Shown piece by piece: positions 1 through 64,000 of a DNA stretch of 64,000 bases; within the stretch, counting starts at the first letter, position 1, and the number at the start of each line of letters is the position of its first letter. The translations under genes and the position numbers were made by a program. Below the pieces are notes generated by a model. That model saw nothing but the letters and a program-made list of their open reading frames with translations. It was not told the origin of the DNA and made no database searches. Source of the stretch: Gimesia chilikensis (GTDB lineage: Bacteria; Planctomycetota; Planctomycetia; Planctomycetales; Planctomycetaceae). The stretch lies in the NCBI RefSeq assembly GCF_007744075.1, contig NZ_CP036266.1, positions 1,575,001 to 1,639,000 on the forward strand. The letters are read 5' to 3'.

Positions 1-1515
1 GTTGCTGACCGGCATTACGTTCTGTACCGTTCCTTTACCGTGAGTGGTGGTATCACCGATGATGATGCCACGCTTGTAGTCTTTGATGACGCCGGCAAAG
101 ATCTCGGAAGCAGAAGCGGAGAGGCGGTTGCAGACCACAACCAGCGGACCGGTGTAAACTGCACCCGGTTCAACGTCGCTGTGGATTTTGCGTTCGCCGT
201 CCATCTGCTTGACCTGCACGACAGGACCTTCGTCAACAAACAGACCGGAGACTTCGATGGCTTCGCTGAGTGCACCACCGCCGTTGAATCGCAGATCGAT
301 GACAACACTATCGACGCCACCCTGGTCACGGAAGTCGTAGAGCACCTGGCGGACATCGCGGGCGGTACTCTTGAAGTTCTCATCACCCCGCTGTGCTCCA
401 CGGAAATCCCGATAGAACGAAGGGATGCTGATCACGCCGATGCGTCCGGTCTTACCGGGGAGACGTTCTCCGGTATCGATGATTTTTCCTTTGACTTCGG
501 AAGTGCTCAGTTCGATCTTCTTGCGGGTCAGTTTGTAAACTTCCATGGCATTGTTTTTCTCTTTTTTGACCCGCAGTTGAACTACGGTGCCCCGTTTGCC
601 ACGGATGTAACGCACAACTTTACTGAGTTTCATTTCGACAACGTCGACGAACTCGCCGTCTTCCTGGGCGACGCCAACGATTTTGTCACCTGCTTTAAGG
701 CGACCGTCTGCATCGGCTGCACCACCGGGGACGATTTCAGCAACGACGGTGTAACCTTCTTCGGAACGCAGAGCAGCACCGATACCATCGAGACTGAGTT
801 CCATGCTGATCCGGAAATCTTCCAGTGTCTGGGGAGACATGTAGCTGGAGTGGGGATCGAAGCAGTGAGTCAGGGCGCTGAGGTACATCTCCAGTTTCTC
901 AGGCTTTTCAGTCTGAGCCATGGTGCGGAGATTGTTGCGATAACGTTTGTGTAACTGCTCGCGGGCTTTTGCGAGTTCGGTGTCATCCAGAATCAGGTTG
1001 AGCAGATCGTATTTGACCCGTTTTCTCCAGCGTTCGTTCATCTCGTTCTGATCTTTGGCAAAATCGAGATCTTTGGCATCGACGATGATCGATTCATCGA
1101 CGGTGAAGTCATGATCGACATCGACGAGCTGCTGTGCATAGTCCATCCGCTCCTGCAGACGCTGGAGGTAGAGGTCAAAAGCATTGTACGCAAAGCTGAC
1201 ATCGCCAACGGCCAGTTTATCGTCCAGCTGGTCTTTTTCCGCCTCAAATTGCTCGATGTCGGATTTGTAGAAGTAGAGCTTCTGTGGATCGAGCTGCTTG
1301 ATGAAACGTTTCATCAGTTTCGCCGAGATCTCGTCATTGATGGGTTTGCCGCTGATATGGAACCGACTGACCATGGCACAGACGCGTTTGGCTGTGACAG
1401 AGTCATTGGAAGAGTCAGAGACAGAGGCCTGCTGAGCGAAGATTGCGGTTCCCAGCAGGAGAACCATGCAGAGACTGAGAGCAGAGGCTGCTTTTGAGGG
1501 AGGATTTAACTTCAT
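1..1515 (-). CDS. prc: Tail-specific (C-terminal processing) protease, S41 family, Prc/Tsp type, 3' end cut by window
   Basis: A periplasmic serine protease that degrades or trims proteins from their C-termini. The 505 codons visible start with a signal-like hydrophobic stretch ending near FAQQA. A Prc-type N-terminal helical domain follows ([13 protein letters not shown], about residues 60-230), then a PDZ domain ([21 protein letters not shown], about 270-310) and the S41 catalytic domain. The catalytic region shows the serine motif [13 protein letters not shown] (463-475) and the lysine motif GKGTVQ (Lys494). E. coli Prc is about 680 residues, so roughly the last quarter lies outside the window. 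The ATG at 1515 is the only start that keeps the signal peptide. The upstream 390 bp hold no clear gene, so it is probably transcribed alone. Family assignment is firm; Prc rather than shorter CtpA type is inferred from the long N-terminal domain. Confidence 0.93.
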
Positions 1516-1905
1516 AAGTTTCGTCCGTTATCTGAATTTCATGTGAAAGAGAAAGCATCAGTGAAGCCGACGTGACACCGGGAATTCACTTATGTAAGCC
1601 ATTCGATATTATAGGATCTCGGAAAAGAGGACAAGATGACATTTTCCAGTTAGGCGTCTCCGATCTGCCTGACAGCGGCGGATTTAATGAATTGCTGCTG
1701 TCAGAACGAAGGTCCTTTTCAGGCAGCAGTCCCGTAGGCCTTCTTACGCATTTGGGTGAAGATCTGTTGGTCAAACCTGAGGAAATTCTATCGCTCTGTG
1801 TTCTCAGATGGCGCAGCAGGTTTTCTCCGGTTCCGGTCGGCTCGATCTGATGAGATATTTAAGGCCGCGCAATATTCCTAAGTGTATTAAAGGAAACAGA
1901 TTGCG
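1516..1905. other. Intergenic, no gene recognised
   Basis: This 390-bp stretch lies between the protease start and the end of the tetR-like gene. Open frames exist on both strands (1572-1850 plus, 1586-1774 minus), but their translations have no recognisable motif, no good ribosome site and low-complexity Ser/Arg composition. It should contain the protease promoter on the minus strand, but I cannot pinpoint one. Confidence 0.5.
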
Positions 1906-2535
1906 TTATTGTTTGTCGTCGGGTGGCTGTGGTTGAAACAGCTTTCCGAAGATTGACAGGCAGTTCTTCCAGTGTTCCTGAAATTCTGGGGAATCAACCG
2001 GGTGTCCGGAAATCAGCTGCGCCAGCTGGGGCAGCGTGGCTGGAAAAAAGACCAGGGCAGTAAAAATCAACATCAGGCAGACCGGATCGAACTCGTCAGA
2101 GACGATGCCCGCTTCCTGCGATTTTTTTAGACGGTTGATGTGATTCTGGTAGTATTCGCGTCGCCAGGGCTCATCGATCAGGGGAGCCCCCGCATTCTGC
2201 TGGGCTTCATTGAGTAGAACGCGAACATAGTTCTGATCGCGTAGATTCTCTTCAAAGTAGTACTGCAGAATCTCGGTGATATCGATGGGGATCTTTTCGA
2301 CAGTGTCGCTGCGTTCCTGGAGTTTGTTTTGCAGGGCGGCTTCAAAGAGGCCCTGTTTATCAGTGAAATAGCGATAGATTAGCGATTTGTTGAAGTTGGC
2401 CTGTCGGGCGACCGCTTCGATTCGGGCTCCGTCGACCCCCCGTTCGGCGAACTCTTCAATCGCCGCCTTCAGGATGGCTTCCTGGGAAGAGACTTCTTTT
2501 TTGGGGGAGATTGCACTGGTATCAGTTGACGACAT
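1906..2535 (-). CDS. TetR/AcrR-family transcriptional regulator
   Basis: A 209-residue one-component repressor. The N-terminal DNA-binding domain is typical: EAILKAAIEEFAERGVDGA, then the recognition-helix region IEAVARQANFNKSLIYRYF and the KQGLFEAAL segment that joins it to the ligand domain. The C-terminal three quarters is the variable helical ligand/dimer domain, so the ligand cannot be predicted. ATG 2535 is preferred over the upstream in-frame start because GGAG sits five bases before it. It stands alone on the minus strand with no adjacent transporter, unlike many TetR genes that flank efflux pumps. The upstream region carries strong palindromes (2696-2709, 2807-2826) that are natural candidates for its operator. 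Confidence 0.9.
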   Translation of the reverse strand: MSSTDTSAISPKKEVSSQEAILKAAIEEFAERGVDGARIEAVARQANFNKSLIYRYFTDKQGLFEAALQNKLQERSDTVEKIPIDITEILQYYFEENLRDQNYVRVLLNEAQQNAGAPLIDEPWRREYYQNHINRLKKSQEAGIVSDEFDPVCLMLIFTALVFFPATLPQLAQLISGHPVDSPEFQEHWKNCLSIFGKLFQPQPPDDKQ

Positions 2536-2695
2536 ATTCGCTCCATTCCTGGCGGTTTGAAAGAGTATACCTGTCACGCCTGTGGTTGTGAAGATTCCCA
2601 GAAGGGGGGAACGGATCAGCGGTTGGTTCCATCGAGAAATTCCTGAAGAATTATATTGAAATCGAAAAACCGAGTCGCTAGCATGTGTATTGTAA

Positions 2696-2709
2696 CGGTA
2701 ACGTTACCG
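2696..2709. promoter_or_regulatory. 14-bp perfect palindrome, candidate operator
   Basis: CGGTAACGTTACCG is self-complementary over all 14 bases. It lies about 160 bp upstream of the TetR start. GTTACC/GGTAAC half-sites also resemble operators of LacI/GntR-type repressors, so the cognate regulator is uncertain. Confidence 0.4.
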
Positions 2710-2806
2710 GTGATCTATTGGTTTTTTAGACAAAATCAGTCGAATTTTCGTTCACATTTAGGGTGAACACGAGGTTAATCACTTTAGAGAACGTCACGTC
2801 TAATAC

Positions 2807-2826
2807 CTGATACAGGTCTGTATCAG
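2807..2826. promoter_or_regulatory. 20-bp palindrome, candidate TetR-type operator
   Basis: Arms CTGATACAG and CTGTATCAG are perfect inverted repeats of nine bases around a GT centre. Size and symmetry fit operators bound by TetR-family dimers. It lies in the divergent region between the TetR gene and the DUF1559 gene, so it could control either or both. Confidence 0.45.
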
Positions 2827-3008
2827 ACTTAAATAGCTGAGATGCGTAGCGGCTTCCCGAAAGGGGAGATCTGCTGCAGCCACTACTTCAATTCTGTTTG
2901 AAAAGAATGTTCCGAGAGCACGCGACTTTGTAGCCCCCAGTCTGTTTGAGCGACGTGGGCGTCGACAAGGTTTGCACTCTCATACTGTGTTCGCGTCATG
3001 TAATTACC

Positions 3009-3020
3009 AGAACCGGTTCT
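3009..3020. promoter_or_regulatory. 12-bp palindrome upstream of DUF1559 gene
   Basis: AGAACCGGTTCT is perfectly self-complementary and ends 68 bp before the DUF1559 start codon at 3089. A binding site is plausible, but the regulator is unknown. Confidence 0.3.
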
Positions 3021-3088
3021 GAGAATCGGTGTTCGATAATTTGATCAGGCACTTTTCATACTTTTACGGAACTACGAGGAGTAACGCT

Positions 3089-4096
3089 ATGGTATGTCGT
3101 CAACGTCTGAAGCGAGGCTTCACTCTCATCGAGTTGCTGGTCGTGATTGCCATCATTGCAATTCTGATCGCACTGTTACTCCCTGCAGTTCAACAGGCCC
3201 GGGAAGCGGCCCGTCGCACGCAGTGTAAGAACAACATGAAACAGTTCGGTCTGGCGATGCACAACTATCACGAAGCGCACAGCACGTTTCCGCTGGGGAC
3301 AAGCGTCAATTTCAGCACTTCTTCCGGGGGAGGGAACTTTATCTCCAACGGGATCGTGATGATGCTACCCTATTTTGATCAGACCAACCTTTCGAATCTC
3401 TACAATCAGACGATTGCCTGGGAAAACCAGTCAGCCGCTGCAGCCCGGACCGTGGTGCCTACGTTTGTCTGTCCTTCAAATGTCGGACAGAACCCGATTA
3501 CTGACTCTGCTTTGGGAGCCTTGAGCCTGCCTGTGGGCAATACATTTGGTATCACCACGTATGCGCTCTGTCGCGGATCAAATATCGGCTGGTGCAGTTC
3601 GAGCAATCATCCCAGTACCGTCAGAGGGATGTTTGACCTGAACCGCGGTGCCAAGATGCGGGATATCATCGACGGTTCCAGCAATACGATCGCGATGGGA
3701 GAAGCCGGGACCGGCCCCCAGTTCAAGTTATGCGAAGGACAGGGTTGTACCACAGCGGCTTCACCGGTGGTTGAAGCTTCTCAAGCCTGGATTGTCGCAC
3801 AGCCACCCAATACTGACTTCAAACCTGTGCTCGGGGCCCGTGCCAGTATTTTCGGGAGTACGGCAGATCGCATCAATAAGAATGCTACTACAGAGACACT
3901 GATTGATCTGGCAAGTTATTCCACCTGTTCCTTGAGCGGTGTGGATGCGACCAGTAACTTCCGCAGTCAGCACATTGGTGGCTGTCATTTCCTGTATGCC
4001 GATGGTTCCGTGCATTTCATCAGTGAAAACGTTGACCTGGGAACCTACCAGGCGCTGTCTACGATTGGCGGAGGCGAAGTCGTCGAGACTCCGTAA
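3089..4096 (+). CDS. DUF1559 prepilin-type surface protein
   Basis: A 335-residue member of the planctomycete DUF1559 family. The N-terminus is a type IV pilin-like signal: a short basic leader, RG-FTLIE (processing expected after Gly10) and a hydrophobic helix [18 protein letters not shown]. The conserved [18 protein letters not shown] segment follows. The C-terminal part has the usual [16 protein letters not shown] motif seen near the end of these proteins. Family function is not established; processing by a prepilin peptidase and surface or periplasmic location are inferred. ATG 3089 is chosen because AGGAG lies seven bases upstream and it gives the normal short leader. A divergent aldehyde dehydrogenase gene begins 64 bp downstream, so co-transcription is possible. 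Confidence 0.92.
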
Positions 4097-4160
4097 GTCA
4101 CAGGAATGGTTTGAGAAAAATGAATCGGTCACTGATACCCAGCGCTCTGTCAGGGAGATT

Positions 4161-5837
4161 ATGATTCAGCAACAACCACACGTCTCTGACGAAGCAGCGC
4201 CCGCGGTTGCGCAGGCGCTGCAGGATCTGACGACAGACGATTCCCCACGCTCGCTCCCGCTGGAGGAGCGGATACGTTTGACGCGTGAATGCCTCTCCTG
4301 CCTGTCAACGGTAGCACAGGAGTGGGTGGAACTGTCCTGTCAGGCCAAACGGATTCCTGCGGGGAGCCCGGTTCGTGCAGAGGAAGTGCTGGCGGGACCG
4401 GTTTCAGTAGCCCGCTACCTGCAGGTCCTGCTCTTGAGTTTCGAGTCCATCGCACGCACGGGAGCACCACCACTGCCGGGAACGCCGGTAGAGTCGTCGA
4501 CGGGGCTGACTCGTGTCCCGGTGTTTCCAGCATCCGGCATTTATGATTCACTGGTCTTTTACGGATTGAAAGCAGAAGCCTGGTTAAATCGTTCTGGCGG
4601 TAAAAATGGGCTGTTCGATCTGTCTGTTTTGGAGAATCATACTCTGCCTTTAACTCTGGTGCTGGGGGCGGGTAATGTTTCCGCGATTCCTGCGACGGAT
4701 GTGTTGACGAAGATCCTGCAGGATGGAGAACGGGTTCTGTTGAAAATGAATCCGGTCAATGAGTATTTACAGCCAGTGTTTGAGCAGGCCTTTCAGCCGT
4801 TGATCGCTGCGGGCCTCTTGCGGATTGTCTGTGGTGACAGCAGCATCGGCGCGTCACTGGTCGAGCAGCCGGTGTTCGAGCGAATTCATATTACCGGCTC
4901 AACGCAGACACATGATGCGATCGTCTGGGGCGCGACTGCTGACGAACGCAGTACGCGGAAGGAAGAGAATCAGCCGCGTCTCCAGGTGCCGATCAGCAGT
5001 GAACTGGGAAATGTCTCACCGTGGATTGTGGTTCCCGGCGAGTATTCTGAAAAGCAACTGCGGTTCCAGGCGGAAAACGTGGTTGCCTCGATTGTGAATA
5101 ATGCTTCGTTCAACTGCCTGGCCACCAAGCTGATCGTCACCGCGGTTCACTGGAAACAACGCGACCGTTTTCTATCACTAGTTGAAGAACGACTGTCGCA
5201 GATACCGCTCCGCTATGCATATTATCCGGGAGCGGCAGACCGCTGGGCTCGCTTTGCCGGTGAGTTGCCTCCCGATGAAGATTATCTGCCCTGGAAACTG
5301 ATGCGGGATGCGGATCCCCGTGAATCGCCTCACCTGTTTCAGGAAGAGTCGTTTGTCTGCGTCTGTGCGGAGACGGCTCTCGAGGGGGATTCGGCGGTTG
5401 AGTTTCTGGAACGCGCTGTCACGTTTGTGAATGAGGATGTCTGGGGGACGCTCTGTGCCACGATTACGGTACCGGATCGGTTTCGCAAACAGCAGGCAGA
5501 TCAACTGGAGCAGGCAATTGCCCGGTTGAATTACGGCGCGGTTGCGATCAACCACTGGCCGGCATTGAATTATGCATTTATGACAACACCCTGGGGTGGG
5601 GCTCCTGAGGCCGATCTGCGGGATGTCGCCAGCGGGATCGGAAATGTGCACAATACCTACTTCCTGGCCGGTGTGGAGAAAACGGTTCTGTTCGGGCCGC
5701 TGACTTTGATTCCGCATCCGGTCTGGTTTGCTTCGCATCCCCATCCGGAAGCGGTGGGCTGGCGATTGTTTGATTTATATACCCGACCTTCGCTGGGTGG
5801 TTTGATGAAGGTCGGGCTCTCTGTGGTGAAGCCTTAG
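4161..5837 (+). CDS. Divergent aldehyde dehydrogenase family protein
   Basis: A 558-residue protein with the NAD(P)-dependent aldehyde dehydrogenase fold. ELGNVSPWIVV matches the ELGGKSP region containing the general-base Glu. NNASFNCLATKLIV places the nucleophilic Cys where the family has it. The usual GSTxxG cofactor loop reads GSTQTHD, and the usual GQ before the Cys is FN, so this is a distant member. About 130 N-terminal and 40 C-terminal residues extend beyond the core domain. The substrate cannot be predicted. ATG 4161 has GGGAG three bases upstream; longer in-frame starts overlap the DUF1559 gene. The beta-helix/cytochrome gene begins 33 bp after its stop, suggesting one transcript. 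Confidence 0.8.
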   Translation: MIQQQPHVSDEAAPAVAQALQDLTTDDSPRSLPLEERIRLTRECLSCLSTVAQEWVELSCQAKRIPAGSPVRAEEVLAGPVSVARYLQVLLLSFESIARTGAPPLPGTPVESSTGLTRVPVFPASGIYDSLVFYGLKAEAWLNRSGGKNGLFDLSVLENHTLPLTLVLGAGNVSAIPATDVLTKILQDGERVLLKMNPVNEYLQPVFEQAFQPLIAAGLLRIVCGDSSIGASLVEQPVFERIHITGSTQTHDAIVWGATADERSTRKEENQPRLQVPISSELGNVSPWIVVPGEYSEKQLRFQAENVVASIVNNASFNCLATKLIVTAVHWKQRDRFLSLVEERLSQIPLRYAYYPGAADRWARFAGELPPDEDYLPWKLMRDADPRESPHLFQEESFVCVCAETALEGDSAVEFLERAVTFVNEDVWGTLCATITVPDRFRKQQADQLEQAIARLNYGAVAINHWPALNYAFMTTPWGGAPEADLRDVASGIGNVHNTYFLAGVEKTVLFGPLTLIPHPVWFASHPHPEAVGWRLFDLYTRPSLGGLMKVGLSVVKP

Positions 5838-5870
5838 TTCTATTTTTCTCTTCGATGCAGGTTGATTTCC

Positions 5871-8204
5871 ATGAATATGCTTTCTCGCCCGGGAACTCGA
5901 GTTCACTCCGTTTTGTTGTTGTGTCTGTGGACCGGTCTGGTCTGCCTGACCACTGTCTCTTTCACACATGCGGCCGCGCCGAGAGAGCTGAAGCCGGCCA
6001 CATACACTTTCAGTCCGGGGCCTGAGTTTCAGTTTGAATTCCAGGAACGCCTGATCGAAGCGGTGCCGGGAGATATCCTGGAGCTGAAAGCGGGGACCTA
6101 CCATCTGCATTCGGGGCTGAACCTGGTGACGGATAATGTCACGATCCGGGGGGCGGGCCAGGATAAGACGATTCTCTCATTCAAAAACCAGCGGGACGGG
6201 AGTTTTGGTCTGCTGGCCAGTGGCGATAACCTGGTGCTGGAAAATTTTGCCGTCGAAGATACGAGCCATAATGCGATCAAAGTCCTGGGGGCGGAGAACG
6301 TGACCTTTCGCGGGGTGCGTACCGAGTGGACCGACGGACCGAAAACAACCAATGGTGCGTATGGCCTCTACCCGGTTCAGTGCAGGAACGTGTTAATTGA
6401 GAACTGCATCGCGATTGGAGCCGCGGATGCGGGGATCTATGTGGGGCAGTCGACCGATGTGGTCGTACGCGGTTCCCGCGCGGAAGCGAATGTGGCGGGG
6501 ATTGAGATCGAGAATACGATTAACGCCGACGTATATGACAATGTAGTCACGAACAATACCGGTGGCCTGCTGGTGTTCGATCTACCGGGACTGCCTCAGA
6601 AGAACGGACGTCATGTGCGGGTGTTTCGGAATCATATTTTCAAGAATAATCTGGCCAACTTCGCCCCGAAAGGGAACATGGTGGCTTCCGTGCCCGCGGG
6701 GTCGGGGGTGCTCATCATGGCGACCGACGAGGTCGAAGTGTTTGAGAATCGCATTGAAGACAATCGCTCCTTCAGTGTGTCGGTCGTCAGTTTTCTGATC
6801 TATGGCAAGAAGCTGAAAGATCCGCATTACGATCCGTTTCCGGAGCAGGTTTATATTTACGACAACACGATTAAAGGGGGAGGCACCGATCCGGACGGCG
6901 AACTGGGACTGCTGCTGAAATCGATCGTGGGGACGCCACTGCCCGCGATTGTCTATGACGGCGTGACAGCTCCCTCTCAACAGAAGGGGGAGCAGGCAAC
7001 GAAAACAAGAAGCCTGACACTGGCTAACAACGGGGATGTTGGATTTCTGAATATCGATTTCAGTAATCTGACGCCTGCGAATATTGCGACAGGCAAATAC
7101 CGTCCGAGTGGGGATCTGGCACCGTTTGAAGGCACGCAAGAGTCATTGCAGCCTGTCAAACTCAAGCCACATGGGGCTCCCAATCTTTCGCAGAACACCA
7201 CCTTGAACGTGTATTATGATGCACCCCGTAAGCTCTCGGAGTTAAAACTGTTTAAAGGCAATGGAGCTGATCAACAGCCGGCTGCTGGTGTGATTCCTTA
7301 TGACTTAATCACGACTTTGTTTACTGATTATACTTCCAAACACCGGTTTATTCGACTCCCGCCGGGGAAGCAGATCAGTTATCAGCAGGCGGGGGTACTT
7401 GAGTTTCCAGTGGGCACGATGCTGATCAAGACGTTTGCCTATCCCAAAGACATGCGTGATTCGCAGGCGGGAGAACGACTGCTGGAAACGAGAGTCGAGT
7501 TTCTGGAGCCGACGGGCTGGTATGGTTACTCCTATATCTGGAATGAGGCACAGACGGATGCCGAGTTAAGTCTGGGAGGGGGCGAGGTCGAAGTTGACTG
7601 GATTCATGCAGACGGCCAGCCCCGTTCGACGCGGCATCTGGTGCCGAATGCGAATCAGTGTCTGAGTTGTCACAGTCACCACGATAAGTACGTCCCCATC
7701 GGACCGACGGCTGCGAATCTGAACCGGATGTTCGACTATGCCCACGGGGCAGAGAATCAGCTGGCCTACCTGAAACGGAATGATCTGATCAAGGATTGCC
7801 CGGAGCCCGATGCGATTGAGCGGTTGCCGGCTTTTGCAGATGCCCACTCGGGTAATGTCAACGAGCGGGTGCGGGCGTATCTCTCAGTGAATTGCGGACA
7901 CTGTCACAGTCCCGGTGGAAATGCACGGACCACGGGGCTCGATCTGCGATACCTGCAACAGGATCCTGCGAAGATCGGTGTCTGGAAAACACCTGTGGCG
8001 GCAGGACGGGGTTCCGGTGGACGGAGCTACGACATCGTTCCCGGTGCGCCGGAGAAATCGATTCTGATGCATCGTCTGCAGTCAAACGATCTGGCCGCAC
8101 GCATGCCCAACATTGGAAACCGGATTGTGCATCAGGAAGCGGTTGAGCTGATTCGGCAGTGGATCAGTGAAATGGAAGCGACAAACGACGAAGCTGCGCA
8201 GTAG
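5871..8204 (+). CDS. Secreted parallel beta-helix protein fused to a diheme cytochrome-like domain
   Basis: A 777-residue exported protein (signal peptide ending near THAAA). The first half, about residues 40-390, is a right-handed parallel beta-helix: successive short strands with repeats such as DNVTIRGAG, ENVTFRGVR and RNVLIENC, as in TIGR03805-type proteins. The second half, about 430-770, resembles the TIGR03806/SO_2930 c-type cytochrome-like family and has two heme motifs, CLSCH (Cys597) and CGHCH (Cys675). From memory, the two families are usually encoded by adjacent genes; here they are one polypeptide. A periplasmic redox or polysaccharide-related role is inferred only. ATG 5871 has AGG nine bases upstream. 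It follows the aldehyde dehydrogenase gene by 33 bp and ends nine bases from a convergent gene. Confidence 0.85.
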   Translation: MNMLSRPGTRVHSVLLLCLWTGLVCLTTVSFTHAAAPRELKPATYTFSPGPEFQFEFQERLIEAVPGDILELKAGTYHLHSGLNLVTDNVTIRGAGQDKTILSFKNQRDGSFGLLASGDNLVLENFAVEDTSHNAIKVLGAENVTFRGVRTEWTDGPKTTNGAYGLYPVQCRNVLIENCIAIGAADAGIYVGQSTDVVVRGSRAEANVAGIEIENTINADVYDNVVTNNTGGLLVFDLPGLPQKNGRHVRVFRNHIFKNNLANFAPKGNMVASVPAGSGVLIMATDEVEVFENRIEDNRSFSVSVVSFLIYGKKLKDPHYDPFPEQVYIYDNTIKGGGTDPDGELGLLLKSIVGTPLPAIVYDGVTAPSQQKGEQATKTRSLTLANNGDVGFLNIDFSNLTPANIATGKYRPSGDLAPFEGTQESLQPVKLKPHGAPNLSQNTTLNVYYDAPRKLSELKLFKGNGADQQPAAGVIPYDLITTLFTDYTSKHRFIRLPPGKQISYQQAGVLEFPVGTMLIKTFAYPKDMRDSQAGERLLETRVEFLEPTGWYGYSYIWNEAQTDAELSLGGGEVEVDWIHADGQPRSTRHLVPNANQCLSCHSHHDKYVPIGPTAANLNRMFDYAHGAENQLAYLKRNDLIKDCPEPDAIERLPAFADAHSGNVNERVRAYLSVNCGHCHSPGGNARTTGLDLRYLQQDPAKIGVWKTPVAAGRGSGGRSYDIVPGAPEKSILMHRLQSNDLAARMPNIGNRIVHQEAVELIRQWISEMEATNDEAAQ

Positions 8205-8213
8205 CGAAGTGAA

Positions 8214-9149
8214 TCACATGGCCCGCTTGTGTTCGTACGAGTGACTGTCCTGAATGATCAGCTGGTTGCGCCCCTGTTTCTGAGATTGAGTCAGAGCATG
8301 GGCGCCCCGTTCGAGGGCCAGTTCCGCTGAATCGCCGGGTACGCAGGTAATGTAAGCCAGGCTGGCAGTGACCACGACTTCCGGGCTGCTGGTTTCCAGG
8401 CGGAAGTGGTGATGGCGAATGGCATCGCGGATGAGTTCGGAACAGGCCTGTCCTTCTGAGACTGTCAGTCCCGGAAAGAGGATCGCCAGGGTATCTGATT
8501 TCCAGACACAGATCACATCCTCGTCCCGGATTTTATGCAGGACCAGACGAGAGAGTGTCTTCATGAACTTGGCAGGCGCCATCAGGCCGAAGCGGTCTTT
8601 GAGCTGTTCGTGTTGATTCATCTGTACCAGCAGCAGGCCGCTGTTTTGTTCGGCTTCCGTTCCTGCGAGCAGCATCATTTCCAGGTTCGCTTCAAAGGCA
8701 GACGCGTCCGGGAGCTTGATGTGAGTCTGTTCGGGCTGGAGTGCCCATTGCATCGCAGGAAAATCCTGCAGTTTTTTCTTGTCTGTTTTGGGAGACGCTG
8801 ATTCTGCTGCCGGATCGGGTGTTTTGCGTTCGACGAGGCGACCGACCAGGTCGAGCAGTCTGGAACGTTTCTGATTGAGTTCGGCAGACTGTTCGCGAGT
8901 CAGGATGGGACCTGGATATTTCTCAAGCAGGGCACAGGCTGCGTAGGCGGTTTCCAAAGATTTTTGTACGTGCTGGTAGCAGTTCTGAAGATGTTTTTTC
9001 GCACGGCGGAAGTCGCGATCGGTGCTCCCTTTGCCCAGTAGATAGCCGGCGACGAAGCCCAGACTGACGGCAATCAATAGACCGACGCCGAAGCAAATCA
9101 GGATATCTGACGACAGAGAGAACAGGCTGGCTAAAGGGATCGCGGTCAT
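8214..9149 (-). CDS. Membrane-anchored protein with degenerate GGDEF domain
   Basis: A 311-residue protein with one N-terminal membrane segment (about residues 15-40, ending at the glycine-rich AGYLLGKG), a helical linker and a GGDEF-fold domain (about 165-300). Fold landmarks are GLLLVQMNQHEQLKDRFG, CVWKSDTLAILFPG and ARGAHAL-like ERGAHALTQSQKQGRNQ. The signature that should read GG(D/E)EF is KSDTL, so diguanylate cyclase activity is unlikely; a sensor or scaffold role is inferred. It is convergent with the upstream cytochrome fusion gene (nine bases between stops). The start gives a plausible N-out/C-in anchor. Confidence 0.8.
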   Translation of the reverse strand: MTAIPLASLFSLSSDILICFGVGLLIAVSLGFVAGYLLGKGSTDRDFRRAKKHLQNCYQHVQKSLETAYAACALLEKYPGPILTREQSAELNQKRSRLLDLVGRLVERKTPDPAAESASPKTDKKKLQDFPAMQWALQPEQTHIKLPDASAFEANLEMMLLAGTEAEQNSGLLLVQMNQHEQLKDRFGLMAPAKFMKTLSRLVLHKIRDEDVICVWKSDTLAILFPGLTVSEGQACSELIRDAIRHHHFRLETSSPEVVVTASLAYITCVPGDSAELALERGAHALTQSQKQGRNQLIIQDSHSYEHKRAM

Positions 9150-9355
9150 GCTTCGCTTCTCGATCAGGAAGGAAAACAGAGTTTCAAAGGATGAGAATCA
9201 ACGTACTCACACGTGCGGCGAACCGGCCCGGTTGATCGTCGTACACCTGAAGCTTACCGCGCAGAATGGAGGGATGTTGCCGACAAAGCTTACCCGATCC
9301 GAAATCCCGCGGTAGGGTGGCGCGGGTTGTGCCGGTTATTGTGCGATTCGTGCAG

Positions 9356-9381
9356 CGGGAGCTGGAATAACGACGCTCCCG
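9356..9381 (-). terminator. Weak terminator-like hairpin
   Basis: CGGGAGC (9356-9362) pairs with GCTCCCG (9375-9381) 12 bp after the stop of the minus-strand gene ending at 9394. There is no T-tract, so intrinsic termination is uncertain. Confidence 0.25.
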
Positions 9382-9393
9382 TTCTCCGCGATC

Positions 9394-10800
9394 CTATTTG
9401 AGTTCGCTGTTCTCTTCAGCGGGGCCTGCCTGTCGGGGGGCCGCCTGGGGATCGAGGAACTGGAGGCTCAGAACGATATCCGCGTCCCGGTCTTTGAGTT
9501 CTCCCAGCAGTTTCTGATCGACGGTGAAGACGAACGAGATCTGACGTCCCGAGGGATCTGCACAGAGGTAATAGATCCAGTGCACGGGGACGTTATTGGC
9601 TTTGCCGGCGACCGTGACACGATGAATGTAGCGACCGTCGTCGGTCTTCAGATTTTCTGCTTTAAGGATTTCGATCAGTTTATCGCCCAGCGAAGTGCGG
9701 ATGTCCTGATGGAACTGTTGCTCTGAAGTATGTTCGCCTGCTTTGACGGACGGGATCTTGGAGATGTTGGCCTGTGCGATCAGGCTGCCTTTGTCGAGCA
9801 GTCGCAGGACGGCGACCTGTCCTGTCTGGTGAAACACATACCAGTCGCGGGGGAGCAGCAGTCGTACGTTCCAGGGCGTTTCAAAGCTCAGGTATTTGGA
9901 TTCGGGACTGGTTTCAAGAGGAATCGAGGCTACGACTTCTTCGGTGAGTTCTCCCGGGCTGGCCGCCAGGCTGCGGTCCCAGTTGACGTTCGCGGTCACT
10001 TTCATTCCCGGGCTGACGGAACCGACCGAGCGTTTTTCCGTCTGTTCCAGTTCCAGGTGACTTATGAAATTTTCGTCAGTGCGGAACTGAAATTTTCCTT
10101 TCACGTCGATTTCCGTCTGGGCACCTACGGTGGCGCCTTCGATCTTGCCTTTGAAGGTGATCGTGGCGATATCGTCGGCGACGGAATCGAGCTGGCAGGT
10201 GAGTTCTGATTTCAAGACGGCTTCGAGTCCGGTCAGTGACTGGAGAACCCAGCGATCGGGAGTCCAGACTTCGCCGACTTCCACTTCTGACTGGGGCAGC
10301 AGGGCGAGGACGGGCAGGGAGTCGCCTGGTGAATTGAGCAGTTCCACTTCCGAGGGGAGCAGATTGCTGTTCGGCGAATGCAGGGAGAGGCCTTCGGTTT
10401 GTCCTTCTGCGACAATCAGGCGATGCCGATCACTGCCGCGGGCGAAGGTTTTCTGTCCCTGGACGTCGATGGTGGCTGTCGCAGTTTCGTAGAAGCGAAC
10501 CGAGCGGAAGGCTTCGGCATCGCGACCGGTGCCGGGTAGACGCTGTTCGAGGTATTCGAGCTTTCCATCCACATCCAGTTCGAGCGAACGGGCCTTGGCA
10601 GCGTTGACTGCGGTTTCCAGCTGACCTTTGACTTTGATTGTGGATTTGACTTTGAAAGTCCGCGGGGACTGGGCTGACTCCTGGAGCTCATAGGTTTCCG
10701 CTGAGACCGTCTGGGCCGAGAACAGCAGGCAGGCTGTTGTCAGACCGAGGCAGAAGAACTTCACGATGGATGAGGGCAGGGCTGCATTCAATGACGACAT
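9394..10800 (-). CDS. Secreted protein of unknown function
   Basis: A 468-residue exported protein with a clear signal peptide (hydrophobic FFCLGLTTACLLFSA, cleavage near VSA-ET). The body is beta-rich with no catalytic motif I recognise. The last 170 residues (starting YLSFETPWNVRLLLPRDWYV and including WIYYLCAD, ISFVFTVDQK) resemble the PsbP/DUF1795-like fold; this is a visual impression only. ATG 10800 is chosen because GGAG lies eight bases upstream; an in-frame TTG seven codons earlier lacks one. It follows dxs by 57 bp on the same strand and may be the last gene of the M20-ispA-dxs unit. Confidence 0.7.
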   Translation of the reverse strand: MSSLNAALPSSIVKFFCLGLTTACLLFSAQTVSAETYELQESAQSPRTFKVKSTIKVKGQLETAVNAAKARSLELDVDGKLEYLEQRLPGTGRDAEAFRSVRFYETATATIDVQGQKTFARGSDRHRLIVAEGQTEGLSLHSPNSNLLPSEVELLNSPGDSLPVLALLPQSEVEVGEVWTPDRWVLQSLTGLEAVLKSELTCQLDSVADDIATITFKGKIEGATVGAQTEIDVKGKFQFRTDENFISHLELEQTEKRSVGSVSPGMKVTANVNWDRSLAASPGELTEEVVASIPLETSPESKYLSFETPWNVRLLLPRDWYVFHQTGQVAVLRLLDKGSLIAQANISKIPSVKAGEHTSEQQFHQDIRTSLGDKLIEILKAENLKTDDGRYIHRVTVAGKANNVPVHWIYYLCADPSGRQISFVFTVDQKLLGELKDRDADIVLSLQFLDPQAAPRQAGPAEENSELK

Positions 10801-10857
10801 GCGGAAGGCTCCGTAAATCAAGCGTCCATACTGATTGGAGAAGGAAAGCCGATTTGT

Positions 10858-12771
10858 TTACTCGTTGATCAATAATCTGGACTGCTGAGCCATCTCACGC
10901 GCTGCGGCAGAAATACCTGCCACATCCAGTCCCAAATCGGCCAGGAGTTCCCCACGATGACCGTGTTCGATAAATCGATCGGGAATACCCAGACGTCTGA
11001 GGTGCTGCGTGTTGATGCCGGCTTCGTTAGCCGATTCCAGCACAGCGGATCCAAAACCGCCACAGAGTGTACCTTCTTCAACGGTAATCACAAAGCCCGA
11101 TTCCTGCAGGGCCTGATGGATGACCTCGGTATCCAGGGGTTTGGCGAAGCGGGCGTTGATCACGCCGACATCGAGCCCCTCTTCCCGCAACTGCTCAGCG
11201 GCTCGGACACAGTCGGTAAACAGGGATCCGAAGGCGACGAGCATGCCATCTTTGCCCCAGACATAGACTTCGGACTTGCCCAGTTCGACAGGGGCAACCT
11301 GACGTTCAACCGCATCGGCGGCTGCTTTGGGATAGCGAATGGCTGTCGGGCCATCGAAGGTCAGCGAGAATTCCAGCATGCGTTCGACGTCCTGGGCATC
11401 GCCGGGGGACATCAGCACAATGTTGGGGAAGCACCGCATGTAAGTATTATCAAAGGCACCATGGTGGGTTGGACCATCTTCGCCGGCAATCCCGGCGCGG
11501 TCCAGACAGAAGGTGACGGGCAGATTCTGCAGGGCCACTTCCTGGAAGATGTGGTCGAAGCTCCGCTGCAGGAAGGTGCTGTAGATATCGACGATCGGTC
11601 GCAGACCGGCTTTGGCCATCCCGCCGGCGAATGCGACCGCGTGAGCTTCACAAATGCCGGTATCGAAGAAGCGATCGGGGAAGGCGTCACGAATTTTGCC
11701 CAGTTTATTACCGGCACACATGGCTGCGGTGAGCACAACAACGCGTTCGTTGTCGGTCATGGCCTGGAGGATCGAATTGCTGACGACGTCGGTATAAGCC
11801 TTGGATTTAGCGGCCCCCGGCTTTTCGATAGGAACGATTTCGTTGTCTTCGTTCCGCTGAAACGGAGCCGGTGCGTGGAAAGAGACCGGATCGTTGGTGG
11901 CCGGCTCAAAGCCATGCCCTTTTTCCGTCAGTACGTGCAGCAGAACCGGGCCTTTGATGTTCTTGATCATCTGCAGATAACCGGACAGTGATTCAATATC
12001 GTGTCCGTCTACCGGGCCGATGTAGCGGAAGCCCATTTCCTCGAAGAGCATGCCGCCATGCAGGAAGCCTTTGACGGCTTCTTTGAAGCTGCCCAGTGTG
12101 CTTTCCATCGACTCGCCGACGACGGGCAGCTTATTCAGCAGCCAGGAGACATCGCGTTTGAGTCCGTTATAGAAGGGGGCGACACGTGCTTTATCCAGGT
12201 ACTTTGCAAGTCCGCCGACACGGGGGCAGATTCCCATTTTATTGTCGTTCAGGATGACGAGGACATCCTGGTTGAGGCCGGCGGCGTTGTTCATCGCTTC
12301 GAAGACCACGCCCGAAGGGAGTGCGCCGTCACCGATGACGGCCACCGATTTGCGTCCCGGTTCGCCGGCGAGATCGTCGCCCGCTTTGAGGCCCATGACG
12401 GTCGAGACACTGGCGCCGGCATGCCCGGTCATGAAGAGGTCGTAGTCACTCTCTTCCGGGTTGGGGTAGCCCATCAGGCCCCCTTTGCGGCGGATACTGG
12501 AGATCTCTTCGTAGCGGCCGGTGATCAGTTTGTGTGGGTAGATCTGATGCCCGGTATCCCAGATGAGACGATCCTTGCGGAAATCGTACGCGAGGTGCAG
12601 GGCAATACAGAGTTCGACAACTCCCAGGTTACTGGCAAAGTGAGCCGACCGGTCTTCCACCACGGTACACAAAACTTCACGTATTTCGTCTGCCAGTGTT
12701 TCGAGTTCAGACCCGGAAAGCGTTCTCAAATCCACGGGGGATTTGATCCGGGGAAGAATTTCGATTTTCAT
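10858..12771 (-). CDS. dxs: 1-deoxy-D-xylulose-5-phosphate synthase
   Basis: A thiamine-diphosphate enzyme that condenses pyruvate and glyceraldehyde 3-phosphate, the first step of the MEP isoprenoid pathway in the cytosol. The 637-residue length matches the family. TPP/Mg site: TGHAGASVS and IGDGALPSGVVFEA with NDNKMGI (about 116-185). The transketolase pyrimidine domain carries DRAGIAGEDGPTHHGAFD, and the C-terminal domain has VVTVEEG-like VITVEEGTLCGGFGSAV. The ATG at 12771 shares its A with the last base of the ispA stop codon, indicating translational coupling. Operon order is M20 peptidase, ispA, dxs. Confidence 0.97.
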   Translation of the reverse strand: MKIEILPRIKSPVDLRTLSGSELETLADEIREVLCTVVEDRSAHFASNLGVVELCIALHLAYDFRKDRLIWDTGHQIYPHKLITGRYEEISSIRRKGGLMGYPNPEESDYDLFMTGHAGASVSTVMGLKAGDDLAGEPGRKSVAVIGDGALPSGVVFEAMNNAAGLNQDVLVILNDNKMGICPRVGGLAKYLDKARVAPFYNGLKRDVSWLLNKLPVVGESMESTLGSFKEAVKGFLHGGMLFEEMGFRYIGPVDGHDIESLSGYLQMIKNIKGPVLLHVLTEKGHGFEPATNDPVSFHAPAPFQRNEDNEIVPIEKPGAAKSKAYTDVVSNSILQAMTDNERVVVLTAAMCAGNKLGKIRDAFPDRFFDTGICEAHAVAFAGGMAKAGLRPIVDIYSTFLQRSFDHIFQEVALQNLPVTFCLDRAGIAGEDGPTHHGAFDNTYMRCFPNIVLMSPGDAQDVERMLEFSLTFDGPTAIRYPKAAADAVERQVAPVELGKSEVYVWGKDGMLVAFGSLFTDCVRAAEQLREEGLDVGVINARFAKPLDTEVIHQALQESGFVITVEEGTLCGGFGSAVLESANEAGINTQHLRRLGIPDRFIEHGHRGELLADLGLDVAGISAAAREMAQQSRLLINE

Positions 12772-13664
12772 CAGTGATCTCGTTCTAATATAAAGTGGGC
12801 CAGTTCTTCCAATCTTTGGCCGTGGCTCCCAAGTGGGGCGATCGAGAGGCACGCTTCCTCAACTAAATTTTGGGCGCGTTGGCGACTATCTTCAACGCCA
12901 ATCAGCGAGGGGTAAGTTAATTTACCGTGATCGGCGTCTTTTCGCACGCCTTTTCCCATTTTTTCTTCATCACCTGTTAAATCAAGCAGGTCGTCAGTTA
13001 TTTGGAATGCCAATCCTATGCAGGTTCCGTATCTCTCCAGGTTTCGCAGTATTTCGGGGTCGGCGCCTCCGATGCGGGCCCCCATGGTGAGGGCACTGCA
13101 GATCAGTCGACCGGTTTTGCGACGGTGGATGGCTTCCAGCTGCTCGAGTGTGGCTTCTGTCAGGTGTTCGGACTCGAGATCCGCGACCTGTCCACCGACC
13201 ATGCCGACGGCTCCAGCGGCGTTGGCCAGGTCGACACAACAGTCTGCTGCAATTGATTTTACTTCGATTTCGCTGGCCAGCAGTTCAAACGCCCGCGTGA
13301 GCAGGGCATCGCCGGCGAGAATTGCGTTGGCTTCCCCGAACTTAATGTGACTGGTGGGCATGCCCCGACGGAGGGCATCATCATCCATAGCGGGGAGGTC
13401 GTCATGGATCAGCGAATAGGTGTGCACCATTTCGATCGCGCAAGCAGCGGGGAGGGCGGATTGCGGGTCTCCGCCACAGGCTTCACAGCTGAGCAGTACG
13501 AGGATGGGACGGAGCCGTTTTCCCCCGGCAGAGAGGCTGTAAGACATTGCCTCTTTGAGAATGGGTGGGCAGTCGGTTGAGGAATCCAGGGCCGCGTCCA
13601 GACGCTGGTTGACCTGTTCCTGCAGACTGCTCCACATGGCTTTGAAGGACGGGGGCTGACTCAT
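12771..13664 (-). CDS. ispA: Polyprenyl (farnesyl/geranylgeranyl) diphosphate synthase
   Basis: A cytosolic isoprenyl chain elongation enzyme that joins IPP to allylic diphosphates. The 297 residues show the first aspartate-rich motif as DDLPAMDDD (88-96, the bacterial type with two inserted residues), GGKRLRP for IPP binding (47-53) and the second motif TDDLLD (223-228). SYSL/HTYSLIHDD and the overall match to E. coli IspA favour farnesyl diphosphate as product, but geranylgeranyl cannot be excluded. Its stop overlaps the dxs start by one base, so supply of IPP/DMAPP and their use are co-expressed. Confidence 0.95.
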   Translation of the reverse strand: MSQPPSFKAMWSSLQEQVNQRLDAALDSSTDCPPILKEAMSYSLSAGGKRLRPILVLLSCEACGGDPQSALPAACAIEMVHTYSLIHDDLPAMDDDALRRGMPTSHIKFGEANAILAGDALLTRAFELLASEIEVKSIAADCCVDLANAAGAVGMVGGQVADLESEHLTEATLEQLEAIHRRKTGRLICSALTMGARIGGADPEILRNLERYGTCIGLAFQITDDLLDLTGDEEKMGKGVRKDADHGKLTYPSLIGVEDSRQRAQNLVEEACLSIAPLGSHGQRLEELAHFILERDH

Positions 13665-13699
13665 ACCGTTACGTTCTTTGTGTTGAAGAGAGGGCGTGT

Positions 13700-14905
13700 T
13701 TATGTATCTGATTCGGCTGCTGTCGCGAGATCCAGGCCGATCTGGCAGGCTTTGAGATATTCATCGATCATCAGCGTCTCGCTGGTGGTATGAATATCCT
13801 GCTGGCCACAACCGAGGGTGACGGTGGGGAATCCGTGGGCGGTCATCCAGTTGGCATCCAGTCCGCCATTTCCAATGGTGAGGTCGGGAGTCCCGCCCCG
13901 TTTCCGGATCGCCTGGCTGGCGGTCTGGACGGCGGGTTCATCCTTGGAGAGTCGGAAGGAGTCGTATTTTAAGTAGGACTCAAACGAAACACGGCCTTTT
14001 TGTCCGGCACTGTTTTTCGTGGATTTGGCTGCTTTTTCAAAGGCTTTTTTGAATTCCTTGAGGATGCGTTCGCGGAAGCGGGGGTTATGGCTGCGGGCTT
14101 CTGCTTTAATCGTAAGTTCCGGCATGACGACGTTGGTGGCTGCTCCGCCGGACAGGACGCCGATATTGCTGGAGCCTGAGTCTTTGCCTTTGACAACCAG
14201 TCCGTGCCAGCCGTTGGTAGCGAGATCGTCAATGGCTCTGCCCGCGATGACGGCGGCACTGACGCCGAGTTCGGGGTGGGCACCCGCGTGGCTGGCGAGT
14301 CCATTGATGTGAATCAGCATGCCTGAATCACCGGTGGCACCGATGCAGACCATGTCGGCCAGTTTGCCGTCCCAGTTGAAGCACATGGCTGGTTTGCCCA
14401 GCTTGCTGGTGGTCAAATGCCGCACGCCGACCAGGCCAATCTCTTCCTGCACCATCCAGACGAAGGTGAGAGGAGGGTGGGGCAGATCCTGTTCGAGGAT
14501 GGTGATCAGGGCATTGAGAATCACACTGCAGCCCCCGCGGTCGTCAGCTCCCAGAGCAGTGAGCGGGCTCTTTGAATGGATCAGCTTCCCTTTTTTGACC
14601 GGTTCCGCTCCGACACAGAGAGGGACTGTGTCCATGTGGGCCATCAGGAGCCGCCGCGGTCCTTTCACCGTACCGGGCAGTTTGACGATCATGTTCCCAC
14701 ATTCACCACCAATGCTGCTCTTCTTATGGGCGGTGTCGAAGGTGATCTGTTTCTCGGGGAGACCGGCGGCGATGAGTCTGCGCTGGATTTCGGCGGCGAT
14801 CTGGCCTTCCTCTCCACTTTTTCCGGGGATGGCCATCAGCTCGGTGACAAGTTGTAATGCCCTCTTGTCATTGACTTTAGGTGTAGTGTTTTTGGGTTGG
14901 CTCAT
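13700..14905 (-). CDS. M20-family metallopeptidase (peptidase T-like)
   Basis: A 401-residue dizinc aminopeptidase or dipeptidase. Metal and catalytic residues are all visible: HMDTVP (His90, Asp92), LGADDRGG (Asp121, bridging), MVQEEIG (Glu154 general base, Glu155 ligand), FNWDG and, near the end, QQDIHTTSE (His372). The dimerisation lid (about 195-310, starting INGLASHAGAHPE) is present, as expected for M20 rather than M28. Length is normal. It lies 35 bp upstream of ispA on the same strand, so it is probably the first gene of that operon, although a functional link to isoprenoids is not obvious. Confidence 0.88.
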   Translation of the reverse strand: MSQPKNTTPKVNDKRALQLVTELMAIPGKSGEEGQIAAEIQRRLIAAGLPEKQITFDTAHKKSSIGGECGNMIVKLPGTVKGPRRLLMAHMDTVPLCVGAEPVKKGKLIHSKSPLTALGADDRGGCSVILNALITILEQDLPHPPLTFVWMVQEEIGLVGVRHLTTSKLGKPAMCFNWDGKLADMVCIGATGDSGMLIHINGLASHAGAHPELGVSAAVIAGRAIDDLATNGWHGLVVKGKDSGSSNIGVLSGGAATNVVMPELTIKAEARSHNPRFRERILKEFKKAFEKAAKSTKNSAGQKGRVSFESYLKYDSFRLSKDEPAVQTASQAIRKRGGTPDLTIGNGGLDANWMTAHGFPTVTLGCGQQDIHTTSETLMIDEYLKACQIGLDLATAAESDT

Positions 14906-15169
14906 GGGGCTCTCGTCCAGATCGAAGATGAAATGGTCGTCTTCTAAAGCGTCAGAAACGAACCAAAGGATGATGCAAGGTACGTACTCGGCTCTGTTTT
15001 TTCAATGCGGAGCCGTCGTCGTTTTCGCGTGCAGAGTGGCTCTGAGAGACTCATATTGCTGTATTTACCGATGAAACTTAGAATCCCGCCTTCTTGATTC
15101 GCCGAAATTCCGTAACGGGGCACGGACGCCTCGGACAGAATCTTAGCAGCGGTATTCTGATAATTGAAA

Positions 15170-16387
15170 ATGATTCGTTCACGCCTGCGCTGGCTCAAGC
15201 ATTTAACGCTGGCACTGCTGACTCTCGTCCTCCTTGCGGTCGGGAGTGAGGTCGCGTTACGTATCGAGGAATACCGGCAGCAGGAGAGTGTCAGCAGTTA
15301 TGACGCCGACGGTTTTCTGATTCCCTCAGATGTCAGCTATCACCGCATCCGTCCCCTGCAGCAGGTCACGCGGAAGCATCCGGATACCGAAGAGGTCGTC
15401 CAGTTTTCGATCAACAGCATGGGATTGCGGGGCAAAGAATATGCGATTCCCAAGCCGACAGGCGTGTACCGGATCCTCTGTCTTGGTGGAGAGACCGTCC
15501 TGGCCCCTGAAATGGCAGACGAGGATACGTTCTGCGTCAGGCTGGAACAACTGCTGCAGAAACAGACTCAGCTCAAGGTGGAAGTGATCAATGCAGGCGT
15601 GCCTGATGCCTGTCCGCTGATGTCTTATCTGCACCTGCGGCATTCGCTGTCAGGGCTGCAGCCGGATCTGATCCTGTTTAATTTTGATATGTCCGATGTT
15701 GCCAACGATCACGCATTACGCCGCTTCACGCAGATCGGTGACACGGGTGTGCCGCTCTGTGCGATGCATCCGCTGTTTGAAGAGATGAATGCTCCCGAGA
15801 AGCTGGAAAGCCATTTCCTGGTCTACCGGTATCTGCTGAGATGGTTAGGAGATTACTGGGTTCAGAACCAGCCTGCGGGACTGGATCGTGATATTGATAC
15901 TCCCCAGGGGACTTTTCTCTGGCTGGAAGATCATCCGCCCGACTGGTCCGTGTATGTGCGTCAGACGCTGGAGCCGATACAGAATATTCAGCAGATCTCA
16001 CAGGGAACCTACTCTCGGTTCATTCTGGCGACTTATCCCAAGCCCTGGCAGGTTTCCGAGTCTGCGATGAGTGGAAAAAACGCGCGGGCCGCGGTGGGAG
16101 TCCGTGACGGGGTGAAGTACGGCAGCCGGTTTCCCTTTGAACTGCTGGAGACGTACTCCAAGCAGTTGAATGTGCCCTATTGTGATACTTCGCCTGTATT
16201 TCAGGCGATTCAGAACCCGGATCGTTATTTTCTGGAGAACGTACCCCAGTTTTCGCGTGAGGGGCATGCGTTGTATGCCCGCGAGCTGGCACTTTATATT
16301 TTAAAGGAGATCCCCGGCATCTGGTCTGATCCGGTTCCTTCGCCTTCTGAGCAGGCGCCACAACAGGCGCTGGCTCCGCTGCGCTGA
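15170..16387 (+). CDS. SGNH/GDSL-hydrolase-like membrane-anchored protein lacking the usual nucleophile
   Basis: A 405-residue protein with an N-terminal membrane anchor (HLTLALLTLVLLAVGSEVALR). It has the planctomycete SGNH layout: SMGLRGKEY, then YRILCLGGETVLAPEMADEDTF where homologues have LGGSTTFG, then VEVINAGVPDA and DLILFNFDMSDV. The catalytic Ser position is Glu or Thr here, and the C-terminal His region reads FSREGHALYA. It may be catalytically dead or use another chemistry. The ATG at 15170 is chosen, although a TTG two codons upstream is also possible; the ribosome site is weak. It is divergent from the M20 operon (264 bp apart). Confidence 0.72.
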   Translation: MIRSRLRWLKHLTLALLTLVLLAVGSEVALRIEEYRQQESVSSYDADGFLIPSDVSYHRIRPLQQVTRKHPDTEEVVQFSINSMGLRGKEYAIPKPTGVYRILCLGGETVLAPEMADEDTFCVRLEQLLQKQTQLKVEVINAGVPDACPLMSYLHLRHSLSGLQPDLILFNFDMSDVANDHALRRFTQIGDTGVPLCAMHPLFEEMNAPEKLESHFLVYRYLLRWLGDYWVQNQPAGLDRDIDTPQGTFLWLEDHPPDWSVYVRQTLEPIQNIQQISQGTYSRFILATYPKPWQVSESAMSGKNARAAVGVRDGVKYGSRFPFELLETYSKQLNVPYCDTSPVFQAIQNPDRYFLENVPQFSREGHALYARELALYILKEIPGIWSDPVPSPSEQAPQQALAPLR

Positions 16388-16728
16388 GAAAAGCGGTGAG
16401 AAAGATGAATAAACGGACTATAACAACTATCGTGATTGTAGAGGCAGTTCCAGAGCCGTCTGATTCATCATCAGGCTATCTGGGGACAAAGAGACAGCGG
16501 CAGGTTTGAGGGGCTTCCCTCAACCCGATGCAGAATGGCAAATTCTTTGATTTTCAAAGGGTTTAAGACAAAACTACGACCTACCTTTTACTTATGTGAA
16601 GTCCGCTTCACAGGGCAGCAGGTAGCGAAAAATATTCATCGGTCGATGCAATGCGGAAATTTGATCTGCAGAGGTCTCTGAGCCTTTACTGCGGGACCGG
16701 TTTTGAAATTGATTGAGGAAAGATTTTC
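16388..16728. other. Intergenic region upstream of glutamate dehydrogenase
   Basis: This 341-bp stretch contains no gene. It holds two small hairpins: TTGAGGG/CCCTCAA at 16506-16523 and TGTGAAG/CTTCACA at 16595-16612. The second is about 115 bp before the dehydrogenase start and could be an operator. No convincing promoter was found. Confidence 0.45.
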
Positions 16729-17958
16729 ATGAGTTCATACGAGACCGCATGCCGTTACTTCGACCAGGCTTCCCGTCAGGTGGGGCTTTCGCGGAACATG
16801 CAGGAGCTGCTCAGGACGCCGGAGCGCGAGGTCAAGGTAGAAGTTGCGATCGAACGCGACAACGGAGAAATTGCCACTTACATCGGTTACCGGGTGCAGC
16901 ACGACAGCTCCCGCGGGCCCATGAAAGGGGGACTGCGTTTTCACCCCGAAGTGAACGGTGATGAAGTGCTGGCACTGGCGTCCCTGATGACCTGGAAGAC
17001 CGCGCTGGTCAACATTCCATACGGAGGAGCCAAAGGGGGCATCTCCGTCGATGTGTCCAAGCTGTCCCAGGGAGAACTGGAGCGGGTGACCCGCAAGTTT
17101 ATCGACAAGATCTACGATGTGATCGGTCCCCTTAAGGATATTCCGGCCCCGGACATGGGAACCAACGCCCAGGTGATGGCCTGGATTATGAACCAGTATG
17201 AAAAGTATTGTGGCTTCAACCCGGCCTGTGTGACCGGTAAACCACTGGAACTCCATGGCGCAGATGGACGTGAAGAGGCGACGGGCCGCGGTGTGGCGAT
17301 GATCACGCGGCAGACGCTGGATCATATGAAAATCGATCTGGCCGGTGCGACGGTGGCGATTCAGGGATTCGGCAACGTAGGGAGTTTTGCCGCACAATTT
17401 CTGGATGAGTTCGGAGCCAAGATTGTCGCAGTTTCCGATGCCAGCGGGGGGATTTACTGTGCAGATGGCATCAACATCCCCAAGCTGATGGAGTACTGTA
17501 AAGATACCAAAGCCGTGCGCGGGTTTCCGGAGACGGAAGCGATTTCGAACGATGAAGTTCTGGCTTCCAATGTGACCGTGCTGATTCCGGCAGCCCTCGG
17601 GGGCGTGCTGACGAAAGAGAACGCCAAAGAGGTCCGGGCGCGGTGCATCATTGAAGCCGCTAACAACCCGACTGACCCGGATGCGGATGAAATTTTCTCG
17701 AAAAATGAGATCGTGGTGGTGCCCGATATTCTAGCCAATGCCGGCGGAGTAACCGTCAGTTACTTCGAATGGGTTCAGAACAGACAGCACTTCAGCTGGG
17801 AAAAAGCTCGCGTTCGTTCCGAGTTAGACCGTATTATGGATGACAGCTTTGAGCTTGTCTGGAAGATTGCCACTGATAAAAAAGTCTCACTCCGCATTGC
17901 CGCCTATATTCTGGGCATAGGTCGTGTGGGGCGGGCCACCGTGATGGGAGGCATCTGA
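16729..17958 (+). CDS. gdhA: Glutamate dehydrogenase (Glu/Leu/Phe/Val dehydrogenase family)
   Basis: A hexameric cytosolic enzyme that interconverts glutamate with 2-oxoglutarate and ammonia. The 409 residues match the shorter NAD-type family. Visible: substrate Lys in [11 protein letters not shown] (Lys66), catalytic Lys in PYGGAKGG (Lys102), PAPDMGTN (catalytic Asp near 142), and the Rossmann loop [12 protein letters not shown] (about 210). GAGG-like spacing before ATG 16729 supports the start. The cyclic-nucleotide-binding gene follows after 91 bp, and proA lies about 900 bp downstream, so glutamate metabolism genes cluster here. Leucine or other amino acid specificity cannot be fully excluded. 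Confidence 0.94.
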
Positions 17959-18049
17959 TCGCGGTTTTTAAAGGGATCACAGCCATGATCTGGCAGTGAT
18001 CAAAAGCTAACTTAATTTTACACCAGGCGCTATAGAAGAGGTGATATAA

Positions 18050-18574
18050 ATGGTTTCCACAGAGCAGCTGATCAATGACTGCGTGTTGTTTCAGTCAGTT
18101 ACGCCGGAGGAAATGGACGAATTGCTCGACCAGGCTGAGACAGAGGATTTTCCGGAAGGGGTCCGCATTCTGGATGAAGGCAATTCGACACGTTATCTCT
18201 GGATCATTCAGCGCGGTACCTGCGAGGTTCGCAAGCAGCTTTCCAACGGAGATGAACAGACATTGACCGAGTTGGGGCCCCTGTCCATTTTTGGTGAAAT
18301 GTCCTTTTTCAAACCGGCTCCGCATTCGGCGAGTGTGGTGGCGACTTCCGATGTGTCCATCGTGCGGATTCCCTGGAACAACTTCGATCAACTGCTGAAA
18401 GCGGGAGTCAGCGGGGCGCAGAAAGTCGTTTATAATACCGTGCGAATCATGTCTGACCGTCTGAGGACCATGGATAAATGGTCAGCAGAAATGGTTGAAA
18501 GCTGTGGTACCAAGACCAAGAATGCGGAATGGCACGAGTTTCGTTCCAAGCTGTATTCCGACTGGCAATTCTGA
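18050..18574 (+). CDS. Stand-alone cyclic-nucleotide-binding domain protein
   Basis: A 174-residue protein made of one CRP/cNMP-binding jelly-roll (about 12-130): LFQSVTPEEMDELL, EGVRILDEGNSTRYLWIIQRG and the phosphate-binding cassette region IFGEMSFFKPAPHSASVVA. The canonical cassette GE(L/M)...RSA(T/S)V is changed to PHSASV, so the Arg that binds the cyclic phosphate is absent and cNMP binding is doubtful. No helix-turn-helix follows; the last 45 residues are a short helix and tail. AGAGGTGAT before the ATG supports the start. It is probably a regulatory or sensor module; its position after gdhA is the only hint of partner. Confidence 0.85.
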   Translation: MVSTEQLINDCVLFQSVTPEEMDELLDQAETEDFPEGVRILDEGNSTRYLWIIQRGTCEVRKQLSNGDEQTLTELGPLSIFGEMSFFKPAPHSASVVATSDVSIVRIPWNNFDQLLKAGVSGAQKVVYNTVRIMSDRLRTMDKWSAEMVESCGTKTKNAEWHEFRSKLYSDWQF

Positions 18575-18582
18575 ACACAGAT

Positions 18583-18612
18583 CTCTCCGGGAACTCAAAT
18601 TCTTCCGGAGAG
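18583..18612 (+). terminator. Terminator-like hairpin after cNMP-binding gene
   Basis: CTCTCCGG (18583-18590) pairs with CCGGAGAG (18605-18612) nine bases after the stop codon, followed by GTGTTTAAAAT. The stem is strong but the T-tract weak. Confidence 0.5.
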
Positions 18613-18863
18613 TGTTTAAAATAGATAAAATTAGAAGGTTATCAGCGCGAAAAGTGATCCCGCGTTGACACATTTCCGCTGATTGCTGATACTTCGGAAT
18701 GCGGAACCCGGTTCGTCTGGACTGCGGTGGGCGATACAGAAGCGCACCGCTCGGGTGAAGTCTGTGTCAATATTTTAGAGAATCCACATTCCACAGCTGT
18801 TATCTGTTTCAGATTAACCCGGTGGCAGGGGCCGGTGAATCCCTGCTTAGATCGCTTGAAGCT

Positions 18864-20138
18864 ATGAGTAGTACGACCGAATTAGACCTGGCGCAATACA
18901 CAGAACAACTGGCTCAGCAGGCCCGCGCTGCGTCGCGTAAACTGGTTTCCGCTAATGGGAACCAGAAAAATGCCTGGCTCCGCCGGATGACCGAACTGAT
19001 TCGGGAACGGACTCCTGATTTACTGGCTGCGAACGAACGCGATATCGAGCAGGCTCCCGAATATGGTTTGTCGGAAGCGTCGATCGACCGTCTGCGATTG
19101 ACCGCAGCGCGGCTCGAGGGCATCATCACGGCGCTGGAAGAGATCATGGCTTTACCTAATCCGGTTGGCGAAGTGATTGACAGTAACATGCGTCCCAACG
19201 GGCTGCTGGTGACCCGGGTGCGGGTGCCTCTGGGCGTGGTGTTCTTCATTTATGAGTCGCGTCCGAACGTGACCATCGATGCGGCCGCATTATGCGTGAA
19301 GAGCGGCAACGCGGTGATCTTACGCGGCGGAAAAGAAGCCTTTCACAGCAATATGGCCTTTTATCAGCTACTGCAGGAAGGGCTCCGCGACGTGGGGCTG
19401 CCTGAGCAGGCCGTCCAACTGGTGGAGACCACCGATCGCGAAGCGGTGGGGCATTTTCTGAAGTTGAACAAATACATTGATGTGACCATTCCCCGTGGCG
19501 GTAAGGGGCTGATCGAGCGTGTGGCCCGTGATGCCACGATGCCTGTGATCAAGCATTTCGACGGGATCTGCCACGTCTACCTCGATAAGACGGCAGATCC
19601 GGAACTGTCAAAGCGGATTACAGTCAACAGTAAGTGTCAACGGCCCGGTGTGTGTAATGCCGCCGAGTGCCTGCTGGTGCACGCTGACGTCGCAGAGACG
19701 TTATTGCCCGAAGTCGCGAAAGCGCTGCTGGATGCAGGGGTTGAGCTGCGGTGTTGCCCCCGTTCTCTGGAACTGGTGGGAACCGGGGTGCCTGCGACCG
19801 AGGAAGATTATGGCACCGAGTACGGGGCGAAGATCCTGTCGGTTAAGGTCGTTGAGGATATGGATGCTGCGATTGAGCACATTCATCAGTACGGTTCGGG
19901 ACATACCGAATCCATCATTACGACCGAACTGGCGGCAGCAGAGAAGTTCACGACCGAGGTTGATTCTGCGGCTGTGATCGTGAATGCCAGCACGCGTTTC
20001 AATGATGGTGGCGAGTTCGGCCTGGGAGCGGAGATCGGCATCAGTACAGACAAATTTCATGCACGGGGCCCCTGTGGGCTCAACGAATTGACGAGTTATA
20101 AATACGTGGCCCACGGAGCAGGGCAGATCAGAGAATAG
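18864..20138 (+). CDS. proA: Glutamate-5-semialdehyde dehydrogenase (gamma-glutamyl phosphate reductase)
   Basis: The second enzyme of proline synthesis, reducing gamma-glutamyl phosphate with NADPH in the cytosol. The 424 residues match ProA. Characteristic segments: [41 protein letters not shown], and the catalytic Cys in [10 protein letters not shown] (about Cys264), followed by [13 protein letters not shown] and [17 protein letters not shown] 18864 gives the normal N-terminus; an in-frame GTG at 18822 has no ribosome site. No proB is in the window. Together with putA at 52.5-55.5 kb, synthesis and degradation of proline are both encoded here. Confidence 0.96.
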
Positions 20139-20213
20139 AGGGGAAACAAGTTTTTGCGACCCGGCCGGTGAGCCTCATATCCCGGCGGGCTGTGAATTAC
20201 AGGGAGGCCAGGG

Positions 20214-21263
20214 ATGGCAGACGTACTCAGTCAAAATGAAGTGGAATCGTTGTTATCGGCGCTGGATCCATCTGCCGGCTCTTCCGGTGGAGGGAGTCGA
20301 CCGGCGGCCCGGAATACCGATTTCAATTCCCAGATCAGCATCTACGACTTCAAACGCCCGGAACGCGTCAGTAAAGAGCAGATGCGGGCGTTTCGCGCTT
20401 TGCATGAAAGCTTCAGCCGGGAGTTCGGGGCGGCACTCAGCGGGATGCTGCGGTCGATTATTGAAGTCAAACTGATCAGCGTGGACCAGCTGACGTATTC
20501 TGAATTCGTCTTCAGTCTGGAAAACCCGACCTGCTTCAACCTGCTCGAATCCGAGACTCTGGACGGGCATATTATTCTGGATATCAGCCCTTCGATTATC
20601 TTCCCGATCATCGACCGGCTGCTGGGAGGGGATGGCCACACCCACGGTGCCTACCCCAACCGGGCTCTTACCGAAATCGAAATCCGCCTGGTGTCGCGTA
20701 TTACCGGCCTGGCGATTGAGGGGATCGAATCTGCCTGGAGTAACCTCTGCGACTGGAAGCTGCGGGTTTCCCAGGTGGAAAGCAATCCTCAGCTGGTTCA
20801 GATCGTGCCCCCGAACGAAGTGATCGTGCTGATCTCTTTCGAAGTGACGATGGGGGAGACCCGGGGCATTATCAACCTCTGTATTCCCTTCAATACAATT
20901 GAGCCGCTGTCGAACAAGCTGACTTCAGATACCTGGTCGGCTTATAAGAAGAAAACGCCTGACATGCGTCAGCAGTTGAATCTGGAAGCGAGTGTCTCCA
21001 AGTCCAAGATCGAGATGAAGGTAGAGCTGGATCACAGTCGGCTGACTGCGGGTGAGGTGATGAATCTGGCGGTCGGTGACGTAATCATGTGTAACAAGGG
21101 GAGTGCCCAGAGCCTGACGGTGGAAATTGAAGGGGCGCCGGTCTTCACGGCTTATCCGGGTGTTTATAAGGGGCATAAGGCGATCAGCATTGAAAAAATG
21201 CTGGCGGTACCCAAAGATATCATCGAGCAGCGGATCAAGCAGGCGGAAGCAGGCCAGGCCTGA
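20214..21263 (+). CDS. fliM: Flagellar motor switch protein FliM
   Basis: A cytoplasmic C-ring protein that receives CheY-P and sets rotation direction. The 349-residue sequence starts with the CheY-binding-like peptide [13 protein letters not shown] and a Gly/Ser linker. The middle domain follows ([30 protein letters not shown]), then the C-terminal SpoA domain ([14 protein letters not shown]). The length is normal. GGGAGG lies nine bases before the ATG. It follows proA by 75 bp and no other flagellar gene is in the window, so the flagellar genes of this organism must be dispersed. Confidence 0.95.
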
Positions 21264-21673
21264 CGCGGGTGAATACGCTGGCGATGTGGTCGCATGTTTA
21301 CATTTTCCTGGTTGAGCCACTGCTGAATGACCTGCAGCGGGAGTCATCGCCCGCGAGATTGAAGGATTCCGAGCGTTCACGTCGACTGGAGAACGCGAGT
21401 TTTCGGGAAATCGGTTTTTTTCTCTGCAGGAATACGGAATTTACTCCCGTTTCGGTGGAAAACCAGAGGGGAGGCTGATTATACTGCCCGATCAATCTAC
21501 AGCGCTACCGTTGTGGTTTCTGTTTTTATGAACAGTATTCTTTGCTGTTGACCGGGTGAAATCTGGTCCGGTAAAGAGATATATAGATAGTGTCATTCAG
21601 GACTTACGCTTTGAAACTCTGTTGTGTCAGAGAGCCGGCGAAGGCTGAAGTCATTTACGAAGATTGAAGAACA
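21264..21673. other. Intergenic region upstream of rpmI-rplT
   Basis: This 410-bp stretch has no credible gene. It probably contains the rpmI-rplT promoter and leader, including TATATAGATA at about 21580. The position usually held by infC in other bacteria is empty, so translation-factor IF-3 is encoded elsewhere. GCGGG/CCCGC at about 21339-21356 is a small hairpin. Confidence 0.4.
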
Positions 21674-21874
21674 ATGCCCAAGCAAAAGACTCACAAAGGA
21701 TTGAAGAAGCGTTTTAAGATTACCGCTTCAGGAAAAGCCAAGCACCGCAAAGCATTTCGGGGCCACATTCTGAGCAAGAAGAGCCCCAAGCGGAAAATCG
21801 GTCTGCGTAGCGATGGCGTCGTGACCGGAACGGAAGCGAAGCTGATCGTGGAAGCCCTGCGTCCCGGTTCTTAA
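21674..21874 (+). CDS. rpmI: 50S ribosomal protein L35
   Basis: A 66-residue basic large-subunit protein. The N-terminus [14 protein letters not shown] and the middle [22 protein letters not shown] are diagnostic. The rplT gene follows 83 bp downstream, the standard pair. Confidence 0.97.
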
Positions 21875-21957
21875 ACCGTTCCCGATTCCCCTGACGACGG
21901 CACGCGGGGAAACGATCCTGACAGAATCCAGATTACACATTCAGTTGGAAAGTAATA

Positions 21958-22314
21958 ATGCGAGTTAGCAAAGGTTCAGCTCGACGTCGAGCCAAGAAAA
22001 GACTGTTTAAAGAAGCCCGTGGTAATTACGGTGGCCGCAGCAAATTGTTGCGTACCGTAAAAGAAACAATCATTCGGTCTCGTGCTTACGCCTACCGTGA
22101 CCGTCGGGTTCGCAAACGTGAATTCCGCGCTCTGTGGATTACCCGTATTACCGCTGCCTGTCGTGCACGGGGTACGAACTATTCTCAGTTCATTAATGGT
22201 CTGTCCAAAGCGGGCATCACGCTGAACCGGAAGTCTCTCAGCGAGCTGGCGATTTCTCAGCCTCAGATCTTCGATGAGATCGTCAAAGCAGCACAGGCAG
22301 CTCTGGCAGCATAA
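21958..22314 (+). CDS. rplT: 50S ribosomal protein L20
   Basis: A 118-residue rRNA-binding assembly protein. It has the classic basic N-terminal extension ([21 protein letters not shown]) leading to [25 protein letters not shown] and the C-terminal globular part [19 protein letters not shown]. It is co-transcribed with rpmI and followed by a strong hairpin at 22347-22375. Confidence 0.98.
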
Positions 22315-22346
22315 TCTGCCTTTTCTGCTGAAATAAGCCAAATTCC

Positions 22347-22379
22347 AGCCGGATCTGTTTTTAACAGGTCCGGCTGTTT
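22347..22379 (+). terminator. Rho-independent terminator of rpmI-rplT
   Basis: A 13-bp stem (22347-22359 with 22363-22375, one G-T wobble) and a 3-base loop, followed by GTTTG. It lies 32 bp after the rplT stop. Confidence 0.7.
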
Positions 22380-22519
22380 GCGTTGGTACCTGGCTGTGGG
22401 GAGAGCGAAAATTGCCATACGCAAAACGGGACGGATCTGGTAAATTCAGTCATCGTTCCCGCCTGTGGGCTTAGACAGGCCTGGGTTTCTCGTTTTGATC
22501 CGCAGGGAGGCAGGAGAGT

Positions 22520-22966
22520 ATGACTCACTTAAAGCGAGTATCGTACCGACCGCAGCAGCTCCGAAGATTGCTGCTGGCGTGGATGCTGGGCGTGTCGTGC
22601 GTCTGTCTCCTGAATGCCTGCACTGGCGTGCGTCGCGTGGTACCTGCCCCGCTGGTGTTTGAAGAGCAGTCGCAGAAGATCCTGGCGATCGCTCCTTTGG
22701 GTACGCCGAAAGCCGAGGCGATTCAAAAGCTGACGGACGCCGGCATCAGTGGAGAATTTGCTTCCAGTCCGTCCATCTATTACTGCGATCTGTGGGAGCA
22801 GGAGAACGGCAACCGCTGGCACATGAATGTCGCGTTGCTGTTCAATGAGCAGGGCGAGCTGTATAAGACGCGGCCCGCTCAGGCGGATGTCACCTGGCAG
22901 AGTGCGGAAGAGGCGGCTGAGAGTGAGCAGGCTGTCGGACAGGCGACGGAACAGGTGCTCCAGTGA
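22520..22966 (+). CDS. Small lipoprotein of unknown function
   Basis: A 148-residue protein with a basic N-terminus, a hydrophobic stretch (LLLAWMLGVSCVCLL) and a lipobox LNAC that gives lipidated Cys34. The mature part (about 115 residues) has WEQENGNRWHMNVALLFNEQGELYKTRPAQ, reminiscent of small SmpA/OmlA-like beta sandwiches: the SLGTPKAEAIQKL-like segment PLGTPKAEAIQKLTDAGI resembles the helical start of that fold (inference). GGAGGCAGGAGAG precedes the ATG. It is convergent with the zinc-ribbon gene, ten bases apart. Confidence 0.75.
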   Translation: MTHLKRVSYRPQQLRRLLLAWMLGVSCVCLLNACTGVRRVVPAPLVFEEQSQKILAIAPLGTPKAEAIQKLTDAGISGEFASSPSIYYCDLWEQENGNRWHMNVALLFNEQGELYKTRPAQADVTWQSAEEAAESEQAVGQATEQVLQ

Positions 22967-22976
22967 GCCTGAGGCT

Positions 22977-23426
22977 TCAACTGTCGACCGGGTCGGCGGG
23001 TTTTTCCAGCAGCTGAATATGGCCCTTGCAGAACTTGCAGGCGGCGACAGAACCCAGGTACTTGCGGGCGATGCGCAGCTCTTCTTTGCAGTGTGGGCAC
23101 TTCGTGTAGAACGCGGAAGCGACATGGCTGCGGGATTCGTCCGGGAGCTGGATTGTGGACTGACAGAAGTTGCAGCTGACCTGTTTGCCCAGGTACTTTT
23201 TGTGGACCCGGAGTTCTTTGCTACAGTCGGGGCACTGGAAGTAGAAGCCGATCGGAAAGGCGTCAATGCGGACAGCGAGTTCCTTGAGCGGGTGAAAGGC
23301 GGGGATCTCGACGGTGTCGTGTTCGAGGTCTTCATTCAGCAGCTCACGGCAGGTCTGGCAGTGAACGAGGTTCGCAGGCATGTCCTCCCCACAGCGTGGA
23401 CAGGGGCCGCCGGGCCAAGCGGGCAT
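22977..23426 (-). CDS. Triple zinc-ribbon protein
   Basis: A 149-residue protein with six CxxC pairs: Cys9/12 and 23/26 in the N-terminal ribbon (CPRCGEDM, CQTCREL), then CPDC/CNFC and CPHC/CKFC in two homologous repeats. The repeats share KELRVHKKYLGKQVSC and EELRIARKYLGSVAAC, an obvious duplication. Three bound zinc ions are expected. No enzymatic domain is present; a nucleic-acid or protein binding role is inferred. The gene stands alone on the minus strand between a lipoprotein gene and a propeller gene. Confidence 0.85.
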   Translation of the reverse strand: MPAWPGGPCPRCGEDMPANLVHCQTCRELLNEDLEHDTVEIPAFHPLKELAVRIDAFPIGFYFQCPDCSKELRVHKKYLGKQVSCNFCQSTIQLPDESRSHVASAFYTKCPHCKEELRIARKYLGSVAACKFCKGHIQLLEKPADPVDS

Positions 23427-23521
23427 GGTCAGTCCTTCTTTATCAAAATTTCAATTAGAGTCACTGACAGATTTGAGATGGCCCGGTATCTCGTCTGGAG
23501 AGTCTGTCAAAAGGAAATGGA

Positions 23522-23550
23522 ACGGGCTTCCAGAGAACGCGGAAGCCCGT
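23522..23550 (-). terminator. Hairpin terminator downstream of the PQQ-propeller gene
   Basis: ACGGGCTTCC (23522-23531) pairs perfectly with GGAAGCCCGT (23541-23550). On the minus strand it lies about 85 bp after the propeller gene stop, followed by TCCATTT. It is located before the zinc-ribbon gene start. Confidence 0.5.
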
Positions 23551-23633
23551 CATACCGTTGTAGCTGAATTATAACAGAACCCGTGATTGATATGAATCAG
23601 TTTTTTCTAATTCTGTATCCATCACGCCTGTGC

Positions 23634-24899
23634 TTACTTTTGGGCTTCGAGGCAGTAGAGGTTCTTGAAGGTTCGCAGGAACATGCGTCCGTTGGCGACG
23701 ACCACGGTAGCGTGGCTCTGATCTCCGAGCTTGATTTTTTCGTAAGCTTTGAAGTTGGGAGAGGCGTCGACCATGGCGACTTCGCCATTTTCGTCGATGC
23801 AATACAGGACGCCGTTAATGCAGACGGGGGAGCTGCTGTAGTCGCCAGCGATACGTTCGGTCCAGACGTTCTTCTGGGTGGCGAGATCAACACAGCTGAT
23901 CACGCCGGCATCGCCCCAGAGGTAGAGGTGTCCTTCATAGACAACGGGGGTCGGCACATAAGGCAGCTTGGTGGACCGTTCGTATTTGATGTGGGTTTCC
24001 TTGATGTTTCCTGACCCGGTGGGATCGACGCCGTAGAGCAGCTTGCCGCGACCTCCGCCGCCACAGGTGGCGAAAATGAGTCCTTCGCCGTAGACGGGTG
24101 AGGAGACGGTTCGCATCGGAAATTCGCCGGTAGTCCAGTTGACTTTACCGTTTTCCGGGTTGAGGCTGCTGATACCGGTGGCCCCACTGACGCAGATCAG
24201 CTGTGGTCCGGTGTTGGGGTGTTCGATGATAATTGGAGTGGCGTAAGAGGTTCTCCGGACGGCCCGGTCGGCTTTCCAGACGATTTCTCCGTTGAGCTTG
24301 TTGAAGGCAGTGACCGAGCTGGGCCCCTGCTGATCGTTGGTGGCGATGACCAGGTTCTTGTAGATCATGGGAGAGCTACCGTGACCGTGCTGGCTGGTGA
24401 AGGAGCCCAGGTCGCGTTCCCAGATCTTGTTGCCTTTGAAGTCGTAGCAGATGAGCATGTAAGATTCTTCGTCGGCGAATTCGACGTAGACGTGCTCGCC
24501 GTCAGTGGCCGGCGTGCTGGAGGCCCAACTGCCTTTGCGGTGCTTGTGGCTCTTTTTCAGTTTGGTTTCCCGCTTCCACTTTTCTTCCCCGGTTTTGGGA
24601 TCGAGGCAGAACAGGTAGCGTGTTTCGCCTTCACCCAGGGCGGCGGTGACGAACAGGTTGTCTCCCCAGATGGAGGGAGAGGAGTGTCCGAGGCCCGGGA
24701 GTTCTTTGTGCCAGGCGTAGTCCTTTTCGGTCCAGCTTTGGGGGAAGCCCTTCTCGCTGGAGAGGCCAGATCCGTCAATCCCCCGGAAACGAGGCCAGTT
24801 TTCGGCCTGAATGGAGGAAAACGCCAGCAGGCAGAAGCAGAGGGCTGCTGTGAACTTCAGGGCAGGAGAGAACGCACGGGAAGGCAGTAAATCTTTCAT
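23634..24899 (-). CDS. Secreted PQQ-binding-like beta-propeller protein (BamB-like fold)
   Basis: A 421-residue protein with a signal peptide (ALCFCLLAFSSIQA) and WPRFRGIDGSGLS, the typical start of planctomycete PQQ-propellers. The propeller blades are marked by repeats such as LDPKTGEEKWKRE, YDFKGNKIWERD, FNKLNGEIVWKA and LNPENGKVNW. Eight blades in a periplasmic BamB-like fold are expected. A PQQ enzyme role is unlikely since dehydrogenase motifs are absent; ligand or partner is unknown. It starts at ATG 24899 and is divergent from the sigma-54 activator. Confidence 0.88.
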   Translation of the reverse strand: MKDLLPSRAFSPALKFTAALCFCLLAFSSIQAENWPRFRGIDGSGLSSEKGFPQSWTEKDYAWHKELPGLGHSSPSIWGDNLFVTAALGEGETRYLFCLDPKTGEEKWKRETKLKKSHKHRKGSWASSTPATDGEHVYVEFADEESYMLICYDFKGNKIWERDLGSFTSQHGHGSSPMIYKNLVIATNDQQGPSSVTAFNKLNGEIVWKADRAVRRTSYATPIIIEHPNTGPQLICVSGATGISSLNPENGKVNWTTGEFPMRTVSSPVYGEGLIFATCGGGGRGKLLYGVDPTGSGNIKETHIKYERSTKLPYVPTPVVYEGHLYLWGDAGVISCVDLATQKNVWTERIAGDYSSSPVCINGVLYCIDENGEVAMVDASPNFKAYEKIKLGDQSHATVVVANGRMFLRTFKNLYCLEAQK

Positions 24900-25137
24900 G
24901 GGAGATTCTCTATATGCGGAATTACAGGCAGGATGTTATTGAGATTTCACAGGATTAGCTTGACGAATTTTATGTTCTGGTGCAAGTTAATTGAATATAA
25001 TATTTGATAGGGCTATCGTAAGTAAACAGGGCGTACGGGTTTCGGCAATGTTTGCGAAACGCATGCCTGTCAGTTCTTTCATGAGGCATCAGGTGCACGG
25101 GCCGGAGGTCTGTGTGTTCTTTCCTGCGTAATTATCT

Positions 25138-27171
25138 ATGCATAATTCTGAAAAACAAAATTCCAAGACTGCCTCAACGGTGGCCTACCTGATCGTGCAG
25201 GAAGTGGACGAACGGGGCAAGGTCTACCGTCTGGTGGACCGCCAGGTGACGACCATCGGGCGTGCTCCGACCAATCGAATCGTACTGGACGACGAAGTCT
25301 GCAGCCGCAGCCACTGTGAGATCTTCTACAGCGATGGTGGCTGGTACATTCGCGATCTGGGCAGCCGTAACGGCACATTGGTGCAGGGCCTCGCGATTTC
25401 GCAGGACCATCGACTGCAGGAAGGGGATGTGGTTGAGATCGGTGACAGCGAGGCGATCTTCACCTTCGATGTCTCGCGATTCTCTGCGCGTCCGACTTCG
25501 GACGGTTCGAGTGCGGTGATCGACAGCGAGACGATGGGAGTCGGGCAGCAGTCGAGTTGGGATGAGCTGAATATGCCCGAGATTGTTCAGCGCAAAAGCC
25601 ACACCCGGTTTCACACGCCGCCCCCCGCGTCACAGATCGATCGAGATCGTGCCAGCCGGGAACTGGGGCGTCTGTATCGACTGGCCCTGGAGATGGGGAA
25701 TGCCCAGTCCGAACAGGAGCTGTGCCAGATCGTGCTGAACGGCCTGTTTGAAGGAACGAGTGCCGACATTGGTGCGATTCTGAACCTCGATCCGAGTAAA
25801 AGCCTGCCCCGCAAGCCGGAAAATCTGAGGGTGATCGCCTTTCAGTCCGTGGATGAGCTGCCTTATCGAAAGCCGTCCGACTACCTTTCCAAGATGGTCT
25901 TCGACGAGGGGGATGCGCTGCTGGCGCACAACATCGCCGACGACAGCAAGCTCTCGACACGCGACAGCCTGGGGAAGATTCATGCCCAGAGCGTGATCTG
26001 TGCTCCGCTGCGTAACAAGAACGGAGTGTCGGGGCTGATCCACCTCTATTCGACCAACCCGGATAATCCACTGGATTCAGAGGATCTGGAATTCACGCTG
26101 GCGCTCGCCGATCAGCTGGCGGTATCACTGCAGAACCTGAGTGAGAAACTGCAGCTCTCAGACGGTCTGGCTCGGATGGAGGGGGAGAACAAGGCACTCC
26201 GCGAACAGCTGGAACTGGAGAGCGAGCTGGTGGGGCAGAGCCCGAGCATGGTGGCGTTGAAGGAACAGATTCTCCGCATCGCCCCGACGGATGCGAGCGT
26301 ATTGATCCGGGGGGAGAGTGGGGTCGGGAAAGAACTGGTGGCCCGGGCGATCCACTTCAACAGTCATCGGAAGAAGCAGCCGTTCGTCTGTATGAACTGT
26401 GCGGCGTTAAGTGAGGGGCTGCTGGAGAGCGAACTGTTCGGCCACGAGAAAGGGGCCTTCACCGGTGCGACGAGTCAGAAGCCCGGGAAATTCGAACAGG
26501 CGCACCGCGGGTCGCTGTTTCTGGATGAAGTCGGGGAGATGTCCCTGGCGGTCCAGGCGAAGTTTCTGCGCGTGCTGGAAGGACACTCCTTCGAGCGGGT
26601 CGGGGGGAGTGCCTCGATTGACGTGGATGTCCGTGTCGTGGCGGCGACGAACCGCGATATGGAGAAGGCGGTTGCCAAGGGGACGTTTCGGCAGGACCTG
26701 TATTTCCGGCTGCATGTGGTAGAGGTGAGTGTTGATCCGTTGCGGGTGCGTGCGGATGATATTCTGTTGCTGGCGAACTACTTCCTGAACCGGTTCGTGA
26801 CTAAAACGGGGCGACCAATACGCGGGTTCACTGACCAGGCCGAGGCTCTGCTGGAATCGTATCACTGGCCGGGCAATGTCCGCGAACTGCAGAATACGAT
26901 CGAGCGGGCTTTTATCCTGTGTACGAGTGATGTGGTGGATGCGGAGGACATTCAGCTCTCCGCGGTGGGGATGGAGAGTGATCCTCAAAGTGTGCTGCCG
27001 GCTGTGCACAGAGGCTTCCGGGAGATCTCTCTGGAAGAGGTGGAGCAGGAACATATCCTGTCGGTGTTAAATAACACCAACTGGAACAAGTCCCGATCCG
27101 CTCAGATCCTCGGTATTGAGCGGTCGACTCTGGATCGTAAGTTGAAGCGATATGGTATCAGCCGGCCCTGA
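25138..27171 (+). CDS. Sigma-54-dependent transcriptional activator with FHA and GAF domains
   Basis: A 677-residue enhancer-binding protein. Domain order: FHA (about 15-105, with [17 protein letters not shown] and LGSRNGT), GAF (about 180-335), AAA+ sigma-54 interaction (about 365-600, Walker A GESGVGKE near 390, the sigma-54 loop GAFTGA near 438, Walker B-like LFLDEVGEM) and a Fis-type helix-turn-helix (about 640-675, [22 protein letters not shown]). FHA binding of phosphothreonine suggests control by a Ser/Thr kinase, common in planctomycetes; the GAF ligand is unknown. No -24/-12 promoter was recognised nearby, so its regulon is not visible. ATG 25138 lacks a strong ribosome site but begins the conserved region. 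Confidence 0.94.
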
Positions 27172-27685
27172 GCGGGCTCTGAGGGGCTCTCAGGTGGGAT
27201 CTGGTGAGCCAGGGCCCGGTTTTGAGTGATCGAAAAAATCAACATCGATCGGCTGCTGATCGGCAGGAATTGCCAGCGTTGGGAGACTTGGGTCTATGGG
27301 CGATTCGATTTCAGAGTAGTTTGCAAAAATGTCAAAAATCTTGTTGACATTTTAGCATAAAAACTCAAGAATTGTCCTGTAAACAGGGGATATCAATTGG
27401 GTGTCCTCTCTTGCGGCGCCTAGCTGCAACCTTGAACTTTCGGGATGTTTTTTCAACACCAGAACTAGAAGAGTTTCCCGCCTGATAAAAACTTCCCACA
27501 CCCTTGGAGGGTGTTGCTTTCAATCTCCCAAATAACGCAATGGAAGCGTACGCTACGAGCGATTGAATTTCTCGGTTTGGTAGAGATGACTGAATTTTAT
27601 TGTTCCACGTAGAGGGTTTGTCTGCTCATATGGTATGGGCTGAAAGCCTGGGCTTATTAATTGTTGTTGGAGAAAGAAGAAGAGA
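27172..27685. other. Long untranslated leader region before the small acidic gene
   Basis: This 514-bp stretch has no gene. It contains a candidate promoter with an overlapping 10-bp inverted repeat (27326-27372) and a hairpin, ACACCCT/AGGGTGT at 27498-27514, in the presumed 300-nt leader of the gene at 27686. Confidence 0.5.
27326..27372 (+). promoter_or_regulatory. Candidate sigma-70-type promoter overlapped by a 10-bp inverted repeat
   Basis: A perfect TTGACA (27344-27349) is separated by 17 bp from AAGAAT (27367-27372). The -35 box is also the right arm of an inverted repeat: AAAATGTCAA (27326-27335) and TTGACATTTT (27344-27353) with an 8-base spacer. A repressor bound there would block the promoter. 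The predicted transcript has about 300 nt of leader before the acidic protein gene. Confidence 0.4.
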
Positions 27686-28015
27686 ATGTCGGCATTTTTG
27701 ATGGGTACAGATGACGTTGAGAATCTTTCATACGAACTTGAAGATGATCAGTCACTGGTCAGCTACGAAGATGGTGATTACCAGGATGAGTTCTCGGAAG
27801 ATGGCTACGAGCCTAATTTTGATGCTCTGTTTGGTGAAGAAGAGTACCGTCAAATGGGCATCAACCCGGACGAAGCTACTCAGGCCAAACCTGGATCAGA
27901 ACAGAAAGTTCTGATGCTTGCCGCTCGCTATGCTGCTGGCCTGCCTCTCTGGAATCACAGTGATTGCTATGATCACGGACCAGGGGAAAACCTGCTGCAG
28001 GGTCTGCTTGCTTAA
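27686..28015 (+). CDS. Small acidic protein of unknown function
   Basis: A 109-residue protein. The first 70 residues are extremely rich in Asp and Glu (GTDDVENLSYELEDDQ, EDGDYQDEFSEDGYE). The last 40 look like a compact conserved tail (KVLMLAARYAAGLPLWNH, CYDHGPGENLLQGLLA). The composition and the two-part structure suggest a real conserved protein, perhaps one that binds a basic partner, but I do not recognise a family. AGAAGAG before the ATG is a modest ribosome site. It has its own promoter candidate and terminator, so it is monocistronic. Confidence 0.65.
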   Translation: MSAFLMGTDDVENLSYELEDDQSLVSYEDGDYQDEFSEDGYEPNFDALFGEEEYRQMGINPDEATQAKPGSEQKVLMLAARYAAGLPLWNHSDCYDHGPGENLLQGLLA

Positions 28016-28059
28016 AGCGATCGATCTGTTCAGTCAACAGATCGTGATATTTACATAGA

Positions 28060-28093
28060 AAAGGGCCTTCAGAACTTTCTGAAGGCCCTTTCT
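28060..28093 (+). terminator. Rho-independent terminator of the small acidic gene
   Basis: AAAGGGCCTTCAGAA and TTCTGAAGGCCCTTT form a perfect stem of up to 15 bp with a tight loop, starting about 45 bp after the stop, followed by TTTCTCT. Confidence 0.8.
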
Positions 28094-28193
28094 CTGCGCC
28101 TGGAGGTCGCTCCTGAACCTCTGTGGCTGTAATTTCGTTTCGAAAACATCCGGTATAGATTGCCGGGTTTTTGCAGACAGTCTGAGTTCCTGC

Positions 28194-28222
28194 TTGGAAT
28201 TGGATCTTTGGTCTGCTATCAT
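28194..28222 (+). promoter_or_regulatory. Candidate promoter for DUF1559/lipoprotein pair
   Basis: TTGGAA (28194-28199) and TATCAT (28217-28222) are 17 bp apart. The -10 box matches the consensus at 5 of 6 positions. It would give a leader of about 310 nt before the gene at 28539. Confidence 0.35.
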
Positions 28223-28538
28223 CGACTAGTGAACACTGCTTTCGAGATGGAAGTGTCGTGTTCGCATTCCGTGCTCTCCCTTCGCTACGAAACCCGTGGT
28301 GAACCTGCCTGAGAGTCTCCTGCTGAAACGTACCTGCCTGAGAAGACTTACCTGTAAACATCCAACCTGATTTTTCATACCGTAGCTGAACCCGGCTTAC
28401 GTAACCCGCATTTAAATTTGTGCTGTTCACTCATCCAGAGAGGCTGCAGACCACGGTCTGCTCAGGGTCGCTTTCCCGCTTCTGCCCGGGTGATTGATGT
28501 TTGTATTTATTGATTTGAACCTGATTCTGGAGTTACCC

Positions 28539-29486
28539 ATGAGCGCTCGCAAACGAGGATTCACTCTGATCGAACTACTGGTGGTGATTGCCATCATCGC
28601 TATTTTGATCGCTTTACTGCTGCCCGCCGTCCAACAGGCGCGGGAAGCCGCCCGTCGCAGTACCTGTAAGAACAATCTGAAGCAGATTGGTGTGGCACTG
28701 CATAACTACCTGGAAACACATTCCACATTTCCCCCCGGAATTACCCGGGCACAGGGACATCCCTACGGACCGGTTGAAGGCTGGAACACCGGTAAAGTGC
28801 TCTGGTCGGCGTTTATTCTGCCTTTCATGGATCAGGGACCTTTGTATAACAAAATCAACTTTCAGGTTGCCGACCCGGGACGGAATGCGGTGAACGCCGA
28901 AGCGCGGAACGCAATTCTGCCCGTTTATCGCTGCCCCAGTGATCCGGGCGGAAAGAATCTGACCAACTCCAGTGCCGGCCCGAGCAACTACACGGGATGT
29001 GTCGGCAACAGCCCCCTGGGAGCGGTTTCCGGTGGAGGCAGCTCTTACCAGAACAACGGGACTTCGGTGTTCTTCACCGACAGTAAAACGAAGATCCGGG
29101 ATATCACCGACGGAACTTCGAACACAATGATGGTCTCCGAACTGCTGGTCGGGTCGGAATACCGGAACTACGGTAACGTCAGTGGTGGTGGCCTGCTGGA
29201 TGACTGCAGCACCACTGCCAGCACCAACCGTTATCGGGGGGAATCCTGGTTCAAAGGGGATGCCTCCATTCGCTGGGCATACCTGACGGTCTTCCCGCCG
29301 AATCATGATCTGGCCTGCCGAACCTTCCAGGAATATGCGAATGCACCCGCTGCCAGTAAGCATGTGGGCGGCGTACATATCCTGCTCTGCGATGGCTCTG
29401 TCCGTTTTGTCTCCGACAACATCCACCTGGGGACCTGGCAGAACCTGGGGAATAAGTCGGATGACAATGTGCTGGGCGAATTTTAA
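28539..29486 (+). CDS. DUF1559 prepilin-type surface protein
   Basis: A 315-residue paralogue of the protein at 3089-4096. It begins with the prepilin signal [18 protein letters not shown] (processing expected after Gly7) and [20 protein letters not shown]. It carries the internal DGTSNTMMVSELL motif and the C-terminal HILLCDGSVRFVSDNIHLGT motif. Function is unknown for the family; surface location and prepilin peptidase processing are inferred. GGAG six bases before ATG 28539 sets the start. The next gene is a small lipoprotein, the gene pairing most often seen for this family in planctomycetes (recollection, unverified). Confidence 0.92.
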   Translation: MSARKRGFTLIELLVVIAIIAILIALLLPAVQQAREAARRSTCKNNLKQIGVALHNYLETHSTFPPGITRAQGHPYGPVEGWNTGKVLWSAFILPFMDQGPLYNKINFQVADPGRNAVNAEARNAILPVYRCPSDPGGKNLTNSSAGPSNYTGCVGNSPLGAVSGGGSSYQNNGTSVFFTDSKTKIRDITDGTSNTMMVSELLVGSEYRNYGNVSGGGLLDDCSTTASTNRYRGESWFKGDASIRWAYLTVFPPNHDLACRTFQEYANAPAASKHVGGVHILLCDGSVRFVSDNIHLGTWQNLGNKSDDNVLGEF

Positions 29487-29531
29487 TTCCAGCCGTCTCC
29501 GATCATTCTGATCGAATTGAGTTCAACTTCT

Positions 29532-29563
29532 GCAACCGGCTTTGTGGTTTCAAAGCCGGTTGC
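29532..29563 (+). terminator. Attenuator-like hairpin between DUF1559 and lipoprotein genes
   Basis: GCAACCGGCTTTG (29532-29544) and CAAAGCCGGTTGC (29551-29563) form a perfect 13-bp stem with a 6-base loop, followed by TTCATCTG. It lies between two genes that probably share a transcript, so it may set their ratio rather than end transcription. Confidence 0.5.
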
Positions 29564-29594
29564 TTCATCTGATTACAGTTACAGGAAATCAAAA

Positions 29595-30041
29595 ATGGAT
29601 GGGATGCGCCCGACCAGTCTCTGTTTTTTTGCGTTGTTGTTGATGTTGGTGCCGGGATGTAGTGGGAGTTCGGAACTGAAGTTCTCCACTGCCTCGGTGG
29701 GAGGAAGCGTCAGCTTCCGGGGAAAACCCCTGGAGACGGGTAAAATCCGTTTCATTCCCGATGGGGAAGTTATTGATGGCAAAGTCGCCGGCAAGGCCGT
29801 GTTTGCCGACATCAAGGACGGGAAATACTCTATTCCTGCCGAGAAGGGAGTCACGGTCGGTAAGAATCGTGTCGAGATCAAAAGCTATCGTGGGACCGGC
29901 AAGAAAATGGTCAGCTCCGCCGGCGATGGCGAAAAAATTGAGGTCGAAGAACAGTTCATTCCTGCGGACTACAATTCGAAGTCCACACTTTCTGCCCAGA
30001 TTCAGGAAGGGGAGAATACGGTCGACTTCGAGCTGAAATAA
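29595..30041 (+). CDS. Small lipoprotein, DUF1559 partner type
   Basis: A 148-residue lipoprotein. The signal peptide SLCFFALLLMLVPGC has lipobox LVPGC (Cys22). The mature part resembles a transthyretin-like or carboxypeptidase-regulatory-like beta sandwich (GGSVSFRGKPLETGKIRFIPD, FADIKDGKYSIPAEKGVTVGKNRVEI, FIPADYNSKSTLSAQIQEGENTVDFELK). That fold, often seen downstream of DUF1559 genes in planctomycetes, suggests a surface-assembly accessory (inference). AGGA nine bases before ATG 29595 supports the start. It is followed by a strong terminator. Confidence 0.82.
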   Translation: MDGMRPTSLCFFALLLMLVPGCSGSSELKFSTASVGGSVSFRGKPLETGKIRFIPDGEVIDGKVAGKAVFADIKDGKYSIPAEKGVTVGKNRVEIKSYRGTGKKMVSSAGDGEKIEVEEQFIPADYNSKSTLSAQIQEGENTVDFELK

Positions 30042-30068
30042 CGGCACTTTATTGCTGCTGATTTGACC

Positions 30069-30113
30069 ACGCCCTGTCGGCCTGAGAGAATTCAGGCTGG
30101 CAGGGCGTTTTTC
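30069..30113 (+). terminator. Rho-independent terminator of DUF1559/lipoprotein unit
   Basis: ACGCCCTG pairs with CAGGGCGT, with an inner CCTGA/TTCAGG stem, followed by TTTTTC. It begins 27 bp after the lipoprotein stop. Confidence 0.85.
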
Positions 30114-30148
30114 ATTTCCGGGTCACCTCAAGCAACGGGGCATTGTTG

Positions 30149-31492
30149 ATGTCGCATTTCCTCAGAAACATCTGTTTCCTGGCGATCTGTTGTCTGTTGA
30201 TGCTGCCTGTCCAGGGGGCGGAGCAGGGAAGCGGGGGACGCGTTGAGCAGGCCCGGACGTTTATCGAGCAATTAGACCGGGGGGAAGCATCCCAGGCCGT
30301 CCGGGAATTTGATGCGGTGATGGCCAAAGCACTCTCCGCTGAACGGTTGCAGGCCCTCTGGGGGTCTCTGGAGCAGCAGCATGGACCGTTCCAGAAGATT
30401 CAAAGCACACGCGTCGAAATCGAAGCGCCTTACGAGATTGTGCTGGTGAGCTGCCAGTTTGAGAAAAATCGAGTGATGGCGCGGGTTGTCTATGCGCAAA
30501 ACAACCTGATCAGCGGGCTCTTTTTTAAGCCGGATGGGGAGTATCAAAGACCGGGCTATGTTGATCCCCGGAAATTCACCGAAGAACCACTGGTGATCGG
30601 TAAAGGGCTCTGGGAACTGCCGGGAACCCTGTCGCTACCGGTCGGGGAGGGACCCTTTCCAGCGGTAATTCTGGTGCATGGTTCCGGTCCCCAGGACCGT
30701 AATGAGACGGTTGGCCCTAATCAGCCGTTCAAGGATCTGGCGCAGGGACTCGCTTCGCGGGGGATTGCGGTGCTTCGCTACGACAAGCGGACTTACCACC
30801 ATCGCCTGAAAATGGCCCTGCTTTCACAGAGGATTACGGTCAGGGAAGAGACAGTGGAGGATGCGGCCCTTGCCGCCCAGCGGCTTGCCGGGGATCCGCG
30901 CATCGATCCTCGGCGCATAGTGGTGCTGGGACACAGCCTGGGCGGCTATCTGCTGCCCCGGATCGCAGCGGAGAGCAGGCCGGTTGCTGGTCTGATCAGC
31001 CTGGCTGGATCGGTCAGGCCGCTGGAGGATCTGATTCTCGACCAGACCAGGTACCTGGTCCAGCTGGACGGGGAGGTGACCAGTGAGGAGCAGGCGCAGC
31101 TTGATGCCCTGGCGGTCCAGGTGGAGCGAGTCAGGTCGATGGAATTGAGCGAGTCGGTTTCGGCTGTGGATTTACCTCTGGGCGTGCCGGCCAGCTACTG
31201 GCTGGACCTGCAGGGGTATCAGCCCGCCCAGGCTGCCAGAACGCTCTCACAGCCCCTGTTGATCCTGCAGGGGGAACGGGACTATCAGGTCACTATGGAA
31301 GACTTCAGGCTCTGGAAAGAGGCACTGGCTGAACGGAAAGATGTCCGCCTGCGTTCGTATCCCGGGTTGAACCACCTCCTGATGGCAGGAGAGGGTAAGA
31401 GCCTCCCTACGGAGTACCTGGTTCCGGGGCATGTCTCTGAAAAGGTGATCCAGGACATTGCGGATTGGGTAAAAACGCTCAGGCCGTTGTGA
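30149..31492 (+). CDS. Secreted alpha/beta hydrolase with N-terminal DUF3887-like domain
   Basis: A 447-residue protein with a signal peptide (FLAICCLLMLPVQGA). The first 100 residues form a DUF3887-like domain (ARTFIEQLDRGEASQAVREFD...). The rest is an alpha/beta hydrolase: oxyanion-hole region VILVHGSGPQDRNET, nucleophile motif GHSLGG (Ser about 263), acid in LLILQGERDYQV and His in YPGLNHLL. The three catalytic residues are in order, so esterase or peptidase activity is likely; substrate unknown. ATG 30149 has GGGG nine bases upstream and is preferred over two adjacent TTG codons. Transcribed alone. Confidence 0.9.
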   Translation: MSHFLRNICFLAICCLLMLPVQGAEQGSGGRVEQARTFIEQLDRGEASQAVREFDAVMAKALSAERLQALWGSLEQQHGPFQKIQSTRVEIEAPYEIVLVSCQFEKNRVMARVVYAQNNLISGLFFKPDGEYQRPGYVDPRKFTEEPLVIGKGLWELPGTLSLPVGEGPFPAVILVHGSGPQDRNETVGPNQPFKDLAQGLASRGIAVLRYDKRTYHHRLKMALLSQRITVREETVEDAALAAQRLAGDPRIDPRRIVVLGHSLGGYLLPRIAAESRPVAGLISLAGSVRPLEDLILDQTRYLVQLDGEVTSEEQAQLDALAVQVERVRSMELSESVSAVDLPLGVPASYWLDLQGYQPAQAARTLSQPLLILQGERDYQVTMEDFRLWKEALAERKDVRLRSYPGLNHLLMAGEGKSLPTEYLVPGHVSEKVIQDIADWVKTLRPL

Positions 31493-31800
31493 TAGCCAGG
31501 TTACAGGGACGGAGCCCGGTGCTCCTGCCTGAGTCTTGTGCAGTTTTTTGGCAGACGCGAATAAAGGTTGCACACGGAATCTTAATTGAGGGGGTAGCGA
31601 AGATGTGGAGCGGGTTAAGATTGGGTTCAAAGTTGAATTAACTAAGTGTATGCCGTTGCTTTGGATATGGCTTTTTTATATTACGGTGGGCATACCGTTT
31701 GAGCAGTTTTTTTGAGACTGTTCCCGTTTCGGCACATGATTCGCCATTGCTGGTAAATCAGTATGAATCCCAGCCGACCCTCATTTATTTTAGTTGGATA
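31493..31800. other. Intergenic region before BON-like gene
   Basis: This 308-bp stretch has no gene. GTATGCC (31649-31655) and GGCATAC (31689-31695) are inverted arms that flank an AT-rich, promoter-like segment ending in TATATT at 31677-31682. Confidence 0.4.
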
Positions 31801-32151
31801 ATGGCTATGTCTTTGCAGATCTTACAAAAGCCCCGTCGTGCCTTTGCAGAAGAAACAACAATCCTGGACGGTCTCCGCAAAAGCCTGAAACCTGTCGTTG
31901 AACAGTCCGCATCTGTGTCGGCGGCTGCCAGCCAGTGGGAATCATGTCCGGAAGCAGAAGAACTGGAAACAGAGATCGTTTCCGGGACGCATCAGCAAGT
32001 TCGTAATATCAAAGTCCGCTGCGATCATGCAGGAATCACCGTTTACGGTGTCAGCTCCAGCTACTACCTGAAACAGCTGGTGACCACAATCGTACAGACC
32101 TTCGCCCCTTCGGTTCCTCTGATGAACCGGGTGATGGTTAAAGTGAAATAA
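31801..32151 (+). CDS. Small BON-like domain protein
   Basis: A 116-residue protein without a signal peptide. The C-terminal 60 residues resemble a BON domain: a beta strand in NIKVRCDHAGITVYGVSSSYYLKQLVTTIVQTF and a final VPLMNRVMVKVK. The N-terminal half (QILQKPRRAFAEETTILDGLRKSLKPVV) is unlike known domains. BON domains are usually secreted or membrane-linked, so the cytoplasmic form here is unusual; function unknown. ATG 31801 or the ATG two codons later may be the true start; an upstream extension (from about 31699) lacks coding-like features. Followed by a strong terminator shared with greA. Confidence 0.6.
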   Translation: MAMSLQILQKPRRAFAEETTILDGLRKSLKPVVEQSASVSAAASQWESCPEAEELETEIVSGTHQQVRNIKVRCDHAGITVYGVSSSYYLKQLVTTIVQTFAPSVPLMNRVMVKVK

Positions 32152-32204
32152 GCCCGGGTTCTCTGACGCTGCCTGACTGGACCCCCAGGTAGTCTCTGAC
32201 CCAA

Positions 32205-32246
32205 TAAAAAAGCGACGTGAAACAGGTTTCACGTCGCTTTTTTTAT
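32205..32246. terminator. Bidirectional terminator between BON-like gene and greA
   Basis: A long perfect stem (AAAAAAGCGACGTGAAA with its complement) around a small loop, with T-runs on both strands. It ends the BON-like gene on the plus strand and greA on the minus strand. Confidence 0.85.
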
Positions 32247-32263
32247 TTTCAGACGAGCGGTGC

Positions 32264-32749
32264 TCAGTCTTCCATATCTTCAATTTCCAGAACTTCAAAG
32301 TGGAGTTTCCCGGAGGGAACGTCGACTTCCACCTTGTCTCCGACTTTTTTGTTCAGCAGACCCTGAGCCAGTGGGCTGGAGGTCAGGATCTTCATGACTT
32401 CGCCCATGTAGTCCTCTTCACCCGGGCCGACGAATTCGTACTTTTCGTCCAGTCCATCGTCGAGGTTTTTTACGGTGACGACGGAGCCATAGGTGACCTG
32501 CCCTTTAGGCATGGACGATTTATCAGCAATATAGCAGCTGGCAAGTTTTGATTTCAGCTTGCTGATTTTCAGGTTAGTCATCCCCTGTGCTTCTCGCTGG
32601 GCATGGTATTCTGCGTTTTCTTTCAAGTCTCCTTCGGCCCGGGCATCTGCGATTCTCTGAGCGATATCAGGCAGGACTTCGTTTTCGAGATGGCGGATCT
32701 CTTCACGCAGTTTATCATAACCTTCTTGTGAGATTGGATGACGGTCCAC
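32264..32749 (-). CDS. greA: Transcription elongation factor GreA
   Basis: It stimulates cleavage of the 3' end of backtracked transcripts by RNA polymerase. The 161 residues show the N-terminal coiled coil with the conserved acidic tip region ([22 protein letters not shown]), then the C-terminal FKBP-like domain ([30 protein letters not shown]). The GTG at 32749 is chosen: GGGAG lies eight bases upstream and the protein then starts [11 protein letters not shown], close to the family. A TTG 15 bases earlier is the alternative. Transcribed alone. Confidence 0.96.
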
Positions 32750-32796
32750 TATTTTGACTCCCAATTTTCTAACGTCTATTTTTGATTCTACCTATA

Positions 32797-32831
32797 ACAA
32801 AAACGGGCGACGCGGAGTGCCACCCGTTTTC
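32797..32831 (-). terminator. Terminator of the cupin / isomerase / oxidoreductase operon
   Basis: On the minus strand AAAACGGG and CCCGTTTT, extended by wobble pairs, form a stem followed by T5. It lies about 50 bp after the oxidoreductase stop (32880) and before greA. Confidence 0.75.
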
Positions 32832-32879
32832 GTAAATTCTGATTGAGGAAGCATTATAGCAGAAGACCTGCCTGCAATG

Positions 32880-34037
32880 CTATGCTATTTCGACCCATTG
32901 CTTTTCTTTTGCACTTTGCAGGACCGCGTCGCAGACTTTCTGGGTCTCGAGGGCGGAACGGAAGTCGGGCTGAGTCGGTTTGCCGGTGTCCAGTCCCTGG
33001 AAGAAGTCAGCCAGGGCATTGGTGAAGGTGTGCTCGTAACCGATGGTACAGCCGGGAACCCACCATTTATCCATGTAGGGATGCTCGAAGTTGGTGACGT
33101 GGATCCGCCGCCAGCCGGTAACGTGGTCTTCGACCTTTTTGCCGGTGGTGGGGTTGGCGTATTCGAAGAACTGCAGAATCTGCGGATCTTCCAGATCGAA
33201 GTAGACCGAGCCAGCTTCACCGTTGAGTTCGAACGTGTTGAAGTTCTTGCGTCCGCGGGCATAGCGGGAGCTTTCGAAGGTTCCCATAGAGCCATTCGCA
33301 AAGCGGGCGAGGAACATGCAGGCATCGTCGATTTCGACCTTGGTCTTTTCGCCGGTTTCCTGGTGTACGCGTTCCTTGATGAACGTTTCGGTGGCTGCGG
33401 AGACCGAAGTGATTGGTCCGTTGAGCCAGATGGCCGAATCGATGGAGTGGGCCAGCAGGTCGCCGGTCACGCCGCTACCAGCGACTTTGGCATCCAGACG
33501 CCAGAGTGTCGCACCGCCCTGGGGAACGTCTTCGGCGATGGTCCAGTCCTGCAGGTACTGGGCGCGGTAGTGGAAAGGGCGTCCGATGCGATTTTCGTCC
33601 ACCAGCTGTTTGGCGAGGGTAATCGAAGGGACACGGCGGTAGTTGAACCAGACCATGTTGGCGACACCCGCCTTTTCAATCGCTTCAGTCATAGCGACGG
33701 CTTCGGCGACATTCATGGCCAGCGGTTTTTCGCAGAGGACCATTTTGCCGGCTTCCGCAGCGGCGATAGCGATATCGTGGTGCGAGTTGTTAGGGGTAGT
33801 GATGTCGATCAGGTCGATATCGTCTCGTTCAATCAGTTTTCGCCAGTCGGTTTCGTAAGATTCCCAGCCCCAGTTGTCGGCGAAGTCTTTGATTTTGTCT
33901 TCGCTGCGGGCACAGCAGGCCTGCAAGACGGGGGTGTGATCGATATCGAAAAACTTGCTGACCTGACGATAAGCGTTGGAGTGGGTACGTCCCATGAATC
34001 CGTAGCCGATGAGGCCGACGCGAACTGGTTTGGTCAT
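32880..34037 (-). CDS. Gfo/Idh/MocA-family sugar oxidoreductase
   Basis: A 385-residue NAD(P)-dependent oxidoreductase. The N-terminal Rossmann fold shows [17 protein letters not shown], the [12 protein letters not shown] region and the family motif CEKPLA. The C-terminal sandwich contains [19 protein letters not shown], with the catalytic Asp/His pattern. Myo-inositol or other sugar specificity cannot be read. AAGGAG before the ATG is strong. It is the last gene after the isomerase gene (66 bp), so the operon likely processes a sugar or polyol. Confidence 0.93.
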
Positions 34038-34103
34038 TGGTGTGACTCCTTGTCGTTTAAAATTAAAAATGCAGGTTTAAGTCAGTTGATCAGCGGTGAG
34101 AAA

Positions 34104-35156
34104 TCAGGACCATCCGTGAGCGTTTCTAACGCTGATCATGGCTGCCAGGATGTCGTTCCAGGTCTGTGGGTTCATCATGACTTCGTTGGAGAACATACAG
34201 CCGTCCCAGCAGATGTGCTCGAATTTCTTTGTCAGCTCACCCTTGCCGTCACGCAGCCAGTAGCCGGCCCGTTTGGTGATGTCGAGCTTGCCGTTGGGAT
34301 CGTTGGGCAGACAGTGCCGTCCGGTTTTGTCGTGAGAACCGGTGCCGTGTACGGTGCCGTCGTTCTGGGCGACGTGGAAGTCGATGGTCCAGGGACGCAG
34401 GGCATCGGTCAGAGTGGTGTAAGCGGAATCGAAGGTGGCTTCGTCGTTCCAGTCGAAGTCTTCGGGAAGCAGGCGGTCTTCAGGGGCGTTGTAACCCATC
34501 AGGTAGAGCAGGGTGTGAGACATGTCTGCCTGGAAACCAACCACATCAGGACGATCGACCATTTCCAGCAACTGGACCATGCGTCTCCAACTGTGCATGC
34601 CGCCCCAGCAGATTTCCCCTTCAGCGGCGAGTCGTTCGCCATGATCGGCGGCGATGTCGGCGGCCTGTTTGAAGGTGGCAGCGATTTTCGCCTGGTTACC
34701 ATCGGGATCGGCGACCCAGTCACCAGGTCCGGCAGCGGAGTCGATACGCACGACGCCGTAAGGACGCACGCCGAGTTCCCGCAGTTTCTTCGCGATGCCG
34801 CAGCCTTTACGAACCTGTTCCAGGAACTGACCGCGTTCTTCGTCGCTGCCCATAGCGGATCCACCGCCGGTGGGAGGCCAGACGGGGGCTACGACCGAGC
34901 CGATGACCAGATTCCGTGACTGAACTTTCTCAGCCAACTGTTTGAGGTCATCGTCGGTGGAGTCGATGCTGACATGGGGATCAAACAGGAACAGGTCTGT
35001 TCCGTCGAATTTGACGCCGTCCACTTCCGCAGCTGCGGTGAGGTCGAGCATGGTATCCAGATCGATGGGGGGCTCGGAATCAGGGCCTTTTCCGACGACA
35101 CCCGGCCAGGAGGCATTGTGAAGTTTGGGGAGGGTGTTGGCTGCGTTATCACTCAT
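34104..35156 (-). CDS. Sugar phosphate isomerase/epimerase (xylose isomerase-like TIM barrel)
   Basis: A 350-residue protein with a xylose-isomerase-like TIM barrel: [54 protein letters not shown] and [15 protein letters not shown], with acidic metal-ligand candidates on strand ends. The substrate is not predicted. ATG 35156 is chosen because AAGGA lies seven bases upstream; longer in-frame starts run over the terminator hairpin of the gene before it. It is preceded by a terminator at 35197-35224 that follows the cupin gene, so it may be expressed partly from read-through. Confidence 0.87.
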
Positions 35157-35196
35157 GAGAGGGTCCTTCATGTCTGCAGGAGGTATCAGATCGAAA

Positions 35197-35224
35197 TAAA
35201 AACTGCCCGAGAGGTCGGGCAGTT
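35197..35224 (-). terminator. Rho-independent terminator after the cupin-like gene
   Basis: On the minus strand AACTGCCCGA pairs with TCGGGCAGTT around CCTC, followed by TTTATTTC. It lies 17 bp after the cupin gene stop (35242), upstream of the isomerase gene, and probably lowers expression of the following genes. Confidence 0.8.
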
Positions 35225-35241
35225 GCGTGTGACGGTTCTGT

Positions 35242-36465
35242 TTACTTGTGATGGTCGCCGACGTTTGGAGCGTCGGGGCAGGCGTCGGGACCGAAGTAAC
35301 GGAGCGAGACGAGAGGCTCACTGCCGGTGTTTTCGATGGTAACGCCTTCTTTCGCGGTTTTTTCAGTGACGAAGACTTCGTCTTCCGTCATTTCGCCGAA
35401 GCGGATCATGGCGGGCGTCTGCAGTCGCAGGTTGCCGATTTTGCCTTCACCCTGGACGGTGATCCAGCTATAGGCGCCGGTATCCTTGAGGGTGAGTTTT
35501 GCGCCCGGATCGACGGTCAGTTCCTTAGCGGTGAAGAGCTGCTCGCCATTGACTTTCCCGTAGACGACCCAGCGATCAATGTAACCTGCGGCGGCGGTAT
35601 CGCCAATGGTGATCGGCTCGAGGTAGTTGTTCTCTTTGAAGTTCGGATCGACGTTGGCTTCCCAGTCGAGGGCTTCGACGAGATAGGCGTTGTCGTCGTG
35701 CTTGTCTTCGGGGAAATCCTTGGTGAGCAGGGAGCGGTGTACGGCGCGACCTTCCACCATTGACTGGTACATGCCGAAGACATCGCTGCCCCACTGTGGT
35801 TCGTAGGTCAGGAGGCTTCCGGGAGCGTGCAGGACGCAGGGAGGAATCAGCCAGCCGGTACCTGGTTTGAGGCGATAGGCTTTGGAGAGATCCAGAATGC
35901 CGTTGTCGCCTTCGTTCCAGCGATCCAGACAGTCGATGACGTCCTGTTTGGTGGTTCCGGGTTCCAGTCCCATGAACGTGTAGGGGAAGTTATTCCCGAT
36001 GGCGTTCAGCTGGGGAGGAAAATAGTAGGATTCCGGCTTTCCTTCCTGACCAACTTTGGCAGCCTGTTCGGTATTCTGGTGCATGTGGTGCGGAATCGGA
36101 CCCATGTTATCGAAGAATTTCGAGTAGACGGGCCAGCGGTTGTACTTGCCCCAGATGGCGTCGCCGATGATTTCGCCGCCCAGTTCGCTGATGGCGTCTT
36201 TCAGGGTGAATTTTTCACCGCCGAAGACACAGTAGCTGAGGCCTTCGTCATCCGGTGCCCCTTCGTTGGTAGCGACCGTTGTAGAGCCAAACCAGCGTTC
36301 ATCGATCCCGCCACGGTGTGTTCCGAGGGCATAATAGTCATTGGGATGCAGTTTGAGACGACGACCAGGCTGCAGGAACGCTCGGGGAACCCAGGTAGGA
36401 GACAGTCGAAAAATTCCACCACCTTCAGACAGCGCATCGGCGGCTAGTTTGGCAACGTTAGACAT
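35242..36465 (-). CDS. Cupin-fold, phosphomannose-isomerase-like protein
   Basis: A 407-residue protein with two cupin-like halves. Metal-ligand-like residues lie in [13 protein letters not shown] and in the segment [21 protein letters not shown], a pattern reminiscent of type I phosphomannose isomerases and related cupins. The C-terminal third ([20 protein letters not shown]) is another beta sandwich. It is the first gene of the operon with the isomerase and the Gfo/Idh oxidoreductase, suggesting sugar isomerisation and oxidation in one pathway. Exact substrate is unknown. Confidence 0.82.
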
Positions 36466-36963
36466 TCTACTCTATTCTAAATCCGTGTTGAGCTAGCATG
36501 CGTGTCGGCGCGACCCCTGACGAAGACCTACCGTCCTGGCCATTTGAGAAAGGAACGCCGAGCGCCAGCGAATTGAATTGTCGTCGGTAGAAACTACCAG
36601 AATCGATCAATTTATTGTGATGTTTCAGGTACTTTTTGAAAAGGAAACAGAATTGATTTTGCCGCTTAATTTGAAAGAATCGGGGGCATTTGATGTGAGA
36701 GAGTTGACTTTGTCAATTCTAAAGAACCATTATAAATCAAGGGCTGCAGAGAACGCTGGTTCGCATCCGACAGTGGTGGAGTTCGATTGATCCTGTCTCG
36801 TGTGAAGCCCGTGTTACTGCAAAATCTGGAGAAAGCGGGCGATCCCCGGGGCAGGCAACCTTGTCGTCCCCATATAGCTGCTTAGAATGTACGTTTTGAT
36901 TTTGTTCAGCGGGGCTCGCTCCGATCTGAACGGTTTTTGAGAACAGACCTGGAACGGGGAACA
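36466..36963. other. Intergenic region upstream of argC
   Basis: This 498-bp stretch separates the cupin operon (minus) from argC (plus). TTGACtttGTCAA (36704-36716) is an inverted repeat inside an AT-rich tract ending TATAAA (36731-36736), a possible promoter with sub-optimal spacing. A 70-codon frame at 36578-36790 shows no motif and starts with TTG, so it is not called. Confidence 0.45.
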
Positions 36964-37977
36964 ATGACCAAAGTTGCCATCATGGGAGCCACGGGGTACG
37001 CGGCTCTGGAACTGATCAAAATTCTGCTGCGAAATCCCGAAGTCGAGATCGTCGCGCTGACCACACGCTCAGATGAAGCACCGCATATCAGTGAGATTCA
37101 CCACTCTCTCGAGGGGCGTCTGGATCTGCGTTGTGAGAATCTGTCAGCGGCAGAAATTGCAGAACGGGCCGACTTTGTCTTCTGTGCTCTCCCACACGTG
37201 GCCAGTATGGAAGTGATTCCGGATCTGCTTGCCGACGGCTGTCGCGTGGTCGATTTGAGTGCCGACTACCGGTTGAGTGATCCCGCGGTCTACGAGCAGT
37301 GGTATCATCATGTGCACATCGATCCGACCCGGCTGGGGAGCACAATTTATGGTCTGCCCGAGCTCGGCGCGGACAAAATTCCCAGTGCCGATCTGATCGC
37401 CAATCCCGGCTGTTATACCAGCGCCTCGATTCTGGGACTGGCTCCTCTGATTGCCAACTCCCTGATTGAGCCGACGGGGATTATCATCGATGCGAAAAGT
37501 GGCGTCAGCGGTGCGGGGCGGAAACCAAAGCTGGGAACGCTCTACCCGGAATGTAATGAGAGCATCACCGCCTATGGTGTGGGAACGCATCGGCATACAC
37601 CGGAAATCGAAGAAGTTCTGACGACGCTGGGCGGAACAGACGTGAAAGTGACGTTCACGCCGCACCTGACCCCGATGAACCGGGGAATTCTGGCGACCAT
37701 GTATCCCCGCCTGAAAGAAGATACGAGCCTGGATCATCTGAAAGAAGTTTACCGTGCCTTCTATGCGGATAAGCCGTTCGTACGCATCATCGACCGTCTG
37801 CCCGCGACCCGGGAAGTGGCGGGGACCAATTATTGTGATATTTCGCTGCAGTCCGCGGGGAACCAGCTGATTGTCTTTTCGGCAATCGACAACCTGATTA
37901 AAGGGGCTGCAGGTGTGGCGGTACAGAATTTCAATCTGATGGCCGGTTATCCGGAAACGACAGGCTTAATTGTCTGA
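36964..37977 (+). CDS. argC: N-acetyl-gamma-glutamyl-phosphate reductase
   Basis: Third step of arginine synthesis, reducing N-acetylglutamyl phosphate with NADPH. The 337 residues begin with the NADP loop [11 protein letters not shown], where the usual GxxGYxGxEL has Ala instead of the last Gly. The catalytic Cys is in NPGCYTS (Cys150), and [10 protein letters not shown] and [12 protein letters not shown] (about 215-250) complete the active site. ATG 36964 follows GGGGAAC; a longer start at 36937 adds residues not typical of the family. argJ follows after 28 bp. Confidence 0.96.
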
Positions 37978-38005
37978 ACCATGATTTCTTTCCGAGGAGA
38001 AGCAG

Positions 38006-39205
38006 TTGACTGCTGACATGATTTTGCCCCAGGGGTTCCGGTCTGCCGGTCTGGCCTGCGGGATTAAGGAAAACAAATCGACCTTCGATTTGTCGCTGTT
38101 TGTGTCTGATGAGCCCTGTGTGGGGGCGGGCGTTTATACCACGAACCAGGTTTGTGGGGCTCCCGTGAAGGTATCCCGCGAACGCGTGCCCGGCGATTCG
38201 GTGCGGGCGGTGATCATCAACTCGGGAAATGCGAACGCCTGCACGGGCGAACGCGGAATCGAAGATGCCCGCTGGATGACCAGCCAGGTCGCAGAAGGAC
38301 TCGGACTGGAAAGCGAAGAAGTTCTGGTCTGCTCGACCGGAATCATCGGTCACTTCCTGCCACGAACACCGATTGAGGCGGGGATTCCCAGGGTGATCTC
38401 TGAACTGGGTGCGGACGCGGAGTCCTTCCTGAATGCAGCCCGGGGCATGATGACCACGGATACTGTTCCCAAGCAGGCAACCCGTGAATTGTCGATCGGC
38501 GAGAGAACCGTACGCGTGAGTGGTGTGGCGAAGGGGGCGGCGATGATTGCTCCCAACATGGCGACGATGCTGTCGGTAATCATGACCGATGCTCCGTTGA
38601 ATGCCAGCCAGGCTGATGCGCTGCTCAGGGAAGCCGTAGATTACAGTTTCAACTGCGTGTCGGTCGAAGGGCATACGAGTACCAGCGACTCGGTCATTCT
38701 GCTGGCCAATGGGGCCTCGGGAGCGGAAGCACTTTCAACAGACGACCTGACACATCTGCAGACGGCGATTATGGAAGTGGCGATGGAACTGGGGCAGGCG
38801 ATCATCCGCGATGCAGAAGGCGCCGATCATTTCGTCACGATTGAAGTCTCCGGGACGAATACGCAGGCGGAAGCGAAAGAAATTGCCCGCACGATTGCCA
38901 ATGATGCGCTGGTGAAGACGGCGATTGCCGGTTCGGATCCGAACTGGGGCCGGATTGTTTCCGCGACCGGTCGGACGAGTGTGAAGCTGACCGAGCAGGA
39001 TATCGTGCTGCATATCAACGGGATGCTGATCTACGATCAGGGAATGCCGGCCGAATTTGATGAAGAGGCGGTCTCCCGCTCGATTCGCGAAAACCGGGAC
39101 GTTTTGATTCAGCTGCAGCTGCCTTTCGGGGCAGAGTCGATTGTGTTCTGGACCAGTGACCTGACCCAGGAATACGTGCGGCTGAATTCCGAATACACGA
39201 CCTGA
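38006..39205 (+). CDS. argJ: Bifunctional ornithine acetyltransferase / N-acetylglutamate synthase
   Basis: It recycles the acetyl group from N-acetylornithine to glutamate in arginine synthesis. The 399-residue precursor self-cleaves to alpha and beta chains: [14 protein letters not shown] (176-189), with Thr187 as new N-terminal nucleophile. Other hallmarks are [17 protein letters not shown] and GSDPNWGRI. The start is TTG 38006, with GGAG seven bases upstream; an ATG at 38018 is possible. Forms a unit with argC; no argB or argD is present in the window. Confidence 0.96.
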
Positions 39206-39233
39206 TTGACACTGTTCGATCAGATCCAGGCAT

Positions 39234-39273
39234 GAAAAAAGAGCGGGCGTTTCTCGAAAGAAACGCCCGCTCT
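39234..39273. terminator. Terminator between argJ and the YHS-like gene
   Basis: AGAGCGGGCGTTTCT (39240-39254) and its complement (39259-39273) form a perfect 15-bp stem around CGAA. The T-tract is on the minus strand (AAAAAA at 39235-39240), so it best serves the minus-strand gene ending at 39338, but it also follows argJ. Confidence 0.85.
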
Positions 39274-39337
39274 CTGTTTAAAATCTCAGCACGCTGGCCC
39301 GCGAATGCATGCTGAAAGATTTCGCTGACGAATCAGC

Positions 39338-39772
39338 TTATTTTTCAGTGACTTTGAAACCTTTTTCGAAGGCTTTGTCATTGAAGATCAGTTTGATCTG
39401 CTCATCGCCGGAAGCTTTAGCGGCTTTGCCTTTGCATCCACCACAGCAGAATTTGACTTCAGTTCCAGCTACAGTAACGGCCTGAGCAGGATTGACAGGC
39501 TTGCCAGCGAAGGGGCATTTGACCTGTTTGGCTTTGCCGGTAGCAACCAGCTGCAGGTTGGCTTTAGCGGCAAACTTCTTGGGGTTTGCTTCGAAAGCTT
39601 TTTTGCAGTTGCCACAGCAGAGAGCAACGGTGGTGCCTTTGTAGTCAGCGGTGACGCTGTCTTTGGCGGGCTTACCGGCGACGGGGCAGATTGCTTTAGC
39701 ATCTGCGGCGAATGCCTGACCTGCAAAAGCGACAACAGCCAGTACGGCGGCGATTGATAATACTTGACGCAT
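39338..39772 (-). CDS. Secreted tandem YHS-like metal-binding protein
   Basis: A 144-residue exported protein (signal peptide VLAVVAFAGQAFA). The mature part is two repeats: Cys29-Pro-Val-Ala-Gly-Lys-Pro with CCGNC (52-56), and Cys86-Pro-Phe-Ala-Gly-Lys-Pro with CCGGC (109-113). This fits a duplicated YHS-type domain, used for copper or other soft metals. AAGGAG before the ATG is strong. The neighbouring gene at 39956 also encodes a small secreted Cys-rich protein, so a periplasmic metal-handling pair is plausible. Confidence 0.82.
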   Translation of the reverse strand: MRQVLSIAAVLAVVAFAGQAFAADAKAICPVAGKPAKDSVTADYKGTTVALCCGNCKKAFEANPKKFAAKANLQLVATGKAKQVKCPFAGKPVNPAQAVTVAGTEVKFCCGGCKGKAAKASGDEQIKLIFNDKAFEKGFKVTEK

Positions 39773-39955
39773 GGTTTTCTCCTTAAGGGTAAAAAACAGT
39801 TTTGGTTTTTCTTACTTGAAACGTGACGTATCTTGAAGCGGTGTGCGTTCGGGACTCCTGCAGAAAGGCGTGGGGCCGGTCAGGAGCGCACGTCATCATT
39901 TACATGATGAAATGCGGGGAACGGCACAGGTTGATCCGGCCGGAAACGGGGCGAA

Positions 39956-40417
39956 CTAGATCAACCAGAGGCAGAAATGCGCGCAATGTTCCTCTGCAGA
40001 ACAGGGAACTTCGGTAGAATGCAGCTCACGAGATTGAGAAGCGGCCGGGCGTTTCGCCGGGCTCAGGGGAGCTGTCAGGTCAATCAGGTCCCAGTTACAA
40101 CGGAGCTGCTGTGCCAGCTCAACCGATTTGACCGAAGTCGTGGTTGCAGGCTGGGAGAAGCTGTGCTGACACTGGCAGCCATTCTGCTGGCAGTTTAGCT
40201 GCTTCTGCTCCGCAGGGGCCTGTTTTTCTTCCGTTTTCGCAGTTTTACAGCAGCAGGATTTGGGCTGTGGCTGCTCTGACTGCCTGTCGGCTTGAGTGCA
40301 ACAGCAGCAGGAACTGGACTGAGATGTCTGTTTTTCGCCACATTCGCAACCTGAGACTGGGGCGGCTGGCAGAGCCAGAGAGCCAATCAGGATCAGGACA
40401 AACAGGCGGTGAAACAT
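39956..40417 (-). CDS. Secreted cysteine-rich protein of unknown function
   Basis: A 153-residue exported protein with 16 cysteines. The signal peptide (MFHRLFVLILIGSLALPAAPVSG) is followed by Cys clusters: CEC (24-26), CCCC (37-40), CCC (55-57), then NCQQNGCQC. The end, CSAEEHCAHFCLWLI, adds three more and looks specific. The composition suggests metal binding or multiple disulfides; no known family is recognised. It sits 183 bp upstream of the YHS-like gene on the same strand. Start choice is ATG 40417 rather than an in-frame TTG four codons before; the ribosome site is weak. Confidence 0.65.
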   Translation of the reverse strand: MFHRLFVLILIGSLALPAAPVSGCECGEKQTSQSSSCCCCTQADRQSEQPQPKSCCCKTAKTEEKQAPAEQKQLNCQQNGCQCQHSFSQPATTTSVKSVELAQQLRCNWDLIDLTAPLSPAKRPAASQSRELHSTEVPCSAEEHCAHFCLWLI

Positions 40418-40513
40418 AGAGATTCTCAAACGGTGTTAAATCGGGTAAGTAAATATCAGGTGTGAAACTACATCATTTTATTTTTATGAGTTTTATTTCG
40501 CAAGTAGAATTTT

Positions 40514-43500
40514 TCAATTCTTTTTTTCGCTCTTTTCCTGAGATGGCTTTTCAGCGGCTTTCGCGGGATCGTGTTCTGGTGCAGCGGGGGCGGTTCGGCC
40601 TAAAGCGAGCACATCAGCGTCGTAGAGATGGATTTTGGCGTTGTACATTAATATTTCCATCATTTTCTGTTCGTAGTCGACTCGGATGTCCCGAATATTG
40701 GATTCCAGCGGTGCTTTCCAGTCGAGCAGCGTCTTGCCGGTCTGTTTGTCCAGTGCTTTGAGATGAATAATGCTGGTGGACCGATTGCCGGTTCGCAGGT
40801 AATCGCGCGAGACGAGGAGCGTTATCGGCAGCAGATTCTGTTCGTCGAGGACCAGATGTTTCTTCTCGAAGTCCTCGGTCCAGATCTGTTTTCCAGTCTG
40901 GCGATCAAAGACAGTCAGGGAACCATTCGTGGGGACTGAGGGCACGCTGACCGAGATCGTGTTGCGTGCCTGGGAATTACCGACCAGGTAGACGCGGGCC
41001 CGATCTGCAACGACGTAAAGGTCATCGTGTTTGCCTAACTGATCCTTGTTGATCGTTCCCAGGTCCTGTACCTGACCGTTTCTGAGGTCGACGATTTTCA
41101 GTTCCCCAGCAGGCGTGAGTGCCGCGAGGAAATGTTGGCTGCACATGGCGAATTTGGTTTCGCGGTCGAATTCGCGTGTCCAGGGCAGATGCGACACGCC
41201 GGGCTGGAAGGCGAAGATCGAAGTCAGGCGGGCATCGCGAATGGGATGCTTGATGTCGCCGGTAGGAATGATGCCGACAAAGTTGGAGCCCCCCTGGTAA
41301 ATGGCGTGACTCATCAGGCGAATATTGGCCGGCAGTTCGCGTTCCTGTCCGTCGCTGACGCGGAGGATCTTTTTCACTTCACGATTCCGCGAGACGAGAT
41401 AGATCTGCCGGTCATCCCCGAGGACCCGGGTATCCTGATCCACGTTTTCATGAGTCCAGCGGATCTGGCCGGTGCGGGTGTCGACAAGAATGATGTTGCG
41501 ACGACTGTAATAGCAGGTGTAGTCGGCGTTCGCAGCGGCGATCATGCCGACGTTGCGAATCACGATCGATGGATGGTGCCGATGAATCAGCGACGATTCG
41601 GTTCCCAGCGGGGCGGGCGTCCGGTTGAACATGCTGCTGTAGTGGCGATTGGTCTGTTCCCGTTCGAGCTTCTGGCTCCAGATCAGCTTCCGGTCGACGA
41701 GGTCGTAGAGGTGGAGCATGTCGCGGTGCTGGAGAACCAGGTTGTGGCCCACCAGTTCGCTTTCATTGAAGCTGGACGAACGGGCCTGCTGCATAGACCG
41801 CAGGGGCGTTGACCAGATCATTCGCTTGCTGAAGGTTTTAGTCATGGCCAGCCGGTTCTCGCGGGGATCAACGGTCAGGCTGTGTGTGCGGAAGAAGGGG
41901 AGGGGCGAGTCGAGTGTGTCGAGCGTCTGTTCGCGGGTTGAAATATAGCGGCCCGAACCGCCGACAATCAGCTTGAGTTTTTCTGGACGCCAGTTGCTGG
42001 ACTGCGGTCGCCGTTGTTCGTTGTCACGCAGCGTCTGCAAGGTGGCGACCATGAACTGTTCTATGCTCTGATTATTGGGCAGACGGAGTTGAGAATCGAG
42101 GCTGGCAAGTTCTTGCAGGTAATGCTGTGCGTCGGCATCGAGTTCGTGTTTCAGGCAGAGTCGAACCATGCCTGCCAGGCCTTCTGCGGTGAGTTCCGGC
42201 TGCTTCTCTTGGATCAGGCGAGAGAGCCAGAGTTCTGCGGTGAAGAATTCCTCCGATGCCAGGGCGCCATCGATGAGCTGTCTCAAAACCGGAATCGAGG
42301 CGGTATGAAAACCGAACTGACGCAGGAAGCGTTGCTGATCTTCGCTGTCGGCAGTTGCGAGTTCCGCTGCCCGCTGATTCAGATGTTGTGTGAACTGTTC
42401 CTGTTCTACTTTGCTGGCCTGACTCCAGAGATCTTCGGCCTGGCCGGCGATCCAGCAGTCAATCTGGACTTCAGTATTTTCATTCTGGAAGAACGTTTCT
42501 GCGGGGGCCTGTCCCAGTTCCTTGAGCAGTGAGAGTGTGCGGGAGAATTCGTGCCGGGCCCGGGCGCGTTCGATGAGCAGACGCTGCAGTTCCAGTCGTT
42601 CGCTTTCGGAGCTGACCTGCTGCTGCAACTCGGTGACCAGTTCATCGTGTTGCTGGAAGTCGGAGCGAATCAGTGCGGTCAGGCAGTGAACCTGTTGGTC
42701 GTGAAATTTTTTCTGATCTGCGGCAGGGATCTGGCTGCGATCGAGCTGCTGCAGACGGGACCAGGCGGCCTGGTAGCGCTGATTCATGATCAGCAGTTCG
42801 GCTTCCTTGAAGAGTGCCAGCGGGCTGTTCGGGTTCTGCTGCTTGATCTTTTGGATCTGATTTTCAAAGGTCTGTTTCTGTTCGTAGCTGACGAGGCCGC
42901 GGGGGCTCAGAGAAAGAAACTGACCGTGATGCACGATCAGATTTCCCAAAGGCTGGTTAGTGCTGGCATTCGACAGTCGATTGACGACTTTGCCCGAAGC
43001 GACGTCGAAGGTCCAGACCTGTCCGCTCTGCAGAGGGACGTGCAGATGCTGGTCGGCAATCACGGCCTGTCCTGAAGGGGCACCCGCCTGTTTGTCGTAG
43101 AGTGTCTGCCAGGCGTTTTTACCTGTTTTGAGGTTGATGGCGGTCACACTGTTCATGCCCACCATCAGCACTTTGCCATCCGCGACGCCGGCCAGGGAGA
43201 CCATAGCTTCTTTGGCCCGTTTGGTCCAGGCCGGCAGACCTGTGATCAGATCGAGGCAGATCAGCGACTGATCATCGGGGGGCGTATAAACGACTTTGCT
43301 GTCGATGATAATCGGTGCGGAGGGACTCCAGCGATGATTGAGGGGTTCGAAGCTGGTCTGTTCGAGGCGGTTGAAATGCTGGCCGTTCTCATCTGAAGCG
43401 GATGAGGTATACCGGGTCGACCACAGAATGGAGTGGTTCAACTGGCCGATAGCGGTGACCAGACCGATGGTAGTCGGGCAGATCAGGATTCCCTGGTCGA

Positions 43501-45256
43501 CGGCGACCGGTGCGATCCACCAGCGGCGAACCATGTCCAGGGCGATATCCTGTTCGGGATTGCCGATCTGTTGAGACCAGAGTTCTTCACCAGTCTGTGG
43601 ATTAAGGGCGTAAACTCGAATCTCCCGATCGCGTTCGCCGATGATATAGAGTTCGTTGCCGGAAGGGGTGGGAGCACCGAAGAAGAAGGTTCCCGCGAGG
43701 GGCAGGTCGAACGGTTCATCGAATTTGACGCCTCCGACTTTCCAGAGAGGCTGACCGGTTTGCAGGTCGTAGGCGACCAGTTGATTGGATGACCAGAAGT
43801 CTTCCTCAAAGTCGCCTCGCCGACGGCGGAAGCGGTTCAGATTCCGCGAAGTGCCGCTGGCGCTGAGGTTCAGTCGCATGCTTTCCAGAATAAACAGCCG
43901 CTCGCCATCACTGCTTTGACTGCCCCAGTTGGCGTTGCGGTAGATCAGGCTGGTCAGCGGGTGCGCATCGGGATCGGTCCCATTGTATATAGAGAACGGA
44001 CGCACGTCCGGTGCGGGATCAAACAGCCGTCGGGCCTCGGGTTCCTGTTGGCCCTTGATCTGTGCTTTGATAAAGGACTCTTCCGGAGAGTTCTCCAGAG
44101 CTGTCTGCCAGAGCGGGGCTCCGGTCGCTGCGTCGATGACCTGCACTCCCTTCAGAGTGCGAAAGACGATTTTGCCGTCGATGGCCAGGGGAGGCAGAGC
44201 CGGTACAGTGGCATGCTCGGAACTGGCCAGGTCTTCCTGGATCAGGTCGAGCTGAGACTGAATCGAATGGTTGGAAGTCAGTGGGTAAGACCAGCGGGGA
44301 ATCAGCAGCGGATCGGCCTGTTGGGCGCGGGCGGCATGGCTGGGAGAGCCGAACAGCATGGGCCATTCGGCCAGGGGCTGATTTCCGGTTGAGCCAAGGA
44401 TCTGTTGTTTTTCGAGCCAGGTCAGCGGTTTTTCGGTGCTGCCTCCGATTTGAATCGGCTGGCTGAGGTCGACAGTCCCGCTGGATGATGCCATCAGTTG
44501 CCGGGCCAGTTCCTGGTTACCCGTCTGCTTCAGAATATAGGCGGCTTTCGTTTTCCATTGAGGAGATCGGGTCAGGGGGGGCTGGTATTTCAGAAGTCGT
44601 TGCACGTATTGCTCAGCCAGTCCGAACTCTTTGCGTTCCATATGATAGGAGATCAGGTAGTTCATCGCCCGGGCGCCGGCAGCAGTGCTGGAGAAGCGGG
44701 TGGCGATTTCGGCGAACTGCTCGGGGGGCGCATTATTCTGCTGTGCGTCGTTGAACATTTTTTCCGCGAGGGCCGCATATTGCCGTTCGAATTTCTGCTG
44801 CTCTTCCTCGGGCAGGAGTTCCAGGAGTTCGTAGATCAGTTCCCGGTCGGTGATTAATCCCCGTTCCCCGGCGATGTGGACCGGCAGATTGAGGCTATTT
44901 TCCAGCATCAGCTGCAGTTTTTCGCGTGCGGCTTCCCACTGCTCGTCCTGGAGTAACTGCTGTACACTTTTGAAGCGGCGTTCCTGTTCCAGATCCTGCG
45001 GGTAACGGTAGTAGTCTGGTGTGCGTTTTTTGTCGGCTTCGTCTACCTGTACTTCGGCAGGCTTTTTCTTGCCAAAGATTCCCTGCAGGATCTGCTTGAG
45101 CTGATTCAGGGGGGGATTGGGTTTGGCCTGCTGGGGATCGTTGGGCTGAAAGGGCTGTTCTGCTTTGTCGTCTGCCTGGAGAGCAGGGGCCGATACCAGG
45201 ATGAGACTGGTAATAATGGAAAAAGCGATTGTCCGGGTGAGACGGATAAAATGCAT
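40514..45256 (-). CDS. Giant secreted PQQ-like beta-propeller protein
   Basis: A 1580-residue protein with a signal peptide (TIAFSIITSLILVSAPALQA). Residues about 90-300 are helical and TPR-like. Two propeller regions follow: VIDAATGAPLWQTAL, YDLQTGQPLWKVGG, LNPQTGEELWSQQ and LKTGKNAWQTLYD in the middle, and VDTRTGQIRWTHE, FDRQTGKQIWTEDF and LDKQTGKTLLDWKAP near the end. A 400-residue helical segment rich in Gln separates them. The C-terminus is charged (KAAEKPSQEKSEKKN). Probably a periplasmic or outer-membrane scaffold; no enzyme motif. It is unusually long for the family. Confidence 0.85.
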   Translation of the reverse strand: MHFIRLTRTIAFSIITSLILVSAPALQADDKAEQPFQPNDPQQAKPNPPLNQLKQILQGIFGKKKPAEVQVDEADKKRTPDYYRYPQDLEQERRFKSVQQLLQDEQWEAAREKLQLMLENSLNLPVHIAGERGLITDRELIYELLELLPEEEQQKFERQYAALAEKMFNDAQQNNAPPEQFAEIATRFSSTAAGARAMNYLISYHMERKEFGLAEQYVQRLLKYQPPLTRSPQWKTKAAYILKQTGNQELARQLMASSSGTVDLSQPIQIGGSTEKPLTWLEKQQILGSTGNQPLAEWPMLFGSPSHAARAQQADPLLIPRWSYPLTSNHSIQSQLDLIQEDLASSEHATVPALPPLAIDGKIVFRTLKGVQVIDAATGAPLWQTALENSPEESFIKAQIKGQQEPEARRLFDPAPDVRPFSIYNGTDPDAHPLTSLIYRNANWGSQSSDGERLFILESMRLNLSASGTSRNLNRFRRRRGDFEEDFWSSNQLVAYDLQTGQPLWKVGGVKFDEPFDLPLAGTFFFGAPTPSGNELYIIGERDREIRVYALNPQTGEELWSQQIGNPEQDIALDMVRRWWIAPVAVDQGILICPTTIGLVTAIGQLNHSILWSTRYTSSASDENGQHFNRLEQTSFEPLNHRWSPSAPIIIDSKVVYTPPDDQSLICLDLITGLPAWTKRAKEAMVSLAGVADGKVLMVGMNSVTAINLKTGKNAWQTLYDKQAGAPSGQAVIADQHLHVPLQSGQVWTFDVASGKVVNRLSNASTNQPLGNLIVHHGQFLSLSPRGLVSYEQKQTFENQIQKIKQQNPNSPLALFKEAELLIMNQRYQAAWSRLQQLDRSQIPAADQKKFHDQQVHCLTALIRSDFQQHDELVTELQQQVSSESERLELQRLLIERARARHEFSRTLSLLKELGQAPAETFFQNENTEVQIDCWIAGQAEDLWSQASKVEQEQFTQHLNQRAAELATADSEDQQRFLRQFGFHTASIPVLRQLIDGALASEEFFTAELWLSRLIQEKQPELTAEGLAGMVRLCLKHELDADAQHYLQELASLDSQLRLPNNQSIEQFMVATLQTLRDNEQRRPQSSNWRPEKLKLIVGGSGRYISTREQTLDTLDSPLPFFRTHSLTVDPRENRLAMTKTFSKRMIWSTPLRSMQQARSSSFNESELVGHNLVLQHRDMLHLYDLVDRKLIWSQKLEREQTNRHYSSMFNRTPAPLGTESSLIHRHHPSIVIRNVGMIAAANADYTCYYSRRNIILVDTRTGQIRWTHENVDQDTRVLGDDRQIYLVSRNREVKKILRVSDGQERELPANIRLMSHAIYQGGSNFVGIIPTGDIKHPIRDARLTSIFAFQPGVSHLPWTREFDRETKFAMCSQHFLAALTPAGELKIVDLRNGQVQDLGTINKDQLGKHDDLYVVADRARVYLVGNSQARNTISVSVPSVPTNGSLTVFDRQTGKQIWTEDFEKKHLVLDEQNLLPITLLVSRDYLRTGNRSTSIIHLKALDKQTGKTLLDWKAPLESNIRDIRVDYEQKMMEILMYNAKIHLYDADVLALGRTAPAAPEHDPAKAAEKPSQEKSEKKN

Positions 45257-45885
45257 GCAGACTGCCTTTTGGGATATCGAGCGAAAGCCCCTGGTTCTGA
45301 GATGCAGAAGTTACGGGGCAGCTTGAGTTTTCACGCTGATTCCATTCTACAGTCAGATCAGGTTGAGCCAATACGGAATCTCGCCGATTCCAGCATCGGC
45401 GGCTGAGTTTTTCTGGTGAATCCGGGGAATCCCGGGGTGGTCTGGTTGATCTCGTGTGGTGTTTTTGTGTATACTTTTGGGCGATCCTGAAGCAGATCGT
45501 GATGTCAGGCCGGGCGTTTCCCGTCAATCAATTCCTGAAAATCAGGCTGTCTTGTGACTTTCAACCAAGATAGAGGGGGTGTTCGGTTGCAGATTTGTAA
45601 GCGGGAAGTTATTTTTGCACGCTTCAACTATAACGATCTGGTGAGAGACCAGCTGATGTAGTCGGCTGGACCCGCTGATTTTGTCTCCGGGGAGACCGGT
45701 TGGAATTGTCCTTTTTGGCCTGTTTTGAGGCCGATTTCGATCTCCGGTTCCACTGCGGAAGCCCTTTGAGACAACGATAATATTACTGTATTCACGATAT
45801 CGTGTCGGATTTATCGATTCAAAGTCTTTAATGGACGAGTGGTTCGACGAGATGTGTCGAGTCACTCTTCGAGGAATGTTGGGAA
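45257..45885. other. Long structured region upstream of rplY
   Basis: This 629-bp stretch has no gene. It holds a candidate promoter at 45446-45475, so the rplY operon would have a leader of about 400 nt. Small hairpins occur in it: CCTGA/TCAGG (about 45532-45544), CCAGC/GCTGG (about 45650-45669), GTCTCC/GGAGAC (about 45685-45698) and GGCCT/AGGCC (about 45716-45732). Confidence 0.45.
45446..45475 (+). promoter_or_regulatory. Candidate promoter of the rplY-dnaB gene run
   Basis: TTGATC (45446-45451) and TATACT (45470-45475) are 18 bp apart; the -10 box matches the consensus at five of six bases. Distance to the rplY start is about 410 bp. Confidence 0.4.
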
Positions 45886-46533
45886 ATGTCAGACGATTTT
45901 GTATTGCAGCGAATCAGTGCCTCCAAACGGGAAAAACTGGGATCCATTGAAAGCCGTCGCATCCGTCGTGCAGGGCGTATTCCTGCTGTCGTGTACGGAC
46001 ATGAGCTGGAACCTGCCCATATCAGTGTCGACGATCACGATCTGCGTGATCTGATCAAAAACCGGGAACGGGTTTTTGAAATCGACGTGGATGGCAAAGT
46101 CGAAGAGACGATTCTACGTGATCTGCAGTGGGACACCTTTGGCACCTACATTCTGCATGTCGACCTGGTGCGGATCAACGCATCCGAGCGGGTGACTGTG
46201 GAAGTTCCTGTGACCCTGCGTGGTACTTCACCTGGTGCCCTCGATGGTGGCGTGCTGGAACAGCCTCTGCACACACTGGAACTGGACTGTCTGGCCCACA
46301 GCATTCCGGACAGCCTGCCTGTGCGAATCAACTCGCTGGAAATTGGCGATGCGATTCACGTCAGCGATATCGAAGTTCCTCGTGGAGCCAAGATTCATAA
46401 CGAACCAGAACAGGTTGTGGTGCACGTTCTGCCTCCGCAGGGCGTTCCTGAACCCGGAGCTGAAGAAGGCGAAGGTCCTGACGCTCCCGAAGTTATTGGG
46501 GAATCCGAATCAGAAGAAGCAACCGAAGAATAG
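45886..46533 (+). CDS. rplY: 50S ribosomal protein L25/general stress protein Ctc
   Basis: A 5S rRNA-binding large-subunit protein, long (CTC) form of 215 residues. The N-terminal L25 domain shows SRRIRRAGRIPAVVYGHELEP and FEIDVDGKVEETILRDLQWD. The C-terminal beta domain (VPVTLRGTSPGALDGGVLEQ) is typical, and the tail is strongly acidic. First gene of rplY-pth-rpsF-ssb-rplI, a common bacterial arrangement. Confidence 0.95.
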   Translation: MSDDFVLQRISASKREKLGSIESRRIRRAGRIPAVVYGHELEPAHISVDDHDLRDLIKNRERVFEIDVDGKVEETILRDLQWDTFGTYILHVDLVRINASERVTVEVPVTLRGTSPGALDGGVLEQPLHTLELDCLAHSIPDSLPVRINSLEIGDAIHVSDIEVPRGAKIHNEPEQVVVHVLPPQGVPEPGAEEGEGPDAPEVIGESESEEATEE

Positions 46534-46592
46534 TTGTCCCTGGTTCAATCGCGATCAAGTAATCAGTTGTTAAGAACCTGACGGGTGGCGTT

Positions 46593-47159
46593 GTGAAAGT
46601 GGTCGTAGGACTGGGGAATCCCGGTAGACAATACGAGCGAACACGTCACAATATCGGGTTTGACGTTTTGTCTCAGCTGGCAGACTGGCACGGTGTTGCC
46701 GGGTTTAAAAGCCAGTTTGAGGCGCTTGTCGGTGAGTTTTCGCTGGGGGGTGACAAGGTGTTACTCGTTGCCCCGCAGACATTTATGAATTTAAGTGGTC
46801 GCAGCGTTGCTGCTGTGACGAAGTTTTACAAACTGCCTGCCAGTGATGTCATGGTGGTTTGTGATGATATGAACCTGCCTCTGGGGCGGCTCCGGTTACG
46901 GGGGTCCGGCTCGGCGGGAGGACAAAAAGGTTTACAGGACATTCTCCAGAAACTGGGGACCCAGGATGTGCCACGCCTGCGAATGGGAGTGGGACGACCT
47001 CCGGCCGGGTTTGCGGTAGCGGATTATGTTTTAAGTCGATTTCGGGATCACGAATCCGATTCGGTTTCGCAGGCGGTACAAAACGCGGCCCGCGGGGTTG
47101 AATGCTGGGTCGAACAGGGCCTGGAAATCGCCATGAATCAGGTGAATGCACCTGAATGA
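46593..47159 (+). CDS. pth: Peptidyl-tRNA hydrolase
   Basis: It releases tRNA from peptidyl-tRNAs that drop off ribosomes. The 188 residues include VVGLGNPGRQYERTRHNIGFDV with Asn9 and catalytic His19, MNLSGRSV, and VCDDMNLPLGRLRLRGSGSAGGQKG (Asp92). Start codon GTG 46593 follows GGGTGG. Gap to rplY is 59 bp. Confidence 0.97.
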   Translation: MKVVVGLGNPGRQYERTRHNIGFDVLSQLADWHGVAGFKSQFEALVGEFSLGGDKVLLVAPQTFMNLSGRSVAAVTKFYKLPASDVMVVCDDMNLPLGRLRLRGSGSAGGQKGLQDILQKLGTQDVPRLRMGVGRPPAGFAVADYVLSRFRDHESDSVSQAVQNAARGVECWVEQGLEIAMNQVNAPE

Positions 47160-47257
47160 AACACGGACCCTGGTTTTTGTAAAAACCGGTGGTCAAAACA
47201 AAATAGAGTCTGATCGTCAATCTGGCCTTGGGGCCAAATTATTCCGGGAGAACAGTC

Positions 47258-47698
47258 TTGTCTGTAGCAGAGAAAAAAGCGGTTATGGTTAATTACGAAG
47301 GTATGTTCCTGCTGGACAGCGGCAAATTTGCTGCAGATCACGAAGGAACCATTGCACACGTTCTGGAAATTCTGTCAAAAGCCGGTGCCGAGGTCGTCGC
47401 TCACCGTCCCTGGCAGGATGGAAAGCTGGCTTACGAAATCGAAGGCCACATGAAAGGCCTGCACTACCTGGTGTATTTCACCATGCCTGGTAGCGGAATG
47501 GATGTTATCACCCGTTCCTGTCACCTGAGCGACATTGTGATTCGCCAGATGGTCATCAAGCAGCCTCAGACACTGTTTGATGCCATGGTATCTGCCATCG
47601 ATCCTTCCGCTGCACCAGAAACGGTTAGCGAAGGCGGTGATGATAGCGTCGACTACGATGCTCTCAACGACGATGATGACGACGACAGCGACAACTAA
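47258..47698 (+). CDS. rpsF: 30S ribosomal protein S6
   Basis: A small-subunit protein that pairs with S18. The core reads MVNYEGMFLLDSGKFA, with KLAYEIEGHMKGLHYLVYF and an acidic tail (DYDALNDDDDDDSDN), longer than usual. Start is TTG 47258, with GGGAG seven bases upstream, giving a nine-residue extension before the family core at ATG 47285. No rpsR is seen next to it; ssb follows directly. Confidence 0.93.
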   Translation: MSVAEKKAVMVNYEGMFLLDSGKFAADHEGTIAHVLEILSKAGAEVVAHRPWQDGKLAYEIEGHMKGLHYLVYFTMPGSGMDVITRSCHLSDIVIRQMVIKQPQTLFDAMVSAIDPSAAPETVSEGGDDSVDYDALNDDDDDDSDN

Positions 47699-47781
47699 GA
47701 CGTCTGCATCTGGAGTCTGGAGCTGAAGAGGGCTCCAGGAAAGTTACCCGATTAAGTCATTCAAACTCACGGAGGCCGTTG

Positions 47782-48288
47782 ATGGCCAGTTTCAACAAAG
47801 TCATCCTGGTAGGAAATCTGACTCGCGATCCGCAGGTGCGATACACGCCCGGAGGAAGCGCGGTTGCGGAAATTGGTCTGGCAGTGAACCGAAGCTGGTT
47901 TGATAAGAATTCCAATTCCCGGAAGGAAGAAACAACGTTTGTGGATGTGACCCTGTGGGGACGCACCGCAGAAGTTGCCAGCGAATATCTGACCAAGGGG
48001 CGTTCGGTACTGATCGAAGGGCGTTTGCAGCTCGATCAGTGGGATGACAAAGAATCGGGCCAGAAACGCAGCAAGCTGAAAGTGGTTGGCGAAAACATGA
48101 CCATGCTCGGCGGACGTGGCGATGGCCCCGGAGGCGGTGGTGGTCCCAGCGGCGGCGGTGGCGGCGGTGGCGGCGGCGGCGGTTATGGCAGCCGTGGCGG
48201 TTCCTCGCAGGGTGGTGGTTCATCCAGCCCGGCAGATTCCTTTTACGATTCACCAGGTGGAATGCCCGATGACGACGTGCCTTTCTAA
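47782..48288 (+). CDS. ssb: Single-stranded DNA-binding protein
   Basis: A 168-residue homotetrameric ssDNA-binding protein. The OB-fold (SFNKVILVGNLTRDPQVRYTPGG to MLGG, about 1-112) is followed by a Gly-rich linker and the conserved acidic tip DDDVPF, used to recruit partners. GGAGG lies five bases before ATG 47782. Position between rpsF and rplI is classical. Confidence 0.97.
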   Translation: MASFNKVILVGNLTRDPQVRYTPGGSAVAEIGLAVNRSWFDKNSNSRKEETTFVDVTLWGRTAEVASEYLTKGRSVLIEGRLQLDQWDDKESGQKRSKLKVVGENMTMLGGRGDGPGGGGGPSGGGGGGGGGGGYGSRGGSSQGGGSSSPADSFYDSPGGMPDDDVPF

Positions 48289-48375
48289 GTGAAGGCCGTT
48301 TCAACGGAGCAGCACAACGAGTCAATTTTTATTCAAAACGATAGTAAAAACTGAAAATTACGGAAGTGATTGATA

Positions 48376-48882
48376 ATGGTTCGCAAACAACGTAGCACCT
48401 CTGTGGTCGGTAGTTCCAAGTCATCTATCGAGGTTTTGCTGGCAGAAAATGTCGACAACCTCGGTGAGCAGGGTGACATTGTGCGGGTCAAACCCGGCTA
48501 TGCCCGTAACTTCCTGCTGCCTTACGGCATGGCCACCATTGCCACTGAGCACAACAAGCGGATGGTGACACAGCACCAGAAGAAAGTGGCCGAGCTGGAA
48601 AAAGAGCATCTCAAATCGCTCAAGGGTCTGGCAGACAAAGTCAGCAAGCACAGCGTCACCATGGAAGCCAACGCCAACGAAGAAGGTCACCTGTATGGTT
48701 CGATCGTGGCTGTTGACATCAGCAAGTCCCTCAAGGAGAGCGGCTTCGAAGTTGATGCCGAAGCGATTCGCCTGGAAGGTCCGCTGAAAGAGCTCGGTAT
48801 GTATACCGTCAAGCTGCAGCTGCACGAAAAGGTGAAGACCGAAGTCAAAGTCTGGGTCGTACCGACTGCAGAAAAAAGCTAA
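48376..48882 (+). CDS. rplI: 50S ribosomal protein L9
   Basis: A 168-residue 23S rRNA-binding protein. The N-terminal domain reads IEVLLAENVDNLGEQGDIVRVKPGYARNFLLPYGMA, followed by the long central helix and the C-terminal domain (VDAEAIRLEGPLKELGMYTVKLQLHEKV). The first 17 residues (VRKQRSTSVVGSSKSS) precede the normal family start, a basic extension. It is followed by a terminator (48926-48956). Confidence 0.96.
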   Translation: MVRKQRSTSVVGSSKSSIEVLLAENVDNLGEQGDIVRVKPGYARNFLLPYGMATIATEHNKRMVTQHQKKVAELEKEHLKSLKGLADKVSKHSVTMEANANEEGHLYGSIVAVDISKSLKESGFEVDAEAIRLEGPLKELGMYTVKLQLHEKVKTEVKVWVVPTAEKS

Positions 48883-48925
48883 CCCGTTTCGGCAGCAGGG
48901 CTGTCGAACTGCGTCATAAAAAACG

Positions 48926-48956
48926 AAGAGGTCCGGTTATTGCCGGACCTCTTTTG
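48926..48956 (+). terminator. Rho-independent terminator after rplI
   Basis: AAGAGGTCCGG (48926-48936) pairs with CCGGACCTCTT (48943-48953), followed by TTG. It lies 43 bp after the rplI stop and before dnaB. Confidence 0.8.
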
Positions 48957-49062
48957 TTGTTATATGATGACGCCTGCAACACGACGTGCATTCACCCGGA
49001 GCTGAACGGGGGCTGCGTCGTGTGTTTTCATTTCATTGAGTCAAACGTTCCAGGGGATGGTC

Positions 49063-50493
49063 ATGTCAGTTGCGGGCAAGGGAAATTTTCGCCGTCCAAA
49101 GCAGGAGTCTGTGGAGGAGCTGTTCGGTAAAGTGCCACCACAGAACCTGGATGCAGAGAAAGCCGTGCTGGGCAGTATTCTGCTCGACAACGTGGTCATT
49201 GACGACCTCGTGCAGATTGTCAAAACCAACCATTTCTACAGCGATAAAAACGCGCGGATCTTTGCTGCGATTCTGCGCTTACACGATGCCGGCGTCCGCG
49301 GGATTGACGCGGTGACGGTGGCCGAAGAGCTCGACTCCAAGGGAGAGCTGGACGAGGCCGGCAATGTGATGTACCTGCATGAGATCCTGGAGAGCGTCCC
49401 TCACGCGGCGCATGCGGAATATTATGCGAACATCGTGCGAGACAAGTCGGTCCAGCGGGAACTGATTCACTCGTGTACCGAAATCATTCGGGAAAGCTAT
49501 TCGCCGCAGGGCGACACTCTGGAAGTGTTAAACAAGGCCGAGCAGAGTATCTTCAGTATTCTCGAATCCCAGGGAGAAGGGGATAAGATCGACATCAAGG
49601 ACATCCTGATGGATGCCTTCGACCGGATCCACGAGCGAACCCAGAAAGAGGGATCGCTGACCGGAACCACGACCGGGTTCGTCGACCTGGACGAGCAGAT
49701 CAATGGTTTTCAGCCTTCCGAATTGATCGTCCTGGCGGCCCGTCCTTCGATGGGGAAGACCGCGCTGGTCTGTAACTTCGCGGAAGCCGCCGCCGACGAA
49801 GGGGGCGTGGCGACGATCATCTTCTCTCTGGAACAGTCAAAGCTGGAACTGGCAGAGCGTCTGTTGTGTATTCGTTCGGGCGTGAATGGTCACTCGCTGC
49901 GTGCAGGTGATCTGGAAGAAGACGAGCGGCACCGGTTGCTGGAGGCCTCTTCTCAGATCAGCGAGATGCCTCTGTTTATCGATGATAAGCCGGGGCGGAC
50001 GATTCAGGAAATCAGTGCGATCTGTCGACGTTTGAAGCGGTTGAGCAACCTGGGGCTGATCATCATCGATTACCTGCAGTTGATTGAACCGGAAGACAAG
50101 ACGATGCCTCGTGAACAGCAGATTGCGGGGATCACGCGACGTCTGAAGGGGCTGTGTAAGGAATTGAATGTGCCGACGATTGCCCTGGCCCAGTTGAACC
50201 GTGGTGTGGAGTTGCGTGAAGACAAGCGTCCGCGTCTGGCCGACCTGCGAGAAAGTGGAGCCATCGAACAGGACGCCGACCTGATCATGTTCCTGCACCG
50301 TCCGGATGCTTATGATCCGGAAGACCATCCGGGTCTGGCAGAAGTGGTTGTGGCCAAGCACCGTAGTGGTCCGACCGGGATTGTAAACCTGACGTGGCTC
50401 CGTGAGTCGATGCGGTTCGGCAACTACACGAACCTGGATGTCCCTGAAGGGGGCTACATGGGAGATGATGGCGGAGGCGGCGGATTCGGTTAA
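49063..50493 (+). CDS. dnaB: Replicative DNA helicase DnaB
   Basis: A hexameric helicase that unwinds DNA at replication forks. The 476 residues show the N-terminal domain (PPQNLDAEKAVLGSILLDN), then the RecA-like domain: Walker A ARPSMGKTAL (about 226-235), LEQSKLELAERLL and the DnaB motif VPTIALAQLNRGVE, with arginine-rich LADLRESGAIEQDADL. The C-terminus is Gly-rich. Start is ATG 49063 (GGGG upstream); ATG 49057 is an alternative. No intein. Confidence 0.96.
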   Translation: MSVAGKGNFRRPKQESVEELFGKVPPQNLDAEKAVLGSILLDNVVIDDLVQIVKTNHFYSDKNARIFAAILRLHDAGVRGIDAVTVAEELDSKGELDEAGNVMYLHEILESVPHAAHAEYYANIVRDKSVQRELIHSCTEIIRESYSPQGDTLEVLNKAEQSIFSILESQGEGDKIDIKDILMDAFDRIHERTQKEGSLTGTTTGFVDLDEQINGFQPSELIVLAARPSMGKTALVCNFAEAAADEGGVATIIFSLEQSKLELAERLLCIRSGVNGHSLRAGDLEEDERHRLLEASSQISEMPLFIDDKPGRTIQEISAICRRLKRLSNLGLIIIDYLQLIEPEDKTMPREQQIAGITRRLKGLCKELNVPTIALAQLNRGVELREDKRPRLADLRESGAIEQDADLIMFLHRPDAYDPEDHPGLAEVVVAKHRSGPTGIVNLTWLRESMRFGNYTNLDVPEGGYMGDDGGGGGFG

Positions 50494-50541
50494 ACGCGCC
50501 TGGCTGCCACCGGGAATTCTGAAAACTGAGGAGGAGATGAA

Positions 50542-52518
50542 ATGCGATCGACCTCTGAGTTGAAGTTGCGTGGCGTGGTGAAGTTTCTGGTGCTGTTGCT
50601 GATCAGTGTCGCTGCTGTTTCCAGGATGCAGCCCGCTTTCCCGGCAGAGGAGTCTGACACGCAGGCGCTGCCCGGAAAGATTGAGCCGCCGTTTGCCTGG
50701 AACCGGACCGATAAGTATGTGCCTCCCGATTTCGAAGCGTTTTTCCCGGATGACAAAGCAGCGGGCGCGCAGCTGGACCAGATGATCGACGGCAAGTTGA
50801 AGATCAACAGTATCGATGAGCGTCTGGCTTTGATTCGGCGTGGGCTACGGAACAGTTCGCGACATCGGACCACACTGCTGGGACAGGTGGGAAACCAGTA
50901 TATCTGGAATCGGAAAGCGCAGGATCCGCGGGCAATCGAACTTATGTATCACGCGAGTGTCAGTGACCTTCCCGGCGTCGCGCACTCTGCACTCTATCAC
51001 GGCCCAATGGTGGTGTCGGATCGTTCGGCAAATCTGGTGCGGATGCTGATGGAGCAATATCCTCAGATGCCCTGGCATGAGAAACACCGGATTGCCTGGG
51101 GGATGCGGACCTATGGCGACAAGGAGCAGACGCGAAAGCTGCTGTCAGGGCTACTGGATGATCACAGTCAGTTGAACGATCTGACGGTGGGAGCGACACT
51201 GGAGACCTGGCAGGCGGTGTTTGAGACCGACCCACCTGGGTTAGAGCGGTTTGATGATCTGGGTCTGTGGATCATTGCTTTTCATCGGCCTGATGTTTCT
51301 GCGACACATCCCCGGGCTGCGGAGATTTTGCGGAAAATGGTGATGAAACCATTCGGGACTCGGCAGGATGCGGTACTGGCTTTTCTTACCCGGGTCGATG
51401 AGGGATATGAGACAGCCATCGTGCTGGTGAAGGGGTTGAAGAACCGTCGACTGCTGGAATATATCATTTCGAAGCGAATGCACCTCGAGTTGGACTGCAA
51501 TGAGCTGTTCACGGCGTTGGTGTTACAGACGCGACGGCTGAATGAACTGGCTCACTTCCTGCCTGAGGGAAGTCCCCGGAGTTATCTGCCTGACTACACG
51601 CGTCCTCCTGTGGGTGCGAATTATGCGTATGCGGCGTCGGAATATGTGGCCCCTGATTATGAAGCCTATTTCGCCGATGATCCGGCAGCAGGCAAACAGC
51701 TGGATGATGTCTATGCGAAACGGGATCAGTTGAAAATGACTGATGCGGAACTGCTGGAACTGTTTCGTCAGGGGCTGCGGCATTCGAAGCATTCACCCAA
51801 TGTCATGATAGGCTGGTTTTCTCAGTCAATGGGTTGGCCCCGCGATCCTCGATTGACGGAGATCTTATATCAGGCACTCGATCCGAAAGGACCGCCGGGA
51901 GTGCGCAAAGCAGCACTCTATTATGGCTTTGGACTGGGGACGAAGAAGACGAAGAACGTGCTGCGGGCGTTGTATCACGTCTATATGGCGCCCCCTTTTG
52001 ATGCCACGACCAATCACAATATGCGTACGCGGATTCTATGGGGCGTGCGGGATCATGAGGATGATAAGTATTACCTGTCGACACTGTTTGTCCAGGCATT
52101 ACGCGAACATGAGCAGTTGACGGAAGTTGCATTGGAGCAGGCAGTCAGTGCTTACCGTCAGTTGACTGGTGGAGAGCCTCCGAATCTGGATGAATATGCA
52201 AAGCGTGGGGTTTATGTTGTGATGTTCGGCAACGAGGCAGCGAGTACCATAGCTGCCTCTAAAGCATACGTGGCCGAGAGACTGGGGGATTCAGAGCGTA
52301 TACTCGAGGCGAAACATCTGGATGAAGACAGTAACATCAGTGTGATCATGCTGGTGCGCGGGAGCGCAGGGATGGACTGGCTGATTAAAAAGTTGCAGGC
52401 TCCGCCAAAGCTGCCGATCTACTTTGCGGGGCTGTTGACGCCGCAACTCATTGAGCAGAGTAAGCCTCTCAAAGGCTTTGAAAAATATCTTCCCGCGGAG
52501 GGACCACGGGAAGAGTAG
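50542..52518 (+). CDS. Secreted protein with two homologous halves, unknown function
   Basis: A 658-residue protein with a signal peptide (KFLVLLLISVAAVSRMQPAFPA). The two halves are duplicates: DKYVPPDFEAFFPDD (57-71) with ERLALIRRGLRNSSRHR matches SEYVAPDYEAYFADD (about 365-380) with AELLELFRQGLRHSKHS. Each half is helical and HEAT-like, with AIELMYHA/LTEILYQAL-like segments. No catalytic motif was recognised. AGGAGGAGATG precedes the start. It follows dnaB by 48 bp and ends 11 bp from the convergent putA. A single-copy family is possible; I have no match. Confidence 0.72.
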   Translation: MRSTSELKLRGVVKFLVLLLISVAAVSRMQPAFPAEESDTQALPGKIEPPFAWNRTDKYVPPDFEAFFPDDKAAGAQLDQMIDGKLKINSIDERLALIRRGLRNSSRHRTTLLGQVGNQYIWNRKAQDPRAIELMYHASVSDLPGVAHSALYHGPMVVSDRSANLVRMLMEQYPQMPWHEKHRIAWGMRTYGDKEQTRKLLSGLLDDHSQLNDLTVGATLETWQAVFETDPPGLERFDDLGLWIIAFHRPDVSATHPRAAEILRKMVMKPFGTRQDAVLAFLTRVDEGYETAIVLVKGLKNRRLLEYIISKRMHLELDCNELFTALVLQTRRLNELAHFLPEGSPRSYLPDYTRPPVGANYAYAASEYVAPDYEAYFADDPAAGKQLDDVYAKRDQLKMTDAELLELFRQGLRHSKHSPNVMIGWFSQSMGWPRDPRLTEILYQALDPKGPPGVRKAALYYGFGLGTKKTKNVLRALYHVYMAPPFDATTNHNMRTRILWGVRDHEDDKYYLSTLFVQALREHEQLTEVALEQAVSAYRQLTGGEPPNLDEYAKRGVYVVMFGNEAASTIAASKAYVAERLGDSERILEAKHLDEDSNISVIMLVRGSAGMDWLIKKLQAPPKLPIYFAGLLTPQLIEQSKPLKGFEKYLPAEGPREE

Positions 52519-52529
52519 CCTGAAGGCGG

Positions 52530-55500
52530 TTATTCTTCTTCGTCTTCCGCTGTGGCATCGGGGGCGAAGCCGCGACGCATGGTGTTTTCGGTGACGTTGA
52601 CCGGGACGAGGAACTGCAGCAGATAGTCGGGGCCGCCAGTCTTGCTGCCGATGCCGGACATCTTGAAGCCGCCGAACGGGTGACGTTCGACCATGGCGCC
52701 GGTGATGTTCCGGTTGAGGTAGATGTTGCCGGCTACGATTTCCATGCGTGCCTTGTTCAGGTGAGCGGGGCTGCGACTGAAAACGCCTGCCGTGAGGGCA
52801 TAAGGTGTATCGTTGGCGATGGTAATCGCTTCGTCAAAGTCGTCTGCCTTGATGACGGCGAGGACGGGGCCGAAGATTTCTTCCTGGGCGATCTGGCAGG
52901 TGGAATCGACGTCGGTGAAAATGTGCGGGCCGATGTAGTAGCCTTCGTCTTCCAGGTCGGAGGTGTCACAGGCCAGGGCCAGGGTGGCTTCTTCTTTGCC
53001 GATCTCGATGTATTCCAGGATCCGTTGTTGAGCTTCTTCATCGATGACGGGACCGACGACGGTGCCGGGATCTTCTGCGGGGCCTATCTTGAGGGCCTTG
53101 GTGGCTTCGACCAGGCGGCTGACGAAGGTGTCGTGAATCGATTCGAGCACGATGACGCGGGAGCAGGCCGAGCATTTCTGGCCGGCGTAGTTGAAGGCGG
53201 AGTGGATCACGCCGAGTACCGCTTCATCGAGGTCGGCGTCGTCGTCGACGATGATCGCGTTCTTGCCGCCCATTTCCGCGATGACCCGTTTGACCATCTT
53301 CTGGCGGGTATCGGTATCAGAGGCGGTTTCGTTGATCGCCAGGCCGACATCGCGTGAGCCGGTGAAGGTAATCATTTCCACGTCGGGGCTGCCGACGAGT
53401 TCGGGGCCGACTTCTTCACCGATGCCGGGCAGGAAGTTAACGACGCCGTCGGGGATGCCTGACTCGTGGATCACGTCCATCAGCTTGGCGGCGACGATTG
53501 ATGATTGTTCGGCTGGTTTCATGACGACGGTGTTGCCGGTGACCAGGGAGGCGACGGTCATGCCGGTCAGAATCGCGAGTGGGAAGTTCCAGGGGGCGAT
53601 GACAGCCACGGTGCCGCGGGGACGGTAGAAGTAAACGTTCTCTTCACCGGGTACGTCACAGTGCAGCGGATGAGCCAGGCGGCGCATCTGGTTGGCGTAG
53701 TACATGCAGAAGTCGATAGCTTCGACGACATCGCCGTCCGCTTCTTCCCAGGGTTTACCGCATTCAAAGACGATCCAGGCGGCCAGTTCGAAACGACGGC
53801 GACGCATGTTGGCGGCGATCAGTTCCAGGTATTCGGCGCGGTACTGGGGTTCGGTACGCGACCAGGCAGGGAAGGCACGCCGGGCGGCATCGATGGCGTC
53901 GATGGCGTCGTCCGCGGAGGCGGAGGAGACGGTGCCCAGTGAGTCGGATTTGTGAGAAGGGTTCCGCGAAGTGATCGTGGCTTTGGTGTCGATCGCGCGG
54001 CCGTTGATCAGCAGCGGGTATTCTTTACCGAACTGGTCTTCGACTTCTTCCAGGGCCGCCTGCATTTTCGTGCGGGATTCTTCGAGGCTGAAATCGGTGA
54101 GCGGTTCATTCTGGAAGCCGTCGTCTTCTGCCGGTTTCTGTTTGGTGGCGGTTTTCGCATGTTCGGACGGGTTCATCATCAGGGTCTCCAGGTTGACGTG
54201 CTCGGTAAAGCTTTGTCGAAGGAATGAATCGTTAGAGGTGTTTTCCAGCAGGCGGCGGACGAGGTAAGCCATGCCGGGAATCAGTTCGCCGAACGGCGTG
54301 TAAATGCGGACGCGATGCCCCAACTCTGCAAAGACCTGGGCCTGTTCCTTGCCCATGCCATACAGCATCTGGATTTCATAAGCGGAAGGGGGGATGTCCA
54401 GTTCGTGGGCCGCGGCGATGGCGTGCGCCAGGCTGCGGAGGTTATGACTGCCAAAGGCAGGTCGGAGCCACTGATGGTTTTCCAGCAGGACCTTGGTCAG
54501 TTTTTCAAAGTTGGCGTCCGATTCCCATTTCTGCTGGAACACGGGGATCGGCCAGTTGCGGTAGCCGGAAACGATGGTTTCGTAATCCCAGTAGGCGCCT
54601 TTGACTAGGCGGATCCAGATCGGTGTTTTGCGTTTCTTGGTCCACTTGAGCAGGTCCTGCAGATCCTGTTCGGCGGCCGGCTGGTAAGCCTGAATCACGA
54701 TGCCGACGTTGTCGAAATCGCGGAATTCTTTTTCCATCAGCGTCTGCTTGAAGATTTCCAGCGTCAGCGGCTTGTAGGAGTTCTGCTCCATATCGACGTG
54801 CAGGTAGGCGTCGTACTTCATTGCATGTCGGAGCAGTTTCCGCAGGCGGGGCTGGACGACGGCCATCGTGCCGACCGGATCGGTGGGCTTGAACTGGCTG
54901 CACAGGGCAGAGAGCTTGATGGAAACGTTGGTGCGGGGCAGGTGTCCCTGGCTGTCCCAGTCGAGCTGAACATTCTCGGACCATTTCCGTACGCGGGGTG
55001 CGAGTCCGGAGATCAGATCCAGGTAGGACTGCAGATACGCTTCGGCTTCGACTTCGCTGATGACCGCTTCGCCCAGCAGGTCGAGGGTGAAGGCGAAGTT
55101 CTCGCTGCGGAGGCGGTCGACGGTGTAGTGGATTTCTTCGACAGAGGAACCCGCGATGAAGCGGCTGGCCATGCGGCGGGCATTGGAGCGGGCGTTCAGG
55201 GCCAGTGCACGCCCGAGGACGGAATTCGGTTGCGAAAGTTCCAGACCGATGCGGGCTGCCCAGGGGAGATGCTTGCGGACATCTTCAAAATATTCCTGCA
55301 GGTGCCGAACGATGGATTCGTGCGAGCGGAGCATGGGAAGCACATCGACAAAGCGGAACATCTGCACTTTGACGGATTCGTCGGCCATCGCCCAGGAGAG
55401 GATGCGATCGTCCCACCAGCGCTTTTCGAACATGGTCGGCTCGCGCCGTTCCAGGTGCCCCCAGATCTGCTCACCGAGATCCCGGGTGCGCTGTTCGATT

Positions 55501-55538
55501 TGTTGATTCAGATCAGAAGACGATTTTTTACGTGCCAC
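52530..55538 (-). CDS. putA: Bifunctional proline dehydrogenase / L-glutamate-5-semialdehyde dehydrogenase
   Basis: It oxidises proline to glutamate in two steps: an FAD-dependent proline dehydrogenase TIM barrel (about 100-450, with SIKLSALCSQFKP, RLVKGAYWDYE and AFGSHNLRSLAHA) and an NAD-dependent aldehyde dehydrogenase (about 500-990, with AEMGGKNAIIVDDDADLD, catalytic Cys in AGQKCSACSRV near 788, and SGIGSKTGGPDYL). The 1002 residues and lack of an N-terminal DNA-binding domain fit a short PutA without autoregulation. GTG 55538 is chosen; an in-frame GTG at 55571 sits inside a palindrome. It is divergent from the Mo-hydroxylase operon. Confidence 0.96.
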   Translation of the reverse strand: MARKKSSSDLNQQIEQRTRDLGEQIWGHLERREPTMFEKRWWDDRILSWAMADESVKVQMFRFVDVLPMLRSHESIVRHLQEYFEDVRKHLPWAARIGLELSQPNSVLGRALALNARSNARRMASRFIAGSSVEEIHYTVDRLRSENFAFTLDLLGEAVISEVEAEAYLQSYLDLISGLAPRVRKWSENVQLDWDSQGHLPRTNVSIKLSALCSQFKPTDPVGTMAVVQPRLRKLLRHAMKYDAYLHVDMEQNSYKPLTLEIFKQTLMEKEFRDFDNVGIVIQAYQPAAEQDLQDLLKWTKKRKTPIWIRLVKGAYWDYETIVSGYRNWPIPVFQQKWESDANFEKLTKVLLENHQWLRPAFGSHNLRSLAHAIAAAHELDIPPSAYEIQMLYGMGKEQAQVFAELGHRVRIYTPFGELIPGMAYLVRRLLENTSNDSFLRQSFTEHVNLETLMMNPSEHAKTATKQKPAEDDGFQNEPLTDFSLEESRTKMQAALEEVEDQFGKEYPLLINGRAIDTKATITSRNPSHKSDSLGTVSSASADDAIDAIDAARRAFPAWSRTEPQYRAEYLELIAANMRRRRFELAAWIVFECGKPWEEADGDVVEAIDFCMYYANQMRRLAHPLHCDVPGEENVYFYRPRGTVAVIAPWNFPLAILTGMTVASLVTGNTVVMKPAEQSSIVAAKLMDVIHESGIPDGVVNFLPGIGEEVGPELVGSPDVEMITFTGSRDVGLAINETASDTDTRQKMVKRVIAEMGGKNAIIVDDDADLDEAVLGVIHSAFNYAGQKCSACSRVIVLESIHDTFVSRLVEATKALKIGPAEDPGTVVGPVIDEEAQQRILEYIEIGKEEATLALACDTSDLEDEGYYIGPHIFTDVDSTCQIAQEEIFGPVLAVIKADDFDEAITIANDTPYALTAGVFSRSPAHLNKARMEIVAGNIYLNRNITGAMVERHPFGGFKMSGIGSKTGGPDYLLQFLVPVNVTENTMRRGFAPDATAEDEEE

Positions 55539-55998
55539 TATATATAACCTGCCTCTGAGTGCTCGAGGCACTATCTCTGGTAGATGGAATTTGTTTCAGA
55601 GACCATTGGCTGATGGTGTTTTTCCGGATTGCGGGTCCAGATTGATGACATCCTGTCAGCAATACTCTTACGTCAACGGTGCCTGCGACGTTGGAGCCGC
55701 CGGAACTGTTCACTGCGAAGCAGGTTAACAAATCCGCAAAGGCGTGGTAAGTGTGTCGGGTCGCTCAATCGGAACTTTTCTCCGCTGGCGGGCGGGAATC
55801 GGGCTTGTCAGACCGGCCTGAGACTTTATTCTAAAGGAAATTATAAAAATGGGAAATCGGGCGGCTGTTCGTCTTTGGTTGCATTGATGTTAAATGATCT
55901 GTGACTGATAATAGATGCTAAGACGAACTGACTCAGCGAGTCGAGTGCGCCTGCGAATTGAGCAAGATCAAGACAATTTGGAGAGGGACCAACCTGCG
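55539..55998. other. Divergent control region between putA and the molybdenum hydroxylase operon
   Basis: This 460-bp stretch has no full gene. It contains the 15-bp palindrome AGTGC-TCGAG-GCACT (55558-55572), just upstream of the putA start. It also has a possible 12-residue leader peptide: ATG 55849 to TGA 55887, preceded by AAAGGA. Promoters were not resolved. Confidence 0.45.
55558..55572. promoter_or_regulatory. Palindrome upstream of putA start, candidate operator
   Basis: AGTGC/GCACT arms around TCGAG, centred about 27 bp before the chosen putA start. It overlaps an alternative GTG start at 55571, so a regulator bound here would affect initiation of that transcript. Confidence 0.3.
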
Positions 55999-56868
55999 AT
56001 GCGTGATTTTGAATACGAAGCACCTGTTTCCCTGGCTGATGCCGTGGGGTTATTGGCCAAAAGCAATGGAAATGCCCGCCCGCTGGCAGGAGGAACCGAC
56101 CTGATCGACCATGTCCGCACGGGCCGGTTGACGACCGATCTGATTGTCGATTTGAAGAAAATTCCGGAACTGATGGCACTGGAGCTCAACGACAACGGGC
56201 TCCGCCTGGGAGCCGCGGTTCCCTGTTATCAGATCTACGGCCACCAGGGGATCGTCGATAACTACTCCGCGATCACTGACAGCAGTCATATTATTGGCGG
56301 CATGCAGATTCAGAACCGGGCCAGCGTCGGGGGAAACCTGGCGAATGCCGGTGCTGCCGCGGATTCAACACCCGCGTTAATCGCTCTGGAAGCGACCGTC
56401 GTGATTGCCGGTCCTGATGGGACCCGCGAAATTGCGGTCGAAGATTTCTGCACCGGGCCTGGTCAGAATGTGCTGGAACCGGGGGAGATCATTGTGGAAC
56501 TCCACTTCCCGGCCCGTCCCGCTCACAGCGGTTCACATTACCGGCGGTTCATTCCCCGGAATGAAATGGATATTGCCGTCGTGGGAGTCGGGGCCTCCGT
56601 GGTTCTGGATGAGAGTGGCGAAAACTTCGTTTCGGCCCGCATTGGACTGGGGGCTGTCGCTGCCAAACCGTTCCTGTGCCAGGAAGCGTGTGACGCACTG
56701 GCAGGTCAGCCGGTGAATGATGAAACCATCAAAAAAGCAGCGGAGGCAGCGAAGTCGGTCGTGCATCCGATTACCGATATGCGGGGCACCGAAGAATTCC
56801 GCATTCATGTGACCGGCGTGTTGACCGAACGTGTCATCAAACAGGCGGTGGAACGTGCTCGGGGATGA
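55999..56868 (+). CDS. FAD-binding subunit of a molybdenum hydroxylase (CoxM/XdhB type)
   Basis: The medium, FAD-carrying subunit of a xanthine-oxidase-family enzyme. The 289 residues show the FAD motifs PLAGGTDLIDHVRTG and SVGGNLANAGAAADSTPALIAL, and a C-terminal CO-dehydrogenase flavoprotein domain (about 180-285). ATG 55999 begins the conserved DFEYEAPVSLADA segment. It is the first gene of the FAD / Fe-S / Mo subunit order used by this family. Confidence 0.94.
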   Translation: MRDFEYEAPVSLADAVGLLAKSNGNARPLAGGTDLIDHVRTGRLTTDLIVDLKKIPELMALELNDNGLRLGAAVPCYQIYGHQGIVDNYSAITDSSHIIGGMQIQNRASVGGNLANAGAAADSTPALIALEATVVIAGPDGTREIAVEDFCTGPGQNVLEPGEIIVELHFPARPAHSGSHYRRFIPRNEMDIAVVGVGASVVLDESGENFVSARIGLGAVAAKPFLCQEACDALAGQPVNDETIKKAAEAAKSVVHPITDMRGTEEFRIHVTGVLTERVIKQAVERARG

Positions 56869-56939
56869 TTCGTTTCTGCGAAGCGAAAACCCTCTCTTAC
56901 AACTGAATCCCAACTGAAATTTTTAATAAGGACACTTCG

Positions 56940-57446
56940 ATGGCGAAGAAACGGATCGTAACCGCGACTATCAATGGCCGTGAAGAGGAGTTCCTCTGTC
57001 AGCCTCGACAGACCTTGCTCGAAGTCTTACGCAATACACTCAACCTGACCGGTGCCAAGGAAGGTTGCTCCAACGGCAACTGTGGTGCCTGCTCGGTCGT
57101 GATGGACGGGAAAGCCGTCAATACCTGTATGGTTCTGGCGGTCGAAGCCGAAGGGACCGAGATCGAAACCATCGAAGGGCTCGCACCCGGCGATGGTCTG
57201 GATCCGCTGCAGGAAGCCTTTCTGGAAAATGCAGCGCTGCAGTGCGGCATCTGCACCCCGGGCTACATCATGTCTGCCAAAGCGTTCCTGGATAAGAACC
57301 CCAACCCGACCGAAGAGGAAATTCGCTTCTCGATGGCGGGCAATCTGTGTCGCTGCACCGGATACGACAAGATCGTGCGTGCGATTCAGCAGGCTGCGGA
57401 AGTACGATGTGGACAAGCTGCCTCATGTGAAAAGGAGACGGTCTAA
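56940..57446 (+). CDS. [2Fe-2S] subunit of a molybdenum hydroxylase (CoxS/XdhC type)
   Basis: The small iron-sulfur subunit with two clusters. The plant-type ferredoxin cluster is Cys43, Cys48, Cys51 and Cys63 (EGCSNGNCGAC, NTC); the second is Cys102, Cys105, Cys137 and Cys139 (QCGICTPG, LCRCTGY). The 168-residue length is normal. AAGGA precedes the ATG. It overlaps the large-subunit gene by one base (TAATG), so the two are translationally coupled. Confidence 0.97.
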   Translation: MAKKRIVTATINGREEEFLCQPRQTLLEVLRNTLNLTGAKEGCSNGNCGACSVVMDGKAVNTCMVLAVEAEGTEIETIEGLAPGDGLDPLQEAFLENAALQCGICTPGYIMSAKAFLDKNPNPTEEEIRFSMAGNLCRCTGYDKIVRAIQQAAEVRCGQAASCEKETV

Positions 57447-59740
57447 TGGCGACAATCGATGAAACCAAAACAGATGCAGGCAGTGGTGATGCTCCCAAGT
57501 ACAAAGTGATCGGCACGCGTCCGATTCGTCACGACGGAGCCGACAAGGTTACCGGTCGTGCGTTGTACGGCGCGGACATCAAGGTCAAAGGGATGATCTA
57601 CGGTGCGATTCATCGCAGCCCGCACGCGCATGCCGTGATCAAGTCGGTCGATACATCCAAGGCGGAAGCACTGCCCGGCGTTCGCGCTGTGGCGACGAGT
57701 GCCGACATGCCCGAGCCGGGTGATAAAATTGCAGAACTCGGCGAAGGGGCCGTGAATCTGAATCATCTGAGCAGCAACAACCTGGCCCGTACCAAGGTGC
57801 TCTACAAGGGACACCCGATTGCCGCGGTTGCTGCAGACAATATTCACATCGCACAGGAAGCAGCCAGCCTGATTGAGGTCGAGTACGAAGTGCTGCCTCC
57901 GGTCATGGACGTGCTCAAAGCGATGGAAGACGATGCTCCGGTACTCAACCCGGATGTGCATACCGAAGAAGCCGTTTCGGGTGAAATGGGCGACAAGCCT
58001 TCGAACATCGCCAAGCATCTCGTCTATGAAAAAGGGGATATCGCCCAGGGTTTCGCGGATGCGAAATACGTCGTGGAAAAAGAATTCCGTACCGCGACCG
58101 TGCACCAGGGTTACATCGAACCTCACGTGGCGACCTCGCTCTGGAACAACGACGGACAGATTACCGTCTGGACATCGACCCAGGGAACGTTCTCTGTTCG
58201 TCAGCAGGTTGCTGAACTGCTGGACGTGCCGCTGGCCCGTGTGAAAGTCGTGCCGATGGAAATCGGTGGTGGCTTTGGTGGTAAGATTTCGGTCTACCTC
58301 GCACCGGTGGCTGCTGTGCTGTCCCGCAAGTCAGGAGCTCCCGTGCAACTGGTGATGGACCGGGCTGACGTGCTGCAGGCAACCGGGCCGACTCCGGGTT
58401 CTTACATTAAAGTCAAAATGGGAGCCGATGCTGACGGCCGCATTACCGCCGCCGAAGCCTGGATGGCTTACGAAGCGGGCGGTTATCCCGGTTCGCCGAT
58501 CGGGGCCGGCTGTATGTGCGTCTTCTCCTGCTACGATGTGCCTAATGGTCGCGTTGAAGGATACGACGTCTGCGTCAACAAGCCGCGGACGAATGCCTAT
58601 CGGGCTCCCGGGGCGACCAACGCTGCGTTTGCGACAGAAACGGTCGTCGATGAGTTGTGCGAACAGATCGGAATGGCACCGATTGATTTCCGTCTGCTGA
58701 ACGCTTCGAAAGAGGGAACCCGACGGATCGATGGCGTGACTTATCCCCGCATCGGTCTGGTGGAAACACTGGAAGCGATCAAAAACAGCGAGCACTTTAA
58801 CTCAGCCCTGGAAGGGGATAACAAAGGCCGCGGCATTGCCTGTGGTTTCTGGTTCAACGCTGGACTGAAGTCAGCTGTGACTGCGACCGTAAACTCAGAT
58901 GGTTCGGTTGGTCTGCTCGAAGGTTCGACCGACATCGGCGGTTCGCGTACCGCGATCGCGATGCAGTTTGCCGAAACCCTGGGGATCGCCGCGGAAGACA
59001 TCAAGCCGGCTGTGGTTGATACCGACAGCGTGGGTTACACCGACGTGACGGGTGGCAGCCGCGTAACTTATGCGACCGGTTGGGCCGCTTATGAAGCGGG
59101 GAAAGACCTGCAGCGTCAGATCGTGGCCCGGGCCGCTGAGCTGTGGGAAGTCGATCCTTCTGCTGTCTCTTATGAAGATGGTTGCGTCGTCGGTCCCGAT
59201 AAGCGAGTGCCGTTCAAAGAGATTGCCATCGAGTTGAGTCTGACTGGCGAACCGCTGGTCGGGCGGGGCGTTTCCAATCACAACGAGCCCGGCGGTGCCT
59301 TCGGTGCGCACGTGGTCGATGTGGAAGTCGATCCGGATACGGGTAAAGTCGATATTCTGCGTTACACCGCTGCCCAGGACTGCGGAACGGCGATCCATCC
59401 CGCTTATGTCGAAGGACAGATTCAGGGTGGTGCTGTGCAGGGGATTGGCTGGGGGTTGAACGAAGAATACTGGTATGACACGGAAGGCAGCATGCGGAAT
59501 GCCAACTTCCTCGATTACCGGATTCCCACCTGTTACGACCTGCCCATGATCGAAACGATTATCGTGGAAGTGCCGAACCCCGGTCATCCGTTTGGTGTGC
59601 GTGGCGTTGGGGAAGTTCCCATCGTACCGCCGCCGGCCGCGCTGGGAGCCGCGATTCACGAAGCAGTCGACGTGCGGATGTACGAGCTGCCGATGTCGCC
59701 GCCACGCGTACTGCACGAACTGTTGCAGAAACAGTCCTGA
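57446..59740 (+). CDS. Molybdopterin-binding large subunit of a molybdenum hydroxylase (CoxL/XdhA type)
   Basis: The catalytic subunit (764 residues) that binds the Mo-cytosine/pterin cofactor. Visible: GGGFGGKISVYLAPVAA (about 273-289), TNAYRAPGATNAAFATE (about 383) where CO dehydrogenases have AYRCSFR, and the catalytic Glu in RGVGEVPIVPP (Glu723). The loop AYRAPG points to an organic substrate such as an aldehyde or N-heterocycle rather than CO; the exact one is unknown. The preceding 2Fe-2S gene overlaps it by one base, and the FAD gene precedes that. Confidence 0.94.
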   Translation: MATIDETKTDAGSGDAPKYKVIGTRPIRHDGADKVTGRALYGADIKVKGMIYGAIHRSPHAHAVIKSVDTSKAEALPGVRAVATSADMPEPGDKIAELGEGAVNLNHLSSNNLARTKVLYKGHPIAAVAADNIHIAQEAASLIEVEYEVLPPVMDVLKAMEDDAPVLNPDVHTEEAVSGEMGDKPSNIAKHLVYEKGDIAQGFADAKYVVEKEFRTATVHQGYIEPHVATSLWNNDGQITVWTSTQGTFSVRQQVAELLDVPLARVKVVPMEIGGGFGGKISVYLAPVAAVLSRKSGAPVQLVMDRADVLQATGPTPGSYIKVKMGADADGRITAAEAWMAYEAGGYPGSPIGAGCMCVFSCYDVPNGRVEGYDVCVNKPRTNAYRAPGATNAAFATETVVDELCEQIGMAPIDFRLLNASKEGTRRIDGVTYPRIGLVETLEAIKNSEHFNSALEGDNKGRGIACGFWFNAGLKSAVTATVNSDGSVGLLEGSTDIGGSRTAIAMQFAETLGIAAEDIKPAVVDTDSVGYTDVTGGSRVTYATGWAAYEAGKDLQRQIVARAAELWEVDPSAVSYEDGCVVGPDKRVPFKEIAIELSLTGEPLVGRGVSNHNEPGGAFGAHVVDVEVDPDTGKVDILRYTAAQDCGTAIHPAYVEGQIQGGAVQGIGWGLNEEYWYDTEGSMRNANFLDYRIPTCYDLPMIETIIVEVPNPGHPFGVRGVGEVPIVPPPAALGAAIHEAVDVRMYELPMSPPRVLHELLQKQS

Positions 59741-59756
59741 AGTAAAGGAGGCCCTG

Positions 59757-60020
59757 ATGCCTCGCCTGTTTGTTCCTCCCCTGCTCAGACCGTTCTGTGA
59801 GGGGGAGGAAGAAGTGGTTGTCGACGGGAGCACCGTGCTGGAAGCGGTGCAGTCCCTCGATGCTCAATATCCGGGAACGCTGGAGCGGCTCTGTCCTGAC
59901 GGGAAGCTGCGGCCCGGAATCGCGGTGACCGTCGATCAGAACGTAACTCCCCGGGGGCTATCGCAGAAGGTGTCACCCGAGAGTGAGATTCATTTCCTGC
60001 CCGCGATTGGTGGCGGGTGA
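59757..60020 (+). CDS. MoaD/ThiS-family sulfur-carrier protein
   Basis: An 87-residue ubiquitin-like carrier. It starts with PRLFVPPLLRPF, contains VDGSTVLEAVQSLDAQYPG and ends in IGGG, the C-terminal glycines needed for thiocarboxylate formation by a MoeB-like enzyme. AAGGAGG precedes the ATG by five bases. It follows the Mo-hydroxylase genes after 16 bp, so it may supply sulfur for cofactor maturation of that enzyme (inference). MoaD is favoured by context; ThiS-like or another role is possible. Confidence 0.85.
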   Translation: MPRLFVPPLLRPFCEGEEEVVVDGSTVLEAVQSLDAQYPGTLERLCPDGKLRPGIAVTVDQNVTPRGLSQKVSPESEIHFLPAIGGG

Positions 60021-60038
60021 GAGTGGAGTTTTCCGGCG

Positions 60039-60287
60039 ATGGTTGACTCTTCAGAATTTCCAGATCAATGCCCGGCATGCGGGCTGATTCTGCTCTCTGG
60101 TGCGATATTTGATGCGGCCGCTCTGGAGAAAGCATACGGTCCCATTCTGGGACTTCACAAAAATGTTGATCCTGAATCGGCCCTGGCAGGTTACGTCGGT
60201 CTCAGCAGCATGTGGAGTTATGATCTATCCCCCGAATTTTATCGATGCCCGCGTTGTAAAATAGACCCGATGGCGGGGAGTTCCTAG
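60039..60287 (+). CDS. Small CxxC zinc-ribbon-like protein
   Basis: An 82-residue protein with CPACG near the start and CPRCK at the end, a split zinc ribbon. The middle is QLDAAALEKAYGPILGL-like helical (FDAAALEKAYGPILGLHKNV). It begins 18 bp after the MoaD-like gene with GGAG ten bases upstream, so it is probably the fifth gene of that operon. No family recognised. A repeat element starts 13 bp after its stop. Confidence 0.65.
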   Translation: MVDSSEFPDQCPACGLILLSGAIFDAAALEKAYGPILGLHKNVDPESALAGYVGLSSMWSYDLSPEFYRCPRCKIDPMAGSS

Positions 60288-60300
60288 TAAGAGATTGACA

Positions 60301-60484
60301 GGGTGGCCTCGGATGTAATCCGAGGTTGTCGAGAGACAACAGGAGGTTGCGGAGCACTCTTTCTGTTGTGGTGGACGTGCCTCACTTTTGAATGAGAGCG
60401 GTTGGAGACATTGCTCTGAACTGATCGCTTTCACTGAGACCTCCTGCTCGCTGCGCTCGGCTCGGATTGCATCCGAGCCCACCC
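60301..60484. repeat. 184-bp palindromic repeat element, copy 1
   Basis: An element bounded by terminal inverted repeats of about 24 bases (GGGTGGCCTCGGATG... and its counterpart ending ...CATCCGAGCCCACCC), each containing its own hairpin (CTCGGAT/ATCCGAG). A second hairpin GTTGTC/GACAAC is at 60325-60340. Inner arms CAGGAGGT (60340-60347) and ACCTCCTG (60439-60446) are complementary. It lies between convergent genes: 13 bp after the zinc-ribbon gene and 24 bp from the GH43 gene stop. It has no ORF and no target duplication was seen. Same length and orientation as the copy at 62311-62494. Confidence 0.85.
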
Positions 60485-60508
60485 ATGCTTCTATTCTTGC
60501 CAGATGAA

Positions 60509-61525
60509 TTACTTCTTCAGGGGAAAGCCGATGGCGTTTTCCGGGGCGAGGAAGACGGTGCCGTGGCGCATCTGTTTGGCGGGGAGCTTCATTTCCGGAG
60601 TGCGGTTGGTCCAGGTCTGCAGGTCGGGGCTCGTGGCCAGGCAGTAAGAGAAGTGGCTGCCGGGGGCGTCCCAGTAGAGGTACCAGAGTCCGTCGTGCCT
60701 GAACAGGGAGGGGCCTTCGCCCATCGTGTTGACAATGGAGGTACCTGCGCCGACGATCGGCGGTCCGAGCGTGGTCTCGTAAGGGCCCTGCATGTGTTTG
60801 CTGAAGACGAGCCTTAAGTTTTTGCCTCCCTGGTCGGCGGGCATTTCGTTTTTGATGACCATGATCCAGCGGTCGTCTGTCGGTGTTTTCGTATTCTGAT
60901 CATCGTGGGCGATAAAAGGATCGATGACGCTGATTTCCGGCTGCGGGCTATAGAAGAGTTTGGGCTTCGTGAAGGTTTTGAAATCGCGGGTGCGGATGGC
61001 GTAGGGCCGGTGGTCGTGGCCGTGCTGGTCCCGGCTCTGGTCCTGATCGTTGAGTTCTGTTTCCAGCGTGGTGCTCCAGAGGATCAGGTATTCCTGCTGC
61101 TCCGGATCCCAGTGGATTTCAGGAGCCCAGGTGTTTTTTGCGCCGTCGCTTGCCTGCCAGACGACGATTTTGCGGGGCTCGCTCCAGTGCCGCAGGTCTT
61201 TCGAAGAGGCATGGCCGATGCTGCGTGACTTCCAGCTGGTGGTCCAGACCATGTGGAACTTACCGTCGTGATAGACGATGGAGGGATCGCGGGTCAGGCT
61301 TTCTTCGCCCCACTTCGGGGCGGGCATGACGACCTTGCCGTCGTTGAGCCAGTCGAAGTGCAGGCCATCGGTGCTAAAGGCGAGGTAGACGCCGGTTTCA
61401 CCGTTTCCCAGGAAGTAGGGGAGCAGGAAGATCTGGTTGGTGTTTTCTGGTTTTTCTGCTGCCGGGAGCGGGGTGAGGAAAGAGCAAAGCAGGAGAAACA
61501 GGATGCAGGGCGCTTGCGGTTTCAT
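60509..61525 (-). CDS. Secreted glycoside hydrolase family 43-like protein
   Basis: A 338-residue exported protein (signal peptide ILFLLLCSFLTPLPA). It is a five-bladed beta-propeller of the GH43/GH32-GH68 clan: FLGNGETGVYLAFSTDGLHF, SLTRDPSIVYHDGKFHMVWTTS (candidate catalytic base Asp), KNTWAPEIHWDPEQQEYLIL and EISVIDPFIAHDDQNTK. The acid Glu is probably in WAPEIHWD. Substrate is likely a plant or algal polysaccharide (inference). It is convergent with the zinc-ribbon gene across repeat copy 1. Confidence 0.85.
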   Translation of the reverse strand: MKPQAPCILFLLLCSFLTPLPAAEKPENTNQIFLLPYFLGNGETGVYLAFSTDGLHFDWLNDGKVVMPAPKWGEESLTRDPSIVYHDGKFHMVWTTSWKSRSIGHASSKDLRHWSEPRKIVVWQASDGAKNTWAPEIHWDPEQQEYLILWSTTLETELNDQDQSRDQHGHDHRPYAIRTRDFKTFTKPKLFYSPQPEISVIDPFIAHDDQNTKTPTDDRWIMVIKNEMPADQGGKNLRLVFSKHMQGPYETTLGPPIVGAGTSIVNTMGEGPSLFRHDGLWYLYWDAPGSHFSYCLATSPDLQTWTNRTPEMKLPAKQMRHGTVFLAPENAIGFPLKK

Positions 61526-61680
61526 TATAGTGCCATTCTGAGGGATGCGTTTGATGTCAGGGGCTCAATCCCATGTTAGCGGGGGACTGATCCTGGGGCT
61601 ACCATCACAAGGGTGATGCGTTGTCCCGGATAGAATCCAGGATCAACTTCTACGAATTAAATGAGAAAAGGAATTAATAG

Positions 61681-62304
61681 ATGGGATTGGATTTATGTTT
61701 ACAGGCAATTCCTGAGAAGTGCAAATTATTAGATCTGGTCAGTACGGGTAAAATTAAAGTCTATCTATTAGGGTTTATCAATTACCACTATGAGCACGAA
61801 GGACACGGAAAAGGTGAGCTGACTCTCAATCCCAATAATGAATGGGAGAATAATGAAGGCAAGTGCTTTATTGAGTCGCTGTATGATCTGGAAAAAACAT
61901 CGCCGGGTGTTTTAGATCGGAGTATGTATCTGGGGCGTGCCCATTCCTCGTTTTGCAGATTACTCGAGCTTCAGGCAAGAACTGAGGAAGAGGAAAAGAT
62001 TGCACGAAAATCTGTTTATGGGAATGATTTTCTGCCTGCATATCTGGGGGAACAAGAGGAGCCCAAGCTCAGGTGGAACTCTGCAGAATATTCTGAATTG
62101 ATCTATCTCTGGCTATCTGAGAGGTCTCCTGCAGAAATTGGAGATCAATATGTGCGGGCTGGATTTGGCAGAGAAACTGTTCGTCTGACGGATGAAGAGT
62201 ACGAACAACAAAAAATACAAGTTTCACAGTTGTTCAAAGAATTTCAGGATCTTTACAAAGGGGCCGTTGAGAATCAGGAAGCGATGATTGTGAAACTGTC
62301 CTGA
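61681..62304 (+). CDS. Hypothetical protein, AT-richer than neighbours
   Basis: A 207-residue protein without a signal peptide or membrane segment. The start MGLDLCLQAIPEKC is reminiscent of some DUF1877-like and contact-toxin immunity-like proteins, but I cannot confirm a family. Much of the body is charged and helical (AEYSELIYLWLSERSPAEIGDQYVRAGFG). Its codons are visibly AT-richer than flanking genes, which suggests recent transfer. AAGGA lies eight bases before the ATG. Flanked by the two 184-bp repeat elements. Confidence 0.65.
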   Translation: MGLDLCLQAIPEKCKLLDLVSTGKIKVYLLGFINYHYEHEGHGKGELTLNPNNEWENNEGKCFIESLYDLEKTSPGVLDRSMYLGRAHSSFCRLLELQARTEEEEKIARKSVYGNDFLPAYLGEQEEPKLRWNSAEYSELIYLWLSERSPAEIGDQYVRAGFGRETVRLTDEEYEQQKIQVSQLFKEFQDLYKGAVENQEAMIVKLS

Positions 62305-62310
62305 GTTGGG

Positions 62311-62494
62311 GGGTGGCCCCGGATGTAATCCGGGGTTGTCGTAGACAACAGGAAACTGTCAGGAGGGGAAGCATCAATTCAGAGCAGAACTGGCGACTGT
62401 GATGATCTGGTAGGAATCAGTTTCATTCTTTGAAAGATTTCACTGTCAGTTTCCTGCTCGCTGCGCTCGGCTCGGATTGCATCCGAGCTCACCC
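62311..62494. repeat. 184-bp palindromic repeat element, copy 2
   Basis: The same structure as at 60301-60484, in the same orientation and with exactly the same length. Terminal repeats GGGTGGCCCCGGATG... and ...GCATCCGAGCTCACCC, small hairpin GTTGTC/GACAAC (62335-62349) and the conserved block CTGCTCGCTGCGCTCGG near the right end. The inner arms differ from copy 1 but stay complementary: CAGGAAACTG (62349-62358) with CAGTTTCCTG (62447-62456). It lies six bases after the stop of the hypothetical gene and 21 bases from the response-regulator stop, again between convergent genes. Confidence 0.85.
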
Positions 62495-62515
62495 GTTTTA
62501 TGAGGGAGCTGTTTA

Positions 62516-62896
62516 TTACTCTGCAGTGAGCAGTTCGTTGACGGTCTGTACGAGGTCTTCGATGTGGTAGGGTTTGGGGATGAAGCGGTCGACGCCGCGG
62601 TCGAGGGCGAGTTCGCGGTATTTGGGTTCGCTGTTGCCGGTGACCATGACGATTTTGGGGGCCCGCTGCTTGTTGTTGATGATGCTGTCGAGGACAGCAA
62701 ATCCGCTGCGGCGGGGCATGACCAGGTCGAGGAGGACCAGGTCGGGGGCGTCGCGTTCGATTTTCATCAGGCCTTCGTTGCCATCGTGGGCGGTGAGCAC
62801 CTCATACCCTTCTGCTTCGATGGCCAGCTGTAAAGGCTCTGTAAGACCCTCGTCATCGTCGATGATGAGGACACGTTTTTGAGGAGAAGTGTTCAT
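62516..62896 (-). CDS. Single-domain response regulator (CheY-like receiver)
   Basis: A 126-residue receiver domain with no output domain. Acidic pocket Asp13/Asp14, phospho-acceptor Asp57 (LLDLVMP), Thr86 (MVTGNS) and Lys108 (IPKPYH) are all present, so it should accept a phosphoryl group from a histidine kinase. No kinase is in the window. Function could be motility or a phosphorelay. It is convergent with the hypothetical gene across repeat copy 2. Confidence 0.93.
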   Translation of the reverse strand: MNTSPQKRVLIIDDDEGLTEPLQLAIEAEGYEVLTAHDGNEGLMKIERDAPDLVLLDLVMPRRSGFAVLDSIINNKQRAPKIVMVTGNSEPKYRELALDRGVDRFIPKPYHIEDLVQTVNELLTAE

Positions 62897-63133
62897 TAGC
62901 CTGGCGTTTAAATCCTGGTGTGGCCCGCGCTGGGGAAGTGTGCAGAAAGTATTATATCACCCCCGCTGGCGAAAATCCAATTATTAAGATCCAACGGACG
63001 TGTGGCGCTCCCCAAACCGGTGCCGGTTCGATAAAATGGGCCGGTGCGCGCGTGGCGTGCGCCAGTTTCGGGATGGTCCGAGATCAATATGTCTTTATCT
63101 GTTTATTCTTAAATCACGCAATGGGATAGTTTT

Positions 63134-64000
63134 GTGTCAGCGACGTCGGTAATCGGGTTACAGTGGGGCGATGAAGCCAAGGGCAAAATTGTAGACTTAC
63201 TCTCCGAGCAGCACGAGATCGTGGTGCGTTACCTGGGGGGCAATAATGCAGGCCACACAGTCAAATTTGACGGCAAGACCTATAAACTCTCCCTGCTGCC
63301 GGCAGGGGTGCTGAATCCGAATGTCACCTCCGTCATTACCGGCGGGGTGGTGATCAATCCCAAGGCGTTTCTGCAGGAAGTCGCCTCTATCGTTGAACAG
63401 AACGGTCCGATTGATCCCAGCCGGCTGTTGATCAGTGACCGGGCCCACGTGATCTTCCCGTATCATATGCAGGAAGAGAGTATTTTCGAGAAGAGCCGCA
63501 AAGAGAACGCGATCGGCACGACCATGCGGGGTATCGGAACCTGCTATCGCGACAAAGCGAGTCGGACCCACGCCATTCGGATGGGCGATCTGATGCGTCC
63601 TGACTTTTTCCGGGCCCGTCTGGAAGAAATCGTGGCTTATAAAAGTAAGATTTTCCAGGCCCTCGATCCCGAAGCAGAACCGTTGAACGTCGATGCGATC
63701 TTTGAAGAGTATTGCGGTTACGCCGAGACTCTGAAACCGCATGTCGTTGATACCAGTGCTTATCTGTTGAAAGCGGTTGCCGAGCAGAAGAAGATTCTGT
63801 TCGAAGGGGCCCAGGGGAGCCTGCTGGATATTGACCATGGGACCTTTCCGTACGTGACTTCTTCCAACAGTTCCGGCTGCGGGATTCACAACGGCAGTGG
63901 CGTTTCCGAGCGTTACATCAGCAAGATGATCGGCGTGGTGAAAGCCTATACGACACGCGTGGGCGGTGGTCCGTTCGTGACGGAACTGCACGATGAGATC
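63134..64000 (+). CDS. purA: Adenylosuccinate synthase, 3' end cut by window
   Basis: It converts IMP and aspartate to adenylosuccinate with GTP in the first AMP-specific step. The 289 visible codons begin with a GTG (63134) preceded by GGGA. They contain [18 protein letters not shown], where most homologues have [38 protein letters not shown] and [21 protein letters not shown]. The remaining C-terminal third lies outside the window. Confidence 0.97.

Follow-up and report, generated by a model that had tools for sequence, protein, structure and literature searches.

Asymmetric head-to-head repeat dimers in Gimesia, probably REPINs, follow local GC skew

Results

Two dimeric elements in the window

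The window, that is, the whole 64,000-nucleotide stretch analysed here, covers positions 1,575,001-1,639,000 of the 8.29-Mb single contig of Gimesia chilikensis (NZ_CP036266.1). It holds two elements of 184 bp each in the same orientation, copy 1 at 60301-60484 and copy 2 at 62311-62494, and our direct reading of the window bears out the positions, length and shared orientation given in the initial annotation. Both lie between gene ends. Copy 1 starts 13 bp past the stop of an 82-aa ORF of doubtful status, and a convergent gene ends 24 bp beyond it. Copy 2 starts 6 bp past the stop of a plus-strand gene of no assigned function (61681-62304), which lies outside the element and serves here as context only, and a convergent gene ends 21 bp beyond copy 2.

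Each element is built in the order tag, hairpin H1 (8-bp stem, 3-nt loop), accessory hairpin H2, inner arm, variable centre, matching inner arm, an H2 of another kind, H1 and tag. Copy 1 is a head-to-head dimer (REPIN) of the GGT-arm type, which has its left unit first on the plus strand. This left unit consists of the tag GGGTGG (60301-60306), whose tetranucleotide GTGG recurs in 93 of the 128 left units parsed below, H1 with the loop GTA (60307-60325), H2 of the form TTGTC..GACAA (60326-60339) and the arm CAGGAGGT (60340-60347). The matching arm ACCTCCTG lies at 60439-60446 on the plus strand, and the two arms form helix 4 of the covariation analysis. The right unit follows on the minus strand with H2 at 60447-60459, reading CGAGCGCAGCGAG with a GCA loop, the 8-bp stem of H1 at 60460-60478 and the tag GGGTGG at 60479-60484. 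The right H2 may be read as a fold in which an outer C-G pair encloses two G.A mismatches, and TGAG..CGAA forms of it are present among the parsed right units.

Copy 2 is a dimer of the AAC-arm type, to which 10 of 93 dimers belong, and it also has its left unit first on the plus strand. Its tag (62311-62316), H1 (62317-62335), H2 (62336-62348) and left arm CAGGAAACTG (62349-62358) are followed by the right arm CAGTTTCCTG (62447-62456, plus strand), and then, on the minus strand, by the right H2 (62457-62469) and by H1 with the tag GGGTGA (62470-62494). Both pairs of inner arms thus read as the initial annotation had quoted them. That annotation also placed GGGTGG at each end, which holds for three ends; the right end of copy 2 is TCACCC and not CCACCC. 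The exact pattern CGGAT-N3-ATCCG occurs four times in the window, and these sites are the four element ends. When folded as single-stranded DNA, both copies beat all 200 shuffles (z -4.45 and -5.51).

Copy number and distribution

With copy 1 as query, at least 62 match rows were obtained in its own genome at E <= 10 (40 of 110 candidates scored), some of which are two ends of one element. A search with the right-unit core, allowing up to 2 mismatches, gave 93 matches in this genome, compared with 1 and 0 for reversed-pattern controls, so the elements are not a trivial duplication of two copies, which the initial annotation had named as the case against a structural role. The core matches form very uneven clusters along the genome. 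Among 40 genomes searched, its own included, the whole element was found in 17/17 genomes of the genus and in 0/23 others.

A covariance model of the right unit, an approach that had been proposed together with the initial annotation, was searched against related planctomycetes and gave matches in 34 of 150 genomes drawn from the order, with up to 39 candidates scored per genome. Fifteen of these genomes belong to the genus (best E about 1e-20), and the other 19, from 14 other genera of the same family, gave much weaker matches (best E 8.9e-9). Since the left units of the window also score 42-44 bits with this model, left and right units seem to be divergent forms of a single unit. The copies are extragenic, with only 4 of 93 dimers overlapping a predicted gene by more than 60 bp in our own crude gene prediction. 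At the site of copy 1, six congeners also have dimers, and those at the corresponding place include the ones of genomes G009, G001 and G010.

Units, dimers and covariation

We parsed units from 44 stretches of the own genome and 20 stretches of seven relatives, all picked because they hold matches. The 336 unit matches found yielded 315 parsed units, 128 left and 187 right. They form 93 head-to-head dimers within 260 bp, every one of which joins one left and one right unit with the tags outermost; 94 right and 35 left units are unpaired. Dimers are mostly 180-188 bp long, some are near 192 or 200 bp, and a few outliers range from 125 to 245 bp. Besides GTGG, left units carry the tags GTGA (13) and GTAG (4), and the 187 right units carry GTGG (80), GTGA (29), GTAA (26) and GTAG (18).

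The H1 stems are fully self-complementary in 73 left and 72 right units of the 93 dimers, and in only one of the 93 do the left and right H1 share their outer three stem bases. Accordingly, the dimer ends are local hairpins and not one long inverted repeat: the hairpin at each end described in the initial annotation stands, but its terminal inverted repeats do not.

Across the 87 of 93 dimers that could be aligned, 97.1% of the cells of this structure are paired, compared with 32-46% for slid versions of it. Two-sided changes were found in 314 cells against 95.5 in shuffles (sd 15.2), and none of 500 shuffles reached 314; the dimers are related, so that these counts are not independent events. 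The changes involve stem pairs 1, 2, 3 and 6 of the left H1 and four stem pairs of the right H1. In the accessory hairpins, a U-A to C-G swap occurs in the left H2 of 35 of the 87 dimers, and the outer pair of the right H2 shows a C-G to U-A swap in 3 of them. The inner arms show two-sided change in at least one dimer for 7 of 11 pairs, with 96.2% of those cells paired. Pairing is therefore kept by compensatory change, as had been read from the two window copies.

Arm types, which we assigned coarsely by three letters, are identical within the dimer in 93/93 cases (83 GGT and 10 AAC). Each of the two types occurs on both left backgrounds, AAC on TTGCC and TTGTC five times each. Part of the agreement could reflect swapping of inner blocks as a whole instead of recurrent compensation.

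On the left-first strand, the wobbles of the inner arms (arm positions 1-13) are 137 G.T and 17 A.C. We rejected this excess as proof of the strand on which the inner stem acts, because both C-to-T pressure on the G-rich strand and shared descent are confounders. In the outer hairpins, the G.T to A.C ratio on the same strand is weak over all units (52:35) and about even inside dimers (20:18). Among ten candidate pairs of present and absent sites, the five alignments read had ragged ends throughout, with no target duplication and no clean empty site. Such junctions fit REPs and are no proof of movement.

Orientation follows GC skew

All 93 unpaired right units scored by third-codon-position skew lie tag-first on the locally C-rich strand, orthologous sites in relatives not being independent observations of orientation. 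Other measures gave 87/88 (all bases) and 77/82 (intergenic bases). Dimers have the left unit on the G-rich strand in 86 of 93 (86:7). A plain count with neither masking nor threshold gave 66/67 in the own genome and 27/27 in relatives for unpaired right units, and 21/27 and 65/66, respectively, for dimers. Unpaired left units are mixed, lying on the C-rich strand in 23 of 35 (19/24 in the own genome, 4/11 in relatives).

Over 780 kb read without a break, the skew forms domains, and unit orientation for the most part changes from one domain to the next; near 169 kb, a dimer sits where local skew is close to zero. Polarity follows the skew domains near 110-130 kb and 7.39-7.69 Mb. Among the matches listed, orientation flips in many blocks in the own genome and four relatives. 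Therefore, the lock is to local skew and not to the present distance from the origin, and we rejected the present replichores as the rule of orientation.

Two other repeats in the same stretches also lie mostly on the C-rich strand (74/84 and 47/50). By eye they often adjoin right units, and they are thus not independent of them; the polarity may be wider than the REPIN family. For E. coli K-12 REPs, counted by replichore in eight 50-kb stretches (400 kb), we found no comparable strand lock (39:31 for all and 9:5 for unpaired REPs, a small sample). These counts presume the REP sequence pattern as well as the positions of origin and terminus.

The single ribosomal-protein gene tested (L2 domain) is on the G-rich strand, one data point that fits the G-rich strand being the leading strand. 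A 16S rRNA match, sought in the own genome for the same assignment, was not obtained, and this genome has two DnaA-domain genes. The usual rule that the active REP strand is the lagging-strand template would not predict unpaired right units tag-first on the C-rich strand. If the G-rich strand is leading, a puzzle follows: on the lagging template, which is then G-rich, dimers show the left unit tag-first, as IS200-like enzymes expect, and the same template carries the reverse complement of the unpaired right units.

A RAYT transposase in related genomes

With one RAYT protein as query, we searched 17 genomes of the genus and found five members of its subfamily (72% identity or more), open in G008, G001, G013 and G005 and broken in G010. 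Each of the five genes has a complete dimer on either side and is read on the strand of the left unit, and the next left hairpin contains the RAYT stop codon in G008 and G001. The motifs DHVH and YxHMNP (Y1 with the HUH motif and the conserved Y) are kept in 5/5 genes. Two members score 112.7 and 123.9 bits against NCBIfam NF047646, REP-associated tyrosine transposase (cut-off 80). The enzyme belongs to the Y1_Tnp family and stays below the cut-off of the IS200 equivalog model (30.1 and 28.6 vs 55). In a PDB search, the sole match at E <= 0.1 was 4er8, TnpArep (E 0.0022).

In G001 and G010, a dimer and the RAYT gene lie between a glycosidase and a response-regulator gene, and this interval is the one that in the window holds the gene 61681-62304 and copy 2. 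In G008, the RAYT gene lies slightly further on in the same neighbourhood. The own genome has no RAYT of the subfamily, and only two distant Y1 genes were found at about 24 bits. We rejected these two transposases as movers, since no units occur at their loci; by eye, the two genes lie between AAAGGGGTCAGGACTC-type hairpins (L057). No units were found at the 11 loci scanned around 10 Y1 genes of the genus outside the subfamily, taken from more than 40 Y1 matches. G009 and G012, which are drafts, and G014 also have many units and no RAYT of the subfamily, and accordingly RAYT presence tracks unit copy number only partly.

We also scanned named genomes by short peptide patterns, whose reach is close RAYT relatives only. 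The single match, in a Planctomycetota MAG, is a RAYT of 53% identity. In front of it lies a left-like unit (GGGTAG, hairpin, GCCGCAGGC, AAGAGGTC), and behind it a right-like unit in inverted orientation (GGGTGG, hairpin, GCGCAGCG, AAGAGGGC); the covariance model matches the two units at E 1.7e-5 and 9.4e-5. The H1 sequence differs in these units, and the left and right characters of H2 are retained. From this one locus, we infer that L-RAYT-R may be the gene-bearing form, of which the 184-bp dimers would be the gene-less L-R forms.

Discussion

The elements are very probably REPINs, that is, head-to-head REP dimers of a RAYT-associated family that the RAYT would have spread. Five related genomes have dimers on both sides of a RAYT gene, and this makes the mobile REP-like reading the best fit of the three offered in the initial annotation (mobile palindromic element, structured RNA, 3'-end processing signal). 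If the dimer were instead a structured RNA or 3'-end signal, transcription from the upstream gene would run into it, and its fold would protect the message or end it. The position of both copies close behind stops (copy 2 at 6 bp, and copy 1 at 13 bp from its doubtful ORF) would suit this. Moreover, among the 92 dimers with predicted genes on both sides, 38 lie between convergent and 8 between divergent genes, the background of gaps of 200 bp or more being 63 convergent, 56 divergent and 160 co-directional. The wobbles of the inner arms, mostly G.T on the left-first strand (137 vs 17), would also suit an RNA, but the excess would also be expected from C-to-T mutation pressure on the G-rich strand. 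However, the unpaired right units that follow GC skew in 93/93 cases are not accounted for by gene-strand balance (49:43), which is partly linked to dimers (67:25) and more weakly than skew is (86:7). The two gene sides are also alike, with the gene facing the element in 62/92 on the left and 60/92 on the right. A known RNA family was rejected, as an Rfam search of 59800-63000 returned no match at E <= 1. We consider this explanation unlikely.

Short, non-coding elements with inverted ends and many copies could also be MITEs, whose terminal inverted repeats are recognised by the double-strand (DDE) transposase that moves them. This would require ends that match each other, but left stems are unlike right stems (the same outer three bases in 1/93 dimers) and most stems are self-complementary. 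In addition, the five alignments show no target duplication, and the ends flank a gene for a Y1 single-strand transposase. The differing self-complementary stems and the flanked Y1 gene led us to reject this candidate, which is the most improbable of those considered. A signal of chromosome architecture, comparable to KOPS or Chi, whose polarity is kept by selection and whose mobility is past, would account for the strong polarity that follows skew domains and for an own genome without the subfamily RAYT. KOPS and Chi, however, are short motifs and not hairpin dimers; moreover, strong matches are confined to one genus among the genomes searched, the clusters are very uneven, and the association with the RAYT is close in other genomes. 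We regard such a signal as quite improbable.

Returning to the REPIN reading, the element, when single-stranded, folds into two outer tagged hairpins and two accessory hairpins, with an inner stem clamping them. The subfamily RAYT would bind and cut the tagged hairpins on single-stranded DNA, probably at the replication fork, and dimers would spread in this way. The inner stem may keep the two ends joined in a single folded unit, which would account for the agreement of arm types within each dimer. Arm pairing is not needed for persistence, because unpaired units are common (94 right and 35 left). A RAYT gene may once have stood near the window site and been lost from the own genome, leaving the copies as residents of gene ends.

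More tentatively, and at somewhat less than even confidence, we propose an asymmetric REPIN with true polarity, in which distinct, conserved left and right modules have their insertion or survival tied to the direction of replication. Such an element could be a single-strand transposon that shed its gene and kept its ends, in the IS200 sense, together with the clamp stem. If so, each copy would keep in its orientation a record of the replication strand and of later inversions, and the family would form a bridge between REPs and IS200/IS605. How REPs spread is still unsettled, partly since many REPs are too symmetric to show a direction. With its distinguishable ends, strong covariation and marked strand preference, the family allows single-strand spreading coupled to replication to be tested on sequence data. 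Where the GC skew of a genome is divided into domains, the units may also be a natural marker of past inversions.

Comparison with known systems

In the literature searched, of which the sources were available in part, we found no description of these elements in the genus and no REP family whose left and right halves are fixed and whose orientation is closely locked to GC skew. Replication as a determinant of transposable-element orientation is the topic of a paper cited in the part of PMC6006769 considered here. The GTAG-tagged REPs that form head-head dimers (Di Nocera et al. 2013, PMC3733652) are known from Planctomycetes, and GTGG tags from O. terrae; the paper names R. baltica, but its main text has no mention of Gimesia, Rhodopirellula or Planctomyces, and its relevant parts hold no orientation rule. 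By its tag, our family falls within the GTAG REP superfamily, GTGG being a reported degenerate form. According to the parts of that paper used here, it shares with these REPs the tag before a palindrome, head-head dimers, heterodimers, spacers with complementary ends or small stem-loops, and a possible overlap of REPs with the transposase gene at its 3' end, but its tag is mostly GTGG. The Stenotrophomonas group 3 REPtron Sm (PMC8266576) has a perfect 16-nt palindrome with a 3-nt interruption and the tag directly before it, which is the geometry of H1; unlike the elements described here, it has no accessory hairpin in the relevant parts of that paper. With IS200/IS605 (TnpA Y1), the family shares an enzyme of the Y1_Tnp family, but the copies have no internal gene and the IS200 equivalog score is below cut-off.

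The REPINs of Pseudomonas fluorescens are described by Bertels and Rainey (2011, PMC3116915), whose relevant parts we used. On the one hand, both systems have two inverted REPs, a folding spacer, extragenic location, tandem clusters and a link to a RAYT. Compensatory changes in the spacer were already reported there, and therefore such change in REPIN spacers is not new on its own; arrays of opposite orientation on the two genome sides were also published for Pseudomonas. On the other hand, the halves differ from each other in 93/93 dimers here, each half carries an additional small hairpin, and the link to GC skew extends beyond arrays to dimers and single units. Our study thus describes an asymmetric, strand-polarised variant of the known REPIN type.

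Sequences surrounding the dimers

Directly 5' of copy 1 of the 184-bp REP dimer, a segment of ~270 bp (window 60030-60296), which contains an 82-aa ORF, is missing at the corresponding site in two genomes of the same genus, where the gaps are 18 bp (G001) and 11 bp (G009). The interval that holds the gene of the REP-associated tyrosine transposase (RAYT) in G001 and G010 is occupied in the window by a 207-aa gene (61681-62304), for which we found no matches in Pfam or NCBIfam. Tandem arrays of dimers are present in two relatives: in G012, four dimers follow one another at a spacing of 211-213 bp (stretch L109:5041-5861), and in G008, dimers recur every 262-273 bp (stretch L112:5500-12800).

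Other repeats and genome context

Tandem TTTCGTG repeats (TTTCGTGTCTTTCGTGCTTTTCGTGGTAG type) frequently lie 3' of unpaired right units (L031, L047, L053, L066 and other stretches). These repeats are on the C-rich strand, as assigned by local GC skew, in 74 of 84 cases. A distinct GTAG-REP (GTAGGGGCGAACCCATGTGTTCGCCCGCC type) was observed downstream of several unpaired units (L039, L051, L054 and others); one site with this repeat type is common to three genomes, and the alignment showed that one of them lacks the adjoining left unit. Within longer stretches of the G. chilikensis genome, the sign of GC skew flips by domains (110-130 kb and 7.39-7.69 Mb), suggesting inversions. A 16S rRNA model gave no matches in this genome despite the assembly being listed as complete, a result that filtering or masking may account for.

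The same genome carries two near-identical Y1 transposase genes (L057:6230-8330, ~5.523-5.525 Mb), which are flanked by short AAAGGGGTCAGGACTCTTTT-type hairpins. Together, these genes and hairpins are a second transposase-repeat pair, unrelated to the 184-bp dimers.
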